Assembly (NCBI GenBank): GCA_015501605.1
Contig: JADNRZ010000017.1
Span: 310,001 to 374,000, forward strand
Direction: 5' to 3'
DNA length: 64,000 nucleotides
From: Panaeolus papilionaceus
Taxonomy: Eukaryota; Basidiomycota; Agaricomycetes; Agaricales
Position 1 is the first letter of the stretch. Every line of letters starts with the position of its first letter. The position numbers and the translations under genes are program-made. Shown here in pieces: positions 1 through 64,000 of this stretch. The notes below the pieces were generated by a model that was not told the DNA's origin, did no database searches, and worked only from the letters and a program-made list of their open reading frames with translations.

Positions 1-1021
1 CCCTTTATGTCCACTTCAAATTCACGTCGCATCAAATTGGACGAGCGCTGAAATTACGGTTTATCACGATGCAATACTGGAAATTCAAAATGCGTCTATC
101 AGCTGCCTTCAAGCTTCACGATTTGTCCCGAAAATATAATCGACTCATTCTATCTTTGGGTCGTGCTATTATTTACAACTTATCTACACACATGGAAAAT
201 ATACCTTAGATGAAACAATATGTGAAAGCGAAGAGGTCGTTTACGCTGACAAGAGTTTTTATTCGGACGTATGTAGTCTTGAAGGTGCTCTTGGTGCTTC
301 GAGACCTATAAAGGGCCGAACGAGGAGCTTCAAGTGCGGCCTGTGTTGGAAGGCAGTATCGAGCGCATCACGGTCAGCATGTCGTTCGTCCATTCGCCGA
401 TAGCGTTCAATGATGTTTGTCGACGATGGGAATCCAACTGCACTCATGGAGTTAAGACGCAGAGATAAAGAACAGGAACTCTATTGTGCCAGGATTGGAT
501 TGACCTACCTCAAATATCACTCAGGCGATATAAGCGGTCAATTACAATGTAAGGTATCTAAAATTAGTGGCCTTTCCAATTCGTGTTCATTCGGCAGAAG
601 TCTGGACTAGCATGAAGCCTAGTTATGAGTAATACCAGCAGTTGCCAGCTCAAATAATGGCATGGAATATGGGAGCTACAAAGCGCCATGGATACACGGA
701 ACGGAGTGTCGGGAAATGGATCGCGGGTGAAAGAGATGGCCACATGTGGTGCACACTCAACTTGTTTCTCCTGGGCAGATACCAAAAATGCAAGATCGGC
801 TATCTCTTAAAAATTGAGTCCCACATGTAGGTAATCTTTTCACCATTATCATCTGTATATTAATTCCTCCCACTTAAAAAAAACTCCCTTTACCCTCCTA
901 CCTTTAGCTTCGGCGCCACCCCGCTTCATACCCATACTCCCCACCGCAAGGTCACCTCCTAGGTGAAAAGTTTGGGTTTCCTCGAGAGTTGTAACTCGTA
1001 GGAATTTGAATTCTTTTCAAG
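1..1021. other. Upstream region with no supported gene
   Basis: No exon chain or recognisable protein is visible on either strand. Two short overlapping open frames around 259-610 lack splice-consistent extensions and resemble no family I know. The last 150 bases before the permease start are pyrimidine-rich, as is usual for fungal promoters. I identify no specific regulatory site. Confidence 0.5.
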
Positions 1022-3606
1022 ATGGTCGCATTTCTGGAGAATGTCAATAACGCGGTATGTGTTTTCTTTCTGTCGATCATCACATTGCTTGACGCATAAA
1101 CCACTTTTCAGGTCGCGAGATCAGTTGTTGGAAAATGGTTTGCTTTGGAGGGGTCTGGTGCTAAGAAGGAGAGAGTCGGATCCCGTTTCTTCGTATGTGC
1201 TTTCTTAGATGGTATTCTGTCCTGAATGGCTAAGAGTTCAATGCGAAATGTAGACTGAAATACGTGCCGGTTTGACAACATGGGTATGCTCCCACATATT
1301 GACTTTGCTATTCTGATGACTAACCACCATGCATCTTCTTCTACAACCATGTAGGCCGCCATGGCTTATATCGTTCGTTCATTTCCGCGCCATTTCATAT
1401 CTCATTTTCTTATCGCGTCTTTATCTCTAGATTTCCGTGAATGCCTCTATTCTGTCAGATTCAGGAGGAACCTGCGTGTGTCCTACCAACGACACATGCT
1501 TGACCAATGAAGCATATCAGCTCTGCGTGAACGAAGTGCGCCAGGACCTTATCACAGCGACAGCTGCCATATCTGCGCTATCCACTTTTTTGATGGGACT
1601 TCTTGCCAATCTCCCCGTGGGCCTGGCACCTGGTCTCGGGCTCAATGCCTACGTCAGTATTGCGTTGTTCTTCTGATAAGAGCGAGGTCACGCTCCTCCC
1701 CCACCCCGAGTTCGATATTAATGCTTTGGTTGGTTCTTTACAGTTCTCATATTCTGTTGTTGGGTTCCATGGGACTGGTATCATCACTTATCGTGAGGCA
1801 CTTGGCGCAGTGTTTTTGGAGGGGTATGTGGAGCACAAACGTCAATTGGAATGGTTGCGCTGATGGATCTGTTACTGCCAGGTGGATCTTCCTTATCCTA
1901 TCAATCCTTGGTCTTCGACAATGGCTGGTCCGAATTATGCCCCAATCACTGGTGCTTGCTGTCGGAGCTGGTATTGGCTTGTTCATTGCGTATGTTTCAT
2001 GTTTTTGAAAAGGCGCCGTCGTTGTCTGACTAATGGTTTGCTCTTGACAGTTTCATTGGCTTGTGTGAGTACATGTTGAATGAAATTGAAGAAACTCGTT
2101 TGACACGACGTGCTTTTCCTTAGCCAATACTGGACTCGGCGTTGTCGGCGGAGACACAGTCAACCTACTTGGTCTAGGAGGATGCACCCCAGACAGTGAG
2201 TCTCGTTCATCCCCCTCCATTATCATGCACTCATTGTGATGTATAGATTTTTTCGAGGGCCTACCCAACTACTGCGAACGTGGCGTGCTTCGAAGCCCGA
2301 CAATGTGGCTTGGTATCTTTGTCGGCGGAATCTTCACGCTTCTGCTGATGATGTATCGCGTGCGCGGAGCCATTCTCATCGGCATCATCCTCACCTCGAT
2401 CATTTCCTGGCCCCGCCCTACCAGTGTGACCTACTTCCCTCACACTCCTGCTGGAGACGCCTTGTTTGATTACTTCAAGCAAGTTGTTACTTTCCATCGC
2501 ATGAAGAAAGTCCTGAATGTCGTCGATGTAAGTGGTCTCTTTCTCGAACGCCAGAATGAGACTAATCAGTGGTATACAGTTCAATTATGGGTTAGTTTCT
2601 GGATTCATGTGCGAAAGCTGGTATCTTACCTTTGTTCTTGCAGAGATGGAAGGGTGTGGTACGCTTTGATTACATTCCTCTACGTTGACATTCTCGGTAA
2701 GCTCGATTTGCTCCCTGGTCTCGTAGGACCCAGTATTAACCGTCGCCACTCCAGACACGACCGGTACCCTCTATTCAATGGCCAAGTTCGCTGGACTTCG
2801 TGACCCCGTTACCCTTGACTTTGAGGGGTCTTCGATCGCCTACTGCGTCGACGCATTCTCGATCAGCATGGGCGCCCTACTTGGTGTCAGTCCCGTTACG
2901 GCATATGTCGAGAGCGCTACAGGTATTAGTGAGGGAGGCAAAACAGGCCTCACAGCTATCACAGTCGCTATTATGTTCTTCATCTCTGTCTTCTTCGCAC
3001 CTATCTTCGCGTCGATTCCTTCGTGGGCGACTGGTGGTGCGTTGATCATTGTTGGATCCCTTATGATTCGCAAGTGCGTGAATTTTCCTCTTCCTCTCTA
3101 AAAGAGATGTTGGTATTGACGATCTTTTAGTGTGATGGAGATTAACTGGATGTACATTGGTGATGCCGTCCCTGCATTCCTCACTCTTCTCATCATTCCT
3201 TTGACAAAGAAGTAAGCTCATAAACTCTGGAATTCCGTTCTCTCACTAACTCTTATTCCTCGATAGCATCGCATACGGTGTCATCGCTGGAATCATTTCA
3301 TACATGCTCCTCAACGGCATTCCTCTTCTCATCAAGAAACTCAGCGGTGGTCGTATCGTGCCCGCCGACATCGACCAGTCCGAAGCATGGGTCATCCCAC
3401 CCGGTTCTATCATCCCTCTCTGGATGCGCATGCTGGCAGCGAAAGCCACAGGCCAACCCGCGCCCGAACCTCTTTCGACAAAGACGCCTGGTGAAGAAGA
3501 ATCGGAACCTGCGAATAGCTTCGATGAGAAGGACTCGAACTCGAATCAGGCTGGTCAATCGAAAATAGAGACGACGCCGAAGGCGGAGGCTCAGCTTGTT
3601 GCTTGA
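1022..3606 (+). CDS. azgA: AzgA-type adenine/guanine/hypoxanthine permease (NCS2 family)
   Basis: A multi-exon plasma-membrane purine:H+ symporter. The start is ATG 1022, giving an 11-codon first exon ([11 protein letters not shown]) followed by a GTATGT donor. Spliced exons read [12 protein letters not shown], then AAMAYIISVNA, then an extracellular cysteine-rich loop ([12 protein letters not shown]), then [18 protein letters not shown], all hallmarks of the AzgA/GhxP subgroup of the xanthine/uracil permease family. Later exons give hydrophobic segments such as [15 protein letters not shown] and [14 protein letters not shown], and [29 protein letters not shown] matches the substrate-binding region of the family. 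The C-terminal tail is polar and acidic and ends KAEAQLVA. All introns visible are short. The gene looks intact. A fragment of its penultimate exon plus intron is duplicated at 22877-23025, far downstream. The substrate range is inferred from the family. Confidence 0.92.
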
Positions 3607-4282
3607 TTTGATTTGTGTATTTGACATTTAAAACTTTTATTTATTCTAATTACCCCGACATCTATTTCTACTCCTACCCCGATTTTCTTCATCCGAGTTC
3701 CCTTTTTTTCAGGTTTCATGGTGTCATCTTATGAGGGTTTCCAGAATCCACAAGCTCTTAGCTGGTACTAAGGTTCGGCTCAGCTCAAATTCGTTTCAGC
3801 TACATCGGTTGCAGGATTTTGAGCCAAGCCACGGCAACACTAATTAAAGGTCCAATCCTGAATTTGGGGGTTGACTGGTTGTGGAATTTCAACATGACCT
3901 TGAGTTCGTTCGAAAGGAAAGCTCTCTTCAATCCGAGTCGATCTCGATGGTTTTTGGAAAAAATGGTGAAATTTTTGTTTATCAGTTGGAGATATAAGGA
4001 TTTGGAGGTTCGGAGGTCGCTTTTGAACGGATACACTGCAGTCAACTTCGATTTCATTTTCCTTCCCTGCTTTATCTTAGTGGCCCCGCTGCTCATCGCT
4101 CGCTTGCGAAGTGACGGATAATTTCTTCGGCTTATGGGTCATATTGTGACTGCATGCTTGGAAACATCAAGTCGGAGGTGCGAAATGTACTTTATTTGAG
4201 TTCAATATAAAATACGACTTGTCCACCGTTTTGACTCCCCACCACCAACACCACCACCACCACCACCACTACTACTACCATT
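3607..4282. other. Intergenic region between permease and ML-domain gene
   Basis: This stretch holds the permease 3' region and the promoter of the next gene. No open frame here has family resemblance. The last 45 bases before the ATG are a CAC/ACC/ACT trinucleotide run (about 4237-4280), a simple repeat in the presumed 5' untranslated region. Confidence 0.6.
4206..4213 (+). promoter_or_regulatory. TATA-box candidate for ML-domain gene
   Basis: TATAAAAT lies 70 bases upstream of the ATG at 4283, in a position compatible with a core promoter. It is identified by motif and spacing only. Confidence 0.45.
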
Positions 4283-5026
4283 ATGAGGCTCTCATTCGCC
4301 CTCATGTCATCTTTGACCATCCTCTCTGGTGCTTTGGCCTTAACAACCCCTGAGCAACAACCCATGCTCAACCAGGTGTCGCCAGCTGGACAAGTTCACA
4401 CTTACGAAGGCTGGAGCTACACGAATTGTGGTTTGTGAAAATTGCACTCTAACATGAATCTTATGCACACCTTTTCAACAGGTCTTGATACCGATCCTAT
4501 TCAATTTGAATCTATTAAACTCTCTCCAGATCCCCCAAAACCAGGACAGGACCTTACTGTCAAGGTGACAGGATCCACTAAGAAAAACATCAAGGTAAAT
4601 ATGATTAACTCAACATTTCCATTAGTCGTGTCTAACGGCTCAATAGGTTGGCGCTTATGCCGAAATTACCGTCAAGCTTGGTTTAATAAAAATCTTTAAA
4701 AAAGAGGTTGACCTGTGTGAAGAAGCGTAAGTTATTTGTACCCGAACATTACGTCTGGTATACAAACGCTTTTCACAGACGCAAAGCCAATGTCTCCATT
4801 CAATGTCCAATTGAACCTGGCAAATATACCATCGAACATACAGTTGCCATGCCCAAGGAGATTCCCCAAGGTTAGTCATTCCTTTCAGACCACTGATGGG
4901 TACTGATAGCACATCATAGCCAAATTTACTGTGGGGGTCCGAGCATACACGGTGGATCATGATGACCTCTTCTGCCTTGCTTTTATGGTTGACTTCATGA
5001 AGCGCCCTTTCTTTCAGAAGTTCTAG
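4283..5026 (+). CDS. Secreted ML-domain (NPC2/phosphatidylglycerol-phosphatidylinositol transfer-like) protein
   Basis: The protein is about 170 residues. The first 19 residues (MRLSFALMSSLTILSGALA) form a signal peptide. The rest follows the ML/NPC2 beta-sandwich pattern: YTNCG near the start of the mature domain, IQFESIKLSPDPPKPGQDL, VTGSTKKNIKVGAYAEITVK, VDLCEEARKANVSIQCPIEPGKY, and a C-terminal FCLAF. Four cysteines (TNC, DLC, IQC, FC) are consistent with two conserved disulfides. Introns lie after YTNC, after NIK, after EEA and after EIPQ. Fungal NPC2-like proteins bind sterols or phospholipids in the vacuole or secretory pathway; that role is inferred from the family. The stop lies only 20 bases before the terminus of the large transposon that begins at 5046, so the element may sit in this gene's 3' region. 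Confidence 0.88.
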
Positions 5027-5045
5027 TAAGAGTAGTCAAGGGCCA

Positions 5046-5073
5046 CAGATGTCGCATAATTCGCACGCGCGTT
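5046..5073 (+). repeat. Left terminal inverted repeat of the 17 kb element
   Basis: It begins CAGATGTCGCA and continues through TTCGCACGC to CGTT. It matches the reverse complement of 22209-22236 at 25 of 28 positions, and the sequences diverge inward from there. Confidence 0.85.
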
Positions 5074-5230
5074 GTAACACTCGAATTGTTACATGCGTGA
5101 TGTGATAGTGTTGTCACATCACCATTTTGGTCGTAACGCAGTAACTGGTGCTGTAACATTTTCCAACAGAACAAGTGGTGTTACAATGATTGAGCTGTGT
5201 GACAACGGCGTTGGGGTGACATTACAATAT
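5071..5230. repeat. Left subterminal motif cluster (TTGTAAC/GTTACAATG)
   Basis: Copies or near-copies in both orientations lie near 5072 (TTGTAAC), 5087 (TTGTTACATG), 5132 (CGTAAC), 5151 (CTGTAACATT), 5180 (GTTACAATG) and 5220 (ATTACAAT). Similar clusters near the ends of CACTA-type elements bind transposase; that role is inferred here. Confidence 0.65.
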
Positions 5231-5368
5231 CAACCACACTTGCCACAGCCATCAACGATCTCAAGGTCTTCCCCATCATCCTACAAGTGTATAATTGCTG
5301 TCTGTACAACACATACTCTGTACATTGTACAATTATCGCTATTTATTCATTATCCTGTGAAAATAGCC

Positions 5369-8300
5369 ATGTCCAGCACGAAGCTCAAACAATCCAAACG
5401 TTCATTACCATCATCACAAGACTCTGACTCTCACCATAGTACAGAGAGCGATACTAGCAACCTCTTCGAATGCAAGCTCCAGTACTGTCACCGTGTCTTT
5501 AATTCCAAGAAGTCGCTCACTATACATGCACGGTCATGTGCAGAGAAGGAATCCAATAGGATTCGAGATCGTCTGCTGGAAGAGGAAGCAAGGATGAGGG
5601 ATCAGGTCAAGCTCACACATCTACCAGAAAGTATGTGTTCTTCATGTGTATCAGCTAAGCATCGACATGCAGCTAACAGCACTTACAGAACGAAAGGCCC
5701 CTTCAACAAGCAAGTGGGATGACCCCTCCTTGCAGGCCTCGACCAACAAAAGATCAGCTGTTGATCTTGAAAACCAACCCTCACTCTTCCCCTGTACGCC
5801 CTAACTCCTTAATGATTTGAACGTGCCAAATTGACATTAATTTTCTTTTATAAGTGGAACCTCGCTCTACAAATCCCAAGGTCCAACATGGTTCTCAAGC
5901 GCGCTCAAAGAGAGGTCTTGGTGGGAACGGTGGTGCACAGAATGAGAGGGCAGGCCAGCAAGCACAGGGTATGCAAATTTTTGCTAAGAATCACTGCATT
6001 GTTGTCTAACTAACTCTTGCCATTAGCTCAGCCTCCACATCCTGTCGAGGGGCAAAAGGATAGCTTTAAGACTGACTTCCACCCACATAGTCGCCGAAAA
6101 GCTACCTTCGAAGCTTTTGAGGCATTTGGCCAGAAGCAAAAGGAGCCTGATAATCAGCAACCGTCAAACCTCCCCACTTACATTACCAAATCAAACCCTT
6201 GGCTCCCTTTCAGGTCTCGTGCTGCCTTCGAGTTTGCTGAGCTCACACTCCATACCGCCCTCACTGATGGAGAAATCGATAAGCTCATCAAGATTGTCGA
6301 GAAACTTGTCAGTGAGAAGGATTCCTTTTCTGTTGTTGATTGCCAGGATCTACGCCAGACCTGGGTTGCAGCATCAGAGAAGCGCACACGGGTAGTACCT
6401 CGTCCTTTCGCAACATAGATATTATCATTATTTCTAATAATATATGTTTAGTTTGAGCGTGTAACGCTAGATATTTCGCTTGGACCCATTGAGCAGAAAG
6501 TGGATTTCTGGTACTGGGACCTCTGGAGTTGCATTACCGACATTGTCACTGATCCTCTTCTTGCCCCCCATTTTGTCTGGGACGCTTGCCAACATTCAAA
6601 ACATGATGGTGATAATTATGTTCAGTTTTTTGATGAACCCTGGACTGCTGATCGTTTCTGGGATTTTCAGGTATATTCATATGGTTTATCTCTATGATGT
6701 AAAGTATCGCTAACTAAGACTTACATACATTAGTCATTATTACCAGATTCTGCAGAAGCTAAACCCCTTGGTCTCATTTTATATGCAGACACAACCCTGC
6801 TCTCTTCCTTCGGTACTGAAAAGGGACATCCTGTCATTCTTCACTGCGCAAATTTACCATCTGAAATCCGTAACAGTGATGGTATTGGTGGGGGCATTGT
6901 CGTTGGATGGCTGCCAATGGTGTGTTCAGATGATATGCCATGCATGCAATATAATTTCTCACTCTTGTTCTATAGCTGGAGTCCATAGAAACATCTCGAA
7001 ACAAACCAGAACTTGCCAACTTCAAGAGGCTTGCTTGGCATGAATGCTTTAGGGTACTCCTTCAAAAACTCAGACAACCTTCGCAGCATGGCAAATACGT
7101 TCAATGTGGAGATGAAATACAACGGCAATTATTTCCATTCATTGTGATCCTCTGCTCTGACTATGAGGAACAGTGCGTCCTTTTGTTATGTTAAATCCAA
7201 TAATAATAAGCTGATTCCAATTATATTATAGGGCGGTAATGGCTCTCATACGCGGTCATTTGGGCCATTACCCATGCCCTGTCTGTCTTGTCCATACTGA
7301 TAGCCAAGGCGATATTGTCAAGGGACAATGGCCATATCGCGATGTCGAAAAAACCAAAGAGCTTGTCAAGGCTTATAGGCAGGCAAAATCTTCCACTGAC
7401 ATTATCGAAGCAGACAAGGCATTGCAAAGGCAAGGACTTCGAGGTATCAAGGTGTGTTCAATTTAACTTCTTGTGATACTTAGATTCTCGCATATTCAGG
7501 ACTTTGATTAGAATGCATTCTGGAATGTCAACTTTAGCGATCCATTTGCAGCACTTTCCTGGGATCGCATGCACAATTATGCCCTTGGATTAGGAGGAAA
7601 GCACATCTTGCCTCGGATCATCAAGCATCTCAGAGATCTCCCAGGACGACAACCAGCAGCTCTTGCTGATACTCAGTAAGTCAATGTCTTGTTTCGAATA
7701 TGCTTTATAGTTAATGCATATAATTTATGATAGGATTGACATGCTCCCTCGCTGGCAGAATCTTTATCACTTTTCAAAGGCATTAGATATCGACTTTTCT
7801 GATGCTCGAAAATTCGAGGATTTAATGAAGGTAAATTAAACTTTTGGCGCTTTTGATGATGCTATTTAAACTTAACTGATATAAACTTCTGTCTGCTTTT
7901 ACTTAGATCATTCTGTTTGTTACCCATAATATTATGTACACAGGAAATTCAACATATCTTGAGAAAAAAGGCATGCAGTTACTCCTTGTCCTTCGGTCAT
8001 ATCAATGGTTAGACTACCTGGCATCCTTGGATGTTCATACGGAGGGGACATTAAAGATGATCACTGGCGAGCTCAAAACATATGGAGAACGGTTAGATGT
8101 ATGTATTTTTGTTGTGATTAGACGACTATTGATTTAATGATTTACAGAAATATATCAAAATCACCAGCGAGAAAGACTGGAACTTCCCAAAAAATCACAT
8201 ACACCTGCACATGGTTCGCGACATTCAGCAGAAAGGTGTAACAAAGAACTATAACACCAAGTATAATGAAGCTATGCACGGTCGTCTGAAGGAGTCATAC

Positions 8301-9272
8301 CAGTTTCGAGGTCATTTTAGGGAGGTTGCCAACTATGTATGTTATAAGAACTTCCTATATTTTTCAACGCTAATATCTTATGTGGAAATGATAAAATCAT
8401 AGATTCTCAAAGCAGAAGAATTTATGGACGCTTCAGAATACATCCGTCGACTTATCAACGCAGCAGATGCAATTGCAGAGGAGAAGATTCGGATGGAGGA
8501 GGAAGATGCCAGCGAAAAGGGAAAAGAAAAAGAAAAAGAAGATGACAAATCTCAATCAAAGAAGCCATCCCAACAACAGCGCGCTCCAATTTCAATTGCC
8601 AACATATACATGGGAGCGTCTGAGAAGCCACTGTCAATAAATGATATCGAACAGAAGAGTCTGGCAATAGATCGATTCATGGCTAACTTCGGAGTAAATT
8701 TGCGAAAGTTTCTCCAAGGACATTCAGATTTCAAGAGCGTTGCATCATCATTGGATCAATCAACTAGGGTATATATTCTCATATATTTTCTTACAATTAT
8801 AGCTGATATATTCTTCTGTGTGTTCCAGATCACCGAATACCGATTCCTCAAGGTTTTCTATGAATGCAAGGTCACCTGGAGAAAAGAGACAGATTTTCTC
8901 CAGTGTAGCCCCGCATTTTTCAATCGGCCCCGTTACGATTCCATTATGTATAACACCGGAAATACACCAGGCTTTGGCCGTCTCAAATTCCTATTCGCAT
9001 TTACCATTGCTGATACAACCTACCCAGTGGCACTAATCTGGCGTTTTACTCTCCGTCCAAGAACAAGCAAATTTATTGAAGAGAAAGATAAATCACTTCA
9101 ATTTATCCGACTCCGACAATTGGAAACATTTGAATTCATTCCTGTTCGATCTATTATTCGGGGTGTTCTTCTATTTCCTGCTTTTGATATTGAGAGCGAC
9201 TATCTACTCTTTGATGTTCTTGATCAGGATATGGGACTTCGGGCGAAAGACCTCTATAACTCCTTCCAGTAG
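5369..9272 (+). CDS. Plavaka-type transposase
   Basis: A spliced gene starting at ATG 5369 with many short introns. Residues about 30-55 form a Cys/His finger (FECKLQYCHRVFNSKKSLTIH, then C). A basic linker follows, then the Plavaka core: NPWLPFRSRAAFEFAEL, VDFWYWDLWSCITDIVTDP, LGLILYADTTLLSSFGTEKG, WHECFRVLLQ, VILCSDYEEQAVMALIRG, YPCPVCLVHTDSQGD, NVNFSDPFAALSWDRMHNY and YNEAMHGRLKESYQFRGHF. Candidate catalytic acids are D in LYADTT, D in LCSDYE and E in YNEAMHG, in the order expected of a DDE transposase of the Plavaka/CMC group; they are assigned by eye. The C-terminus is a polar domain ending DLYNSFQ. Each exon joins in frame and I see no stop or frameshift, so the gene may be functional. 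It lies just inside the left terminal repeat. Confidence 0.85.
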
Positions 9273-9559
9273 GACGACACTGAAGGTATAAATTCACCTA
9301 TAATCTTCTGTAATGCTTGCCAACTACTCTTGCTTCTGCTAGGTTTTAAACACCACACCCCTCCTTCGCTTAGTTTGCTTACTCGACATCCATACACTTA
9401 CATTTCATTATCCTCTCCCCCACTCAATTTCCACCCCAACCTACTGTTTGGACTCCATATCGTCTGGTATGTGGTATTTAATTTGTCTGAGCTGGCATAA
9501 ATTGACAATGTGATCTGCCGTCATTTTCTTGTTTCTGTCTTATCGTCTAGGTCTACACC
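9273..9559. promoter_or_regulatory. Spacer between transposase and accessory ORF
   Basis: It is C/T-rich upstream of the accessory gene. A TCTAG acceptor-like site (9547-9550) lies 9 bases before the accessory ATG, so a 5' untranslated intron is possible. Confidence 0.4.
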
Positions 9560-11976
9560 ATGCCAGGAGCATCATCAAGACCACACAAGCGACCAGTTCA
9601 ACATTATGACTCTGATGAGAAGAGCGCATCATCTTCTGAACCAGAGTCTGATTATGGCATCCAACCTACTGGTGCCCAACGTAACAAAGGCCACCCATCT
9701 TCAACCGATCCAACCGATCAAGTCAATGAACTTCAACGAGTAAGTTTTATTCTAATTTTTGTGATACATTTTTGTGATATTTTTATGCTATAGCTCCTCA
9801 AGGAAAGTGAACTGCGCCTCCAGCAGGTCGAGAAAACCCAGAAAGAACTTGCTGCTAAAGTAGCAGAGCAATCAAGAGACGTCCAAACTGAGAGTCGAAG
9901 TCGAAACCGGCAGAAGCGAGAGGCCAAGAAGTCATCAACCAGGACTAAGCCCAACTCTTCCAGTTCTTCGAAACACAGGATGGCACAACAACAGCATGCA
10001 CGGCCTGCTTCATCATCATCTCATTCTCCATCCCCTCCACCTCCTCCATCCTGTCGTACCACCAGAATGAAACATTCTCCAAATGCCGATTCTCTTATCA
10101 CTCCAAAAATCGAAGATCAAATTCGCCTCTATGCTCGAAAATTCTTTGTCATGAACGAAATTACAATCTGCTCAGATGCCTTCGCACCACTACCCAGTAA
10201 CCCAGATGAAATCATAGAGGTGGATGCCATTGATCGCTATCTGGACGAAGAGAGTGCACTCCAGGGCTTAATCAGCGAGCTACATGCTGTCGTTCCCAAA
10301 GAGCTCCATGAGCTGATGGAAAAATACTCAGGATTTGCAGACGAGGTGCGCTTTTCAGACTTACCTATTTACCACCTAGTATCCATGCTAATGTGATTTA
10401 CAATTAGTTTCTACATGCTCATGGCAACATTCGTCGGTCAATAATTCACCAGCTTCGTGCAGAAACAGCTGGGGGGATTTTTGAAAAACCACAAAGGTTT
10501 TACCATTATGACTATGACTGGCAAAACAATACAGAGTTCGCCATGTTACTCCGACCATTCCCAAAAGATATGCCTAGGTTCAGAAAGACTGGTGTACTTC
10601 TCTATCCTCCTATTCTTTTCAAGGAGAAAAAGCGCAACATGAAGGATTTCTTATTTGCGCCAGAGGTGCCATGGGTATGTAATATATTATATATCTAATC
10701 GTTTATCATTAAAACTGGTTTCTCCTCTAGGTTCTAAGGACGATTCTTTTTGGTCCCAGCTCACTCACTAAAAAGAAACCGTCGAAGCATTCAAATGCAT
10801 ACAAGTGGAGTTTGAAAGGTGTTACTCCAGGCGCCATTGCCCTTGCAGCAGTCCTTGTACGCCCTTTTAACCTTGCCAACAATAATCATCAGAATTGCTA
10901 ACTTTATGTTAGACCATCTTTCTACACTCAACTGATCGACATTTTGAGGCTGTTGGTGGTATTTCTGGCTTTCAGTATGCGCAAATGCATTCTCGTTTCA
11001 AGCAGCTCATCAACCAAGGCCTGGATAAAAATCCTGATCATTTTAAAAAACTTGTAAAGTTTTTCAACGATCAGGTTTTCATTTATGGTTCGGCATCCTC
11101 ACTAAAGGCTGGTAACGATCTGTTGGATGACAGTGATGGTGATGTTGACTTCTCCGACGGCATTGATGAAGCGATCAATGCCATCGGAGAAGACAATCAG
11201 GATCAGGATGAGGACAATGATGATGATGATGGTGGCTGGAGTCGGGGTGATCTCAGCATCATAAAGCATGGAGATAATGATGAGGCTATTGATGCCAATG
11301 AATGTAGCGAGTCTGATGCAGAAGCGCCGGCTGACACCCCAATGGAGGATGCCAATGCCAATCTCGTAAGCTTAATTATACTCTATTCTTCATTATTTTC
11401 AATTACTAATATAAATACTTAGGATATTCTAACGCCAGACAAGATTACACCAATTACTCTCTCTTACCATCCACCTGAGATCCTGACCAACAATTCTACA
11501 ACCCATCATTTCTCTCTTTCTCCTGCCATGACTGGCATGTCAGGCTCCAGTGAATCGCCATCTCCTGCCTATCAACTATCTCTTGAATCTAGCTATAGCC
11601 AACCAAAGCATCAGGTCCATTGGACAGCATCAACTTGGTCATCGACTTCACCTTCCACTCCTTCTAGCCAGGATCCTTTGTTGTCTATCCCATCACACCC
11701 ATCACAAGTGACAGGCAGCAGGGACAAGGTAAAAGGAAAGGCCAAGGCCACAGCATCAACAAAAGCACTGAAGGCCCAGAGAAAGCTGCAACTTGAAGAC
11801 AAAGCATCTTCTATGGACGATCATTCTGTGGTGCCAGAGCTTGGAACTCAACAGCAGAGTAAGTGAGATGATAAAACTCAATGACATTATTATCTGATAT
11901 TTTATCACCAGATGCCCCTTCAGGCCGTCGAGGAAGATCGGCTGCAGGCACATCTTCCAAACCACCAGCAGCATGA
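9560..11976 (+). CDS. Transposon accessory protein of unknown function (DUF6532-like core, acidic tail)
   Basis: A spliced gene on the same strand as the transposase. The N-terminus is Ser-rich with a short Leu/Gln coiled coil (LLKESELRLQQVEKTQKEL), then a basic region and a proline run. The core reads KIEDQIRLYARKFFVMNEIT, then DRYLDEESALQGLISELHAVVPKE, FLHAHGNIRRSIIHQLRAETA, TGVLLYPPILFKE, and VTPGAIALAAVLTIFLHSTD followed by FKQLINQGLDKNPDHFKKLVKFFNDQVF. This resembles the uncharacterised DUF6532-type proteins common in agaric genomes and around their transposons; that assignment is from memory. It is followed by an Asp/Glu-rich stretch (about 11130-11260) and a Ser/Pro/Lys tail. Exons join in frame to TGA at 11974. 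A role in transposition or DNA binding is only a guess from position. Confidence 0.7.
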
Positions 11977-12396
11977 TTTTAGACATGGTGTTATCAAGAC
12001 AACTTTGTAGCGTATGACAAATGAACCAACCATAATTAATTTTTGTTAATTTTTGTGCATAAATTCTTTTGGTGCGATGAATGAACAGATTATGAGTCGT
12101 TGAGTTTTATTATCCTGGGCAAGAGCGAAAAGCGAGGACGGCTAAATCCCCTCGCTTATTGCTCTCTCCCCACCTAACAAAACCAGTTGAATCGTGAGCA
12201 AGGGAAGGATGAAAAGGGAGGCGGGTGGGTAAAACCAAAAATTGACAAATCTCAAATACCACCACGTGGGAGGGCAAAATAATTACATTCCTTTTGGAAC
12301 TGCGACTAGGAATAGTGACTACGCACAGAAGTATCTGTGGCGAGATTGACAGCTGTATTTCTCGGGATAGATACATAATACCAGATACAATCTGAT

Positions 12397-12800
12397 CTAC
12401 GAAGCGGAAATCATGAACGAGGAGACAGTAACACTACCTCCAAGTGACGAAGTAGCATAGTTAAGAATACCAAACCTATAGCCCATGAAGAACTGCCACT
12501 CCGTGTTCAACGAGAACGCACCACCAAGCCTTGTGAATGTGCTGCCATTCGTGCTATAACTGAACAGCCCCTGCTTTGAGCCCGTACTCCCGGGCCTGAT
12601 ATCCGCCGCAACCCTCAACCAGATGCGGCCTGTAGCAGGGATCGAAGTTGTTGTCGGCACCACAGTAGTTCCACCAGACCCAGGAATACACTAGAAATAG
12701 TTTAAGTAAATCGATTGGCGTAGATCACAAGTAGCAGAACACGGACCTGGGAGTAATAGGGGTTGGAATAGGTGCAATGGGACCAAAATGGGACCAGCAT
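12397..12800 (-). pseudogene. Fragment of a CBM1 / GH43-like secreted carbohydrate enzyme
   Basis: The minus-strand exon 12690-12397 begins CIPGSGGTTVVPTTTS, the end of a fungal cellulose-binding module (CBM1) plus a Thr/Ser linker. It continues RIWLRVAADIRPGS, GLFSYSTNGSTFTRLGGAFS and EWQFFMGYRFGILNYATSS, then GGSVTVSSF, and ends at TAG 12397. The second half matches the C-terminal beta-sandwich typical of fungal GH43 enzymes. A preceding mini-exon (12800-12747) supplies CTYSNPYYSQ, the CBM1 aromatic motif, across an intron with GTCCGT/CTAG borders. Upstream of this the frame is lost and no catalytic five-bladed domain is found in the window, so it is an incomplete, probably captured gene piece. 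The plus-strand neighbours belong to the transposon. Confidence 0.65.
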
Positions 12801-14860
12801 CCATGACCAGATATGGCGTGTGCACGACAAAGTCACTGTGTCAGCACTCCCACGATAGAAACGCCGTTACACAGACGAATAGCAATGCTGGCGAGGCCTA
12901 TGTGACCAGTGAAAAATGAGTCGCCCATGAAGCTGACACGTGGATGTCAGGAGGGATGGTTGACACTGAGGAGTGTAGCTGACATTGATGAGGGTGGAGA
13001 TGCAAGGGAGATGGCAGCACCCCCGACAGTAATCGTACTCAGTTATCATAACTCTGTAGTAATTACAACTCCCACTTCTATCTGACCCCGACCCTAAACC
13101 CCGTCTGCCAATCCACCAACCTGCAACAACGACGCTTTCCGGACCGTCAGTGACACCTAGAGCCAACAAAAGTCAATGAAAGGCGGGATAAGATGACAAT
13201 GTCCCTCTTACAAAGGGAGTGAGGTCCACCCGTGGATCCAGGCTTCTGGTAGCGGCCAAAGTGACCGCGACTCCACCCCCGCCATCACAGTTGCCTCTCC
13301 CAACGGCAACATCACCCTTTCAACTCCAACTGGAGAGGTGGTAGGGGTATTCAACCTCGAAGCCGATAACGCATGTCCATTCGCTATGGCATCGTCGTAT
13401 GTACGGAGAAGGCGATGAAATGCAGAGTAGAGTTCCATGACATGGTGGGTGTTTTTCGCTGTTGGAGGGGATGATATCGTGACCACGTCTTGTCGTGCTG
13501 GAGAGTCGTGATACGGTTTCTGGGTGTCTGAACAAGCTTAGGGTAATTATTGGACGTGAATTGGGGACATGTAGAGGGAAAGATATTGCTGGTATTCAGG
13601 GAAGGGAGTGACACCTTGACATGGTATGATTGCATGCTGGGCCAAAGGATCAACCCCTTCGTTTTTCATAGCCACCATCATTTAGACTTACTATACGCCT
13701 AGATTGTGTTGGTGCCATTTATCACATAAGAATATATGGAGGAGAAAGGGTGAAACAGACATTACAGCCGGAAATCTTTAGGGTAGGAATGAGTCGATAA
13801 AATAGATTGAAGAGCCGTGACAGGTGTGCTCACCAGTAATATCAGAATCCATATCCACCATATCGTTCTCCCTAAACCTGTCATAACCAAAGGCTAAGCG
13901 CTAGATGCTGATGGGTGGTTTCACATACACCCACTTGAAATTTCTTTCTAGGAGGTCAATCTCCTCTCTGTTGTTTCCCAATACGAGACCGACACTTCCT
14001 ATCCCAACTCTGAATGCAACATCTCGTCCCAGCACAGAATAAAGAACAGGTCTCTGTTGAACGCATAATCCTCTTCTCCTTCTTCACTACCTATCCCAGA
14101 ACTCTTGATTTGAGCGACGGCAACTCCTACGCTCGCTCGCTATAGACTCGGACCTGCTTATAGAGGGTGTAAGTGACAAGAACCGTTCTTTACGTTCGTA
14201 CTCACCAATGTCGTAGACGTTTCCTTCCCCGTCTCCTCTCTCCTCTCTCCTTCATTTCTTCCATCCCGTTCTCCCGATTTCCCTTTCCACTCATGGCAAC
14301 AACCTCCCCCTCCACACCCACTTATCACCCGCACCAACACGGCCAAACTGCCCCTTCCCCCGTAATTTCAGCTATTTGCGATATCGCGTGGTGACAGGTA
14401 AGGATGCATCGTTTGAGGTGTTTTGGTGAGGGTTATGGCTGAGGTTCAGGGATGTGCAGTGGTACCAGACGTAGGTGGCCAGGACAGCAAGGTGCAGGTA
14501 ATGGTGCGTTTGGAACATGAACGTGAGGGGATGGGGAATGGGGGATGAGGATATGGGATTGGAAAGGTGCGGTGAAAGCAGAGGCAGAGGTCTTGGGTTT
14601 TCTCATCCTGGCACTGGTGTCATCTGAATCCCTCTCCTTCACGTCCTCTTTGCCTCTTTTCTACCACGTCTGATGTCACCACGACGACCGGTACGGCTGA
14701 GGGCAGGACTTGATGAGGTGGAGGAGCTGGAGCTGGGGCGGTGATCACTTAGAGTGTTGCTGAGCGGGTGTGGACACAGGGAGAGAGGAGATTGACTAAT
14801 TGCAGGAGAACTTGGGGGTGATTGACAAGAGTAGTAGTGGTTGACGAAACAGCCATAGAC
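12801..14860. other. Transposon interior with unassigned sequence debris
   Basis: No complete gene is supported. An open plus-strand stretch near 13214-13408 reads HPWIQASGSGQ and later GNITLSTPTGEVVGVFNLEA and looks protein-like, but has no start or end I can justify. Several Ser/Pro-rich short frames on the minus strand (14433-14905) are low-complexity. Confidence 0.45.
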
Positions 14861-16237
14861 GCTAGATTCATATATCAGGAGTGTAGATGTACAGTCCTCA
14901 CTCATGTATCAGACCTGTAGTTCTACAGTGGACTGTACATGTACAGTCCCCTGTAAAATAACAGTAGGGGATGATTTCCGGGGGTGGGGGATGGGTAGGG
15001 GGATGGGTAGGGGGATGGGTAGGGGTATATAGGGGGTGAAATAGGTGATATTCCGGGGGTAGGAGGATGGGTAGGGGGTTAGGGATAGGGGGGATGGATG
15101 GGGGGATACCAGATAGGGGCTGGTGGCTTATCTGGCTGGGTGGGGGTAGGGGAAATGTTGTCGGATAGATATGATATGGGTATGGGGTCGTAGAGAAAAA
15201 AATCAGGATCCCGGAATGGGTATTTTCGGGGTGGGGGGATCAGTGGTTGGCGAGCAATTAAGGAAATACACTCTCAGAGCCAGCGATAAATCAAAATAAA
15301 TCGAAAAAATAATATAAATCGCAAATAGCGCGCTCAATTCTGCTCCGATTGGGCTGAAATTTTGAACGCAGCCTCCCACATATGATCCCTATCGACCCTT
15401 AAAAAATGTTTTTTTACATGGGTCACTTGAAAAGCCCCTATCTTTGGCCCAAACAGTATCCTGCTCCATATTGCACCGCTCTGGGCACTATTTTGGGCGA
15501 TCTATATATCATTAGAAAGCTATTAACAGCCTCTATAAGATCCCACAATCCGATCTACCAAATTGTACCAGCAACCCAGCAGATCAGGTTCGCTTTTTCT
15601 GCTTTTTCAGCCCCTATTCCCCCTACTACAATTATTTCCTCAATATTGCTTCGCTTTTGGCACCATTTGGGGGGATATATATATCATTAGAAAGGTATAC
15701 ACTATATCTATCCATTCATGTGGTCTGATCTGCCAAATATGGCCACAGAAGCAGCAGATCTGCTCTGGTTATTGTGCATTGATTAAATGAGCCCCTATTT
15801 AAAAATCAAATCTTCGTCCTGATCAGGAATATTAGTGTGATGTCATTGATCCCATTTAATCTCATCAATCCTCATTAATTAGCTTCGCTTTTTTGGGAAA
15901 TTGGCATCACTGATCTGCTTCCAGGCACTAATGACACCACATCAATTAATTAATCCTCCCCCACAAATATTGCAGCATTAATTGCACCGCTTTTTAGCTA
16001 TTTTTTATTACACATATATATATCACCAGAAAGCTACAAATGTCTACTTTCAGGATCTGAAAACAGATCATAAATGTTGTGCTTGTGGAGGGAGCAATTG
16101 CATTTCGCATTTTGGGTACTAGAGCGTGGGAACACCTCTTGATCCTCCTTCTCCTCCTCCCCCCTCCGCTTTTTTGGCTTCATTCCTCCACTCTCCCTGC
16201 AGCTACTGAGCTGAAACTTGGTACATCTCTTTATATA
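14861..16237 (+). repeat. Left arm of the long inverted repeat
   Basis: In order it has a tip with nested small palindromes (TGTACAGT, ACTGTACATGTACAGT at about 14930-14949), a G-rich block (14979-15145) and a tract with three diverged repeats ending in a TATATATATCA-YYAGAAAG-like motif, near 15500, 15680 and 16020. No gene is supported. Confidence 0.85.
14979..15145 (+). repeat. G-rich GGATGGGTAGGG-type tract, G-quadruplex-prone
   Basis: Many runs of three to six G are spaced by AT, TA or AT-GGG units, with repeated GATGGGTAGG units. The mirror tract on the right arm (18504-18670) is C-rich on the plus strand. It resembles a minisatellite. It is not a canonical TTAGGG telomere array. Confidence 0.75.
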
Positions 16238-17411
16238 CATCATTAAATGGATCTCACCAGCCTAATAGTCAAAATAAACACTATGTTGCATTCTATCAGC
16301 ATAATAATACATATTTCCTTAAATTCACAAAAAAGCGCACCAAATTTTAATGCTTCTGTATGATGTATGCCAGTAAATGATATTTATATATCAATACTGC
16401 ATACTGGGGATCTGAAATCCAATGGAAGTGCATTATATATCTCTATATTTGCATGTAGAATTAGCAAAATGGACATTTTTGTTAGTCTGAACTTCTATGG
16501 CTTTTTCCATTAGTATTTCCCTCCATATATACATCTCTGGCATTGTCTAAGCGTTGTCTAAGTGTTTATATACACCATATGTAATGTTCCACACAGCCCA
16601 CCACCTGATATATTGAGCCACATTTGTAGTATTGGCCATATATTTATGGAGGGCTTAAAATACACTATTCTGCACTTTACTATGCCATAGCAGTCCTATT
16701 TGTATTTTATAACTAGCAGGAAACGAATATATTAACTCTAGTTACACGATGCAAAAAACCCCAAGTGATTTGGACAAGTGTAGCCATCTGAATGTTCAAA
16801 ATGGTGTGCAACCATCATAGTTGATGCTCGGTGTTTCAAGAATACACACAATCACCACTACATCAAACTCCTTCTGACCGCTTTTTTGAGGCTCTACCCT
16901 TCCACAATCATCCAAATCACTTCAAACCTTTTGTAAACATTACATATCATGTCTCCTGATCCATCTGTATGTTCTGATTAAATTATTTTGTTGCTGATCC
17001 TTTGTCAGAAGCTTATCAGTGGAAATTTGAACGATTTTGAGAACTGCTCAGAATCCTTTGGGGGTGGGCTACTTTTGAAGGCACAATTGAAGCGTCCTCA
17101 GAACAGTTTGGTGCATGTTGGAGCGGTCAATATTCATGAAGATATTCACAAATTACTATTCTGCATAACCTGAGGTATCATTTAGTGTTTTCTATTCTGC
17201 TGCTTGAACTTTTGAAGCGGTTGAGTGGCAAATTCAATGCTTTTACATGTTATGAGTAATATACATAAGGGCTTTCAGCAGTAGAGGAGCCAAAAGGATG
17301 TATTATAGGGTATATATGGTGCAAATATGGTATTTTGATATGTAATTGGTGAATGGAATGAGTGGAACCTCTTCAATTGATATATAAGCGGAGATATAGC
17401 TATATGTATGT
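16238..17411. other. AT-rich spacer between the inverted-repeat arms
   Basis: The strand is AT-rich with short frames only. One 61-codon frame at 16988-17173 has no family resemblance. Neither DDE-transposase nor reverse-transcriptase motifs are seen. Confidence 0.6.
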
Positions 17412-18788
17412 TATATAAAGAGATGTACCAAGTTTCAGCTCAGTAGCTGCAGGGAGAGTGGAGGAATGAAGCCAAAAAAGCGGAGGGGGGAGGAGGAGAA
17501 GGAGGATCAAGAGGTGTTCCCACGCTCTAGTACCCAAAATGCGAAATGCAATTGCTCCCTCCACAAGCACAACATTTATGATCTGTTTTCAGATCCTGAA
17601 AGTAGACATTTGTAGCTTTCTGGTGATATATATATGTGTAATAAAAAATAGCTAAAAAGCGGTGCAATTAATGCTGCAATATTTGTGGGGGAGGATTAAT
17701 TAATTGATGTGGTGTCATTAGTGCCTGGAAGCAGATCAGTGATGCCAATTTCCCAAAAAAGCGAAGCTAATTAATGAGGATTGATGAGATTAAATGGGAT
17801 CAATGACATCACACTAATATTCCTGATCAGGACGAAGATTTGATTTTTAAATAGGGGCTCATTTAATCAATGCACAATAACCAGAGCAGATCTGCTGCTT
17901 CTGTGGCCATATTTGGCAGATCAGACCACATGAATGGATAGATATAGTGTATACCTTTCTAATGATATATATATCCCCCCAAATGGTGCCAAAAGCGAAG
18001 CAATATTGAGGAAATAATTGTAGTAGGGGGAATAGGGGCTGAAAAAGCAGAAAAAGCGAACCTGATCTGCTGGGTTGCTGGTACAATTTGGTAGATCGGA
18101 TTGTGGGATCTTATAGAGGCTGTTAATAGCTTTCTAATGATATATAGATCGCCCAAAATAGTGCCCAGAGCGGTGCAATATGGAGCAGGATACTGTTTGG
18201 GCCAAAGATAGGGGCTTTTCAAGTGACCCATGTAAAAAAACATTTTTTAAGGGTCGATAGGGATCATATGTGGGAGGCTGCGTTCAAAATTTCAGCCCAA
18301 TCGGAGCAGAATTGAGCGCGCTATTTGCGATTTATATTATTTTTTCGATTTATTTTGATTTATCGCTGGCTCTGAGAGTGTATTTCCTTAATTGCTCGCC
18401 AACCACTGATCCCCCCACCCCGAAAATACCCATTCCGGGATCCTGATTTTTTTCTCTACGACCCCATACCCATATCATATCTATCCGACAACATTTCCCC
18501 TACCCCCACCCAGCCAGATAAGCCACCAGCCCCTATCTGGTATCCCCCCATCCATCCCCCCTATCCCTAACCCCCTACCCATCCTCCTACCCCCGGAATA
18601 TCACCTATTTCACCCCCTATATACCCCTACCCATCCCCCTACCCATCCCCCTACCCATCCCCCACCCCCGGAAATCATCCCCTACTGTTATTTTACAGGG
18701 GACTGTACATGTACAGTCCACTGTAGAACTACAGGTCTGATACATGAGTGAGGACTGTACATCTACACTCCTGATATATGAATCTAGC
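17412..18788 (-). repeat. Right arm of the long inverted repeat
   Basis: Reverse complement of the left arm. The arms stop matching at TTATATA on the inner side and at the shared GCTAG tip on the outer side. Near-identity implies recent formation or ongoing gene conversion. Confidence 0.85.
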
Positions 18789-19953
18789 CTCAAAGGGTGG
18801 ACGAAATCGCAGAAGGTAATGGTGATGAGTGGTGTACGATAATGGGTGTGGTCAAAGCTGGAGATGGAGCAGGAGTTGAAGCAGACGCTGGGGTGGGGAT
18901 TTACTACACAGATCGTGTCCACCGGACTACTTGCTATACTCCACGAAGAGCTTAGTTGGACGGCGAAATTTGTGACTCCGCTCCAGAAGATGCGGGGGTG
19001 AGTGGAAATGAGCGTGTTCCTGAAACTGGAGCTAAAGCACTGGGCTCCCTAAAAGCAGATGTTGACAAGGTCGTCGTCGTAAATGATTCGTCGCTGCAAG
19101 ACGAAAAGGACGGGGGACTGGGGATGTCATTCTTTATCCTTCTTGAAGAATTAGCTAGGGGTCGGTGAAGACTCAACCCCACAACCATGACAGCCCCAAC
19201 TCCAACTACTGGTCTTGCTCTAGCTCCAGCCGTTTTGAGTGAGGGTGCATTGTCTGTGGGCAGGGTCGAGGGTGATATGGTCGGAAAAGGAAAGGCAAAG
19301 GAAGAGGAGAGGGAGGAGATCGTTGAGAAGGACAAAGGGAAGGACAAAGGGAAGGGAAGCATCATGCTGCAGCTCCTGGTGATGATGTCATTGAGTTTGC
19401 TCACATCGTGTCTTTCGCCCTGGACATGCACAGTCAATACTCTATATGTTATAGAAACCATTAAATTGAGACATACCCAATGGAGCCACATAAGTTGTTG
19501 GTGAGCTGTTGGTGACTGAAGCACCATCAGGATTTTCAGAAACCCACATATGGTCTTCGACGTGTAAGGTGTACAGGCAATCCGAAGGACGCAAGCGGTT
19601 GGTAGTGAGAATGCGAGGAACACCATCAGGGTTTCTAGAAACCCACAATATGGTCATCGATGTGTACAGGCAACCCGAAGGAGCCACGCGAGCCATCGGA
19701 AGAGACAGTGGAAAGGCAAGCGAAGGGCAAAAGGGCAAGAAGTGAGAGGGTGCAGACAGCTAAGGTAACAATATTTCCTATACTTATATTCCGATGACCG
19801 TGACCTGACTAATTGTGATGCTAGTCAATCGGGATGGGAACATGTCATGCGGTTAAACTTATTCCTGTTTCTCGCCTCCACCATCCCGGCTGGCCCACCA
19901 CCATATTAGCTCCAAATTCTTCATCTTCTTCAACGTTATCCCCTCATTTCAAC
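18789..19953. other. Transposon interior between inverted repeat and dioxygenase gene
   Basis: A plus-strand frame (18956-19168, GEICDSAPEDAG onward) and a Lys/Glu-rich low-complexity frame (19187-19390) are open but not assignable. The overlapping 224-codon minus-strand frame is probably their shadow. The last 100 bases hold the presumed promoter of the dioxygenase gene. Confidence 0.45.
19520..19695. repeat. Two-copy diverged tandem repeat, about 100 bp unit
   Basis: Unit 1 near 19520 and unit 2 near 19621 share CACCATCAGG, AGAAACCCACA, ATATGGTC, GTGTACAGGCAA and CCGAAGGA. On the minus strand the units encode repeated CLYT and WVS-NPDG-type segments in one open frame. No function can be assigned. 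Confidence 0.6.
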
Positions 19954-21768
19954 ATGACTCTCACATATTCAAGTTTATCAAAGGTGAGTCTTGAATAAAG
20001 TTTTACTTATTGTTACATTTAAACCTTTCGAAATGTACAGGACAAATTGCATGACTATCATGCCACTCGTTATGACCCTAATCCTCGACAGGCTCAGTTA
20101 TCCAATCACCATGCCCATCGTTACCCCCAACATCGCTCTTTCTCCGCAATTTTACCCTCCAACCGACACCAACCCTCCCAGTCAGATCGCGTGCAACGAG
20201 AAACCAGAAAACGAAATGAACGCAAGCGCTGCAAAGAAAGACGGGATGCAGAGGAGCAAAGGCGCGTTGAACGCCTTGAGGAAGAGAGAAGGTTGGCAGA
20301 GGAACAGGAGATTCAGCGACGCGTTGTTGAGAAAATAAAGGCTGTAAGTCTCTGTTTTCAAGCTGTCCTCTAACGAATATACCCATCTCTTTGTGATTAG
20401 ATGCAGCGTGTTATCTGGGGTACTGACACCCCAGTCCACACTCATGAACTTGAATACAACCAACACCATCTTGATGGTGTTCTTGCACTGGAACACGCAA
20501 CTGGAAAGCCCCTTGATCCCAAGGATCCCAATTTTTGTGCAATTGGTACCAAATGGATTTCCGAGGAGGGCATTCATCTTGGAATGTGCAACAACGAAGT
20601 TATCTTCGTTGCTCGTATAACGCAAGTGCATTTATTATATTTTACATTCGTTAACTGATGGATTACATTATCTGGCTCAACACAGGCCTGTGGCTACCAT
20701 GTCGGCAGCCAGTCGAGCAGAGTGTGAGAATGCCATTAACATCATTATGGGATGGACAACTTGTGTCAACATTGTGAAGAACAATGCCTCCCAGGTATGT
20801 GACTTTCTTATCTTTTTGAGAACATAGCGCCAAAACAACATGTTTGAGCTTCACCCAATACTTGGCTATTCACCTTCAACGACGCCCTGTGCTCGACAGG
20901 GAAATATGTTTGCAATGGGGTGGCATACCTCATTTGAAAAAGGGGCAGAGATCGCAACCTATGCTGCTAGTCGTCACCAGGCAGCTATTGAAATGTGAGT
21001 AAACGTAATCATTCTTTGTAGCTCTCAGTCTCAGAGTTGTTGTTAAACATCATCGCAGATATCGTGATCTTTATCCCAAACTCCCCCAGGTAGCCAATGC
21101 CTATCGCACTAGACTCATGTCACTTTATCCACTGGCACTGAAGGAAATGACAGAGGCGGTCCAAAAGTGAGTGACGACTTGATACTTGTCAATATATACT
21201 CTGCACTGAGACAATCAATTAACTTGTACTTTAGAGATGGAATTCCAAATTTCTCAGATGCAGAGCTCAGTGACGATATTTTCCAAGGCTCGTATGCTAA
21301 TGCCTTGGCCATCACCCGCGATAACTTCGCCAACTTCCAACACCGTGACAATGATGAAACACCTCATACTTATGGATGGTGGTGGCCTGCTCTGCTTAGC
21401 ATGGATGGACGATACCATGTTGACTGGAATAGCCACAGCAAGACTGAAGGCGGAGGCTTTAGTTTTGGTGAATATGGTATAGGCGTTGACTTTCAAAGGT
21501 ATGATTCCTATTTTTCACTTGGTTCATTGCTCTATTTTGAATTGTAAATCATTCTGATTATAGGTGCAATGGATGTCTTGTCGAGATCCAATGGCGAGGA
21601 AAAACAGACATTCATGGCACTGCAAAAAGCATTAGTGAAGGTAACTTTACGCGGTTTGGTACATCCATTCAAATTACCGCCAAGGGTGCTGGTGCCGCAC
21701 GTCGTTTTTGGGCTAATGGAGGGAATACTAGCCGATCGATAACTTATAGCCAACGTGCTGGCACATAA
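19954..21768 (+). CDS. Tet/JBP-like 2-oxoglutarate/Fe(II) dioxygenase, transposon-borne
   Basis: Eight exons (19954-19983, 20041-20343, 20401-20621, 20686-20794, 20828-20994, 21059-21166, 21235-21498, 21564-21768) join in phase to 468 residues with TAA at 21766. The N-terminus (about residues 55-110) is a basic Arg/Glu-rich helix (RETRKRNERKRCKERRD). The C-terminal domain shows the double-stranded beta-helix signature: His349-x-Asp351 in FANFQHRDNDE, then HTYGWWWPALLSMDGRYHVD, GGGFSFGEYGIGVDF, distal His418 in WRGKTDIHGTAS, and Arg431 in FTRFG as the likely 2-oxoglutarate ligand. This matches the basidiomycete Tet-like oxygenase family known to expand alongside DNA transposons, whose members oxidise 5-methylcytosine; activity here is inferred. 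The donor of intron 3 (20622) is GC rather than GT. All catalytic residues are present, so the gene looks functional. Confidence 0.82.
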
Positions 21769-22208
21769 AGCTATGTGGGGCTGCTCAAGCTTCATAATAC
21801 ATATTAGATTTCATTTAGAGTGCCATGGGTTACAATGAATCATCGTTTACTTCCAAAATTACACGCCTCATAAGCAAAATGAATGATAACATGACTCAAA
21901 TGGGCTTGTAACGCCGATGTAATGTGCTGCTCTATTTTTTAAAGGGAACCCTGATTAGAACACATTGTAACGTCACACACTCATTATAATACATTTTTAT
22001 ATTTCAAATATGTTGAAATATTGAGGCTAATATTACATTGGTGTGACAATAAATGATATGCTGTTCTGATAATGCTGTAATTATTGGAGCAAATTGTAAC
22101 GCTAGCGGCGTCCGTTACAATGATTTTACCAATTCGTTACAATGAGTCGTAACGGGGCCGATTTGTGCTGGTTGTTCCGGGCTGCCGAAACACGGCACAA
22201 CGCATTGT
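21769..22208. repeat. Right subterminal region with TTGTAAC/GTTACAATG motifs
   Basis: Copies lie near 21906 (TTGTAAC), 21963 (CATTGTAAC), 22093 (ATTGTAAC), 22113 (GTTACAATG), 22135 (GTTACAATG), 22150 (CGTAAC) and 22203 (CATTGTAAC). Their density and spacing mirror the left end. No gene is present. Confidence 0.65.
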
Positions 22209-22236
22209 AACGGGCGTGCGAAATTTGCGACATCTG
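22209..22236 (-). repeat. Right terminal inverted repeat of the 17 kb element
   Basis: It ends GCGACATCTG at 22236. Its reverse complement matches the left terminus at 25 of 28 positions. Confidence 0.85.
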
Positions 22237-22586
22237 ACTTTCACAGGACATCTGCCATGATTTTATGAGATGAAGGAATTCCTGGGAGCGCTCATACCAT
22301 CGCAGTCATACTACCCGGCAGTCTGATCTTCCTATCTGATATCATTTCCCTTACACCTTGACCATGTAACACATGTAAAATAAACTGCTTGGTACCAGTA
22401 TGTTCAGATAAGCGTTCACTTTCGCAGACGGGGACTCAGCCAGTGGCAGCCATGGGGAAGCCCAAAAGGACATTAAGATTTTGCATTCATAGCCGCAGGC
22501 TTCACTCATTGTTGGGAATCGAATCATTATGTGACCCCCCAATAATGATACTGACATATATAAGCCTGGAGTGGGGCAAAGGATCT
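22237..22586. other. Flank outside the right transposon end
   Basis: About 350 bases with short frames only and no family resemblance. It leads directly into the protease fragment. Confidence 0.4.
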
Positions 22587-22835
22587 CGTTGGATTGCGGC
22601 ACATGAAGTTGGACATTGGTTCGGACTTCTTCATCCCTTCGAAGTGCCTGAAGGGTCTTCATGATGTTGATGATACGCCTGCTGAGAATGGTCTGGCTAG
22701 GCTTTGTCCTATTGGTCGAAACTGGTCGAGCTCGGCGGCAGTCCCAATCCTATTTGTGAGTATTCCAAACGCTAATTGAACATGTTGTGGTGAGTTATAA
22801 ATAGATAACTACATGAACTAATTTGTGTATTTCTC
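22587..22835 (+). pseudogene. Degraded genomic fragment of the M43 metalloprotease gene
   Basis: The DNA closely matches 28140-28395 of the intact protease gene. It encodes HEVGHWFGLLHPFEVPEGSS and continues through the region equivalent to DDTPAENG. It lacks a short internal piece after EGSS, shifts frame there, and retains the intron of the parent (GTGAGTATTCC to the acceptor before ATAACTACATG). Intron retention shows a DNA-level duplication, not retrotransposition. It cannot encode a working protease. Confidence 0.85.
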
Positions 22836-22876
22836 TCTAGAAGAAATTGACGGTGTTGAGACCTTGAATCTTTGTC

Positions 22877-23025
22877 GTGTGATGGAGATTAACTGGATGT
22901 ACATCGGTGATGCGGTGCCTGCATTCCTCACTCTTCTCGTCATCCCTTTGACAAAGAAGTAATCTCATAAACTCTGGAATTCCGTTCTCTCACTAACTCC
23001 TAATAGCTCGATGTGATATCGCATG
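22877..23025 (+). pseudogene. Genomic fragment of the AzgA permease gene
   Basis: It matches 3131-3275 of the permease with few substitutions, from GTGTGATGGAGATTAACTGG through the exon encoding [19 protein letters not shown] and into the following intron (AATTCCGTTCTCTCACTAAC). The copy stops matching near the acceptor of that intron. It covers one exon plus intron and is non-functional. Confidence 0.88.
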
Positions 23026-23656
23026 ATTGAGCTTCTGTGAAATATCGTGTTCCCCGCGACACTACTTGAGCGCCAGTTGTGCGAAATCGGTTCCTTTTAG
23101 GGACACGAACCATATGATCGAGGTTTGTGCGTACCATGATCATTGGTCAGTCTGACCAGGCCAGACCTCCATTTACTCTTCGATTTACTTACCACACAGG
23201 AAAACGTCAACCCCTCAAAAGGCACTTGACGGTTGTTCAAAGTTGTCATCCACTGGCCATCCGCAAATCTGCTGATACCTAGTCGCTATTTCGCTGTGTT
23301 TGGAGGTTGTGGTTGGAACGAACTGGGTTTATATGCCGGTACCGGTTCTTGAGGTGGAGGATACAGATCTATTTGTTTGATCATACTTGTGCGTTCTCCC
23401 TTTTGTCTTAATATATGTACGGAATACGCGAAGTTCAACGATCTGTTCTCTATAGAGTTCATGGTACAACGTGACGTTCATTCCGCACTGCACCTATATG
23501 AGGTTCCTATTTGCACGTTTCTATCCACATCATGGCACTGCATTATGGCTATGAAATGAGTGGGAATGGATTATGTATCGAGAGCAACATATAATTGGCT
23601 AGCCCAAAACTCGTGTACCGCATGAGATCTCCTTTCTCTGACTTTCTCTACCATTC
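23026..23656. other. Intergenic region upstream of the NACHT gene with possible gene debris
   Basis: On the minus strand around 23285-23196 a stretch reads RFADGQWMTTLNNRQVPFEG and ends at a good GTAAGT donor. A second open stretch follows nearer 23160-23010. This could be another truncated gene but has no recognised family. The plus strand holds the presumed promoter of the next gene. Confidence 0.35.
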
Positions 23657-26600
23657 ATGGCTCCTACTCGTTCGCAGACGTTGATCCATGGTTCAAAACC
23701 GTCTCCGTTGAGCAGGAGCACGGTTGGAAACAGTGAGTTTTCAGGTCATACACTGCCAGATATCTCTTCAAGATTGATTCAGGCAAAATTATAGCCTCTG
23801 GTTCACGGTTGCCTGTTGATCCGAATGCTTCTTGGCCAGTAAACGACAATAGCCCTGTCTCCCAAACTACAACGTTCAGGTCTCAACCATTCTTCGGCCC
23901 AGGCTCAAGGTCCGTATTGAATAATGCGACATTTCAAGTCAACCACCACATACATCAAGGAAATAGCCCCAATGGTCTGTAAATTTCGGAAAGAGACTGG
24001 GAAGTCAATGACTTAACTTTAATGTTCTCACTACCCAGCGTTGAAGCTTTTGTACCAAATGTCATCGCCCGCAGCGTCCTACAACTCCAAAGATCGACAC
24101 GACCCTCCCAAATGTCATCCAAACACGCGGAAAGGCCTTCTCGGCGACATCCATGTCTGGACCCAGAAACGTTTGCCATACATTTATTGGCTATACGGGT
24201 CCGCAGGAGCTGGCAAATCTGCCATTGCACAGACCGTATCAGAAGATCTGAAAAGCAGCTCTAACTTGGCTGCGTCCTTTTTCTTCTCCAGGACGTCGTC
24301 AGCAGCGACTCATCGTGGTCATGAAGAACGTTTTGTAACAACCTTGGCCTATCAACTTGCCCTCTCCGTACCTGGTCTTCGCAGCTACATTGAGCGAACG
24401 GTCGATAACATCCCATCCGTATTCGACCTCACCCTTGTTCAGCAAGTAACGGATCTCATCATAGAGCCGTTGAAGCAACTCAAGCACGATTCTGGTCAGG
24501 AGCCTTTTCCGTGCACCTTCCCTAGAATCGTTGTTGTCGACGGTTTGGACGAGTGTAAGGAGGAGAGCGGGCAGAAGCAAGTTCTGGAAGCTATTGCTAC
24601 CCTGGTTGGACATCAGGACGTCTACCCGTTTTCGGTTTTCTTATCCAGCCGACCTGAATTGGTCATTCGCTCTTGGTTTGCTGCCACGCATGCTAAATCA
24701 CCATCGTTGGCGCAGAGTGTGTCTCTATTGGACAAATGTGACAGCGATCACGATATTGAGGTGTTTGTCAACGCTGAAACTGCAGAAATTCGACAATCGC
24801 ACCCCTTCAAAGCCCAAATCCCGCTTGGTTGGCCTTCTCCTGGGTTTGTCAAGAAGATTGTGGAGCGTGCCAATGGCCAATTTGTCTACGCTTCTGTCAT
24901 CATGAAGTATATCAGGGACCTACGACATCATCCAGACCACAGGCTCGAGAGCATTCTGCAAGACACCATTCCTCAACATGATCGACCATACGCAGAGTTA
25001 GATGTGCTGTACCTCTACATTCTTCGCCAAACCCAATACCCAGCGCTCGTCCATCAAATACTTGCCTTCCGTATTGTTACTATATCGTTCGCAGCAGAAG
25101 ATTACCGCGAAGATTTCATAGACTATCTTGAAACCTTTCTCGGCCTATCCACCTCTGTGGAAGCACTCTTGATTGATCTGCAATCTATCATCCACTGCGA
25201 TGCTGATGGGATGAGGTTCAGCAGTGATTCCGATGGTGATTCCGGACCCACGAAAAAAGCAATGTGTCTCGACGTTCCTATCCCATCTATATTCCATCAT
25301 GCATCCTTGCTGGAGTTCCTGTTAAACCCACAGTGTTCAGAAGAGTTTTACATCGACATCGCAAAGCACGACGATGACTTTTGCAAGATGGCTCTGAAAT
25401 ATGTTTGCGGTGAGTCAGTGTCACCTTTTTCTTCAAGGGAAGAACTGACAACGCTGGGACTGCCAGATTCAGATTCAGATGACGATGAAGACTACACCAT
25501 CTACTGTTTTCTAATCTTGATCCAAACACAGGCATCTCGTCAGGCCACTTATAGGGACTCGATCCTTGCGGCACTTTCGGAGTGGGACAGCTTGAACAAC
25601 TTCATGCTGTATGACATTCTGCGAAGACTTCTGCACAGAATGCGCACAGATGATGGTGTATTTGACAGTGATGATGTATTTGACCCGCATCTGTGGAAGG
25701 TGTTTGCTCCAGCTGTTGCAAGACGACGAGCCCAATGCCAACAGGACCTCGAGCGTGCAAAACTTCCCCCAGAGATGCTTGTTATATATGAACATGACTT
25801 GTTCAAAGTTGGTAGTCAGCATCATACTTGCGACCTGCCAGAAATACCCAACCTTTTCCATTCGATTGCATGGCATATGTATACATCGATTCAACAAGAC
25901 ACAGGAGCTGACCCATGGGATTTTTTCCATTTCGCCCCTCCACGCTCATTTTGGGATTATAATTATCATGTGTGGTGTATCTTGATAGAGACAGCCCTTG
26001 ATCAATCAGAACACATCACATATAGTATTCGGCTTGAGCTTGAGCGCCAGCAAAACAACGCCCTTAAGCTCACTGCTGCTGTTGTATTCTGTATCAACCA
26101 TATCATCTCCTTGTACGTTTTTTTTTAACAGACCTTACATCTTGTGTATACACGCACTGACAGGTTGCGTAGGCTTGATCCCATCGGAGACGCTTCCAGG
26201 CCAAAGGAGATTCAAGCCACCTTCGATGCCCTTGGTGGCAACTGGCGTGCGATAGTTGCAGCTCACTTATTATACACTCTCCAGGACGTCATATACCATG
26301 AATGTGCTGTTTCGGCTGATGTGGTCTCAGCTTTGGAGGCCCTGGGCCAATTGGTTTTTCCACCCGATGTCGTTTCAACACTGGAGGATGTTGACTTCTT
26401 TCCTTCTTCTGTGACTTTAAGACAACTTCTGGGCACCTTCTGCAGTCCTTGTGCATTGCCGCGCTGGTTCTTAAACACACTTATCATCTACGAGTTACCG
26501 AGAACAAATCTCGGTGCCCTTCATGATTATATGCATGTTCGTGTTTCTGCCTGCACCTGTTACATTGTTAACCTAATCATCCTTTTGCAGCTCTTCTATC

Positions 26601-26851
26601 TACACCGAAGTGCTGGTATCAAGTCTGATGAGAATGGTGAAAGTGGCGAAGAAGATTTGAACGATATGGAGGAGGATGCAGTACATGAGCTGAACCTCGT
26701 AGCAGAGGAGCTTTGTGAGCAGGTAATAAACCCGGAGACAGGCAAGTTTTTTAGTGACAAGGAGTTCAAAAAGTGGTCATTACGAGTCAGGATATGGGAT
26801 TTTATTTGGGATTACGAGAAAGAGAGAAGGCGATCCAGCTGCCACAATTAG
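23657..26851 (+). CDS. NACHT-domain NTPase (fungal NLR-like)
   Basis: I place the start at ATG 23657. Exon 1 (MAPTRSQTLIHGSKP onward) splices at a GTGAGT donor to an exon reading FGPGSRSVLNNATFQVNHHI, then to the main exon from 24039, keeping one frame. The main exon has DPPKCHPNTRKGLL, the Walker A loop GSAGAGKSAIAQ, FFFSRTSSAATHRG, the Walker B VVVDGLDECK, and SVFLSSRPELVIR, all typical of agaricomycete NACHT proteins. A 50 nt intron (26114-26163) removes the apparent stop after ISLYVFF and joins to LRRLDPIGD. A further intron near 26536-26590 leads to the acidic C-terminus ending RRRSSCHN. No WD40, ankyrin or TPR repeats are visible, so the C-terminal sensor region is unassigned. Such proteins are proposed to act in heterokaryon incompatibility or immunity; the role here is inferred. 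Confidence 0.85.
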
Positions 26852-27239
26852 TTCAAGCTTAATCAAGTTAACCAGCGTACCTGTACATCAATAAAATGAC
26901 ATCTGGTAGTAAATGACGCAAATTCGTCCATATGTATGTACTTAACTCGAGAATTGCGTTTTGCGCGAACAGGGGGTCCAGGCGCAAGTCTCGATACCTC
27001 CTTCGGCTCCGCGCTTGCATATTGCAATTGTTTGAATTGTTTGTCCCACGCTGATGACCCTGAATTCCTACTCCAACTGTTTATTTCTTATTGTTTTCGA
27101 ACGCTCAACATGGTTAGTCGCGTTCTGCATACCCGAGGCATCTTGGAAGGACGTAGAAGATAAATACCACATTTGCATCGTAAAATACTCCAATTGCCAG
27201 ACCCATGCCCGCCTTCGACCTCGGTAGAAGAATCTGTTG
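26852..27239. other. Intergenic region between NACHT and protease genes
   Basis: No gene is supported. It contains the NACHT 3' end and the protease promoter region, with short unrelated frames only. Confidence 0.5.
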
Positions 27240-28487
27240 ATGCCTCTCGTTCGTTTCATCTGCCTGTCCTTTTTTTTATTCATCCACAGTGCGGTTGCTT
27301 TCAGGTAAGAACAACTGCCGTCTCATGCATAGTGTCCATTGTGTGTTGAATGTGTTTGACAGGGACCTTGGATGTGGTTCTGGACCAATCTCTCTCGACA
27401 CTGCTAAGACCCTCTCCGACATCATACAAGGAAACTTGAACAATTCATCACCTTCGTCGGCATCTCCGACGCAGATCATTCCTGTATATTTTCATGTTAT
27501 AACAGAAGGCTCTACAATTCTGAGTGGGGATGTACTGTGAGCTTTCATTCTACGACTATGAAGAGCTCATTCTCAGTGCTCATTCTTTCGCATTTTGTGC
27601 AGACCCTGGCAGATCAACGAACAAATTAAAGTGTTGAACGATACTTTCAAAGATGCTGGAGTGCAATTTGCATTGATGAACGTTGACAGAACTGTTAACG
27701 CTGAATGGTATCATAAAGCATACCCCGGAAACTCGTTCAACGAGGATATGATGCGGACTTTGAGGAAAGGAGGTGTAGGGGATTTGAATTTGTATATAAT
27801 CAGGTATGTTTCTTGTGTTACTTATTTTATTTTACGCTCTAACATTCCATGCATAAGGCTGGATCAACCACCCGACGACCCGGGCTTGTTAGGGCTGTTG
27901 ATGCCTCAACTTGCTGGATATGCAACGTTCCCTTGGGAGTATTCCGAGAATCCAGTAACAGATGGTGTTGGTACGATCCTGCTCTTCGTCGTTTGCTTCG
28001 AGGGGTGCTAATATTACCTTCGCAGTATTAACTGTTCATTCATTGCCCGGGAGCATACTCGTTGGACACAATGAAGGAAAGGTACGAAATTCTCAACACA
28101 GGGCTAGCGTATACGGTTCATGCTGATACTCTTCATCAGATTGGGACACACGAAGTTGGACATTGGCTCGGACTTCTTCATCCCTTCGAGGTGCCTGAAG
28201 GGTCTTCGGGATGTGAAGATACTGGGGGCGATGATGTCGATGATACGCCTGCTGAGAATGGCCCGGCGAGATTTTGTCCCATCGGTCGAGATAGTTGTCC
28301 CGGAGGCGGTCCAGATCCTATTCGTGAGTATTCCGACGCTTTCATGATGATCGAGCATGTTGTGATGAGTTGTAAAACAGATAACTACATGGACTATACA
28401 GACGATTATTGTCGTTTTGAATTTACTCCTGGGCAAATTCGAAGACTGAAAGCTTTGACGCGTCATTACAGAGGGTATAAGTTTTGA
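27240..28487 (+). CDS. Secreted M43-type (pappalysin-like) zinc metalloprotease
   Basis: ATG 27240 opens a signal peptide (MPLVRFICLSFFLFIHSAVA). Exons 27240-27304, 27363-27536 and onward from 27603 join in frame to IIPVYFHVITEGS, PWQINEQIKVLNDTFKDAGV, GGVGDLNLYII and PQLAGYATFPWEYSE, the standard progression of fungal extracellular M43 proteases. The zinc site is HEVGHWLGLLH (HExxHxxGxxH). It is followed by DVDDTPAENGPA, then CPIGRDSCPGGGPDP, and the Met-turn region NYMDYTDDYC. The stop is TGA 28485. The catalytic motif is complete. A corrupted DNA copy of its 3' third lies at 22587-22835. Its likely role is extracellular protein digestion. Confidence 0.88.
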
Positions 28488-28731
28488 CTGCTTAGGATCC
28501 ATTTTTGGGAATAAATACCAATATCCAGCTACCTGCCTTCCAGACGCACATTAAAGCTCAGACGTTGTATATCTTGTGTAAACGGGTTTCTTATCTGTGT
28601 AACAAACTTGTAGAATGAAATGCACCTTAATTTCGTTTCAAATATTTCAAAGCTGAACTCTCCACATTCTCATATTCTCATGGCAGCCGATAGGGGCCGA
28701 AAATAGCAACCTGCTGACATAAGCCTACTAT

Positions 28732-31637
<2,906 letters not shown>

Positions 31638-31891
31638 AAAAGTAGATACCTTACTGATTACAGCTGTACTAGATTAATGGTCATTAGAGCTATTTATTAA
31701 TACTATAATCACACCTCTACCTCTATACGAACTACAAACTACCTCGCTTGATCTCCTGAAAGACTGAAAGTCCGTGGCAATGATTGTGCGTTGTGACAAT
31801 GTAACACGTGACGATGACCATCCACGTCGACGCAAATTCAAGTTAGCAGTGGATAGTTTACTCTCAACCCCTCTGTATCAATATCATCAAA
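31638..31891. promoter_or_regulatory. Intergenic spacer, SEC13 promoter
   Basis: A short spacer of about 250 bases between two plus-strand genes. It contains a GTGACA/CACGTGAC stretch near 31795-31810. The CACGTG is an E-box-type palindrome, but its function is not established. Confidence 0.4.
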
Positions 31892-33294
31892 ATGGTATAT
31901 CGTTCTTCATATTCTACGCTAACGCCCAAGCTCATATATAACGTTCAATAGGCGGCCGCAACGGTATCGGACTCGGTACCCATCGAGACGGGTCATGAGG
32001 ACATGATCGTACGCACCCATTTGCTTTGTGTCCCAAGAATACCTTGCTCATAAACTCGTCCTTTGTCTGGGTGCTTAGCATGACGCCCAGCTCGACTACT
32101 ATGGCAAACGTCTTGCCACCTGCTCCTCTGATCGGACAGTCAAGGTGTTTGACGTGATCGAGGGAAACACACAACAGACAGGACACGCACTCAAAGGGTA
32201 TGTTATTGTCGTAGCTCTGTTGTTGAAGGCAAGGGCGCTCTTGCGCGTTCTTTGCGTGCGACTGGGTACTTGGGGTGATTTAGGACGAATATAGGTGCTG
32301 ATATATGGCGTTTGTTATAGGCACACCGGACCCGTTTGGCAAGTTGCCTGGGCACACCCGAAATATGGACATATCCTGGCGTCATGTTCATACGACGGCA
32401 AGGTGCTCATCTGGAAAGAGCAGGCCGCACAAGGGAGCACCGCAGCTGGCTGGATGAAGATCAAGGAGCACACATTGCACACTGCTTCTGGTATGTCCCG
32501 CCCTGCCCATTCTCGCGATTGATGAATGAATACACGCTCACTCTGGGTTGTTGTGATGCCAGTTAACTCTGTCTCTTGGGCACCTCATGAGCTCGGAGCT
32601 ATCCTCGCGTGCGCATCATCAGATGGAAGGGTCTCTGTGTTGACTTTCAAAAGTGCGTTTTTGATCCTTTCTTGCCCGTTGTATGCAGTTATCTTACAGT
32701 TATACCACAGACGACGGTCAATGGGACGCCGACATCTTCACAGGCCACGCCATCGGATGCAACGCTGTCTCATGGGCTCCCGCCGTCATCCCCGGATCCC
32801 TCATCACTCCCCAACAGGCCCCATCAGCACCTGGACAACCCCCCACCTCTACCCAAACCATCAGACGCTTCGCCAGCGCAGGCTGCGACAACCTCGTCAA
32901 GATCTGGGCGTACCGTGAGGACTCCAAATCCTGGGTCGAGGAAGAGACCCTCGAAGGCCACACTGACTGGGTTCGCGACGTCGCCTGGGCACCCAATATT
33001 GGCCTGCCCCGCAGCTACATCGCTACTGCTTCACAGGACAAGACTGTCCTCATCTGGACAAAGGAGACGCCTACCTCGCCTTGGGTGAAAACTGCGTTGG
33101 ATCCCTCGTCGACGATTGTCGCTGCTCCTGGAAGCGCCCCACCACCTCCTGGCAAGTTCCCTGATGTTGTCTGGCGCGTGTCATGGAGCTTGGCTGGAAA
33201 TCTTCTTGCTGTCAGCTGTGGAGATGGAAAGGTTACGCTTTGGAAAGAGAACTTGAAGGGTGCATGGGAGTGCGTGAGTGATATGAATAGTTAA
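31892..33294 (+). CDS. SEC13: SEC13, COPII coat / nuclear pore WD40 protein
   Basis: The initiator ATG (31892-31894) is followed at once by a GTATAT donor, so exon 1 codes for Met only. Exon 2 begins [19 protein letters not shown]. The spliced protein then reads [82 protein letters not shown], then [40 protein letters not shown] and [20 protein letters not shown]. This is the six-bladed WD40 propeller of Sec13, which pairs with Sec31 in COPII vesicle coats and with Nup145C in nuclear pores. The stop is TAA 33292. It converges on the phosphatase gene, with about 236 bases between the stops. Confidence 0.95.
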
Positions 33295-33530
33295 GTGATT
33301 GCAAAAGTATACTTTGCACCTGGATGTCCTAGTTTTTCTAGAATTTATATTTTACAGCATTGGCTTAAATACTAAGAGCGCATGGTGCTATTGGACTCTG
33401 AAGTCAATTTAACGAGTCTATGGGCAAATATATCCTACAAATGGGTCCAACTTGCTGACCACGCACATTCTATCATCGGATAAATAGCTGTTACATTTTG
33501 GAGGGTTTGACTCTTCATTTGTTAGTATAA

Positions 33531-34909
33531 CTACGCCTTTGCTTTGATATTTTCCTCGGCCTGAGCTTGCTGCACTGCAGCAAGAATCTGAGGATGGACA
33601 TCCTTTCCAGCTGCAATAACGCCGAAGTTTTCGCCCAAAGTCCGTCCAAGACCGAAATCGAGAGGTTTACCTCTGGAATCGGTGACAATTCCACCAGCTT
33701 CTTCGACTAGGATGTTCCCGGAAGCATGGTCCTAAAATTAACGATTAATACAACAGTTTCTTTCATGACGATGAGTAGGCCATACCCAGATTTTCTCCCT
33801 ATAACCGACGCCAGTTGGCATGCGCAAGTAGGCACCACCTTCACCACGAGCCAAGCAGCCATATTTCGCTTGACTATCCATTCGAGTGGGGGGACGAACA
33901 GATAAGAGTGTCGCGACTCTGTCGTTGAATGAGTGATTAGAGTGGGCAGGTTCAACGGATTCCAAGAACGAGATTTCGGAAGGTTGAATAGGTGGGATCA
34001 TCAGTGGTGTTGGATTAGCGAGGGAAAGGGTGAGCTGAAATCGATATTTGTTAACATTAAACCTTGTATGAAGATGTCTGCAATACATACCTGCTCAGCT
34101 CCATGTCCACGGACTGCAACAAAGATGCACCCAGTGCCTTTGGAGGGGTCCTGTGGGTCCACTGGAAGGTTTGGGCATCCGATGACGCCAACTTGGACTT
34201 TGGAGTCGATGATGAGAGCAAGGCAGACAGCGTATTGCTCGCCTCTCAAGAAGCCCTTGGTTCCATCGATGGGATCAATTGTCCACATACCTGCGTAGTA
34301 GTAAGCAACAACACATTTGAGGATATGCGAGCGACATACGTCCAACAGAGGAACCCTCAAAGTTGCCCCTATCAATAGCGTCTAGCAGCTCTGCATCTGT
34401 CTTTTCAGCCCCAGGACCAATACCCCAGTCCTTGTTGTCTCCCAGCACAAGCTCGCTCGTCAGTGCCTCATTTGCTAAAGATACAATGCGCTCTTTCAGC
34501 TCAGCGCCTGAAGGCTTGCGTAAATCCGAAGCATCTTCTTCGCCTACGATCGGGTCTTCGGGAAATGCTCGAGATAGGATTGAGGCGATCAGTGCTTGTG
34601 CAGCGAAATCGCCAACTATAATGCAATTGTATGAGCATCGCAATGTCACCCTGGCTTAAATGAAATACTAAATTTACCGGTTACTGGAGATTTATCTCCC
34701 TTGGTAAGAGTTTCGTTCTTCACGAGTTTATTGAAGACCGATGAAGTGAGCAGACATGCACGTCTGACTGCAGCGACTGCTACCTGCTTTTCAGTGGCAA
34801 AAGACAGAGACATATGTACCCAACGACTACGATGAAGGTGTTGATTGAGGCTTAGATGGGTGGAGCGTCGTAAAAAGCTGAGGCATCCGATTCGGTGGAC
34901 ATGGTTCAT
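33531..34909 (-). CDS. MET22: 3'(2'),5'-bisphosphate nucleotidase (HAL2/MET22 type)
   Basis: Minus-strand exons read KLVKNETLTKGDKSPVT, GDFAAQALIASILSRAFPED, VGEEDASDLRK, WTIDPIDGTKGFLRGEQYAV, VGVIGCPNLPVD and, near the end, DHASGNILVEEAGGIVTDSR, finishing NIKAKA. Metal ligands of the Li+-sensitive inositol-phosphatase fold are present: Glu-Glu-Asp in GEEDAS, the DPIDGT signature, and the Asp of DHASG. The enzyme removes 3'-phosphoadenosine 5'-phosphate produced in sulfate assimilation and is a salt-tolerance target in yeast. The most upstream ATG (34909) adds 32 Arg/His/Ser-rich residues (SFLRRSTHLSLNQHLHRSRW) before the Met (34813) that aligns best with the usual start, so a mitochondrial presequence or alternative initiation is possible. 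Confidence 0.92.
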
Positions 34910-35357
34910 TCCAAAATCATCGCGTCATCCATTTCTGCAATTCCCTTTTTAGGTACCACGACGCGTGACGACGCGATTAGGGTCGCGTCCAATATTACAG
35001 GGCCAGAGAGCAATAATTAATCAACAGGTGGGCAGAACCTATCATTGCTCTTTGTTACATTGTTGAAGGTTTTTTCACCCACCCTTTAACGATGGCCTTA
35101 ACTTAGAAACTAGGGTAGCGGGCCTCAGTCACCTTTTTCCCGACGGATTGTCAACGGATTGTGTCAGCTCGCATTGACCGAATTGTGTATCTGCCGAACT
35201 CAATACCTTAGAGGAATGGTATAAGAGGCGCAGCTCCTGGCGGGATCTGTCCAGTTTTTTTTTTGTCATCTTCTACCACCGCGTCTATTGTCCACAACCC
35301 TCAAGCTCAAGGTCGTCCTCTTCTAATCTCAAGTTCTGAGCATCAACCACTATCGCA
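34910..35357. promoter_or_regulatory. Divergent promoter region with an ACGCGT site and a TATA candidate
   Basis: It lies between the head-to-head nucleotidase and the small gene. It contains ACGCGTGACGACGCG at 34961-34975, whose ACGCGT core matches the MluI cell-cycle box. A TATAAGAG at 35220 with a T/C-rich tract after it precedes the start at 35358. Motifs were matched by eye and no binding is shown. Confidence 0.4.
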
Positions 35358-35741
35358 ATGACATCAATTCCGGACTCCCCAATCTTGGACCAAATTTACG
35401 CGCCAATAGATTTGAGCGAGCTGTTCCAAGACGAAAGGCAGTTCATCAATACGATTCCGCACGATTGGCGCACCATTTTTGGATTGAATTTGCAGCACGT
35501 CGATGTTTATTCCACTTGCGAAAATCCAGTATCCTACGAGCTATTGTGTAGGCTGAGTCCGATCCAAGGCAGCAGCCGTGTTGTTCTCATCGACCTAATC
35601 GCTCCGCCTAGTACGGTAAAATCTGTTGAAAAATTCCAGGTCAAAGAATACATTCAGCTCCGCTGCGCAGATCCATTGTTCTTCCCAGAAGGTCGCGTAT
35701 TGGGGCATACGAGGACAGGCACTTACGACCTCTCATCATGA
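35358..35741 (+). CDS. Small hypothetical protein
   Basis: A single open exon of 127 residues from ATG 35358, beginning MTSIPDSPILDQIYAPIDLS and ending in TYDLSS. The composition is globular and acidic at the start, with no signal peptide or membrane segment. I do not recognise the family. An upstream TATA candidate and pyrimidine tract support transcription. It may be the 5' exon of a longer gene that continues to about 36255. Confidence 0.5.
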   Translation: MTSIPDSPILDQIYAPIDLSELFQDERQFINTIPHDWRTIFGLNLQHVDVYSTCENPVSYELLCRLSPIQGSSRVVLIDLIAPPSTVKSVEKFQVKEYIQLRCADPLFFPEGRVLGHTRTGTYDLSS

Positions 35742-36255
35742 GACATTAAAATTCCACTTGGGGGGCTTACTTTTTACCTTGAGGGGTTAATAAAAAATTA
35801 CTATAGCCAGATGGGAGCAGGCGTTTTCACCGTTTCGATGTTACTGCATGGTGCAAAAGGTTTTTGGGACCGCGCCGCCCCGTTCGAAGCAACGAAGTTC
35901 CCAATTGCGAGGCCAGTAATCCTGATCTGAGGGTATATACCAGGGGACTGTGGCTGGAAGGTCTACTCCACAACCAACCCCGTCGCCTGCCCCACGAGCG
36001 TCTACTCCTTCTGTTCTATCCTCCTCGGGGAGCTTCGGCTTTCAATTTCAGGCCCCACAGACCCCTCAGCCTTCACCTGGCAATTTTATGCAAGTAGATA
36101 GCATTCCAACGCCTTACACCCCTGTCATCACTCTGCGTCTCGCTAGCGATCCGAGTCCATGGACCCAACCTATGCTTATTCCCGCGCCTCAAACCCCTGC
36201 CACACGAAGTGAGAACCAGAAAAATAAAGAGAATGACCCCCATTCTCCCTGTTGA
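35742..36255 (+). other. Possible continuation of the small gene
   Basis: Two plus-strand coding-like stretches follow: 35811-35930 (MGAGVFTVSMLLHGAKGFWD onward) and 35950-36255 (Pro/Ser/Gln-rich, ending ENQKNKENDPHSPC). The second has no ATG of its own at its beginning and may be a 3' exon. The splice structure is not resolved. Confidence 0.35.
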
Positions 36256-36693
36256 CCCCCATGACCCATTTCAGGGGGCTAGCTTCTACCAACGCTTTCA
36301 GTAAATGATGAGTTGTAGTCCACATTTTCTGCATTTAAACTATTTCTTTTGTATCTTTTGCCTGTCTCTCTGTCTTTAAGTGTATCTGCGTAAGCATTAA
36401 CGTCAGTTTAAAATATTTCACAGCACATCCAGGATGTAAGTCCTCGAAGTAGGCGCCTGCACAGCCACAAATTCGAAGGACGCCCACTTTGGCATCCTTC
36501 GGAAAAACGGATTGTGAAAAACATCTGCCCTGCGGTTTCTCACTGTCGACATACGGCAACGCAAGCACATGTTTAACCTGTCTTCATTGCTGAAGCAAAA
36601 CGAGACTCCACCCAAGCAGGACATAGGCGGTCATTCCGAGAAAAATATAGATAGCCAGATAGAAGTAGATTCACGAATTTAATCCCCACACAT
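36256..36693. other. Intergenic region, convergent ends
   Basis: A 68-codon minus-strand frame (36418-36624, starting MSCLGGVSFCFSNED) is cysteine- and arginine-rich but does not resemble the missing hydantoinase-B domain or any family I know. No gene is called. Confidence 0.45.
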
Positions 36694-39465
36694 TTACTCC
36701 AATGTAATATACAAATGCTTCGTCGTCAACAGTGCCTTCGCACCTGGAACCACAACAATCGTCTGGGTGTTATCAATGATCATCGCCGGGCCATTAACCA
36801 CATCCCCAACCTCCAGATCATCCAACAAGTACACCGGTGTATCATCGACCCGTCCTACTTTGTTGAAGTACACGCTGTGTCGGGTTGCGACTTTGGCGTC
36901 GTGCTCAACGTGTTTCTGGGTGATCTCCGCTACTTCTTCGTAGACCGATTTACCCAGGCTGTCGAAGGTCTTTCCGATACCTCGGACCTGCGTTTCGAGT
37001 CGAGTCAGGTCAAGCTGAATAAACAGACATCTAGAACAAAGGTACCTTGATATCATCAACAATAATGCTCTTTGTATCGAGCAAGAATCCAAACTCGCTC
37101 TTATACACCCTCTTAAACGCGGCCTCAAAGTCCTCACCATCGTCCCCATTCTGCTCCTTCTCGTTTGGCAGCACCATCAAAGCGGTATCGGTCCCGTCGA
37201 AGCGCATGTTGAGCATTCTCTCTGTGTGGATACGCGAGTCCTGGAACCCTTGTTTTCTCAGCTCTTCTCGAACAGCCGCATCCATCTTATCGAGCCTCGA
37301 AATCAAGGTAGACTTGTTCTGGGGGGTATAAAATGTTGAACAGGGTTCCTGGAGCTCATAGGCGCTTCAACGTTTATCAGCAACTCGTTTGATGAGGGGA
37401 GGATGGCAAAGTCTTACCGATCTGCTAATGCTAGGCCATACGCAGACAAGATGGAGCTGTAGCGATGAATAAGAATCGTCTTAATTCCGAGCAGACTTGC
37501 AATCTCGCAAGCGTGTTGGCCACCTGCTCCTCCGAAGCTAGCCAGGACGTGTTTCGAGGTTGCATGACCTCGTGCTTCTGTCAAAGCTCTGATAGGCCTT
37601 GCCATGGTTTCATTTGCGACTTTGATAAAACTACACGCTCGTCAATCGACATCTACCATAGAAGCAAGCTAAGGGAGTGACTTACCCGTAAACGATTTCG
37701 TCGAGACTGAGTTTGCTTTCTCCATAGCTTTGATTGATTTCTTCTGCGACCTTTTCGAACGCAGATCGCGAAGCTTCGATATCAAGGGGCTCCTTTTCTG
37801 ACTTTCCAAAGATCTTTGGGAAGAAATCAGTAACGAGGCGACCAAGAAGCAGGTTGGCGTCAGTAACAGCCAGTGGGCCGCCTTTGCTGTTAACGTGATA
37901 TGAGAATCCGATGGTATTGTAGCTTGGATGAAACGTACCGATAGCATGCAGGCCCAGGGTGCGCACCAGCGCTTTCGGGACCAGCGAGGAAGAGCCCATT
38001 TCTGAACGTCAGACACGACCCTCCTCCGGCTGCGACTGTGTTGATGTCCAACTGTGGAGATTGAATCGTGACTCCAGCAGTTGTCGTTTCGTAGACAACC
38101 TCATATCGGCCATCGAATCGAGAAACATCAGTGGATGTGCCGCCAACATCCAATCTGGTACAAGGGGAAGTCAAAAACGATGTCGAAGCAGAAAAAAGAG
38201 AGTATTTACCCAATGATTGGAGTCTTTCGTTTTTCATCCCAACTCGTCAAGGCATAGCCGACAACACCACCAGCTGGACCGCTAAGAATACTCTTCAAGC
38301 CAGAGAAATTGTTGAGATCGACGAGACCACCATCGCTGCCCATAAACTCCACTCGAGGAGTGCGTAGGTTTCCATCTCTAAGCTGAGCATCAAATCCATT
38401 GAAGAACCCGTCCAGGTATTCCTTGAGGATAGGCGTAAGGTACGCATCAGCAGTCGACGAGACGCCTCGAGGGACCATCTTGATCATGGGCAGCAACTGA
38501 GCCGATTCCGAAACATGGGTGAAGCCAACAGAGCGAGCTAGCTTTCCGATGAGGTTCTCGTGATCGGGGTATGTGTAGGAATGGACGAGCACGATGGCAA
38601 GAGATCTGTACCCCTCATCGTATAACTTTTGCAAGTCTCTGCGAATGGGTTCTTCCTCGGGCTCCTTGAGAATGCGGACAGCCTCTCCAGACAAGCCTTT
38701 GACGATCTTTCCAGGGCCTTCTGCATCACCGACGCCGTCCCAGCCCTTCCCGCGATACCCTCGCACGACATTTCCATCCTCATCAAATTGAACAGCGTGC
38801 TCTTCTGCTTTGGGGTCTGAGGTATATCCGACAAGGGTAACGCGTTCGTCAACTTCGAGAACGGTGGAGTAGAGAGGAGGAGGTCGGCGAATATTGAGAT
38901 CAAATATTTTGGGACGCGACTGATTTCCGATGAGTAGTAAGTCTTTGAAACCTTTTGTAATGAGTAGAGCGTGTTTGTGGCCTTTTCGTTCAAGAAGAGC
39001 GTTGGTGGCAACAGTCGTCGACAAACGGATGTACTCTGCGACGTTGAAATAAGTTTCAATTAAAACTAATTAGTGATTGGTCAATGTCAAAACAGGGGCT
39101 AATTGCACACCAATTTTATCAGTCTTCAGGACCTGCCCTCTTGGTATCTTCTCCCCCGTTACTATTTCCAAAACGCGCCTGATTCCCTCCGTTGGTGCAT
39201 CTTCGTAGTTTCCTCGATCTTGTGATACTGATACGCAAATATTCAGTCAGAAACGGTTGTGATCATGAGTCGTGCCTGTGAGACTCACGTAACTTCACCA
39301 CCAGTTCCTTCCTTTCTTCTGGATTTTGGGGATCGGGGTATGATCTACACGCAATGAGTTGGAAGTTTGGTACAAGATTGAGAGCACCCACGCATGTACG
39401 TCACAGAAAGTGCCACCTCTGTCAGCGCAGATACGAATGGAATGGTCTGGAATACTGGCAGCCAT
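36694..39465 (-). CDS. 5-oxoprolinase-like protein, hydantoinase-A half only
   Basis: The start is ATG 39465 ([20 protein letters not shown], the conserved N-terminal ATP-grasp-like motif of hydantoinase A/oxoprolinase). Minus-strand exons follow: [146 protein letters not shown], and a C-terminal ...[19 protein letters not shown] then TAA at 36694. Canonical eukaryotic 5-oxoprolinase is about 1,300 residues and continues into a hydantoinase-B domain. Here translation ends where that domain should begin and no such domain occurs downstream in the window. The full enzyme hydrolyses 5-oxoproline with ATP in the gamma-glutamyl cycle; whether this half is active alone is unknown. Confidence 0.85.
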
Positions 39466-40633
39466 GTTGTGGTTGATTCAGAGGATGTTTTAGATGTTTT
39501 GGTTTGGTATGTGTCCAATCGTTCACCAAGAAAGCGTTGTCGAGCTAGAAACGTCGAAGATAAATGAGTGAACGATGTCTGCCTTATTAAAAAGACCGGC
39601 TCGGAAGACGTACGGAACCAAAGCCCCAAATCCTTTGCTGACACTTCACTCTCAGCGATGTCTATAATTGGTTAATCAATGGCACCATCCGGGTAGATAA
39701 AGTATTGGCAGAGTTCTTGAACCTCGCACAGTAGACCAAAATAAATGAAGGAAAGGAGAAGGAAATAAGTTAGGTGTCGTGTAAAGGCCCCTCGGGATTG
39801 AAATTTAGGATTGAATACGTCCAAAGAACAGATGATTCTTCGAAGTGTTGATTGGACAATCGAACACAAGTACCGGTAAGCCTGACCGGTTGAGGGCATC
39901 TAAGCCACTCTGCTTGATTCGTTCATGCTACAGGGGTCCTTCGCCGTGCACTTGCAGCAATATAAAAGATGAACATTCGCCGCTATGCCCCACATCTCTG
40001 AAAAAATAAGGTTATTGTTTGGCACTCAGGAGGCCCTGGCCCTCTGAGTGTGAGCTTCGAAAGAGACGCTACTCTTTCTCATTTGGATTGCTCGACCAAG
40101 CATGTCAGCTGTTCAGGTTGAATTCGTAGCACCTTGATTTGTTCAAGATTCGATGAAGACTGATGGAAATGGTATAATTGCAACCAAACTCCTTCGCCAT
40201 TCCGAATACATTTCCTCTCTTGAATCAAGTTAGTAGTCCCTTATTTTACCGTGTTACGTGCCAGTTCCTTCGGGAACTCCGATATGCGAACCAAATGGTA
40301 TCCCTCAGTCCCTGCTGGGTTGCATGGACTGTTCGACAGCTTAACAATGCCTTTGGCACCATTTCAACTAGACCTCAGCTTACTTGGCGCCACTTGTGAT
40401 CATGTGCTAAGAAGGCTGCGCATTCGGAAAACGAGCTGAATTTTTTGGTAGATAAGAGGTGTACAAAGCGTTTGAAAGGCAAAACAACGAACAGCCAGCT
40501 TTAGTGATCAAGTAATGTGGGAATGACTTGCTCAAATTGGATGTCAATTTACCTGTCAACAACTTTTCAGAGCATTTGCATTTCGTCCTCCCGAGGACAC
40601 AAAGCTCAGCACATTCGGTCAAACTATATCCTA
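39466..40633. promoter_or_regulatory. Divergent intergenic region between oxoprolinase-like gene and MTO1
   Basis: About 1.2 kb between head-to-head genes. It carries several 60-100 codon frames on both strands without family resemblance or splice-supported extension. I see no distinct regulatory motif. Confidence 0.5.
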
Positions 40634-43499
40634 ATGCTTCAATGGTCCCATAGACAACTCCGACGCCACGGTTTGAACAGACTTACGTCGCGTCTGGCAC
40701 GCCAAATTTCGAGATATGACGGTTAGTTGTGCAACCAATTACCTGAGCCAATACAGTTGCTTATAGTGACTGTGCTATTGCAATTACAGTATGTGTCATT
40801 GGCGGAGGTCATGCTGGGTGCGAAGCTGCAGCTGGAGCAGCAAGAACTGGGGCTAAAACAGTGCTTCTGACACAGAAGTTGGAAACGGTCGGGGAACTCT
40901 CGTGCAATCCCTCGATCGGAGGTGTCGGGAAAGGTACTTTAGTGCGAGAGGTCGACGCCTTGGATGGCTTGATTGGAAAAGTTGCTGGTATGTGGAATCT
41001 ATCTTTGAATATGCCACCAAACTCAACCCCATGCCCTTTCCGCAGACAAAGCCGGAATCCAGTTTCAGATTCTGAACCGTTCGAAGGGTGCAGCGGTATG
41101 GGTATGTGGCACCACCAAAACACATAAACGCGTCAAATGAACATGATATTGCTATGTTCGTTCCACAGGGACCTAGGGCACAAATCGACCGCACCTTGTA
41201 CAAAAAACATATGCAGGGCATGCTATTCAGTTATCCCAATCTTGATGTTCGAGCCGGAAGCGTGTTCGACCTCGTTATTGAACGTTCCCGGTCAGACGCT
41301 CGATCGTGGGGTAAAATCATTGGTGTCAAACTTGGTATGCCTTCTTCCATTTCGATACTCCACTTTTTGACCCCATTTGCTAGACAGTGGCGAGGTAATT
41401 TCATGCTCTCAGGTCGTAATCTGCACAGGGACCTTCCTGTCAGGCGAGATTCATATCGGTAAAAATATCTAGCTCATATTGAAGAACATTGTCTCAATTA
41501 TGTATAGGCATGAAACGTTTTCCTGCTGGCCGTATGGGGGATGATCCCTCAATCGGTCTCTCGGCATCTTTGAAAGCTGCAGGGTTCCGACTTGGAAGGT
41601 TACAAACTGGCACCCCAGCGAGGCTGGATGGAAAGACGATAAACTTTGAAGGGATGGAGAGGCAAATTGGTGATGTTGTTCCTTCACCATTCAGTTTCAT
41701 GCACGATTCCGTTGATAATGTCGTGAGTTATTGCACACAGCCTTTCACCCGTCGTTTTAACTGAAGTTCCACAGGATAACCAAATCAGCTGCTTTAAAAC
41801 CACCACGACGCCAGCCACTCATAAAATTATCAAGGATAATATCCACCTCAGTTGTCATATTCAGGAAACGAAACGAGGTACATATTGTATTGTATTGTGG
41901 AGTTAATTTAACCTTGATAGCTTACATTGCAATAGGGCCACGGTATTGTCCATCTTTAGAAGCGAAGATACTGAGGTTTGGACACAAGGACCACCACAAT
42001 GTTTGGTTGGAACCCGAGGGATATGACACAGGTCCGTCTCTGTCTCTGTAGCGTAAACAACGAAGCTGACGTGGGGATTTGGAAGATATTATTTACCCCA
42101 ATGGTATATCATGTAGCATACCTGAAGAGGTGCAAGAGAGCATGCTCCGTACTATACCCGGATTGGAGAACGTGCAGATGGTTAAACCAGCCTATGGCGT
42201 TGAGTACGACTATATCGATCCACGCGAACTCGCTCGTGAGTATTGCCGCTTTGACTTGTGGCTATGACTGATTTTTCTTCATCCTCAGCAACCCTGGAAA
42301 CCCACAGATTGAAGGTAGAATTCTTATCTTTCACGACAGAACCTTATCTCAACTATGTTCCAGGGTTTGTTCCTTGCTGGGCAAATTAATGGTAACGGTG
42401 CAGCGTGTTGTGCGGGGCCGATAGAGCATTGACAACCTTTCGCAGGTACCACCGGATACGAAGAAGCTGCTGCACAAGGCGTTGTAGCTGGCATTAACGC
42501 TGGGTTGGCAGCTCTAAGAAAACCTTCTCTGACCCTCACACGCGCAGACGGATTCACAGGGGTCATGATAGATGACCTCATTGTGAAGGGTGCTGAAGAA
42601 CCATGTAGGCATCCACTTTGCGGTACTAATTATATCTCTTTACTCATTCGAGATGACACAGATCGTATGTTTACTGCGCGGTCAGAATATCGAATGAGCA
42701 TCAGAAGCGATAATGCGGCCATGAGATTGACAGAAAAGGGTGCGAATAGAGTCCAATGCAATTTAATTGACCCCCTTTTGACTTGTGCCTCTTCCTCATA
42801 GGTCGCCTCGCGGGTGCCGTATCAGATGATAGATGGACCAGGTTTAAGGAAACAAGGGATACCTTGCTCGAGGTAAAAGAAATTCTCAAGGCCAAATCAT
42901 TGAGTCCTCAAAGTTGGGCAAACCATGACATTTGTGTCCAACGTGATGGGGTCATGCGAAGGTTTGATATATTTTTTTGACTTCAGGGAAGATCATCTCA
43001 ATTGCTTGAATAGTGCCTTTCAGATCCTGCGCTATCCTGGGGTAAATACTACACACCTGCTTGGCCTCTTCCCTCAGTTAGCTGCCATCAATCCCAAAAT
43101 TCTTTCACGGCTTGACATTGAAGGTTAGCAGGGCCATTTTAATCGGAGCACTATAGCTTACTCTATTTGATGACTTAGGTCAATACGATCCCCACTTAAC
43201 GCGCCAAGAAGCCGATTTGCGTACCTTTGCCGAAGACGAGTCGTTGACGTTGGATCCTAAATTGGAATATTCTGCCATTCCAGGATTGAGTAGCGAGGTC
43301 ATTGAGAAACTATACACTGTTAAACCTACGACCATCGTCAGTCACCACGTCCGCCCGTCTGTCTAATTAGCCACTTACTTCTTCACAGGGTGCGGCCAAG
43401 CGAATGGAGGGTATGACACCAACATCCCTGATTTCCCTACTCAAGCATGCCAAACGAACCAGGTGGCTTGCGTCGACGCCATCTTCCCTCGCCATTTAA
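40634..43499 (+). CDS. MTO1: Mitochondrial tRNA wobble-uridine carboxymethylaminomethylation enzyme MTO1 (MnmG/GidA family)
   Basis: ATG 40634 gives a basic presequence ([20 protein letters not shown]) leading across an intron into [20 protein letters not shown], the FAD-binding dinucleotide fold. Family signatures follow: [112 protein letters not shown] and [16 protein letters not shown]. The C-terminal domain has LRYPGV and [12 protein letters not shown], and ends near [14 protein letters not shown]. It pairs with MSS1/GTPBP3 to modify mitochondrial tRNA position 34 uridines. More than ten short introns join in frame. The stop is TAA 43497. Confidence 0.94.
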
Positions 43500-44128
43500 T
43501 CCCATGGACTAAAAAAGCCACAATCCCACTCCAATCTCATGTTGGCTTCTCATAGACTTTATTCAGTCTACCTACGGACCAAGCCGCATTCGATCATGGT
43601 CTGTCAACTGCAAAAGCAGCCGACGACACAAATTAGCGATTTATGATGGGAAAAACGTCAAAATCCATCGTCGTTCCAGGCACCAAGCCCATGGAAGACT
43701 GGTTATTAGCAAAATCAACCTACTGTACTCGGACATTTACACCATGGCTGTCAGGAAGTTCACCTGTTACATATCGTCTGCGTGCCCATTCGCTCACATT
43801 CAATCCCCTCATGTCAAAACACACTTCTCACGACGCACACCTATCCACCTTGCTCAAGTCCATCCCTGGCATCGCAGTTGAATGACCTCCGCATTTTTTC
43901 CGTACGAGGGACTTGGTTCTTCGTGAGGCGTGAGACGAAGGAGTATGCTCCCCGTTTCGGACTTGGCGCGAAATCTGAATCTTTTTTTTTTGGTCATGTC
44001 GAATTAAGTTGGGCCATTTCCGAGCTTATCTGGTTTCAGTAATAGCTTAAATAGCACTTCATATTCATTGCAATGCTACCCACCCCTTGCCAGTTTTTCG
44101 CATCTCAATCTCGTCTCACGAGTCAACA
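43500..44128. other. Intergenic region upstream of the TauD-type gene
   Basis: No supported gene. It contains short unassigned frames and a T-tract at 43981-43993. Confidence 0.5.
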
Positions 44129-45627
44129 ATGTATTCCAACCGCTTCCTTCGTTCCTTGAGCCACTTCAAGCATTACGATGCTACCCCTCATGTTGGCACC
44201 ATCTTTCCAGACAGCAACGTCCAGTTGTCTCGTCTTTTGTCGTCTGCCGACTCGGATAATTATATTAAGGATCTGGCGGTGCTCGTCGCACACCGTGGTG
44301 TTGTTTTCTTTAAGAACCAGGACCTTAACATTGAACAACAGCGACAACTCGCCAATCGCCTTGGCCTGCTCTCGGGCAAGCCAGCTTCCTCGGGATTACA
44401 CAGGCACCCACTCACCCCTGACGGTACTGAACTTGGAGACGATGTGTTGACTATTTCTTCGGCCAAGTAAGCGTGTCATGAATCTCTTCGTTCTCTGGAC
44501 TTATATGCCCACACAGAAAGGTATCAGACCGTGTACTTCGAGCGAGTGGCCGGTGGCACACTGATGTCACTTATGAACCTGTCCCATCGGACTATGCAGT
44601 ATGTCTTGCCGCTCTATGTACGCAATTATTATCTGATAACCACACTTCATGTAGATTTTGAAAATGGTCACTGCCCCCACTAGTACGTTTATTATTCCTT
44701 TGTGTGATGTATATGTGCTCAAATAAAATGTTCTTAGCCGGAGGCGATACTTTGGTGAGCTGTCTCGACAGTACGAACTTGATCACGCTCTGATGTTGTG
44801 CTTCAATCCATAGTGGGCAAGGTGAGATTAAGTGACCCTGAATTGTGCTCGTTTACTGATAAACTACCAACTAAACAGTGCATATGAGGCATACGATCGT
44901 TTATCCCCAGCCTACAGAAAGTTCTTGGAAGGCTTGACTGCTGAACATGCAGCCCCTGATTTCCACGAAGTACGTCGCTTTACTACGACAAGTCCCCGAG
45001 CATTATATCTTTTCTAACTGCGGTGAATAGTGGGCAAGGCAGGCTGGATTCAACATCTCTGCAGGTCCAAGAGGTGCTCCACTCAATGTCGGAACTAACC
45101 TTTCTGCTATCCAGTAAGTCCAATACATGTTACTGAACTCAAACATCGTAGTGACCTCTTGCCATAGCCCTGTTATTCGTACCCATCCTGTAACGGGTTA
45201 CAAAGCACTATTTGTCAACAAAGTGTAAGCGCTCATCGTGGTCTCGAACTACTCTATGTCTCATCATACGCGCACAGGTTTACCCGTAAAATAATGGAAC
45301 TGACCCCTGACGAATCTGACGAGGTCCTTGCCTTCCTTGCAAGGCATGTCGCAGAGAACCATGACTTCCAGATGCGTTACAAGTGGGACAAGAATGACAT
45401 TGCAATTTGGGACAACCGATGCACATTCCATACCCCTACGTAAGTTGCTTCTCTCCTCTCGATCCCTTCATTGAATTTGGTTTGTTTGCTAACCCCTGAC
45501 TGCCAGACTCGACTATGAAGAACTTCGAATTGGACACCGAGTTGTCAGTCTTGGAGAAGTACCTTACTTTGACCCCAATTCGAAATCTCGGAGAGAAGAT
45601 ATGAACGCAGAAAAATGTAACCAGTAA
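44129..45627 (+). CDS. TauD/TfdA-family 2-oxoglutarate/Fe(II) dioxygenase
   Basis: The start is ATG 44129 (MYSNRFLRSLSHFKHYDATP). Exons read HVGTIFPDSNVQLSRLLSSA, LAVLVAHRGVVFFKNQDLNI, LANRLGLLSGKPASSGLHRH, then SGRWHTDVTYEPVPSDYAIL, TAPTTGGDTLWA, SAYEAYDRLSPAYRKFLEGL, HPVIRTHPVTGYKALFVNK and DIAIWDNRCTFHTPTLDY, and the gene ends NAEKCNQ, with TAA at 45625. Fe(II) ligands are visible as His and Asp of WHTD and the distal His of CTFHTP; an Arg in the C-terminal RIGHRV is in place to bind 2-oxoglutarate. In fungi such enzymes release sulfite from taurine or other sulfonates, or act on related substrates; the substrate here is not determined. Several introns of 45-60 nt join in frame. It is unrelated to the Tet-like enzyme at 19954. 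Confidence 0.9.
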
Positions 45628-45996
45628 ATTTATTAAAGCAAAATCAAATCCTTTCTCTTTGTCTGTTCCCCCCTCATCATGTGTTGACCAACTGGAAAGT
45701 GACCTGCAACCTGGAGGCAGACAGACAGACAACGCCACAGACCCCTCTAGACTTGAGTCCAAGTATCGCATCTCGTTTACATCTCGTCCCAAGATCCGTA
45801 GCAGCAAGCCCCACCCTGCCTACCGACGTCGAAAATATATCATAACCAATCAGGCGTGGTCCAGCACAGTTAAAGTTAAATGAACATACGGCAGGCCCTT
45901 GTTTCAAGCTCTTTGCCACATTCTGCTTGATGTCGATATCCCCTTGCATGAAATGCCAAAGTCCACACAGACAGTCGAAAGTCCGAAGCTGGGCTC
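45628..45996. other. 3' region of the TauD-type gene up to the first 4.4 kb transposon
   Basis: No gene seen. The first copy of the element begins at 46004. Confidence 0.5.
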
Positions 45997-46003
45997 CTGT
46001 CAG
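45997..46003 (+). repeat. Target-site duplication (left), copy 1
   Basis: CTGTCAG, repeated exactly at 50451-50457 directly outside the terminal inverted repeats. Confidence 0.88.
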
Positions 46004-49000
46004 TGGTGATGCCCAATCCCTGTCACTGCTGATTGAGCGTCACACTTTACCATGACTGTGACACCTCCTCAAATCTGAATCACCTCGATTCCCTTCCTCA
46101 TGGAGCCATTCCCCGTAAAAACAGTGGTGGGTTGTATGTGTGATCTCTAAATGAATTAGTTTAAGTACATATAAGGTTATATAATGTTGAAAAAGTGTAG
46201 ATAAATGACAAAAATTAAGATCTCCCTGCCAAAATGACCCAAAAGCAAGTTCTTCTCGCTATCTGCTCAGAAATTAGTCCTAGGGCTACAACTTCTTGGT
46301 AAACTAACCTTTTTATTTTATGCACAAGGTCACCATAAGGGTGGATTTTTAATTGGTGCATGTATTTAAGGTTTTCTTGCCTAAAAATTACTGGTTTGAC
46401 ATGATAGAGAGAATATATAGAAATTCTGGCCTTATAGCTGTGTTCTATATTTAAAAGCGATTCCAAAATCAATTTATTTCATGAGAAACGAATGAGTATT
46501 GACTGAGATCTCAATAGGCATGTTTTAATGTGCTCAAACGGAGCGGCCGCGCATCAAGAAGTCGTGGGAATATGTCTGAACTGTGCAGTGCGAAGACTAC
46601 TTATTTTATTGTGAGGGTATTTTTAACTCCAAGGTCACAAATAGAGTTAATATGTGCCAATATGATGTCCAACAATTGTTCCATTTTTTTTCATTCCTTA
46701 ATTTTCGACTCACACTGAGCTGCCTGCATATTGGTGTCAACTTCAATCAGAGCACACAGCACAGCCACCATCTAAACTTGAGTCGAGACTCATGGTGCAG
46801 GGTGAAGACTCATCTCACTGCCACGATGCACCAGGGCCTTACTACAATCCTGTTCCCCACTCCTGCGCCTGTGCTCTGGATTATGTTTGATGCTAAATAT
46901 GGCTAAGAGCAGTATAATGTATTAATTCACGTGTATTACACACATCTGTTGCCCCAAAGAATTAAATATTACTTGCTTCCATCGTGATTCCAAGTCTTCA
47001 GCCCCATATTTTATCCTGTACCACTCAGTTTCTTGGTCTCTAGAGCTATCCAGATACTCGTTGTCCATCAAATTAATCTATTGAAACAGTAAGATCAGTC
47101 AGATTGAGATACCTTTATTATAATTTAATCTAAAGTGGTGTACTTAGATATGGCCCCAACAAAAGCTGCACTTCGAATCAATCTTGCTAAAGGAAGGGCT
47201 GTTCTGGCAGAAAAAAAGAATTTAATTCAGCATGGTGCAACTGTTGAGAGCCTCAAGAATCGGCTCTACAATGCACTGGAGCACACCAAAGAACTTGAAG
47301 CAGAACTTGAAGAACGAAGCAAGGTCATTATTCAACTCAATACAAAGATCACGAAGCTGGAGACATCAAAAACTGACCTACAAGGCGAAATCAAGACCTG
47401 GAAATCAAAATACGATATGACCTACCACAAATATCAGATGGCCAACCAAAAGATGCGACGAGGTTTACAGAAACAGGACAGTCTTGAAGCTCAGGTCAAG
47501 CTATTCGAGGATGTTGCTGAGAAGCATCGCAAACACCTGGTTAATAGCAGCAGGGATTCTCGTTATGCAATTACCTTCCTTCGAAAAACAAATGAAGAGC
47601 TTCAAAGTCAACTATCAACTTCACTCTCAGCCTGGACCAAATGTCTTGATTCACTAAAGCAGCAGCTCAAGATGCAAACTCATGATGTGAAAAATACACG
47701 TTCATCTTTCAAGAAGCTTCAAAAGGAATCTCGAACAAAACTCAAGGATCTGACAAAGCAAAACCACCGCACAACCTTGGCCCATAATCGCGCAATAGCA
47801 TCAGCCAAGGCAACAATGTCAAAACACCATCTTATGAAGAAGGGAGTTTTCACTGAAGAGACTCGAGATGTTGTCCAGCTCCTGGTAAAGGCTGGCTGCT
47901 CAGCCCAGTATATCAATGAAGTCATTGCTGCAGTGCTTCGGTCAGCAGGGATTGAACCTGTGGGTAGTATTGGGCGGTCTTCAGTTGCTCGAATCGTTCA
48001 GGAGGGTTTTATTGCCGCACAGATCCAGCTAGGGCACGAAATGCAGATGACGAAGGGTATGACCTTCAGTGCAGATGGGACTGGACACCGAAATATCAAC
48101 TACAATTCTCGACATGTTCATCTACGTGCTGAGGACTACTCTCATTCAACTTCATCCCAGTCACCTCAGACTTCCGAGACAAAGCATGTCACCCGGTTTC
48201 TTGGAATCATGCCATCACTTGATAATTCAAGTGAGGAGGCAATCTTGGATTGGAAATCTTCTCTTTCCAACATTCTCAGTCTCTATAACCGCAGCCCATT
48301 TGGCAAGCGCACTGGAGGTGCTAGCTTATTTCGTCTTGTTGATGTCTTGGTCAAACTGACAGGCATGAATTCGGACCATTGTGCAAAGGAGAAGAAGGAT
48401 GCACAGAAGTTCAAAGAGCTGAAGGAGGAGGCAGTAAATCAGCACCTTGGCAAGGATGCACTACTGGAAAAGTCTTTGCCTGAGATTAACATCTTGTATG
48501 CTCAGGCAGAACTTGACATGATTTCAGCAGCAGGTGGAAAACAAAAGTGGAACCAGCTGTCACCTGATGTCCAGGCATCCAAACGTATCCTTATGCTTGA
48601 AGGTGTTGTTGCTCAACTGGGAAAGGAGGCATATGAGCTCCTCTCAGAGAGTGAGCAGAGAACACTTCACTTGTTCATCTGGGTGGGGTGTGGGTGCCAT
48701 AAAGATCTCAATACAGTTCGAAGTGGCTATCGAGCCATGTCACAATGGTGGGATGAAAACCATCTGACCCAACCAGGAATTGATCGACCAGTCCAGCTTC
48801 GGAATCGAGAGAACCAATTTGTTCTTGAAGAACGTGATGATGCACTGATCAATGGCGATGAGACAACTCCAGCACAGGAAATGGCCTTTGCTCGAACAAC
48901 TGGTGGTGCAATCAAAGCAGCTGAGCTTGCTGGTGCATTATTCAACCACAAGGATGATAAAAAGGGACATCATGATCTCTTCCACTGGTGGTGGAGAGTG

Positions 49001-50450
49001 CATGTTAGGATTATATTTACATTTCCAGATACATCAAACAACCGGTTCCAGTCCTATTGTGATGCTGCTGCATCACTTCTCCTTCACACTGACAAGTTCA
49101 TCCTGTTTCTCAGTCACTTACGTGATACAAAGCAGAAGGGTACCCTCAACAACATGGAACAAAATCTTTGGGATGCACTACACTGTCCATTTACAAAGTC
49201 CGAAATGGCAGTGCTTGTTTTATATGCAGAAGCCATTTGCTATCCATACATTCGTGCAATCCGGACACCTGGTAATACACAAAATATGCTCAATCTTGCT
49301 CCTCTGCACACCAAGGTTGCAGATCACATCAATCAAATTATTTCAAATCCTGAGATTCTTCTTGGATCCTCACTCGACTATAGGACTGCAACTCTGAATG
49401 GCGAGGAATGGCTCAACCCCTCTGTTATACAACTTATTCAGCAATCATCTTCATCCTTTCCACATCTTAAATCACTTCTCCTTTCATTCCTCAAAGCTGC
49501 CTCTGAAACATGGAAAAGATTTACATCGGAATTCATGCCAGGTGGCCTCATCGATGAAGCTACAGCTGAAGAAAAGGATCTTGCATGGATGCCAGCAACA
49601 AATGATGAAAACGAGGGAGCTCTAGGGTCATTTAGACGTCTCATGAATCACCAACCACAGCTCTCTGTTCTCACACACAACTCCATCACCATGTTTTTCC
49701 GTAACGATACTGCTGCCTTTATCAAAAGCAAGCTCACAGAAGAAGAGGACCACAAATTCCTGCGTGCAGCTGCACGTGAGCTCCGTGGCCAGGAGCAAAA
49801 GCGGCGTCAGGAATTAGTGGAACATCGTGATCAGAAGCAAGCACACAAAATTGCTCAAAGGGCCATTCGAACAGAAAATGCCACCAAAGTGGCTGCTCGC
49901 TTATCAACAACACCACTCATTCTAAGCTCCAAAAAGGCCAGAAAGCTCACTGGTGATGCACTTAAAGACCAGGTCAAACTCTTCAAGAAGTTACAGGCAC
50001 CCAATTTTGTTGGTAGAGCAATGCCTACATTAGCAGGTGATAAGCGGGAAGCTCTTCTCAAAGCTATCAAATTGTTCAAGAAGAAGAAGTGGATCATTGG
50101 AGATGATGACTTGCCATCTGAACGATCTGATAGTGAAACTGAGGACAACTCAGATGATTCAGATGAGAGTTCTGGTTCAGATGTTGATGAAGACTTATAG
50201 ATAGTGAATATGATGTATATCCATGGCTCTATTGTTTCAATTACACCATTTATGTTAATTTTTATGTGATATTCATGATCTTATACTGTATACATACATT
50301 ATAACTACCAGTATACCAAAAAGAATTATGAGAATTGGTGTAGAGCCCGAGTTACACGACTGTTTCGTTCAAGTGCTATCTTTGTGACGTGAGAGAGCGG
50401 CGTGACGGCCCGACTGGGGCCGCGTCAGTGACAGTGATTGGGCATCACCA
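46004..50450 (+). mobile_element. 4447 bp DNA transposon, copy 1
   Basis: The left end begins TGGTGATGCCCAATC, and the right end is its reverse complement ending at 50450. Extended inward, 24 of 25 positions match (one C/A difference, then a shared CTGTCACTG). CTGTCAG stands immediately outside both ends (45997-46003 and 50451-50457) as a perfect 7 bp direct repeat. The element contains one long intronless gene and about 1.1 kb of leader that includes a NotI-type GCGGCCGC. It has the same length as copy 2 and the same encoded protein, so insertion is recent. Confidence 0.92.
47150..50200 (+). CDS. Transposase-like protein of the 4.4 kb element, copy 1
   Basis: I choose ATG 47150 (MAPTKAALRINLAKG), giving 1016 residues; the longer frame only adds a GTG-led extension. 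Residues about 35-230 form a long coiled coil (LEAELEERSKVIIQLNTKIT). The central and C-terminal core has acidic candidates in a DDE order: Asp near 309 in FSADGTGHRNINYNSRH, Asp near 519 in GCGCHKDLNTVRSG, and Glu near 822 in NDENEGALGSFR. The tail is strongly acidic (SETEDNSDDSDESSGSD). The gene has no introns, unlike nearly every host gene here. Similar proteins are abundant and usually unannotated in agaric genomes; I cannot assign a named transposase superfamily. It is the only gene in an element with clean ends, so it is the presumed transposase. Confidence 0.8.
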   Translation: MAPTKAALRINLAKGRAVLAEKKNLIQHGATVESLKNRLYNALEHTKELEAELEERSKVIIQLNTKITKLETSKTDLQGEIKTWKSKYDMTYHKYQMANQKMRRGLQKQDSLEAQVKLFEDVAEKHRKHLVNSSRDSRYAITFLRKTNEELQSQLSTSLSAWTKCLDSLKQQLKMQTHDVKNTRSSFKKLQKESRTKLKDLTKQNHRTTLAHNRAIASAKATMSKHHLMKKGVFTEETRDVVQLLVKAGCSAQYINEVIAAVLRSAGIEPVGSIGRSSVARIVQEGFIAAQIQLGHEMQMTKGMTFSADGTGHRNINYNSRHVHLRAEDYSHSTSSQSPQTSETKHVTRFLGIMPSLDNSSEEAILDWKSSLSNILSLYNRSPFGKRTGGASLFRLVDVLVKLTGMNSDHCAKEKKDAQKFKELKEEAVNQHLGKDALLEKSLPEINILYAQAELDMISAAGGKQKWNQLSPDVQASKRILMLEGVVAQLGKEAYELLSESEQRTLHLFIWVGCGCHKDLNTVRSGYRAMSQWWDENHLTQPGIDRPVQLRNRENQFVLEERDDALINGDETTPAQEMAFARTTGGAIKAAELAGALFNHKDDKKGHHDLFHWWWRVHVRIIFTFPDTSNNRFQSYCDAAASLLLHTDKFILFLSHLRDTKQKGTLNNMEQNLWDALHCPFTKSEMAVLVLYAEAICYPYIRAIRTPGNTQNMLNLAPLHTKVADHINQIISNPEILLGSSLDYRTATLNGEEWLNPSVIQLIQQSSSSFPHLKSLLLSFLKAASETWKRFTSEFMPGGLIDEATAEEKDLAWMPATNDENEGALGSFRRLMNHQPQLSVLTHNSITMFFRNDTAAFIKSKLTEEEDHKFLRAAARELRGQEQKRRQELVEHRDQKQAHKIAQRAIRTENATKVAARLSTTPLILSSKKARKLTGDALKDQVKLFKKLQAPNFVGRAMPTLAGDKREALLKAIKLFKKKKWIIGDDDLPSERSDSETEDNSDDSDESSGSDVDEDL

Positions 50451-50457
50451 CTGTCAG
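50451..50457 (+). repeat. Target-site duplication (right), copy 1
   Basis: CTGTCAG, the match to 45997-46003. Confidence 0.88.
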
Positions 50458-51372
50458 TGTGAACGTGGTTGTGAACCTGACCCGAGGATATGTTAAGTTT
50501 AATCCGTATCCACATGGAGACAGGATAGGTTCTGGGCCCCTTTGTAAGAAAGAAAGAGCGTTGTGGTCCACCGCCACATGCAGAGTTGATGGGTATGTGG
50601 AGCCCAGGGTCTACGCGTTTCTGTCGGCTTGTTGATGAGATTCAGATGCATCTAAGTGCTTGGGGATTTGAACGTGGGTGGTGTGGGTGGCCATTGATGG
50701 CACCAGGCAAAGTGTAGGAATTGTGTAGACTTAGAGGTGTTGTGTGATGTGCTTCTCCCGAGCTGAATGGGTTCGGGTAAATATCGGTACATTCAACAAG
50801 GCCTGTCCTGCCGTTCTGGATGGGTGGCACCGAGTCAGATAGCAGCGAGCTTTTCTGGGAGGCTCGAGGTTTGATTCCTAATTTTACCTTTATCGATGGA
50901 TATGCTCGTGCAGCTGACACGGTTATGACAGAGATTAGGCGCCGGTCACTGCATACTCTATACTGATTCAAGTGACAACTTGTCAGATGACGATTCTTCG
51001 TCGCCCACAGACCGTTCAGATTGTATTTTGAGCAGTTGCAGAAGGCACCGAGTCAACTGTTTTATCACAAGATTGGGGTTCCCATGAAAGTGATGCGTCT
51101 GCCATTTTGAGAGATGAATGCAGTTCGTGCTGCAGCGAATGGTAAGAAGACAAGGAGGTTGGAATTTCGATCTTTCGAAACAGGGGCGGGAGGTGGCTGT
51201 GTAGGTTTGATGGGTGGTTCGCTCCAGTGATTGCCGCACGGCGGGAAATAGGGGCAATTTCCTGCCTAGGCATCGCGAGGGTTCAAAATTTCGGGCCTTT
51301 TAATGATACAAAAGAGCAAAACTTATACTTAGAAAAAATAAATGCATTACATGTGGCTCCTGTGTTCTATGT
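50458..51372. other. Host sequence between the two elements
   Basis: Short frames on both strands, including 50642-50971 on the minus strand, without family resemblance or splice support. No gene is called. Confidence 0.4.
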
Positions 51373-51972
51373 ATGATCATGACAATAGTCCTGGCGACGC
51401 CCGGCATTGCTCGACTTCCGACTCCTCTCTTTGTAACCCATTTCAGACCATTGCACTCTTTGAGAGTACATGCTCTCTTTGGCTTCATAAACACCGTCCA
51501 TGTCATACCTAATTTAAGGCCCTGTGCCTCCCAACAGGGGGCACTTCTGCTTAAGGAAAACGAGGGCAGCATCGGTTCGAGGATTCCGTACCTGAGGGAT
51601 AATGGCTGGGATGTGTCGTCATTGTATACAGCATGCCTCGAGGCGCGTGTGTATCGATGGTCGAATATGTTGGTCTGGCGTGAATGGTTTTCACAAGGTA
51701 TGTAACACTTTGAAATGTGACGTTGTCTGTGTATAGCTACAGTTCCCGACACCTTTCAATATGCCACTCGAATAGGACGAGCAATTGAGATGGATACCAC
51801 TGCTCTGCAATTACAACCGAGCAGAATAGCAATGTTTATGAAAATTCTCAACACAAAGGCACCGCTAACTGACTGTAACATCGGCTGTAGACATCCGGAA
51901 TGGCATTTCGTGCGAGTGGATAGATTGTCGGTTCGGAAAATCGTTTCAAATTTCAAAGGCATTTTGCGCTAA
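51373..51972 (+). CDS. Hypothetical protein between the inverted transposon copies
   Basis: Two exons (51373-51697 and 51737-51972) with a GTATGT donor and TAG acceptor join in frame to 186 residues. The text is protein-like: SRIPYLRDNGWDVSSLYTAC, WREWFSQATVPDTFQYATRI, and a C-terminal RKIVSNFKGILR. I do not recognise the family, and the first 40 residues look less coding-like, so this may be the 3' remnant of a longer gene. Confidence 0.4.
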
Positions 51973-52104
51973 GTTATCAGAATGACAGACTCTGCGAAAC
52001 CCCGCATGCAGTAGCTCGGTCGCTTAGGGTTCGATGGGCAAGTCTTTCGTCTTTGTTCTTAAATTAAGGCCTCGGGCCGTCTGTTTATGCAGATGGTATG
52101 GAGT

Positions 52105-52111
52105 CTGTCTG
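52105..52111 (+). repeat. Target-site duplication (left), copy 2
   Basis: CTGTCTG, repeated exactly at 56559-56565. It differs from the copy 1 duplication by one base, which shows separate insertion events. Confidence 0.88.
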
Positions 52112-55100
52112 TGGTGATGCCCAATCACTGTCACTGACGCGGCCCCAGTCGGGCCGTCACGCCGCTCTCTCACGTCACAAAGATAGCACTTGAACGAAAC
52201 AGTCGTGTAACTCGGGCTCTACACCAATTCTCATAATTCTTTTTGGTATACTGGTAGTTATAATGTATGTATACAGTATAAGATCATGAATATCACATAA
52301 AAATTAACATAAATGGTGTAATTGAAACAATAGAGCCATGGATATACATCATATTCACTATCTATAAGTCTTCATCAACATCTGAACCAGAACTCTCATC
52401 TGAATCATCTGAGTTGTCCTCAGTTTCACTATCAGATCGTTCAGATGGCAAGTCATCATCTCCAATGATCCACTTCTTCTTCTTGAACAATTTGATAGCT
52501 TTGAGAAGAGCTTCCCGCTTATCACCTGCTAATGTAGGCATTGCTCTACCAACAAAATTGGGTGCCTGTAACTTCTTGAAGAGTTTGACCTGGTCTTTAA
52601 GTGCATCACCAGTGAGCTTTCTGGCCTTTTTGGAGCTTAGAATGAGTGGTGTTGTTGATAAGCGAGCAGCCACTTTGGTGGCATTTTCTGTTCGAATGGC
52701 CCTTTGAGCAATTTTGTGTGCTTGCTTCTGATCACGATGTTCCACTAATTCCTGACGCCGCTTTTGCTCCTGGCCACGGAGCTCACGTGCAGCTGCACGC
52801 AGGAATTTGTGGTCCTCTTCTTCTGTGAGCTTGCTTTTGATAAAGGCAGCAGTATCGTTACGGAAAAACATGGTGATGGAGTTGTGTGTGAGAACAGAGA
52901 GCTGTGGTTGGTGATTCATGAGACGTCTAAATGACCCTAGAGCTCCCTCGTTTTCATCATTTGTTGCTGGCATCCATGCAAGATCCTTTTCTTCAGCTGT
53001 AGCTTCATCGATGAGGCCACCTGGCATGAATTCCGATGTAAATCTTTTCCATGTTTCAGAGGCAGCTTTGAGGAATGAAAGGAGAAGTGATTTAAGATGT
53101 GGAAAGGATGAAGATGATTGCTGAATAAGTTGTATAACAGAGGGGTTGAGCCATTCCTCGCCATTCAGAGTTGCAGTCCTATAGTCGAGTGAGGATCCAA
53201 GAAGAATCTCAGGATTTGAAATAATTTGATTGATGTGATCTGCAACCTTGGTGTGCAGAGGAGCAAGATTGAGCATATTTTGTGTATTACCAGGTGTCCG
53301 GATTGCACGAATGTATGGATAGCAAATGGCTTCTGCATATAAAACAAGCACTGCCATTTCGGACTTTGTAAATGGACAGTGTAGTGCATCCCAAAGATTT
53401 TGTTCCATGTTGTTGAGGGTACCCTTCTGCTTTGTATCACGTAAGTGACTGAGAAACAGGATGAACTTGTCAGTGTGAAGGAGAAGTGATGCAGCAGCAT
53501 CACAATAGGACTGGAACCGGTTGTTTGATGTATCTGGAAATGTAAATATAATCCTAACATGCACTCTCCACCACCAGTGGAAGAGATCATGATGTCCCTT
53601 TTTATCATCCTTGTGGTTGAATAATGCACCAGCAAGCTCAGCTGCTTTGATTGCACCACCAGTTGTTCGAGCAAAGGCCATTTCCTGTGCTGGAGTTGTC
53701 TCATCGCCATTGATCAGTGCATCATCACGTTCTTCAAGAACAAATTGGTTCTCTCGATTCCGAAGCTGGACTGGTCGATCAATTCCTGGTTGGGTCAGAT
53801 GGTTTTCATCCCACCATTGTGACATGGCTCGATAGCCACTTCGAACTGTATTGAGATCTTTATGGCACCCACACCCCACCCAGATGAACAAGTGAAGTGT
53901 TCTCTGCTCACTCTCTGAGAGGAGCTCATATGCCTCCTTTCCCAGTTGAGCAACAACACCTTCAAGCATAAGGATACGTTTGGATGCCTGGACATCAGGT
54001 GACAGCTGGTTCCACTTTTGTTTTCCACCTGCTGCTGAAATCATGTCAAGTTCTGCCTGAGCATACAAGATGTTAATCTCAGGCAAAGACTTTTCCAGTA
54101 GTGCATCCTTGCCAAGGTGCTGATTTACTGCCTCCTCCTTCAGCTCTTTGAACTTCTGTGCATCCTTCTTCTCCTTTGCACAATGGTCCGAATTCATGCC
54201 TGTCAGTTTGACCAAGACATCAACAAGACGAAATAAGCTAGCACCTCCAGTGCGCTTGCCAAATGGGCTGCGGTTATAGAGACTGAGAATGTTGGAAAGA
54301 GAAGATTTCCAATCCAAGATTGCCTCCTCACTTGAATTATCAAGTGATGGCATGATTCCAAGAAACCGGGTGACATGCTTTGTCTCGGAAGTCTGAGGTG
54401 ACTGGGATGAAGTTGAATGAGAGTAGTCCTCAGCACGTAGATGAACATGTCGAGAATTGTAGTTGATATTTCGGTGTCCAGTCCCATCTGCACTGAAGGT
54501 CATACCCTTCGTCATCTGCATTTCGTGCCCTAGCTGGATCTGTGCGGCAATAAAACCCTCCTGAACGATTCGAGCAACTGAAGACCGCCCAATACTACCC
54601 ACAGGTTCAATCCCTGCTGACCGAAGCACTGCAGCAATGACTTCATTGATATACTGGGCTGAGCAGCCAGCCTTTACCAGGAGCTGGACAACATCTCGAG
54701 TCTCTTCAGTGAAAACTCCCTTCTTCATAAGATGGTGTTTTGACATTGTTGCCTTGGCTGATGCTATTGCGCGATTATGGGCCAAGGTTGTGCGGTGGTT
54801 TTGCTTTGTCAGATCCTTGAGTTTTGTTCGAGATTCCTTTTGAAGCTTCTTGAAAGATGAACGTGTATTTTTCACATCATGAGTTTGCATCTTGAGCTGC
54901 TGCTTTAGTGAATCAAGACATTTGGTCCAGGCTGAGAGTGAAGTTGATAGTTGACTTTGAAGCTCTTCATTTGTTTTTCGAAGGAAGGTAATTGCATAAC
55001 GAGAATCCCTGCTGCTATTAACCAGGTGTTTGCGATGCTTCTCAGCAACATCCTCGAATAGCTTGACCTGAGCTTCAAGACTGTCCTGTTTCTGTAAACC

Positions 55101-56558
55101 TCGTCGCATCTTTTGGTTGGCCATCTGATATTTGTGGTAGGTCATATCGTATTTTGATTTCCAGGTCTTGATTTCGCCTTGTAGGTCAGTTTTTGATGTC
55201 TCCAGCTTCGTGATCTTTGTATTGAGTTGAATAATGACCTTGCTTCGTTCTTCAAGTTCTGCTTCAAGTTCTTTGGTGTGCTCCAGTGCATTGTAGAGCC
55301 GATTCTTGAGGCTCTCAACAGTTGCACCATGCTGAATTAAATTCTTTTTTTCTGCCAGAACAGCCCTTCCTTTAGCAAGATTGATTCGAAGTGCAGCTTT
55401 TGTTGGGGCCATATCTAAGTACACCACTTTAGATTAAATTATAATAAAGGTATCTCAATCTGACTGATCTTACTGTTTCAATAGATTAATTTGATGGACA
55501 ACGAGTATCTGGATAGCTCTAGAGACCAAGAAACTGAGTGGTACAGGATAAAATATGGGGCTGAAGACTTGGAATCACGATGGAAGCAAGTAATATTTAA
55601 TTCTTTGGGGCAACAGATGTGTGTAATACACGTGAATTAATACATTATACTGCTCTTAGCCATATTTAGCATCAAACATAATCCAGAGCACAGGCGCAGG
55701 AGTGGGGAACAGGATTGTAGTAAGGCCCTGGTGCATCGTGGCAGTGAGATGAGTCTTCACCCTGCACCATGAGTCTCGACTCAAGTTTAGATGGTGGCTG
55801 TGCTGTGTGCTCTGATTGAAGTTGACACCAATATGCAGGCAGCTCAGTGTGAGTCGAAAATTAAGGAATGAAAAAAAATGGAACAATTGTTGGACATCAT
55901 ATTGGCACATATTAACTCTATTTGTGACCTTGGAGTTAAAAATACCCTCACAATAAAATAAGTAGTCTTCGCACTGCACAGTTCAGACATATTCCCACGA
56001 CTTCTTGATGCGCGGCCGCTCCGTTTGAGCACATTAAAACATGCCTATTGAGATCTCAGTCAATACTCATTCGTTTCTCATGAAATAAATTGATTTTGGA
56101 ATCGCTTTTAAATATAGAACACAGCTATAAGGCCAGAATTTCTATATATTCTCTCTATCATGTCAAACCAGTAATTTTTAGGCAAGAAAACCTTAAATAC
56201 ATGCACCAATTAAAAATCCACCCTTATGGTGACCTTGTGCATAAAATAAAAAGGTTAGTTTACCAAGAAGTTGTAGCCCTAGGACTAATTTCTGAGCAGA
56301 TAGCGAGAAGAACTTGCTTTTGGGTCATTTTGGCAGGGAGATCTTAATTTTTGTCATTTATCTACACTTTTTCAACATTATATAACCTTATATGTACTTA
56401 AACTAATTCATTTAGAGATCACACATACAACCCACCACTGTTTTTACGGGGAATGGCTCCATGAGGAAGGGAATCGAGGTGATTCAGATTTGAGGAGGTG
56501 TCACAGTCATGGTAAAGTGTGACGCTCAATCAGCAGTGACAGGGATTGGGCATCACCA
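52112..56558 (-). mobile_element. 4447 bp DNA transposon, copy 2 (inverted)
   Basis: It has exactly the same length as copy 1 and lies in reverse orientation: paired coordinates sum to 102562 throughout, and the translated gene is identical. The ends are TGGTGATGCCCAATC and its complement, with a 7 bp duplication CTGTCTG outside. With copy 1 it forms a 10.5 kb inverted structure with a 1661 bp spacer. Confidence 0.92.
52362..55412 (-). CDS. Transposase-like protein of the 4.4 kb element, copy 2
   Basis: An intronless gene of 1016 residues from ATG 55412, identical in sequence to the protein at 47150-50200 over its whole length. It has the same coiled coil, the same candidate acidic residues near 309, 519 and 822, and the same acidic tail. 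The frame is intact, so both copies could produce protein. The 3' ends of the two genes face each other across the spacer. Confidence 0.8.
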   Translation of the reverse strand: MAPTKAALRINLAKGRAVLAEKKNLIQHGATVESLKNRLYNALEHTKELEAELEERSKVIIQLNTKITKLETSKTDLQGEIKTWKSKYDMTYHKYQMANQKMRRGLQKQDSLEAQVKLFEDVAEKHRKHLVNSSRDSRYAITFLRKTNEELQSQLSTSLSAWTKCLDSLKQQLKMQTHDVKNTRSSFKKLQKESRTKLKDLTKQNHRTTLAHNRAIASAKATMSKHHLMKKGVFTEETRDVVQLLVKAGCSAQYINEVIAAVLRSAGIEPVGSIGRSSVARIVQEGFIAAQIQLGHEMQMTKGMTFSADGTGHRNINYNSRHVHLRAEDYSHSTSSQSPQTSETKHVTRFLGIMPSLDNSSEEAILDWKSSLSNILSLYNRSPFGKRTGGASLFRLVDVLVKLTGMNSDHCAKEKKDAQKFKELKEEAVNQHLGKDALLEKSLPEINILYAQAELDMISAAGGKQKWNQLSPDVQASKRILMLEGVVAQLGKEAYELLSESEQRTLHLFIWVGCGCHKDLNTVRSGYRAMSQWWDENHLTQPGIDRPVQLRNRENQFVLEERDDALINGDETTPAQEMAFARTTGGAIKAAELAGALFNHKDDKKGHHDLFHWWWRVHVRIIFTFPDTSNNRFQSYCDAAASLLLHTDKFILFLSHLRDTKQKGTLNNMEQNLWDALHCPFTKSEMAVLVLYAEAICYPYIRAIRTPGNTQNMLNLAPLHTKVADHINQIISNPEILLGSSLDYRTATLNGEEWLNPSVIQLIQQSSSSFPHLKSLLLSFLKAASETWKRFTSEFMPGGLIDEATAEEKDLAWMPATNDENEGALGSFRRLMNHQPQLSVLTHNSITMFFRNDTAAFIKSKLTEEEDHKFLRAAARELRGQEQKRRQELVEHRDQKQAHKIAQRAIRTENATKVAARLSTTPLILSSKKARKLTGDALKDQVKLFKKLQAPNFVGRAMPTLAGDKREALLKAIKLFKKKKWIIGDDDLPSERSDSETEDNSDDSDESSGSDVDEDL

Positions 56559-56565
56559 CTGTCTG
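56559..56565 (+). repeat. Target-site duplication (right), copy 2
   Basis: CTGTCTG, the match to 52105-52111. Confidence 0.88.
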
Positions 56566-57397
56566 ACACGACAGGTGGAGACTCTGTACCACGAAGAGGC
56601 ACATGAGAGGACGCGAACCTCGTGCAACGTTGGTTGGCCAAGGTGTAAAAATGGAAACCAGTCAGTAAAGCCGCAGAGCCTTCCGGCGTTTTCTGTGCAT
56701 CTGTGTCGAAATGAAGACATAGGCGTGTGAGCGGTTGATGAGGCTTGATGAGAGCTTGAGAGATTTTGTGGATAAGTTGATACAATATTGGGGCAGATGG
56801 AATGAAGAGAATGGTTACAGTTATTGTTAAGAGGGTTAAATAATTGAAGGAGAAGATAAATGAGTTTGGAGTTGAATTATTTATCTTGAAGGAGTGATAT
56901 TAACATTGTCAGAATTGACAGTGAAGCTCGGGAGCGAGAGATAATGATTATGTGGCTGTGTTATTCTTGGTTAACAATGATGTGGTTTCAGTCCCAAATG
57001 AGAAATGATTTTAACATTTAAAGATGTGGAATAGGTTAAATAAATAAAACAATAGATATAATGACTGAAAATAAAAGAAAAGGGTTGATCTTTGAGAGAG
57101 AAAGAGTTTTTTTTGTCTGAATTGTAGCAGTGATAATTGATTTTCCGTCGATAATTACGTGATAAGATTAATATTTCTATGCATTTCTTTTATGAATTGA
57201 ATTGAAATAATTTTTGTTGAATTGTCTGCTGTTTTAGTTTATAATTGACCCTTTTCAGTCTTTTCTCGGCTTCCATCATCTCTCTGCCCTGCTTACTTCT
57301 TTCGCCACAGACGACATCCACGACTCTTTACTCCAAACCCTCACCAGGCCACTGACTTTTCAACAGGTCCTCCAACGTTAACAACTTCTTATTCATA
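56566..57397. promoter_or_regulatory. Promoter and leader region of the CDK gene
   Basis: AT-rich with no supported gene. A pyrimidine-rich leader (57240-57395) precedes the ATG. The second transposon ends about 840 bases upstream of the CDK start, so it may affect that promoter; this is speculation from distance alone. Confidence 0.5.
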
Positions 57398-59541
<2,144 letters not shown>

Positions 59542-61176
59542 TTTCCACCATGACTTGGCGTCAAATAAAATTCAAGATTCGTACTGGTCTTTTGCGCTTT
59601 CCGCTCGCTCTCCGTTTGGCCGTGGTTCTGCGTAATTATACTCCGTGTTGTACTTGTCTCACTCGCGCTCTTTTGCTTTTTTGCGGCCTTCTGCGAATAT
59701 GTGTTCATAGCGATACGGCGCTGTGTCTTCCATCTGTAGCTCGTCTCTTCGCCGTCCTCGTCCCATGTCTTTCACGCTTCCTCCGCACCTCGTTTACACC
59801 CTTCTCTCCCTCTTCGCGGGTATTCTGTTCTCATTACCATGTCATCAACTTTCAACCATTCATTTCTTCATTTTCATTGCCATTCCATATCGATATCGGT
59901 TTTTACAGTTCCTGTCTTCCTTCCTCTTTTTATCCTTTCATGATTCAATTCCAACATGCACGCTTACATTGATACTCTGCTCTTTTCATGCAATACATAT
60001 AAACATTTGAACCGATTTTCATTCCACTTTTGTTGTTGGATGAGACAGTTGATACAGTCGTCAGGTAACAATGATGAGATGACAAAAAAGCATATCTCAT
60101 TCTGCGAACTTAGCAATTGATGCACTTGGGAAAAGCCTCAGAAATAATGTAGCCTCAGATCGTATCAGAGCAAGTAAGAAAGACGAAAAAACGACTATTT
60201 GAAACACCAGAAATAGGACAATAACGCGGTAGATTATTAGCGGTTTGACAGCATATAAAACGGGCCAAAAGACAAACACGAAAGAAATAAAACCAGACAC
60301 GGGGATGTGACAAACTAAAAACGTTGGGTAAAGACTGATGGAGAGAGAGAGGACGGAGAAAAACCAATATAACATTTAAACAGCTAAAAAACCTCAATAG
60401 AGGGGGAAAACGAGAAATCCTAAATAATAACTTGAACCTAAGAAATTCGAAATTGGCGCATGAAACGAGTTGACGAAGAGGAACAGTAAGAGTATATAAA
60501 AAGGGTCGTCGGCATGTACTTATTTAGCTAGTTTAAGTTGAGAAATGAGAATTCGAGGAGAAAAACGTGGGTGTCATGACAGAGGCAAGAGATGAAAACG
60601 GGTTGTGATGGTTTAACGAGTTATTGTATGTATGTAGGGAACGTAGATTATTTCGCGTAAGAAAGGCAGAATGAGAAGGAGAGGTAATGTTCATAAATGT
60701 TAGACGGACAGAGGTATTAACTTTGAAGAGAGTGAGCGAGAGAAAGAGGTATGAATGAGCTTTGCAAGGGAGTGAAAAGGTGATTGACGAGGATTTGTCG
60801 TGAACGTGAGCTTGGTCAAATGTGGATGATGGGGTGAGGAATGCATGCACCGGAGTGACCCAGTGGAGTAGGGTAAAGACATCAACACGCGTAGGCGGTA
60901 TGGTATGGAGAACGATGGCTGATTTAAAAGGCTTTGAAAGCGACCTGCAAACGGGGTGGGGAATCTCGTGGGCATCCGATCGATCAAAGAGTACTTTTGG
61001 CGAAAGGGTAGTTGTATAAACGGCATAACGTCGGGTAATGAGGGAATTATAACGTATTTTGCGCAGATGGAGTCGGAGGGCGAGGCTAGAGTCACAGAGC
61101 GAAAATAGCATTGGGGTGGTGATTGAGGCATGAGACGAGGATGCGACAGCGCATAAAACCAACACATGGTGATTGA
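59542..61176. other. Convergent 3' region between the CDK and KIN1-like genes
   Basis: About 1.6 kb containing both 3' untranslated regions. Long low-complexity frames on the minus strand (60533-61165) are rich in Ser/His/Leu and look non-coding. I see no RNA gene. Confidence 0.55.
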
Positions 61177-64000
61177 TTATAGCTTGAGCTCAGTCAGGAC
61201 CCGCCTAGCTAGCATCTGATACTGCCATCCATCTCCCCCTGCTCGTCGAAACTGAATACCGTGAAGGGGTAACCAAGGAACCTAACAAACCAAAAATGAA
61301 TCAGCAACTAGATACTTGGTATCCTGAATGACGACAACATACCTTGACAATGTTGATCTCGAATCGCACACTCAAGCTGTTGTTACCCATGCTCTCAAAT
61401 ACCTCTCTGTCAACCTCTCCGCTGGGCAATGGACTGGGGCTCCTTGCAGGTTGTGGGGATGTCCTCTGTGCAGGGGTCGCGGCAAAGTCTCTTGGAATGG
61501 GGGGTAAAGTTTTGCCTTTGTGAGTTGTTGTAGGGGACGACGCTGACGATGGGATCGCGCTGGATGGAGGGGAAAGAGGGAACGGAGAAGATGGGGAACT
61601 CGTGATATCCTGGTCATAAGGTGTTGACGGCAGTGTTGATCCATTGGAGCCCTGTTGAGTCTGGCCTTCTCCCTGTCCTCCTACGAAGAACGACGATCCG
61701 CTCATCGTTGAGGTAAGATTGGTGCCCGAAGGTCTAGCAGTTGGTGTTGAACCAAGTGCGTCCCCTGATGTGCCCGCTGCATCGACAGATGGCTCTCTCT
61801 CCTTTCCTTTCTCTCTCTTCATGCCAAAGGACAGCTTGGACGACTTCTTCACGATTGATGGTCGGCTCTGCACAGGCGTCATAGGCGACGACATAGAGGT
61901 CTCGCCTGATGTCGACGATGGCTGTTGCTGATGCTTATTTGCAGGCTCGATGGAGGAAAGATCAATGGATGGAAGATGGATACATTCGAAGCCAGTCTTT
62001 GTCTCCCGGTATTGCACTTGCATGCGATCCAGAACGCGACGGATATCCTGCTTGATAGCGGGTGGTGATTTACTCGTGGTCGTTGCAACACTGCAATGTC
62101 TAGTCAATAAAACAATTAGCAGTCAGAGAAGAAAGTTACGAACCTGAACAACCCCTTCAAGAACACTGGCTTAAAGTCCTTCTCACTTCCATGTCTCTCC
62201 TCCTCATCCTTGAAACTCTCGCCCTCCACGGCAGTGCCCTCGGGTGCCTCCTCTTCCTCCTCTCCACCTTCTCTAATTTCACCCTCTTCTTTCCTAGCAA
62301 ACAATCTCTCCGTCAAAGGACGACTAGAACCACCATTGTTGCCATATCCCGTTGAAGGCCTTCTATTGCGACCAATAGTGCCACCAGCTCCAATACCAGC
62401 AACACCAGCGCTTCCAGTTCCAACACCCATAAACGCTGCACCAGTGCTGCTCCGCCTCTCATGTCGACCTGCCCGACTCTGAGGGTCAAGGACAGTCGCC
62501 GCGCGCCTGTGAATACCTCCAGTAGGCTGGCTGATACTGGCTGAAATGGGTTTGTTCGGGGCACGATTGGGCGTCAGAACTGTCTGTGCTGTAATAGGAC
62601 CACTGTTGGGTGCTGGCGTGTCTGGTGCCGGCGCGGCAGCCTTTGCAACTTCTTGTTCTGCCAACAGTTCTGCCATGCCCTTCTCTTCTTCCTCTCCACC
62701 TGATGGACGAGGTGAGGGGGAAACAACTACGCCCTTCCTTCCAGGAGTAGGTGTAGCAGAACCCCCTCTCCTAGCCTCATCCGACACATATGTTGAACTG
62801 CTCCTCGTACTTCCTACAAGCATGCTTCCGAACTTTCTAACCAGCGTCGCACCAGACGAAAACGCTGAGGGCGACACAGGCTCATCCTTATCATGTCGAT
62901 GCCCAAACCCAAACCCAAGGCCATGCCTCTCCTTGTCCTTCTCCTTCTGGCTTTGCATCTCGTCGTCCTTTCCATCCTCGGCCGTATTAATGGGCGGGGG
63001 CCTCTCAGGGAAGGTAGTCGTGTCAGGGCCAACTGTCTTAGGTCCTTCAGGGATTCTGCCGTACTCATCCGCTTCATTCAACCCTTCCTGTGCGCTCACA
63101 GATGACGTAGGTCCGCCACCAAACCACCCGCGACCAAGGAGTGGCACAGTCGGCCTCTGGCTCATACTATGGCTCCTCTTATGTGAAGTAGGAGCAGGGA
63201 CCTTGGGCAGAGCTCTCTTGATGGTACCACTGCCTTGGCCTGCAGCAGCAGCAGCAGCAGCTTGTTGCTGTACAATTTGTTGCTGCTGCTGTTCCATATC
63301 CAATGCATATCTTTGTGCAACTGATGGTGATGGTGGTGGCAAGCCGAGGTCTCGGGGTCTGGGTTGCGCGAAACTTGGACTTGTTGGAGAAGGCGCAGCG
63401 AGGCCGTTGTTGTCATAGGACATCCCTGAATAATGTGACGTCTCGGGAGCAGGGAGGCGGGGAAGCGGCATACTGTAATCTGCACGAGCCTTGGCGGACG
63501 GAACAGGATCTTTGGATGATCGGGCTGTGGCGGATGTGGGGGGGACTGCGACGGCAGGGGAAGTATAATGGGGCTGAGTGGTACCAGTGTAGGTTTGGTC
63601 TCTCCTCATCGTCTTCTCGTCCGTTGGTGTCGTCACAGATGCTGCGCCAACGAGGGCCTGATCGGCCGATCCACCTGCTGTTGTAGATGCACCCAAGATC
63701 GAAAGCTGAGAAGATGCAAAGTGGCCGGGTCCATACACGCGTTCGCGTTCCATCTTTTCCCTGGCGAGGTAATACATCGATATGAGTGGATGGAATCCAC
63801 GCGTTGGATCGGGTGGTTCACGTTGATTGTTATCTGCAAACGAAGAAAAGAACGAATGAGCGTTGCGCGATGGGTGAGAAGGGTTGGGTGAATGACTATG
63901 TGGACTGCCCGGTGGAGATGACGCTGGAGAGAACAACTTCCGGCGATAATAATCGAATCCAGAGAACCTTCTTGACTTCTTGGTGCTACTTGAGTCTCCT
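61177..64000 (-). CDS. kin1: KIN1/MARK-type serine/threonine kinase, C-terminal part (runs past window end)
   Basis: The minus-strand coding region enters at 64000 with [20 protein letters not shown] and runs through a long low-complexity region (Ser/Pro tracts, polyGln and polyAla at about 63233-63300) to [12 protein letters not shown]. It splices at 62144/62090 to [20 protein letters not shown], then through another Ser/Pro linker to [14 protein letters not shown]. It splices again at 61342/61281 to [20 protein letters not shown] and ends in [12 protein letters not shown] at 61177. The two parts of the KA1 membrane-binding domain of Kin1/MARK kinases are thus present but split by an insert of about 190 residues, as in other fungal Kin1 proteins. 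The kinase domain itself lies beyond the window. Kin1 kinases control polarity and septation. Confidence 0.87.
63233..63300 (-). repeat. CAG/GCA trinucleotide run encoding polyGln and polyAla
   Basis: Minus-strand reading gives a MEQQQQQ run, then [11 protein letters not shown]. It is a variable-length candidate inside the kinase linker. Confidence 0.8.

Follow-up and report, generated by a model that had tools for sequence, protein, structure and literature searches.

Introduction

Full-length Plavaka transposons that carry a gene for a TET/JBP-type dioxygenase (TET+ elements) are known from Agaricus bisporus and Gymnopus confluens, all of them belonging to PlavakaB (Kojima 2025, PMC12730594). 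The same work gives TGT..ACA termini and 2-bp target duplications for PlavakaA and CATCA..TGATG termini for PlavakaB, places the Plavaka enzymes in a PE type marked by the motif HxE, and already proposes escape from methylation silencing as the benefit to TET+ elements. CcTET, a characterised mushroom TET/JBP enzyme, acts on 5-methylcytosine (5mC) according to that source (PMC12730594). An earlier note on the DNA described below had given the published link of Tet/JBP enzymes with basidiomycete transposons as one with KDZ-type elements only; TET+ Plavaka elements are, however, already in print (PMC12730594).

Here we describe a locus in Panaeolus papilionaceus (assembly GCA_015501605.1, contig JADNRZ010000017.1, positions 310,001-374,000, forward strand), a stretch of 64,000 nt that we call the window and to whose first letter all positions without a prefix refer. 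Within it, a 17.2-kb unit spanning 5046-22236 holds a Plavaka transposase gene, a DUF6698 gene and a Tet-like dioxygenase gene between inverted ends.

Results

The arms of the terminal inverted repeat, 5046-5073 on the forward strand and 22209-22236 on the reverse, are 28 nt long and complementary at 25 of 28 positions (89%), as the earlier note had reported. Genome-wide, the 22-nt end occurred at 8 places with up to 3 mismatches (0 for a reversed control) and a 17-nt core at 47 places with up to 2 mismatches (18 for the control); the core TGTCGCA(A/T)A(A/T)TTCGCAC was found without mismatch at 12 places, two of which are the ends of this element. Because the outer flanks of the core places diverge right before TGT, we take TGT..ACA as the family terminus, which begins with TGTCGCA at 5050 on the left and lies at 22232 on the right. 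CAGATG, where the earlier note had put the end, was rejected as a family terminus, since the perfect-core places diverge 4 nt further in, at the TGTCGCA common to other elements. It is possibly a 4-nt extension specific to the 17-kb element, in which CAGA/TCTG just outside the core supplies 4 further nucleotides that are symmetric at both ends. Subterminal motif clusters had also been claimed, and these were confirmed: GTAAC/GTTAC occurs six times in the first 400 nt (5046-5445) and seven times in the last (21837-22236), where the window averages 0.52 per 400 nt. When a 400-nt frame was slid over the 64 kb, 13 of 1272 positions contained at least six such motifs, and all 13 lay at the two ends of the element. 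At the right end, a second copy of the octamer GACATCTG stands in the flank, 10 nt outward of the first (window 22226-22257). On the left, an ML-domain gene ends at 5026, just outside the element.

Within the 17 kb there were no inner ends with 3 or fewer mismatches; the two best candidates had 4 mismatches each, about chance level by a rough estimate, and were rejected. The 17-kb copy shows no target-site duplication, its flanks reading ..CACAGA and TCTGAC.., with GA to the left and TC to the right of TGT..ACA; duplications of 1-4 bp, sought by eye in several registers, gave nothing convincing (a single A under CAGATG). A DNA search that skipped very common words found no second copy of the left or right end region in the host genome. 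We consider the 17 kb likely to be one element, as the earlier note had it: both genes lie between matching ends, and no inner end at up to 3 mismatches separates them, but with neither a target duplication nor a second copy found, its status as one element is unproven. The search for other copies that the note had proposed, in order to ask whether the dioxygenase is always included, thus returned no second copy for comparison.

Short elements, 248-290 bp long, account for several of the core places. In a test of 24 loci, two of them the ends of the 17-kb element, a partner end at such a distance, with at most 5 mismatches, was present at 13, of which 6 were flanked by a 2-bp target duplication against 1 in 16 expected by chance (p 7e-5), although L052 and L053, both among the 13, are not independent, their flanks being alike at 289 of 300 positions. 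At L044 an alternative partner at 591 bp had fewer mismatches and no duplication; the 290-bp unit there is confirmed by other copies. The 290-bp family has 9 matches in the genome, and its copies at C2:1695707-1695996, C13:623844-624133 and C4:554042-554331 (two identical, the third with 1 difference) each have a 2-bp duplication. As these copies differ by 0-1 nt and each has its duplication, a transposase acting on TGT..ACA ends has been active recently. The first 24 nt of the 290-bp copies equal the right end of the 17-kb element, and the transposase that moved the short elements may be the one encoded by the 17-kb element. When the 17-kb element's own ends were compared with the short elements past the core, no clear left-right pairing emerged.

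Between the ends the genes run in the order transposase, DUF6698 gene, dioxygenase, with one gene close to each end. The transposase gene (5369..9272, forward strand), which starts 319 nt from the left terminus at 5050, has 14 exons, introns that are all GT-AG and a product of 1039 aa without inner stop; this product matches PF18759 at 154 bits (cut-off 26.3), and an independent NCBI model, BJ165DRAFT_1531244 (1040 aa as listed), is 100% identical to it over 100% of its length. It begins with a weak C2H2 finger, and a CPVC and a plausible D, D, E can be picked out by eye; the published Plavaka motifs are C(2)C and H(3-4)H between the second D and the last E. PF18759 matches 112 stretches of the host genome. 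The closest relative of the transposase, at C24:450310-451980, is 52-85% identical exon by exon (39% in one overlapping row), and weaker relatives lie on C2, C3, C5 and at C24:138 kb (among 57 rows); by inspection, no core match was listed within 25 kb of the relatives on C24, C2, C3 and C5. The adjacent DUF6698 gene (9560..11976, forward strand) has 7 exons in our model, in which one intron is just 29 nt. As Plavaka and DUF6698 domains share one protein in two other species (P0122 of Suillus lakei and P0125 of Candolleomyces efflorescens), DUF6698 is probably native to Plavaka.

A 3950-bp repeat (14850..18799) lies between the DUF6698 gene and the dioxygenase, 2.9 kb from the former and 1.15 kb from the latter. 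It has perfect 1388-nt inverted arms and belongs to a large family: at least 54 stretches matched when 40 of the 239 candidates were scored, and the whole 2000-nt query matched at 88-98% in 10 places elsewhere. The repeat is a later guest in the 17 kb. Its observed/expected (o/e) CpG ratio is 0.38, and no clear target duplication was seen by eye. Apart from this repeat, the middle has a GC content of 0.49 against 0.43 in the transposase part and contains a C-terminal exon fragment of a GH43-type glycoside hydrolase (12397..12690, reverse strand; PF17851 at 24.0 bits with a cut-off of 22.7, PDB 3zxk at E 6e-17). The host DNA in the middle was either captured by the element or separates two broken elements; capture is favoured because there are no good inner ends and no inner motif clusters, while the second reading keeps some weight because a target duplication is missing at the 17-kb copy.

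The dioxygenase gene (19954..21768, forward strand) has 8 exons and encodes an uninterrupted 468-aa Tet-like 2OG-Fe(II) dioxygenase in which HxD...H is kept and which PF20515 matches at 131 bits (cut-off 27); its stop codon is 464 nt from the right family terminus. Intron 4 is either 33 or 105 nt, in frame both ways, one intron starts with GC, and the NCBI annotation splits the gene into two models (BJ165DRAFT_1496354 and _1496361). The earlier note had called both the dioxygenase and the transposase intact-looking, and the uninterrupted 8-exon model and the transposase free of inner stops agree with it, as do the profile matches that it had suggested seeking among Tet-like oxygenase and Plavaka models (PF20515 at 131 bits, PF18759 at 154 bits). 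H349, D351 and H418 are invariant in a 5-row alignment, as are their counterparts in 8 of 8 rows of a second, in which one row is half of this gene and the other seven are homologues from Crepidotus, Roridomyces, Amanita (two), Pholiota, Ephemerocybe and one metagenome. The gene is the sole PF20515 match in the host genome.

The enzyme reads HRD and not the HxE of the PE type. One PDB search returned no solved-structure relative at E<=1 and no CcTET match, a second search for solved TET relatives returned five unrelated chains (best E 0.16), and PF12851 did not match the protein at E<=1. By ungapped count only, the positions of CcTET Gly331 and Asp337 read Glu and Gly, and by the same count the Asp337 position is Gly in 8 of 8 alignment rows. 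CcTET requires Asp337 for 5mC according to PMC12730594, and because this position is Gly by ungapped count the substrate of the Panaeolus enzyme is uncertain. Fold models of the enzyme had pLDDT values of 34.0 and 35.6, too low for judging the double-stranded beta-helix expected of the PF20515 superfamily.

Elsewhere in the host genome, PF12851 (Tet_JBP) matched at 6 places, one of them over the cut-off; four have a KDZ match at a distance of about 3 kb. The matches at C56:2219885-2220382 and C11:229196-229438 have no KDZ match nearby and Plavaka matches 9-11 kb off (C56:2229172, C11:217405); these two loci are possible further Plavaka-TET pairs.

CpG content was compared across Plavaka copies. 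In the 17-kb element CpG o/e is 0.62 over the transposase and DUF6698 part and 0.79 over the dioxygenase and right end, with 0.79-0.88 in the flanks. The 3432-nt part of the closest TET-less relative (L078, C24:450049-453480) has a CpG o/e of 0.04, the lowest of 85 loci examined, the next being 0.43. Over a 1658-nt alignment, all 43 CpGs of the 17-kb element are lost in this relative, 26 having become TG, 8 CA and 9 something else; C to T accounts for 27 of 43 cytosines in CpG vs 55 of 327 elsewhere (p 8e-10), with a weaker contrast for G to A (11/43 vs 44/293). In this single relative the loss looks like decay of methylated CpG, judged from the substitution pattern, and the copy is perhaps simply old and long silenced. 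Five stretches of the host genome match C5-methyltransferases. Thirty other Plavaka stretches, not all from separate loci and none with a PF20515 gene, average 0.70 (range 0.19-1.21), so that a PF20515 enzyme is not needed for CpG retention, and the idea of TET as a general CpG protector is unsupported across Plavaka copies.

Discussion

The reading that we prefer, with a probability of roughly 0.6, is that the locus is a single-copy, probably autonomous Plavaka element with PlavakaA-like ends, encoding a transposase, its DUF6698 partner and a Tet-like dioxygenase, and containing in addition a captured host fragment and a later nested repeat, with the dioxygenase opposing methylation. Drawing on what is known of the family and on the recent movement of the short elements, the transposase would act on the GTAAC-rich ends and cut and paste the whole unit. 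The dioxygenase, by its homology and given the CpG contrast with the relative on C24, may oxidise methylated bases of the element, whether 5mC or another, and such oxidation would oppose the methylation that seems to erode its family, so that the element would stay transcribed and be spared C-to-T decay. Anti-silencing is, as far as sequence can suggest, the likeliest role of the enzyme. The earlier note had also offered oxidation as a means of steering excision, for which nothing in these data speaks. More tentatively, and with less than even confidence, we suggest that a Plavaka lineage other than PlavakaB independently captured a class of Tet-like enzyme unreported on mushroom transposons, and that this enzyme would keep CpG methylation, and the C-to-T decay that stripped the relative on C24 of every aligned CpG, away from the element and perhaps also from the short elements that have its ends.

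Much of the case turns on whether the two ends belong together. If two broken Plavaka-type elements adjoin here, the left one (transposase and DUF6698 gene) without its right end and the right one reduced to the dioxygenase and a right end, the missing target duplication at the outer flanks and the host-like middle, with its GH43 fragment and its GC of 0.49 vs 0.43, would follow, and since the core end occurs without mismatch at 12 places, a matching pair is no proof of one insertion. Yet neither an inner end with 3 or fewer mismatches nor an inner motif cluster was seen; the 4 nt CAGA/TCTG just outside the core match at both ends; and the dioxygenase would even then sit 464 nt inside a Plavaka-type end. 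We therefore think it unlikely, though it deserves to be weighed. That the dioxygenase is an ordinary host gene which by chance lies beside a Plavaka element or end is far less probable still: other Agaricales do have homologues (Crepidotus, Roridomyces, Amanita, Pholiota, Ephemerocybe), but the gene stops just 464 nt from an intact end with subterminal motifs, has no other PF20515 match in the genome for company, and is of a kind already known as transposon genes (PMC12730594); the ML-domain gene sits outside the ends.

One element may also be conceded and the function disputed, in that the dioxygenase may make another base modification, or serve the transposition reaction, and not counter methylation. 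The Gly at the CcTET Asp337 position, by ungapped count, points that way, as does a CpG retention across Plavaka copies that is not tied to PF20515. Against it, the CpG-directed decay of the closest TET-less relative is the very pressure that an anti-methylation enzyme would answer, and the mushroom TET/JBP enzymes characterised so far act on 5mC (CcTET, PMC12730594); on balance we hold another function to be improbable, about as much so as a pair of broken elements. Returning to the single element with an enzyme opposing methylation, its interest is twofold. If the unit is one element, neither the kind of Plavaka ends nor the class of enzyme has been the same in every capture of a Tet-like gene by Plavaka, and the view of demethylating enzymes as a recurrent transposon tool is strengthened. 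The locus also offers a natural test within one genome, which combines an apparently intact TET+ copy, a CpG-stripped TET-less relative, recently moved short elements and a single PF20515 gene.

Among known systems, the PU-type TET enzymes on rust transposons are perhaps of the same broad class as the Panaeolus enzyme, and PF20515 presumably covers many rust proteins. In Kojima 2025, PU-type enzymes occur in Pucciniomycetes only and not on Plavaka, and homologue searches with the Panaeolus enzyme returned no rust protein. Kyakuja and Zisupton elements with AG-type TET are likewise mushroom transposons with an HxD dioxygenase; they differ in having a KDZ transposase and enzymes near CcTET, whereas the Panaeolus enzyme has no CcTET or PF12851 match. 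With PlavakaA the element has TGT..ACA ends in common, and its same-end short elements share the 2-bp duplications; no PlavakaA with TET is reported in Kojima 2025, and the likeness is one of ends. We call the element just PlavakaA-like because its own copy has no 2-bp duplication, though 6 of 13 short elements do.

The TET+ Plavaka elements of Agaricus bisporus and Gymnopus confluens likewise hold a transposase and a TET/JBP-type gene in one inverted-repeat pair, and likewise come from Agaricales. They have the CATCA..TGATG termini of PlavakaB, which are absent at the ends of the Panaeolus element, and Kojima 2025 lists Plavaka under the PE type with HxE, in contrast to its TGT..ACA and HxD. 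In the literature searched, outside which most subscription papers fall, we met with no TET+ element that has PlavakaA ends and with no paper naming PF20515. A Plavaka element with a TET gene is thus known already, and it is the combination of PlavakaA-like ends with an HxD enzyme, which we did not find in print, that seems new.
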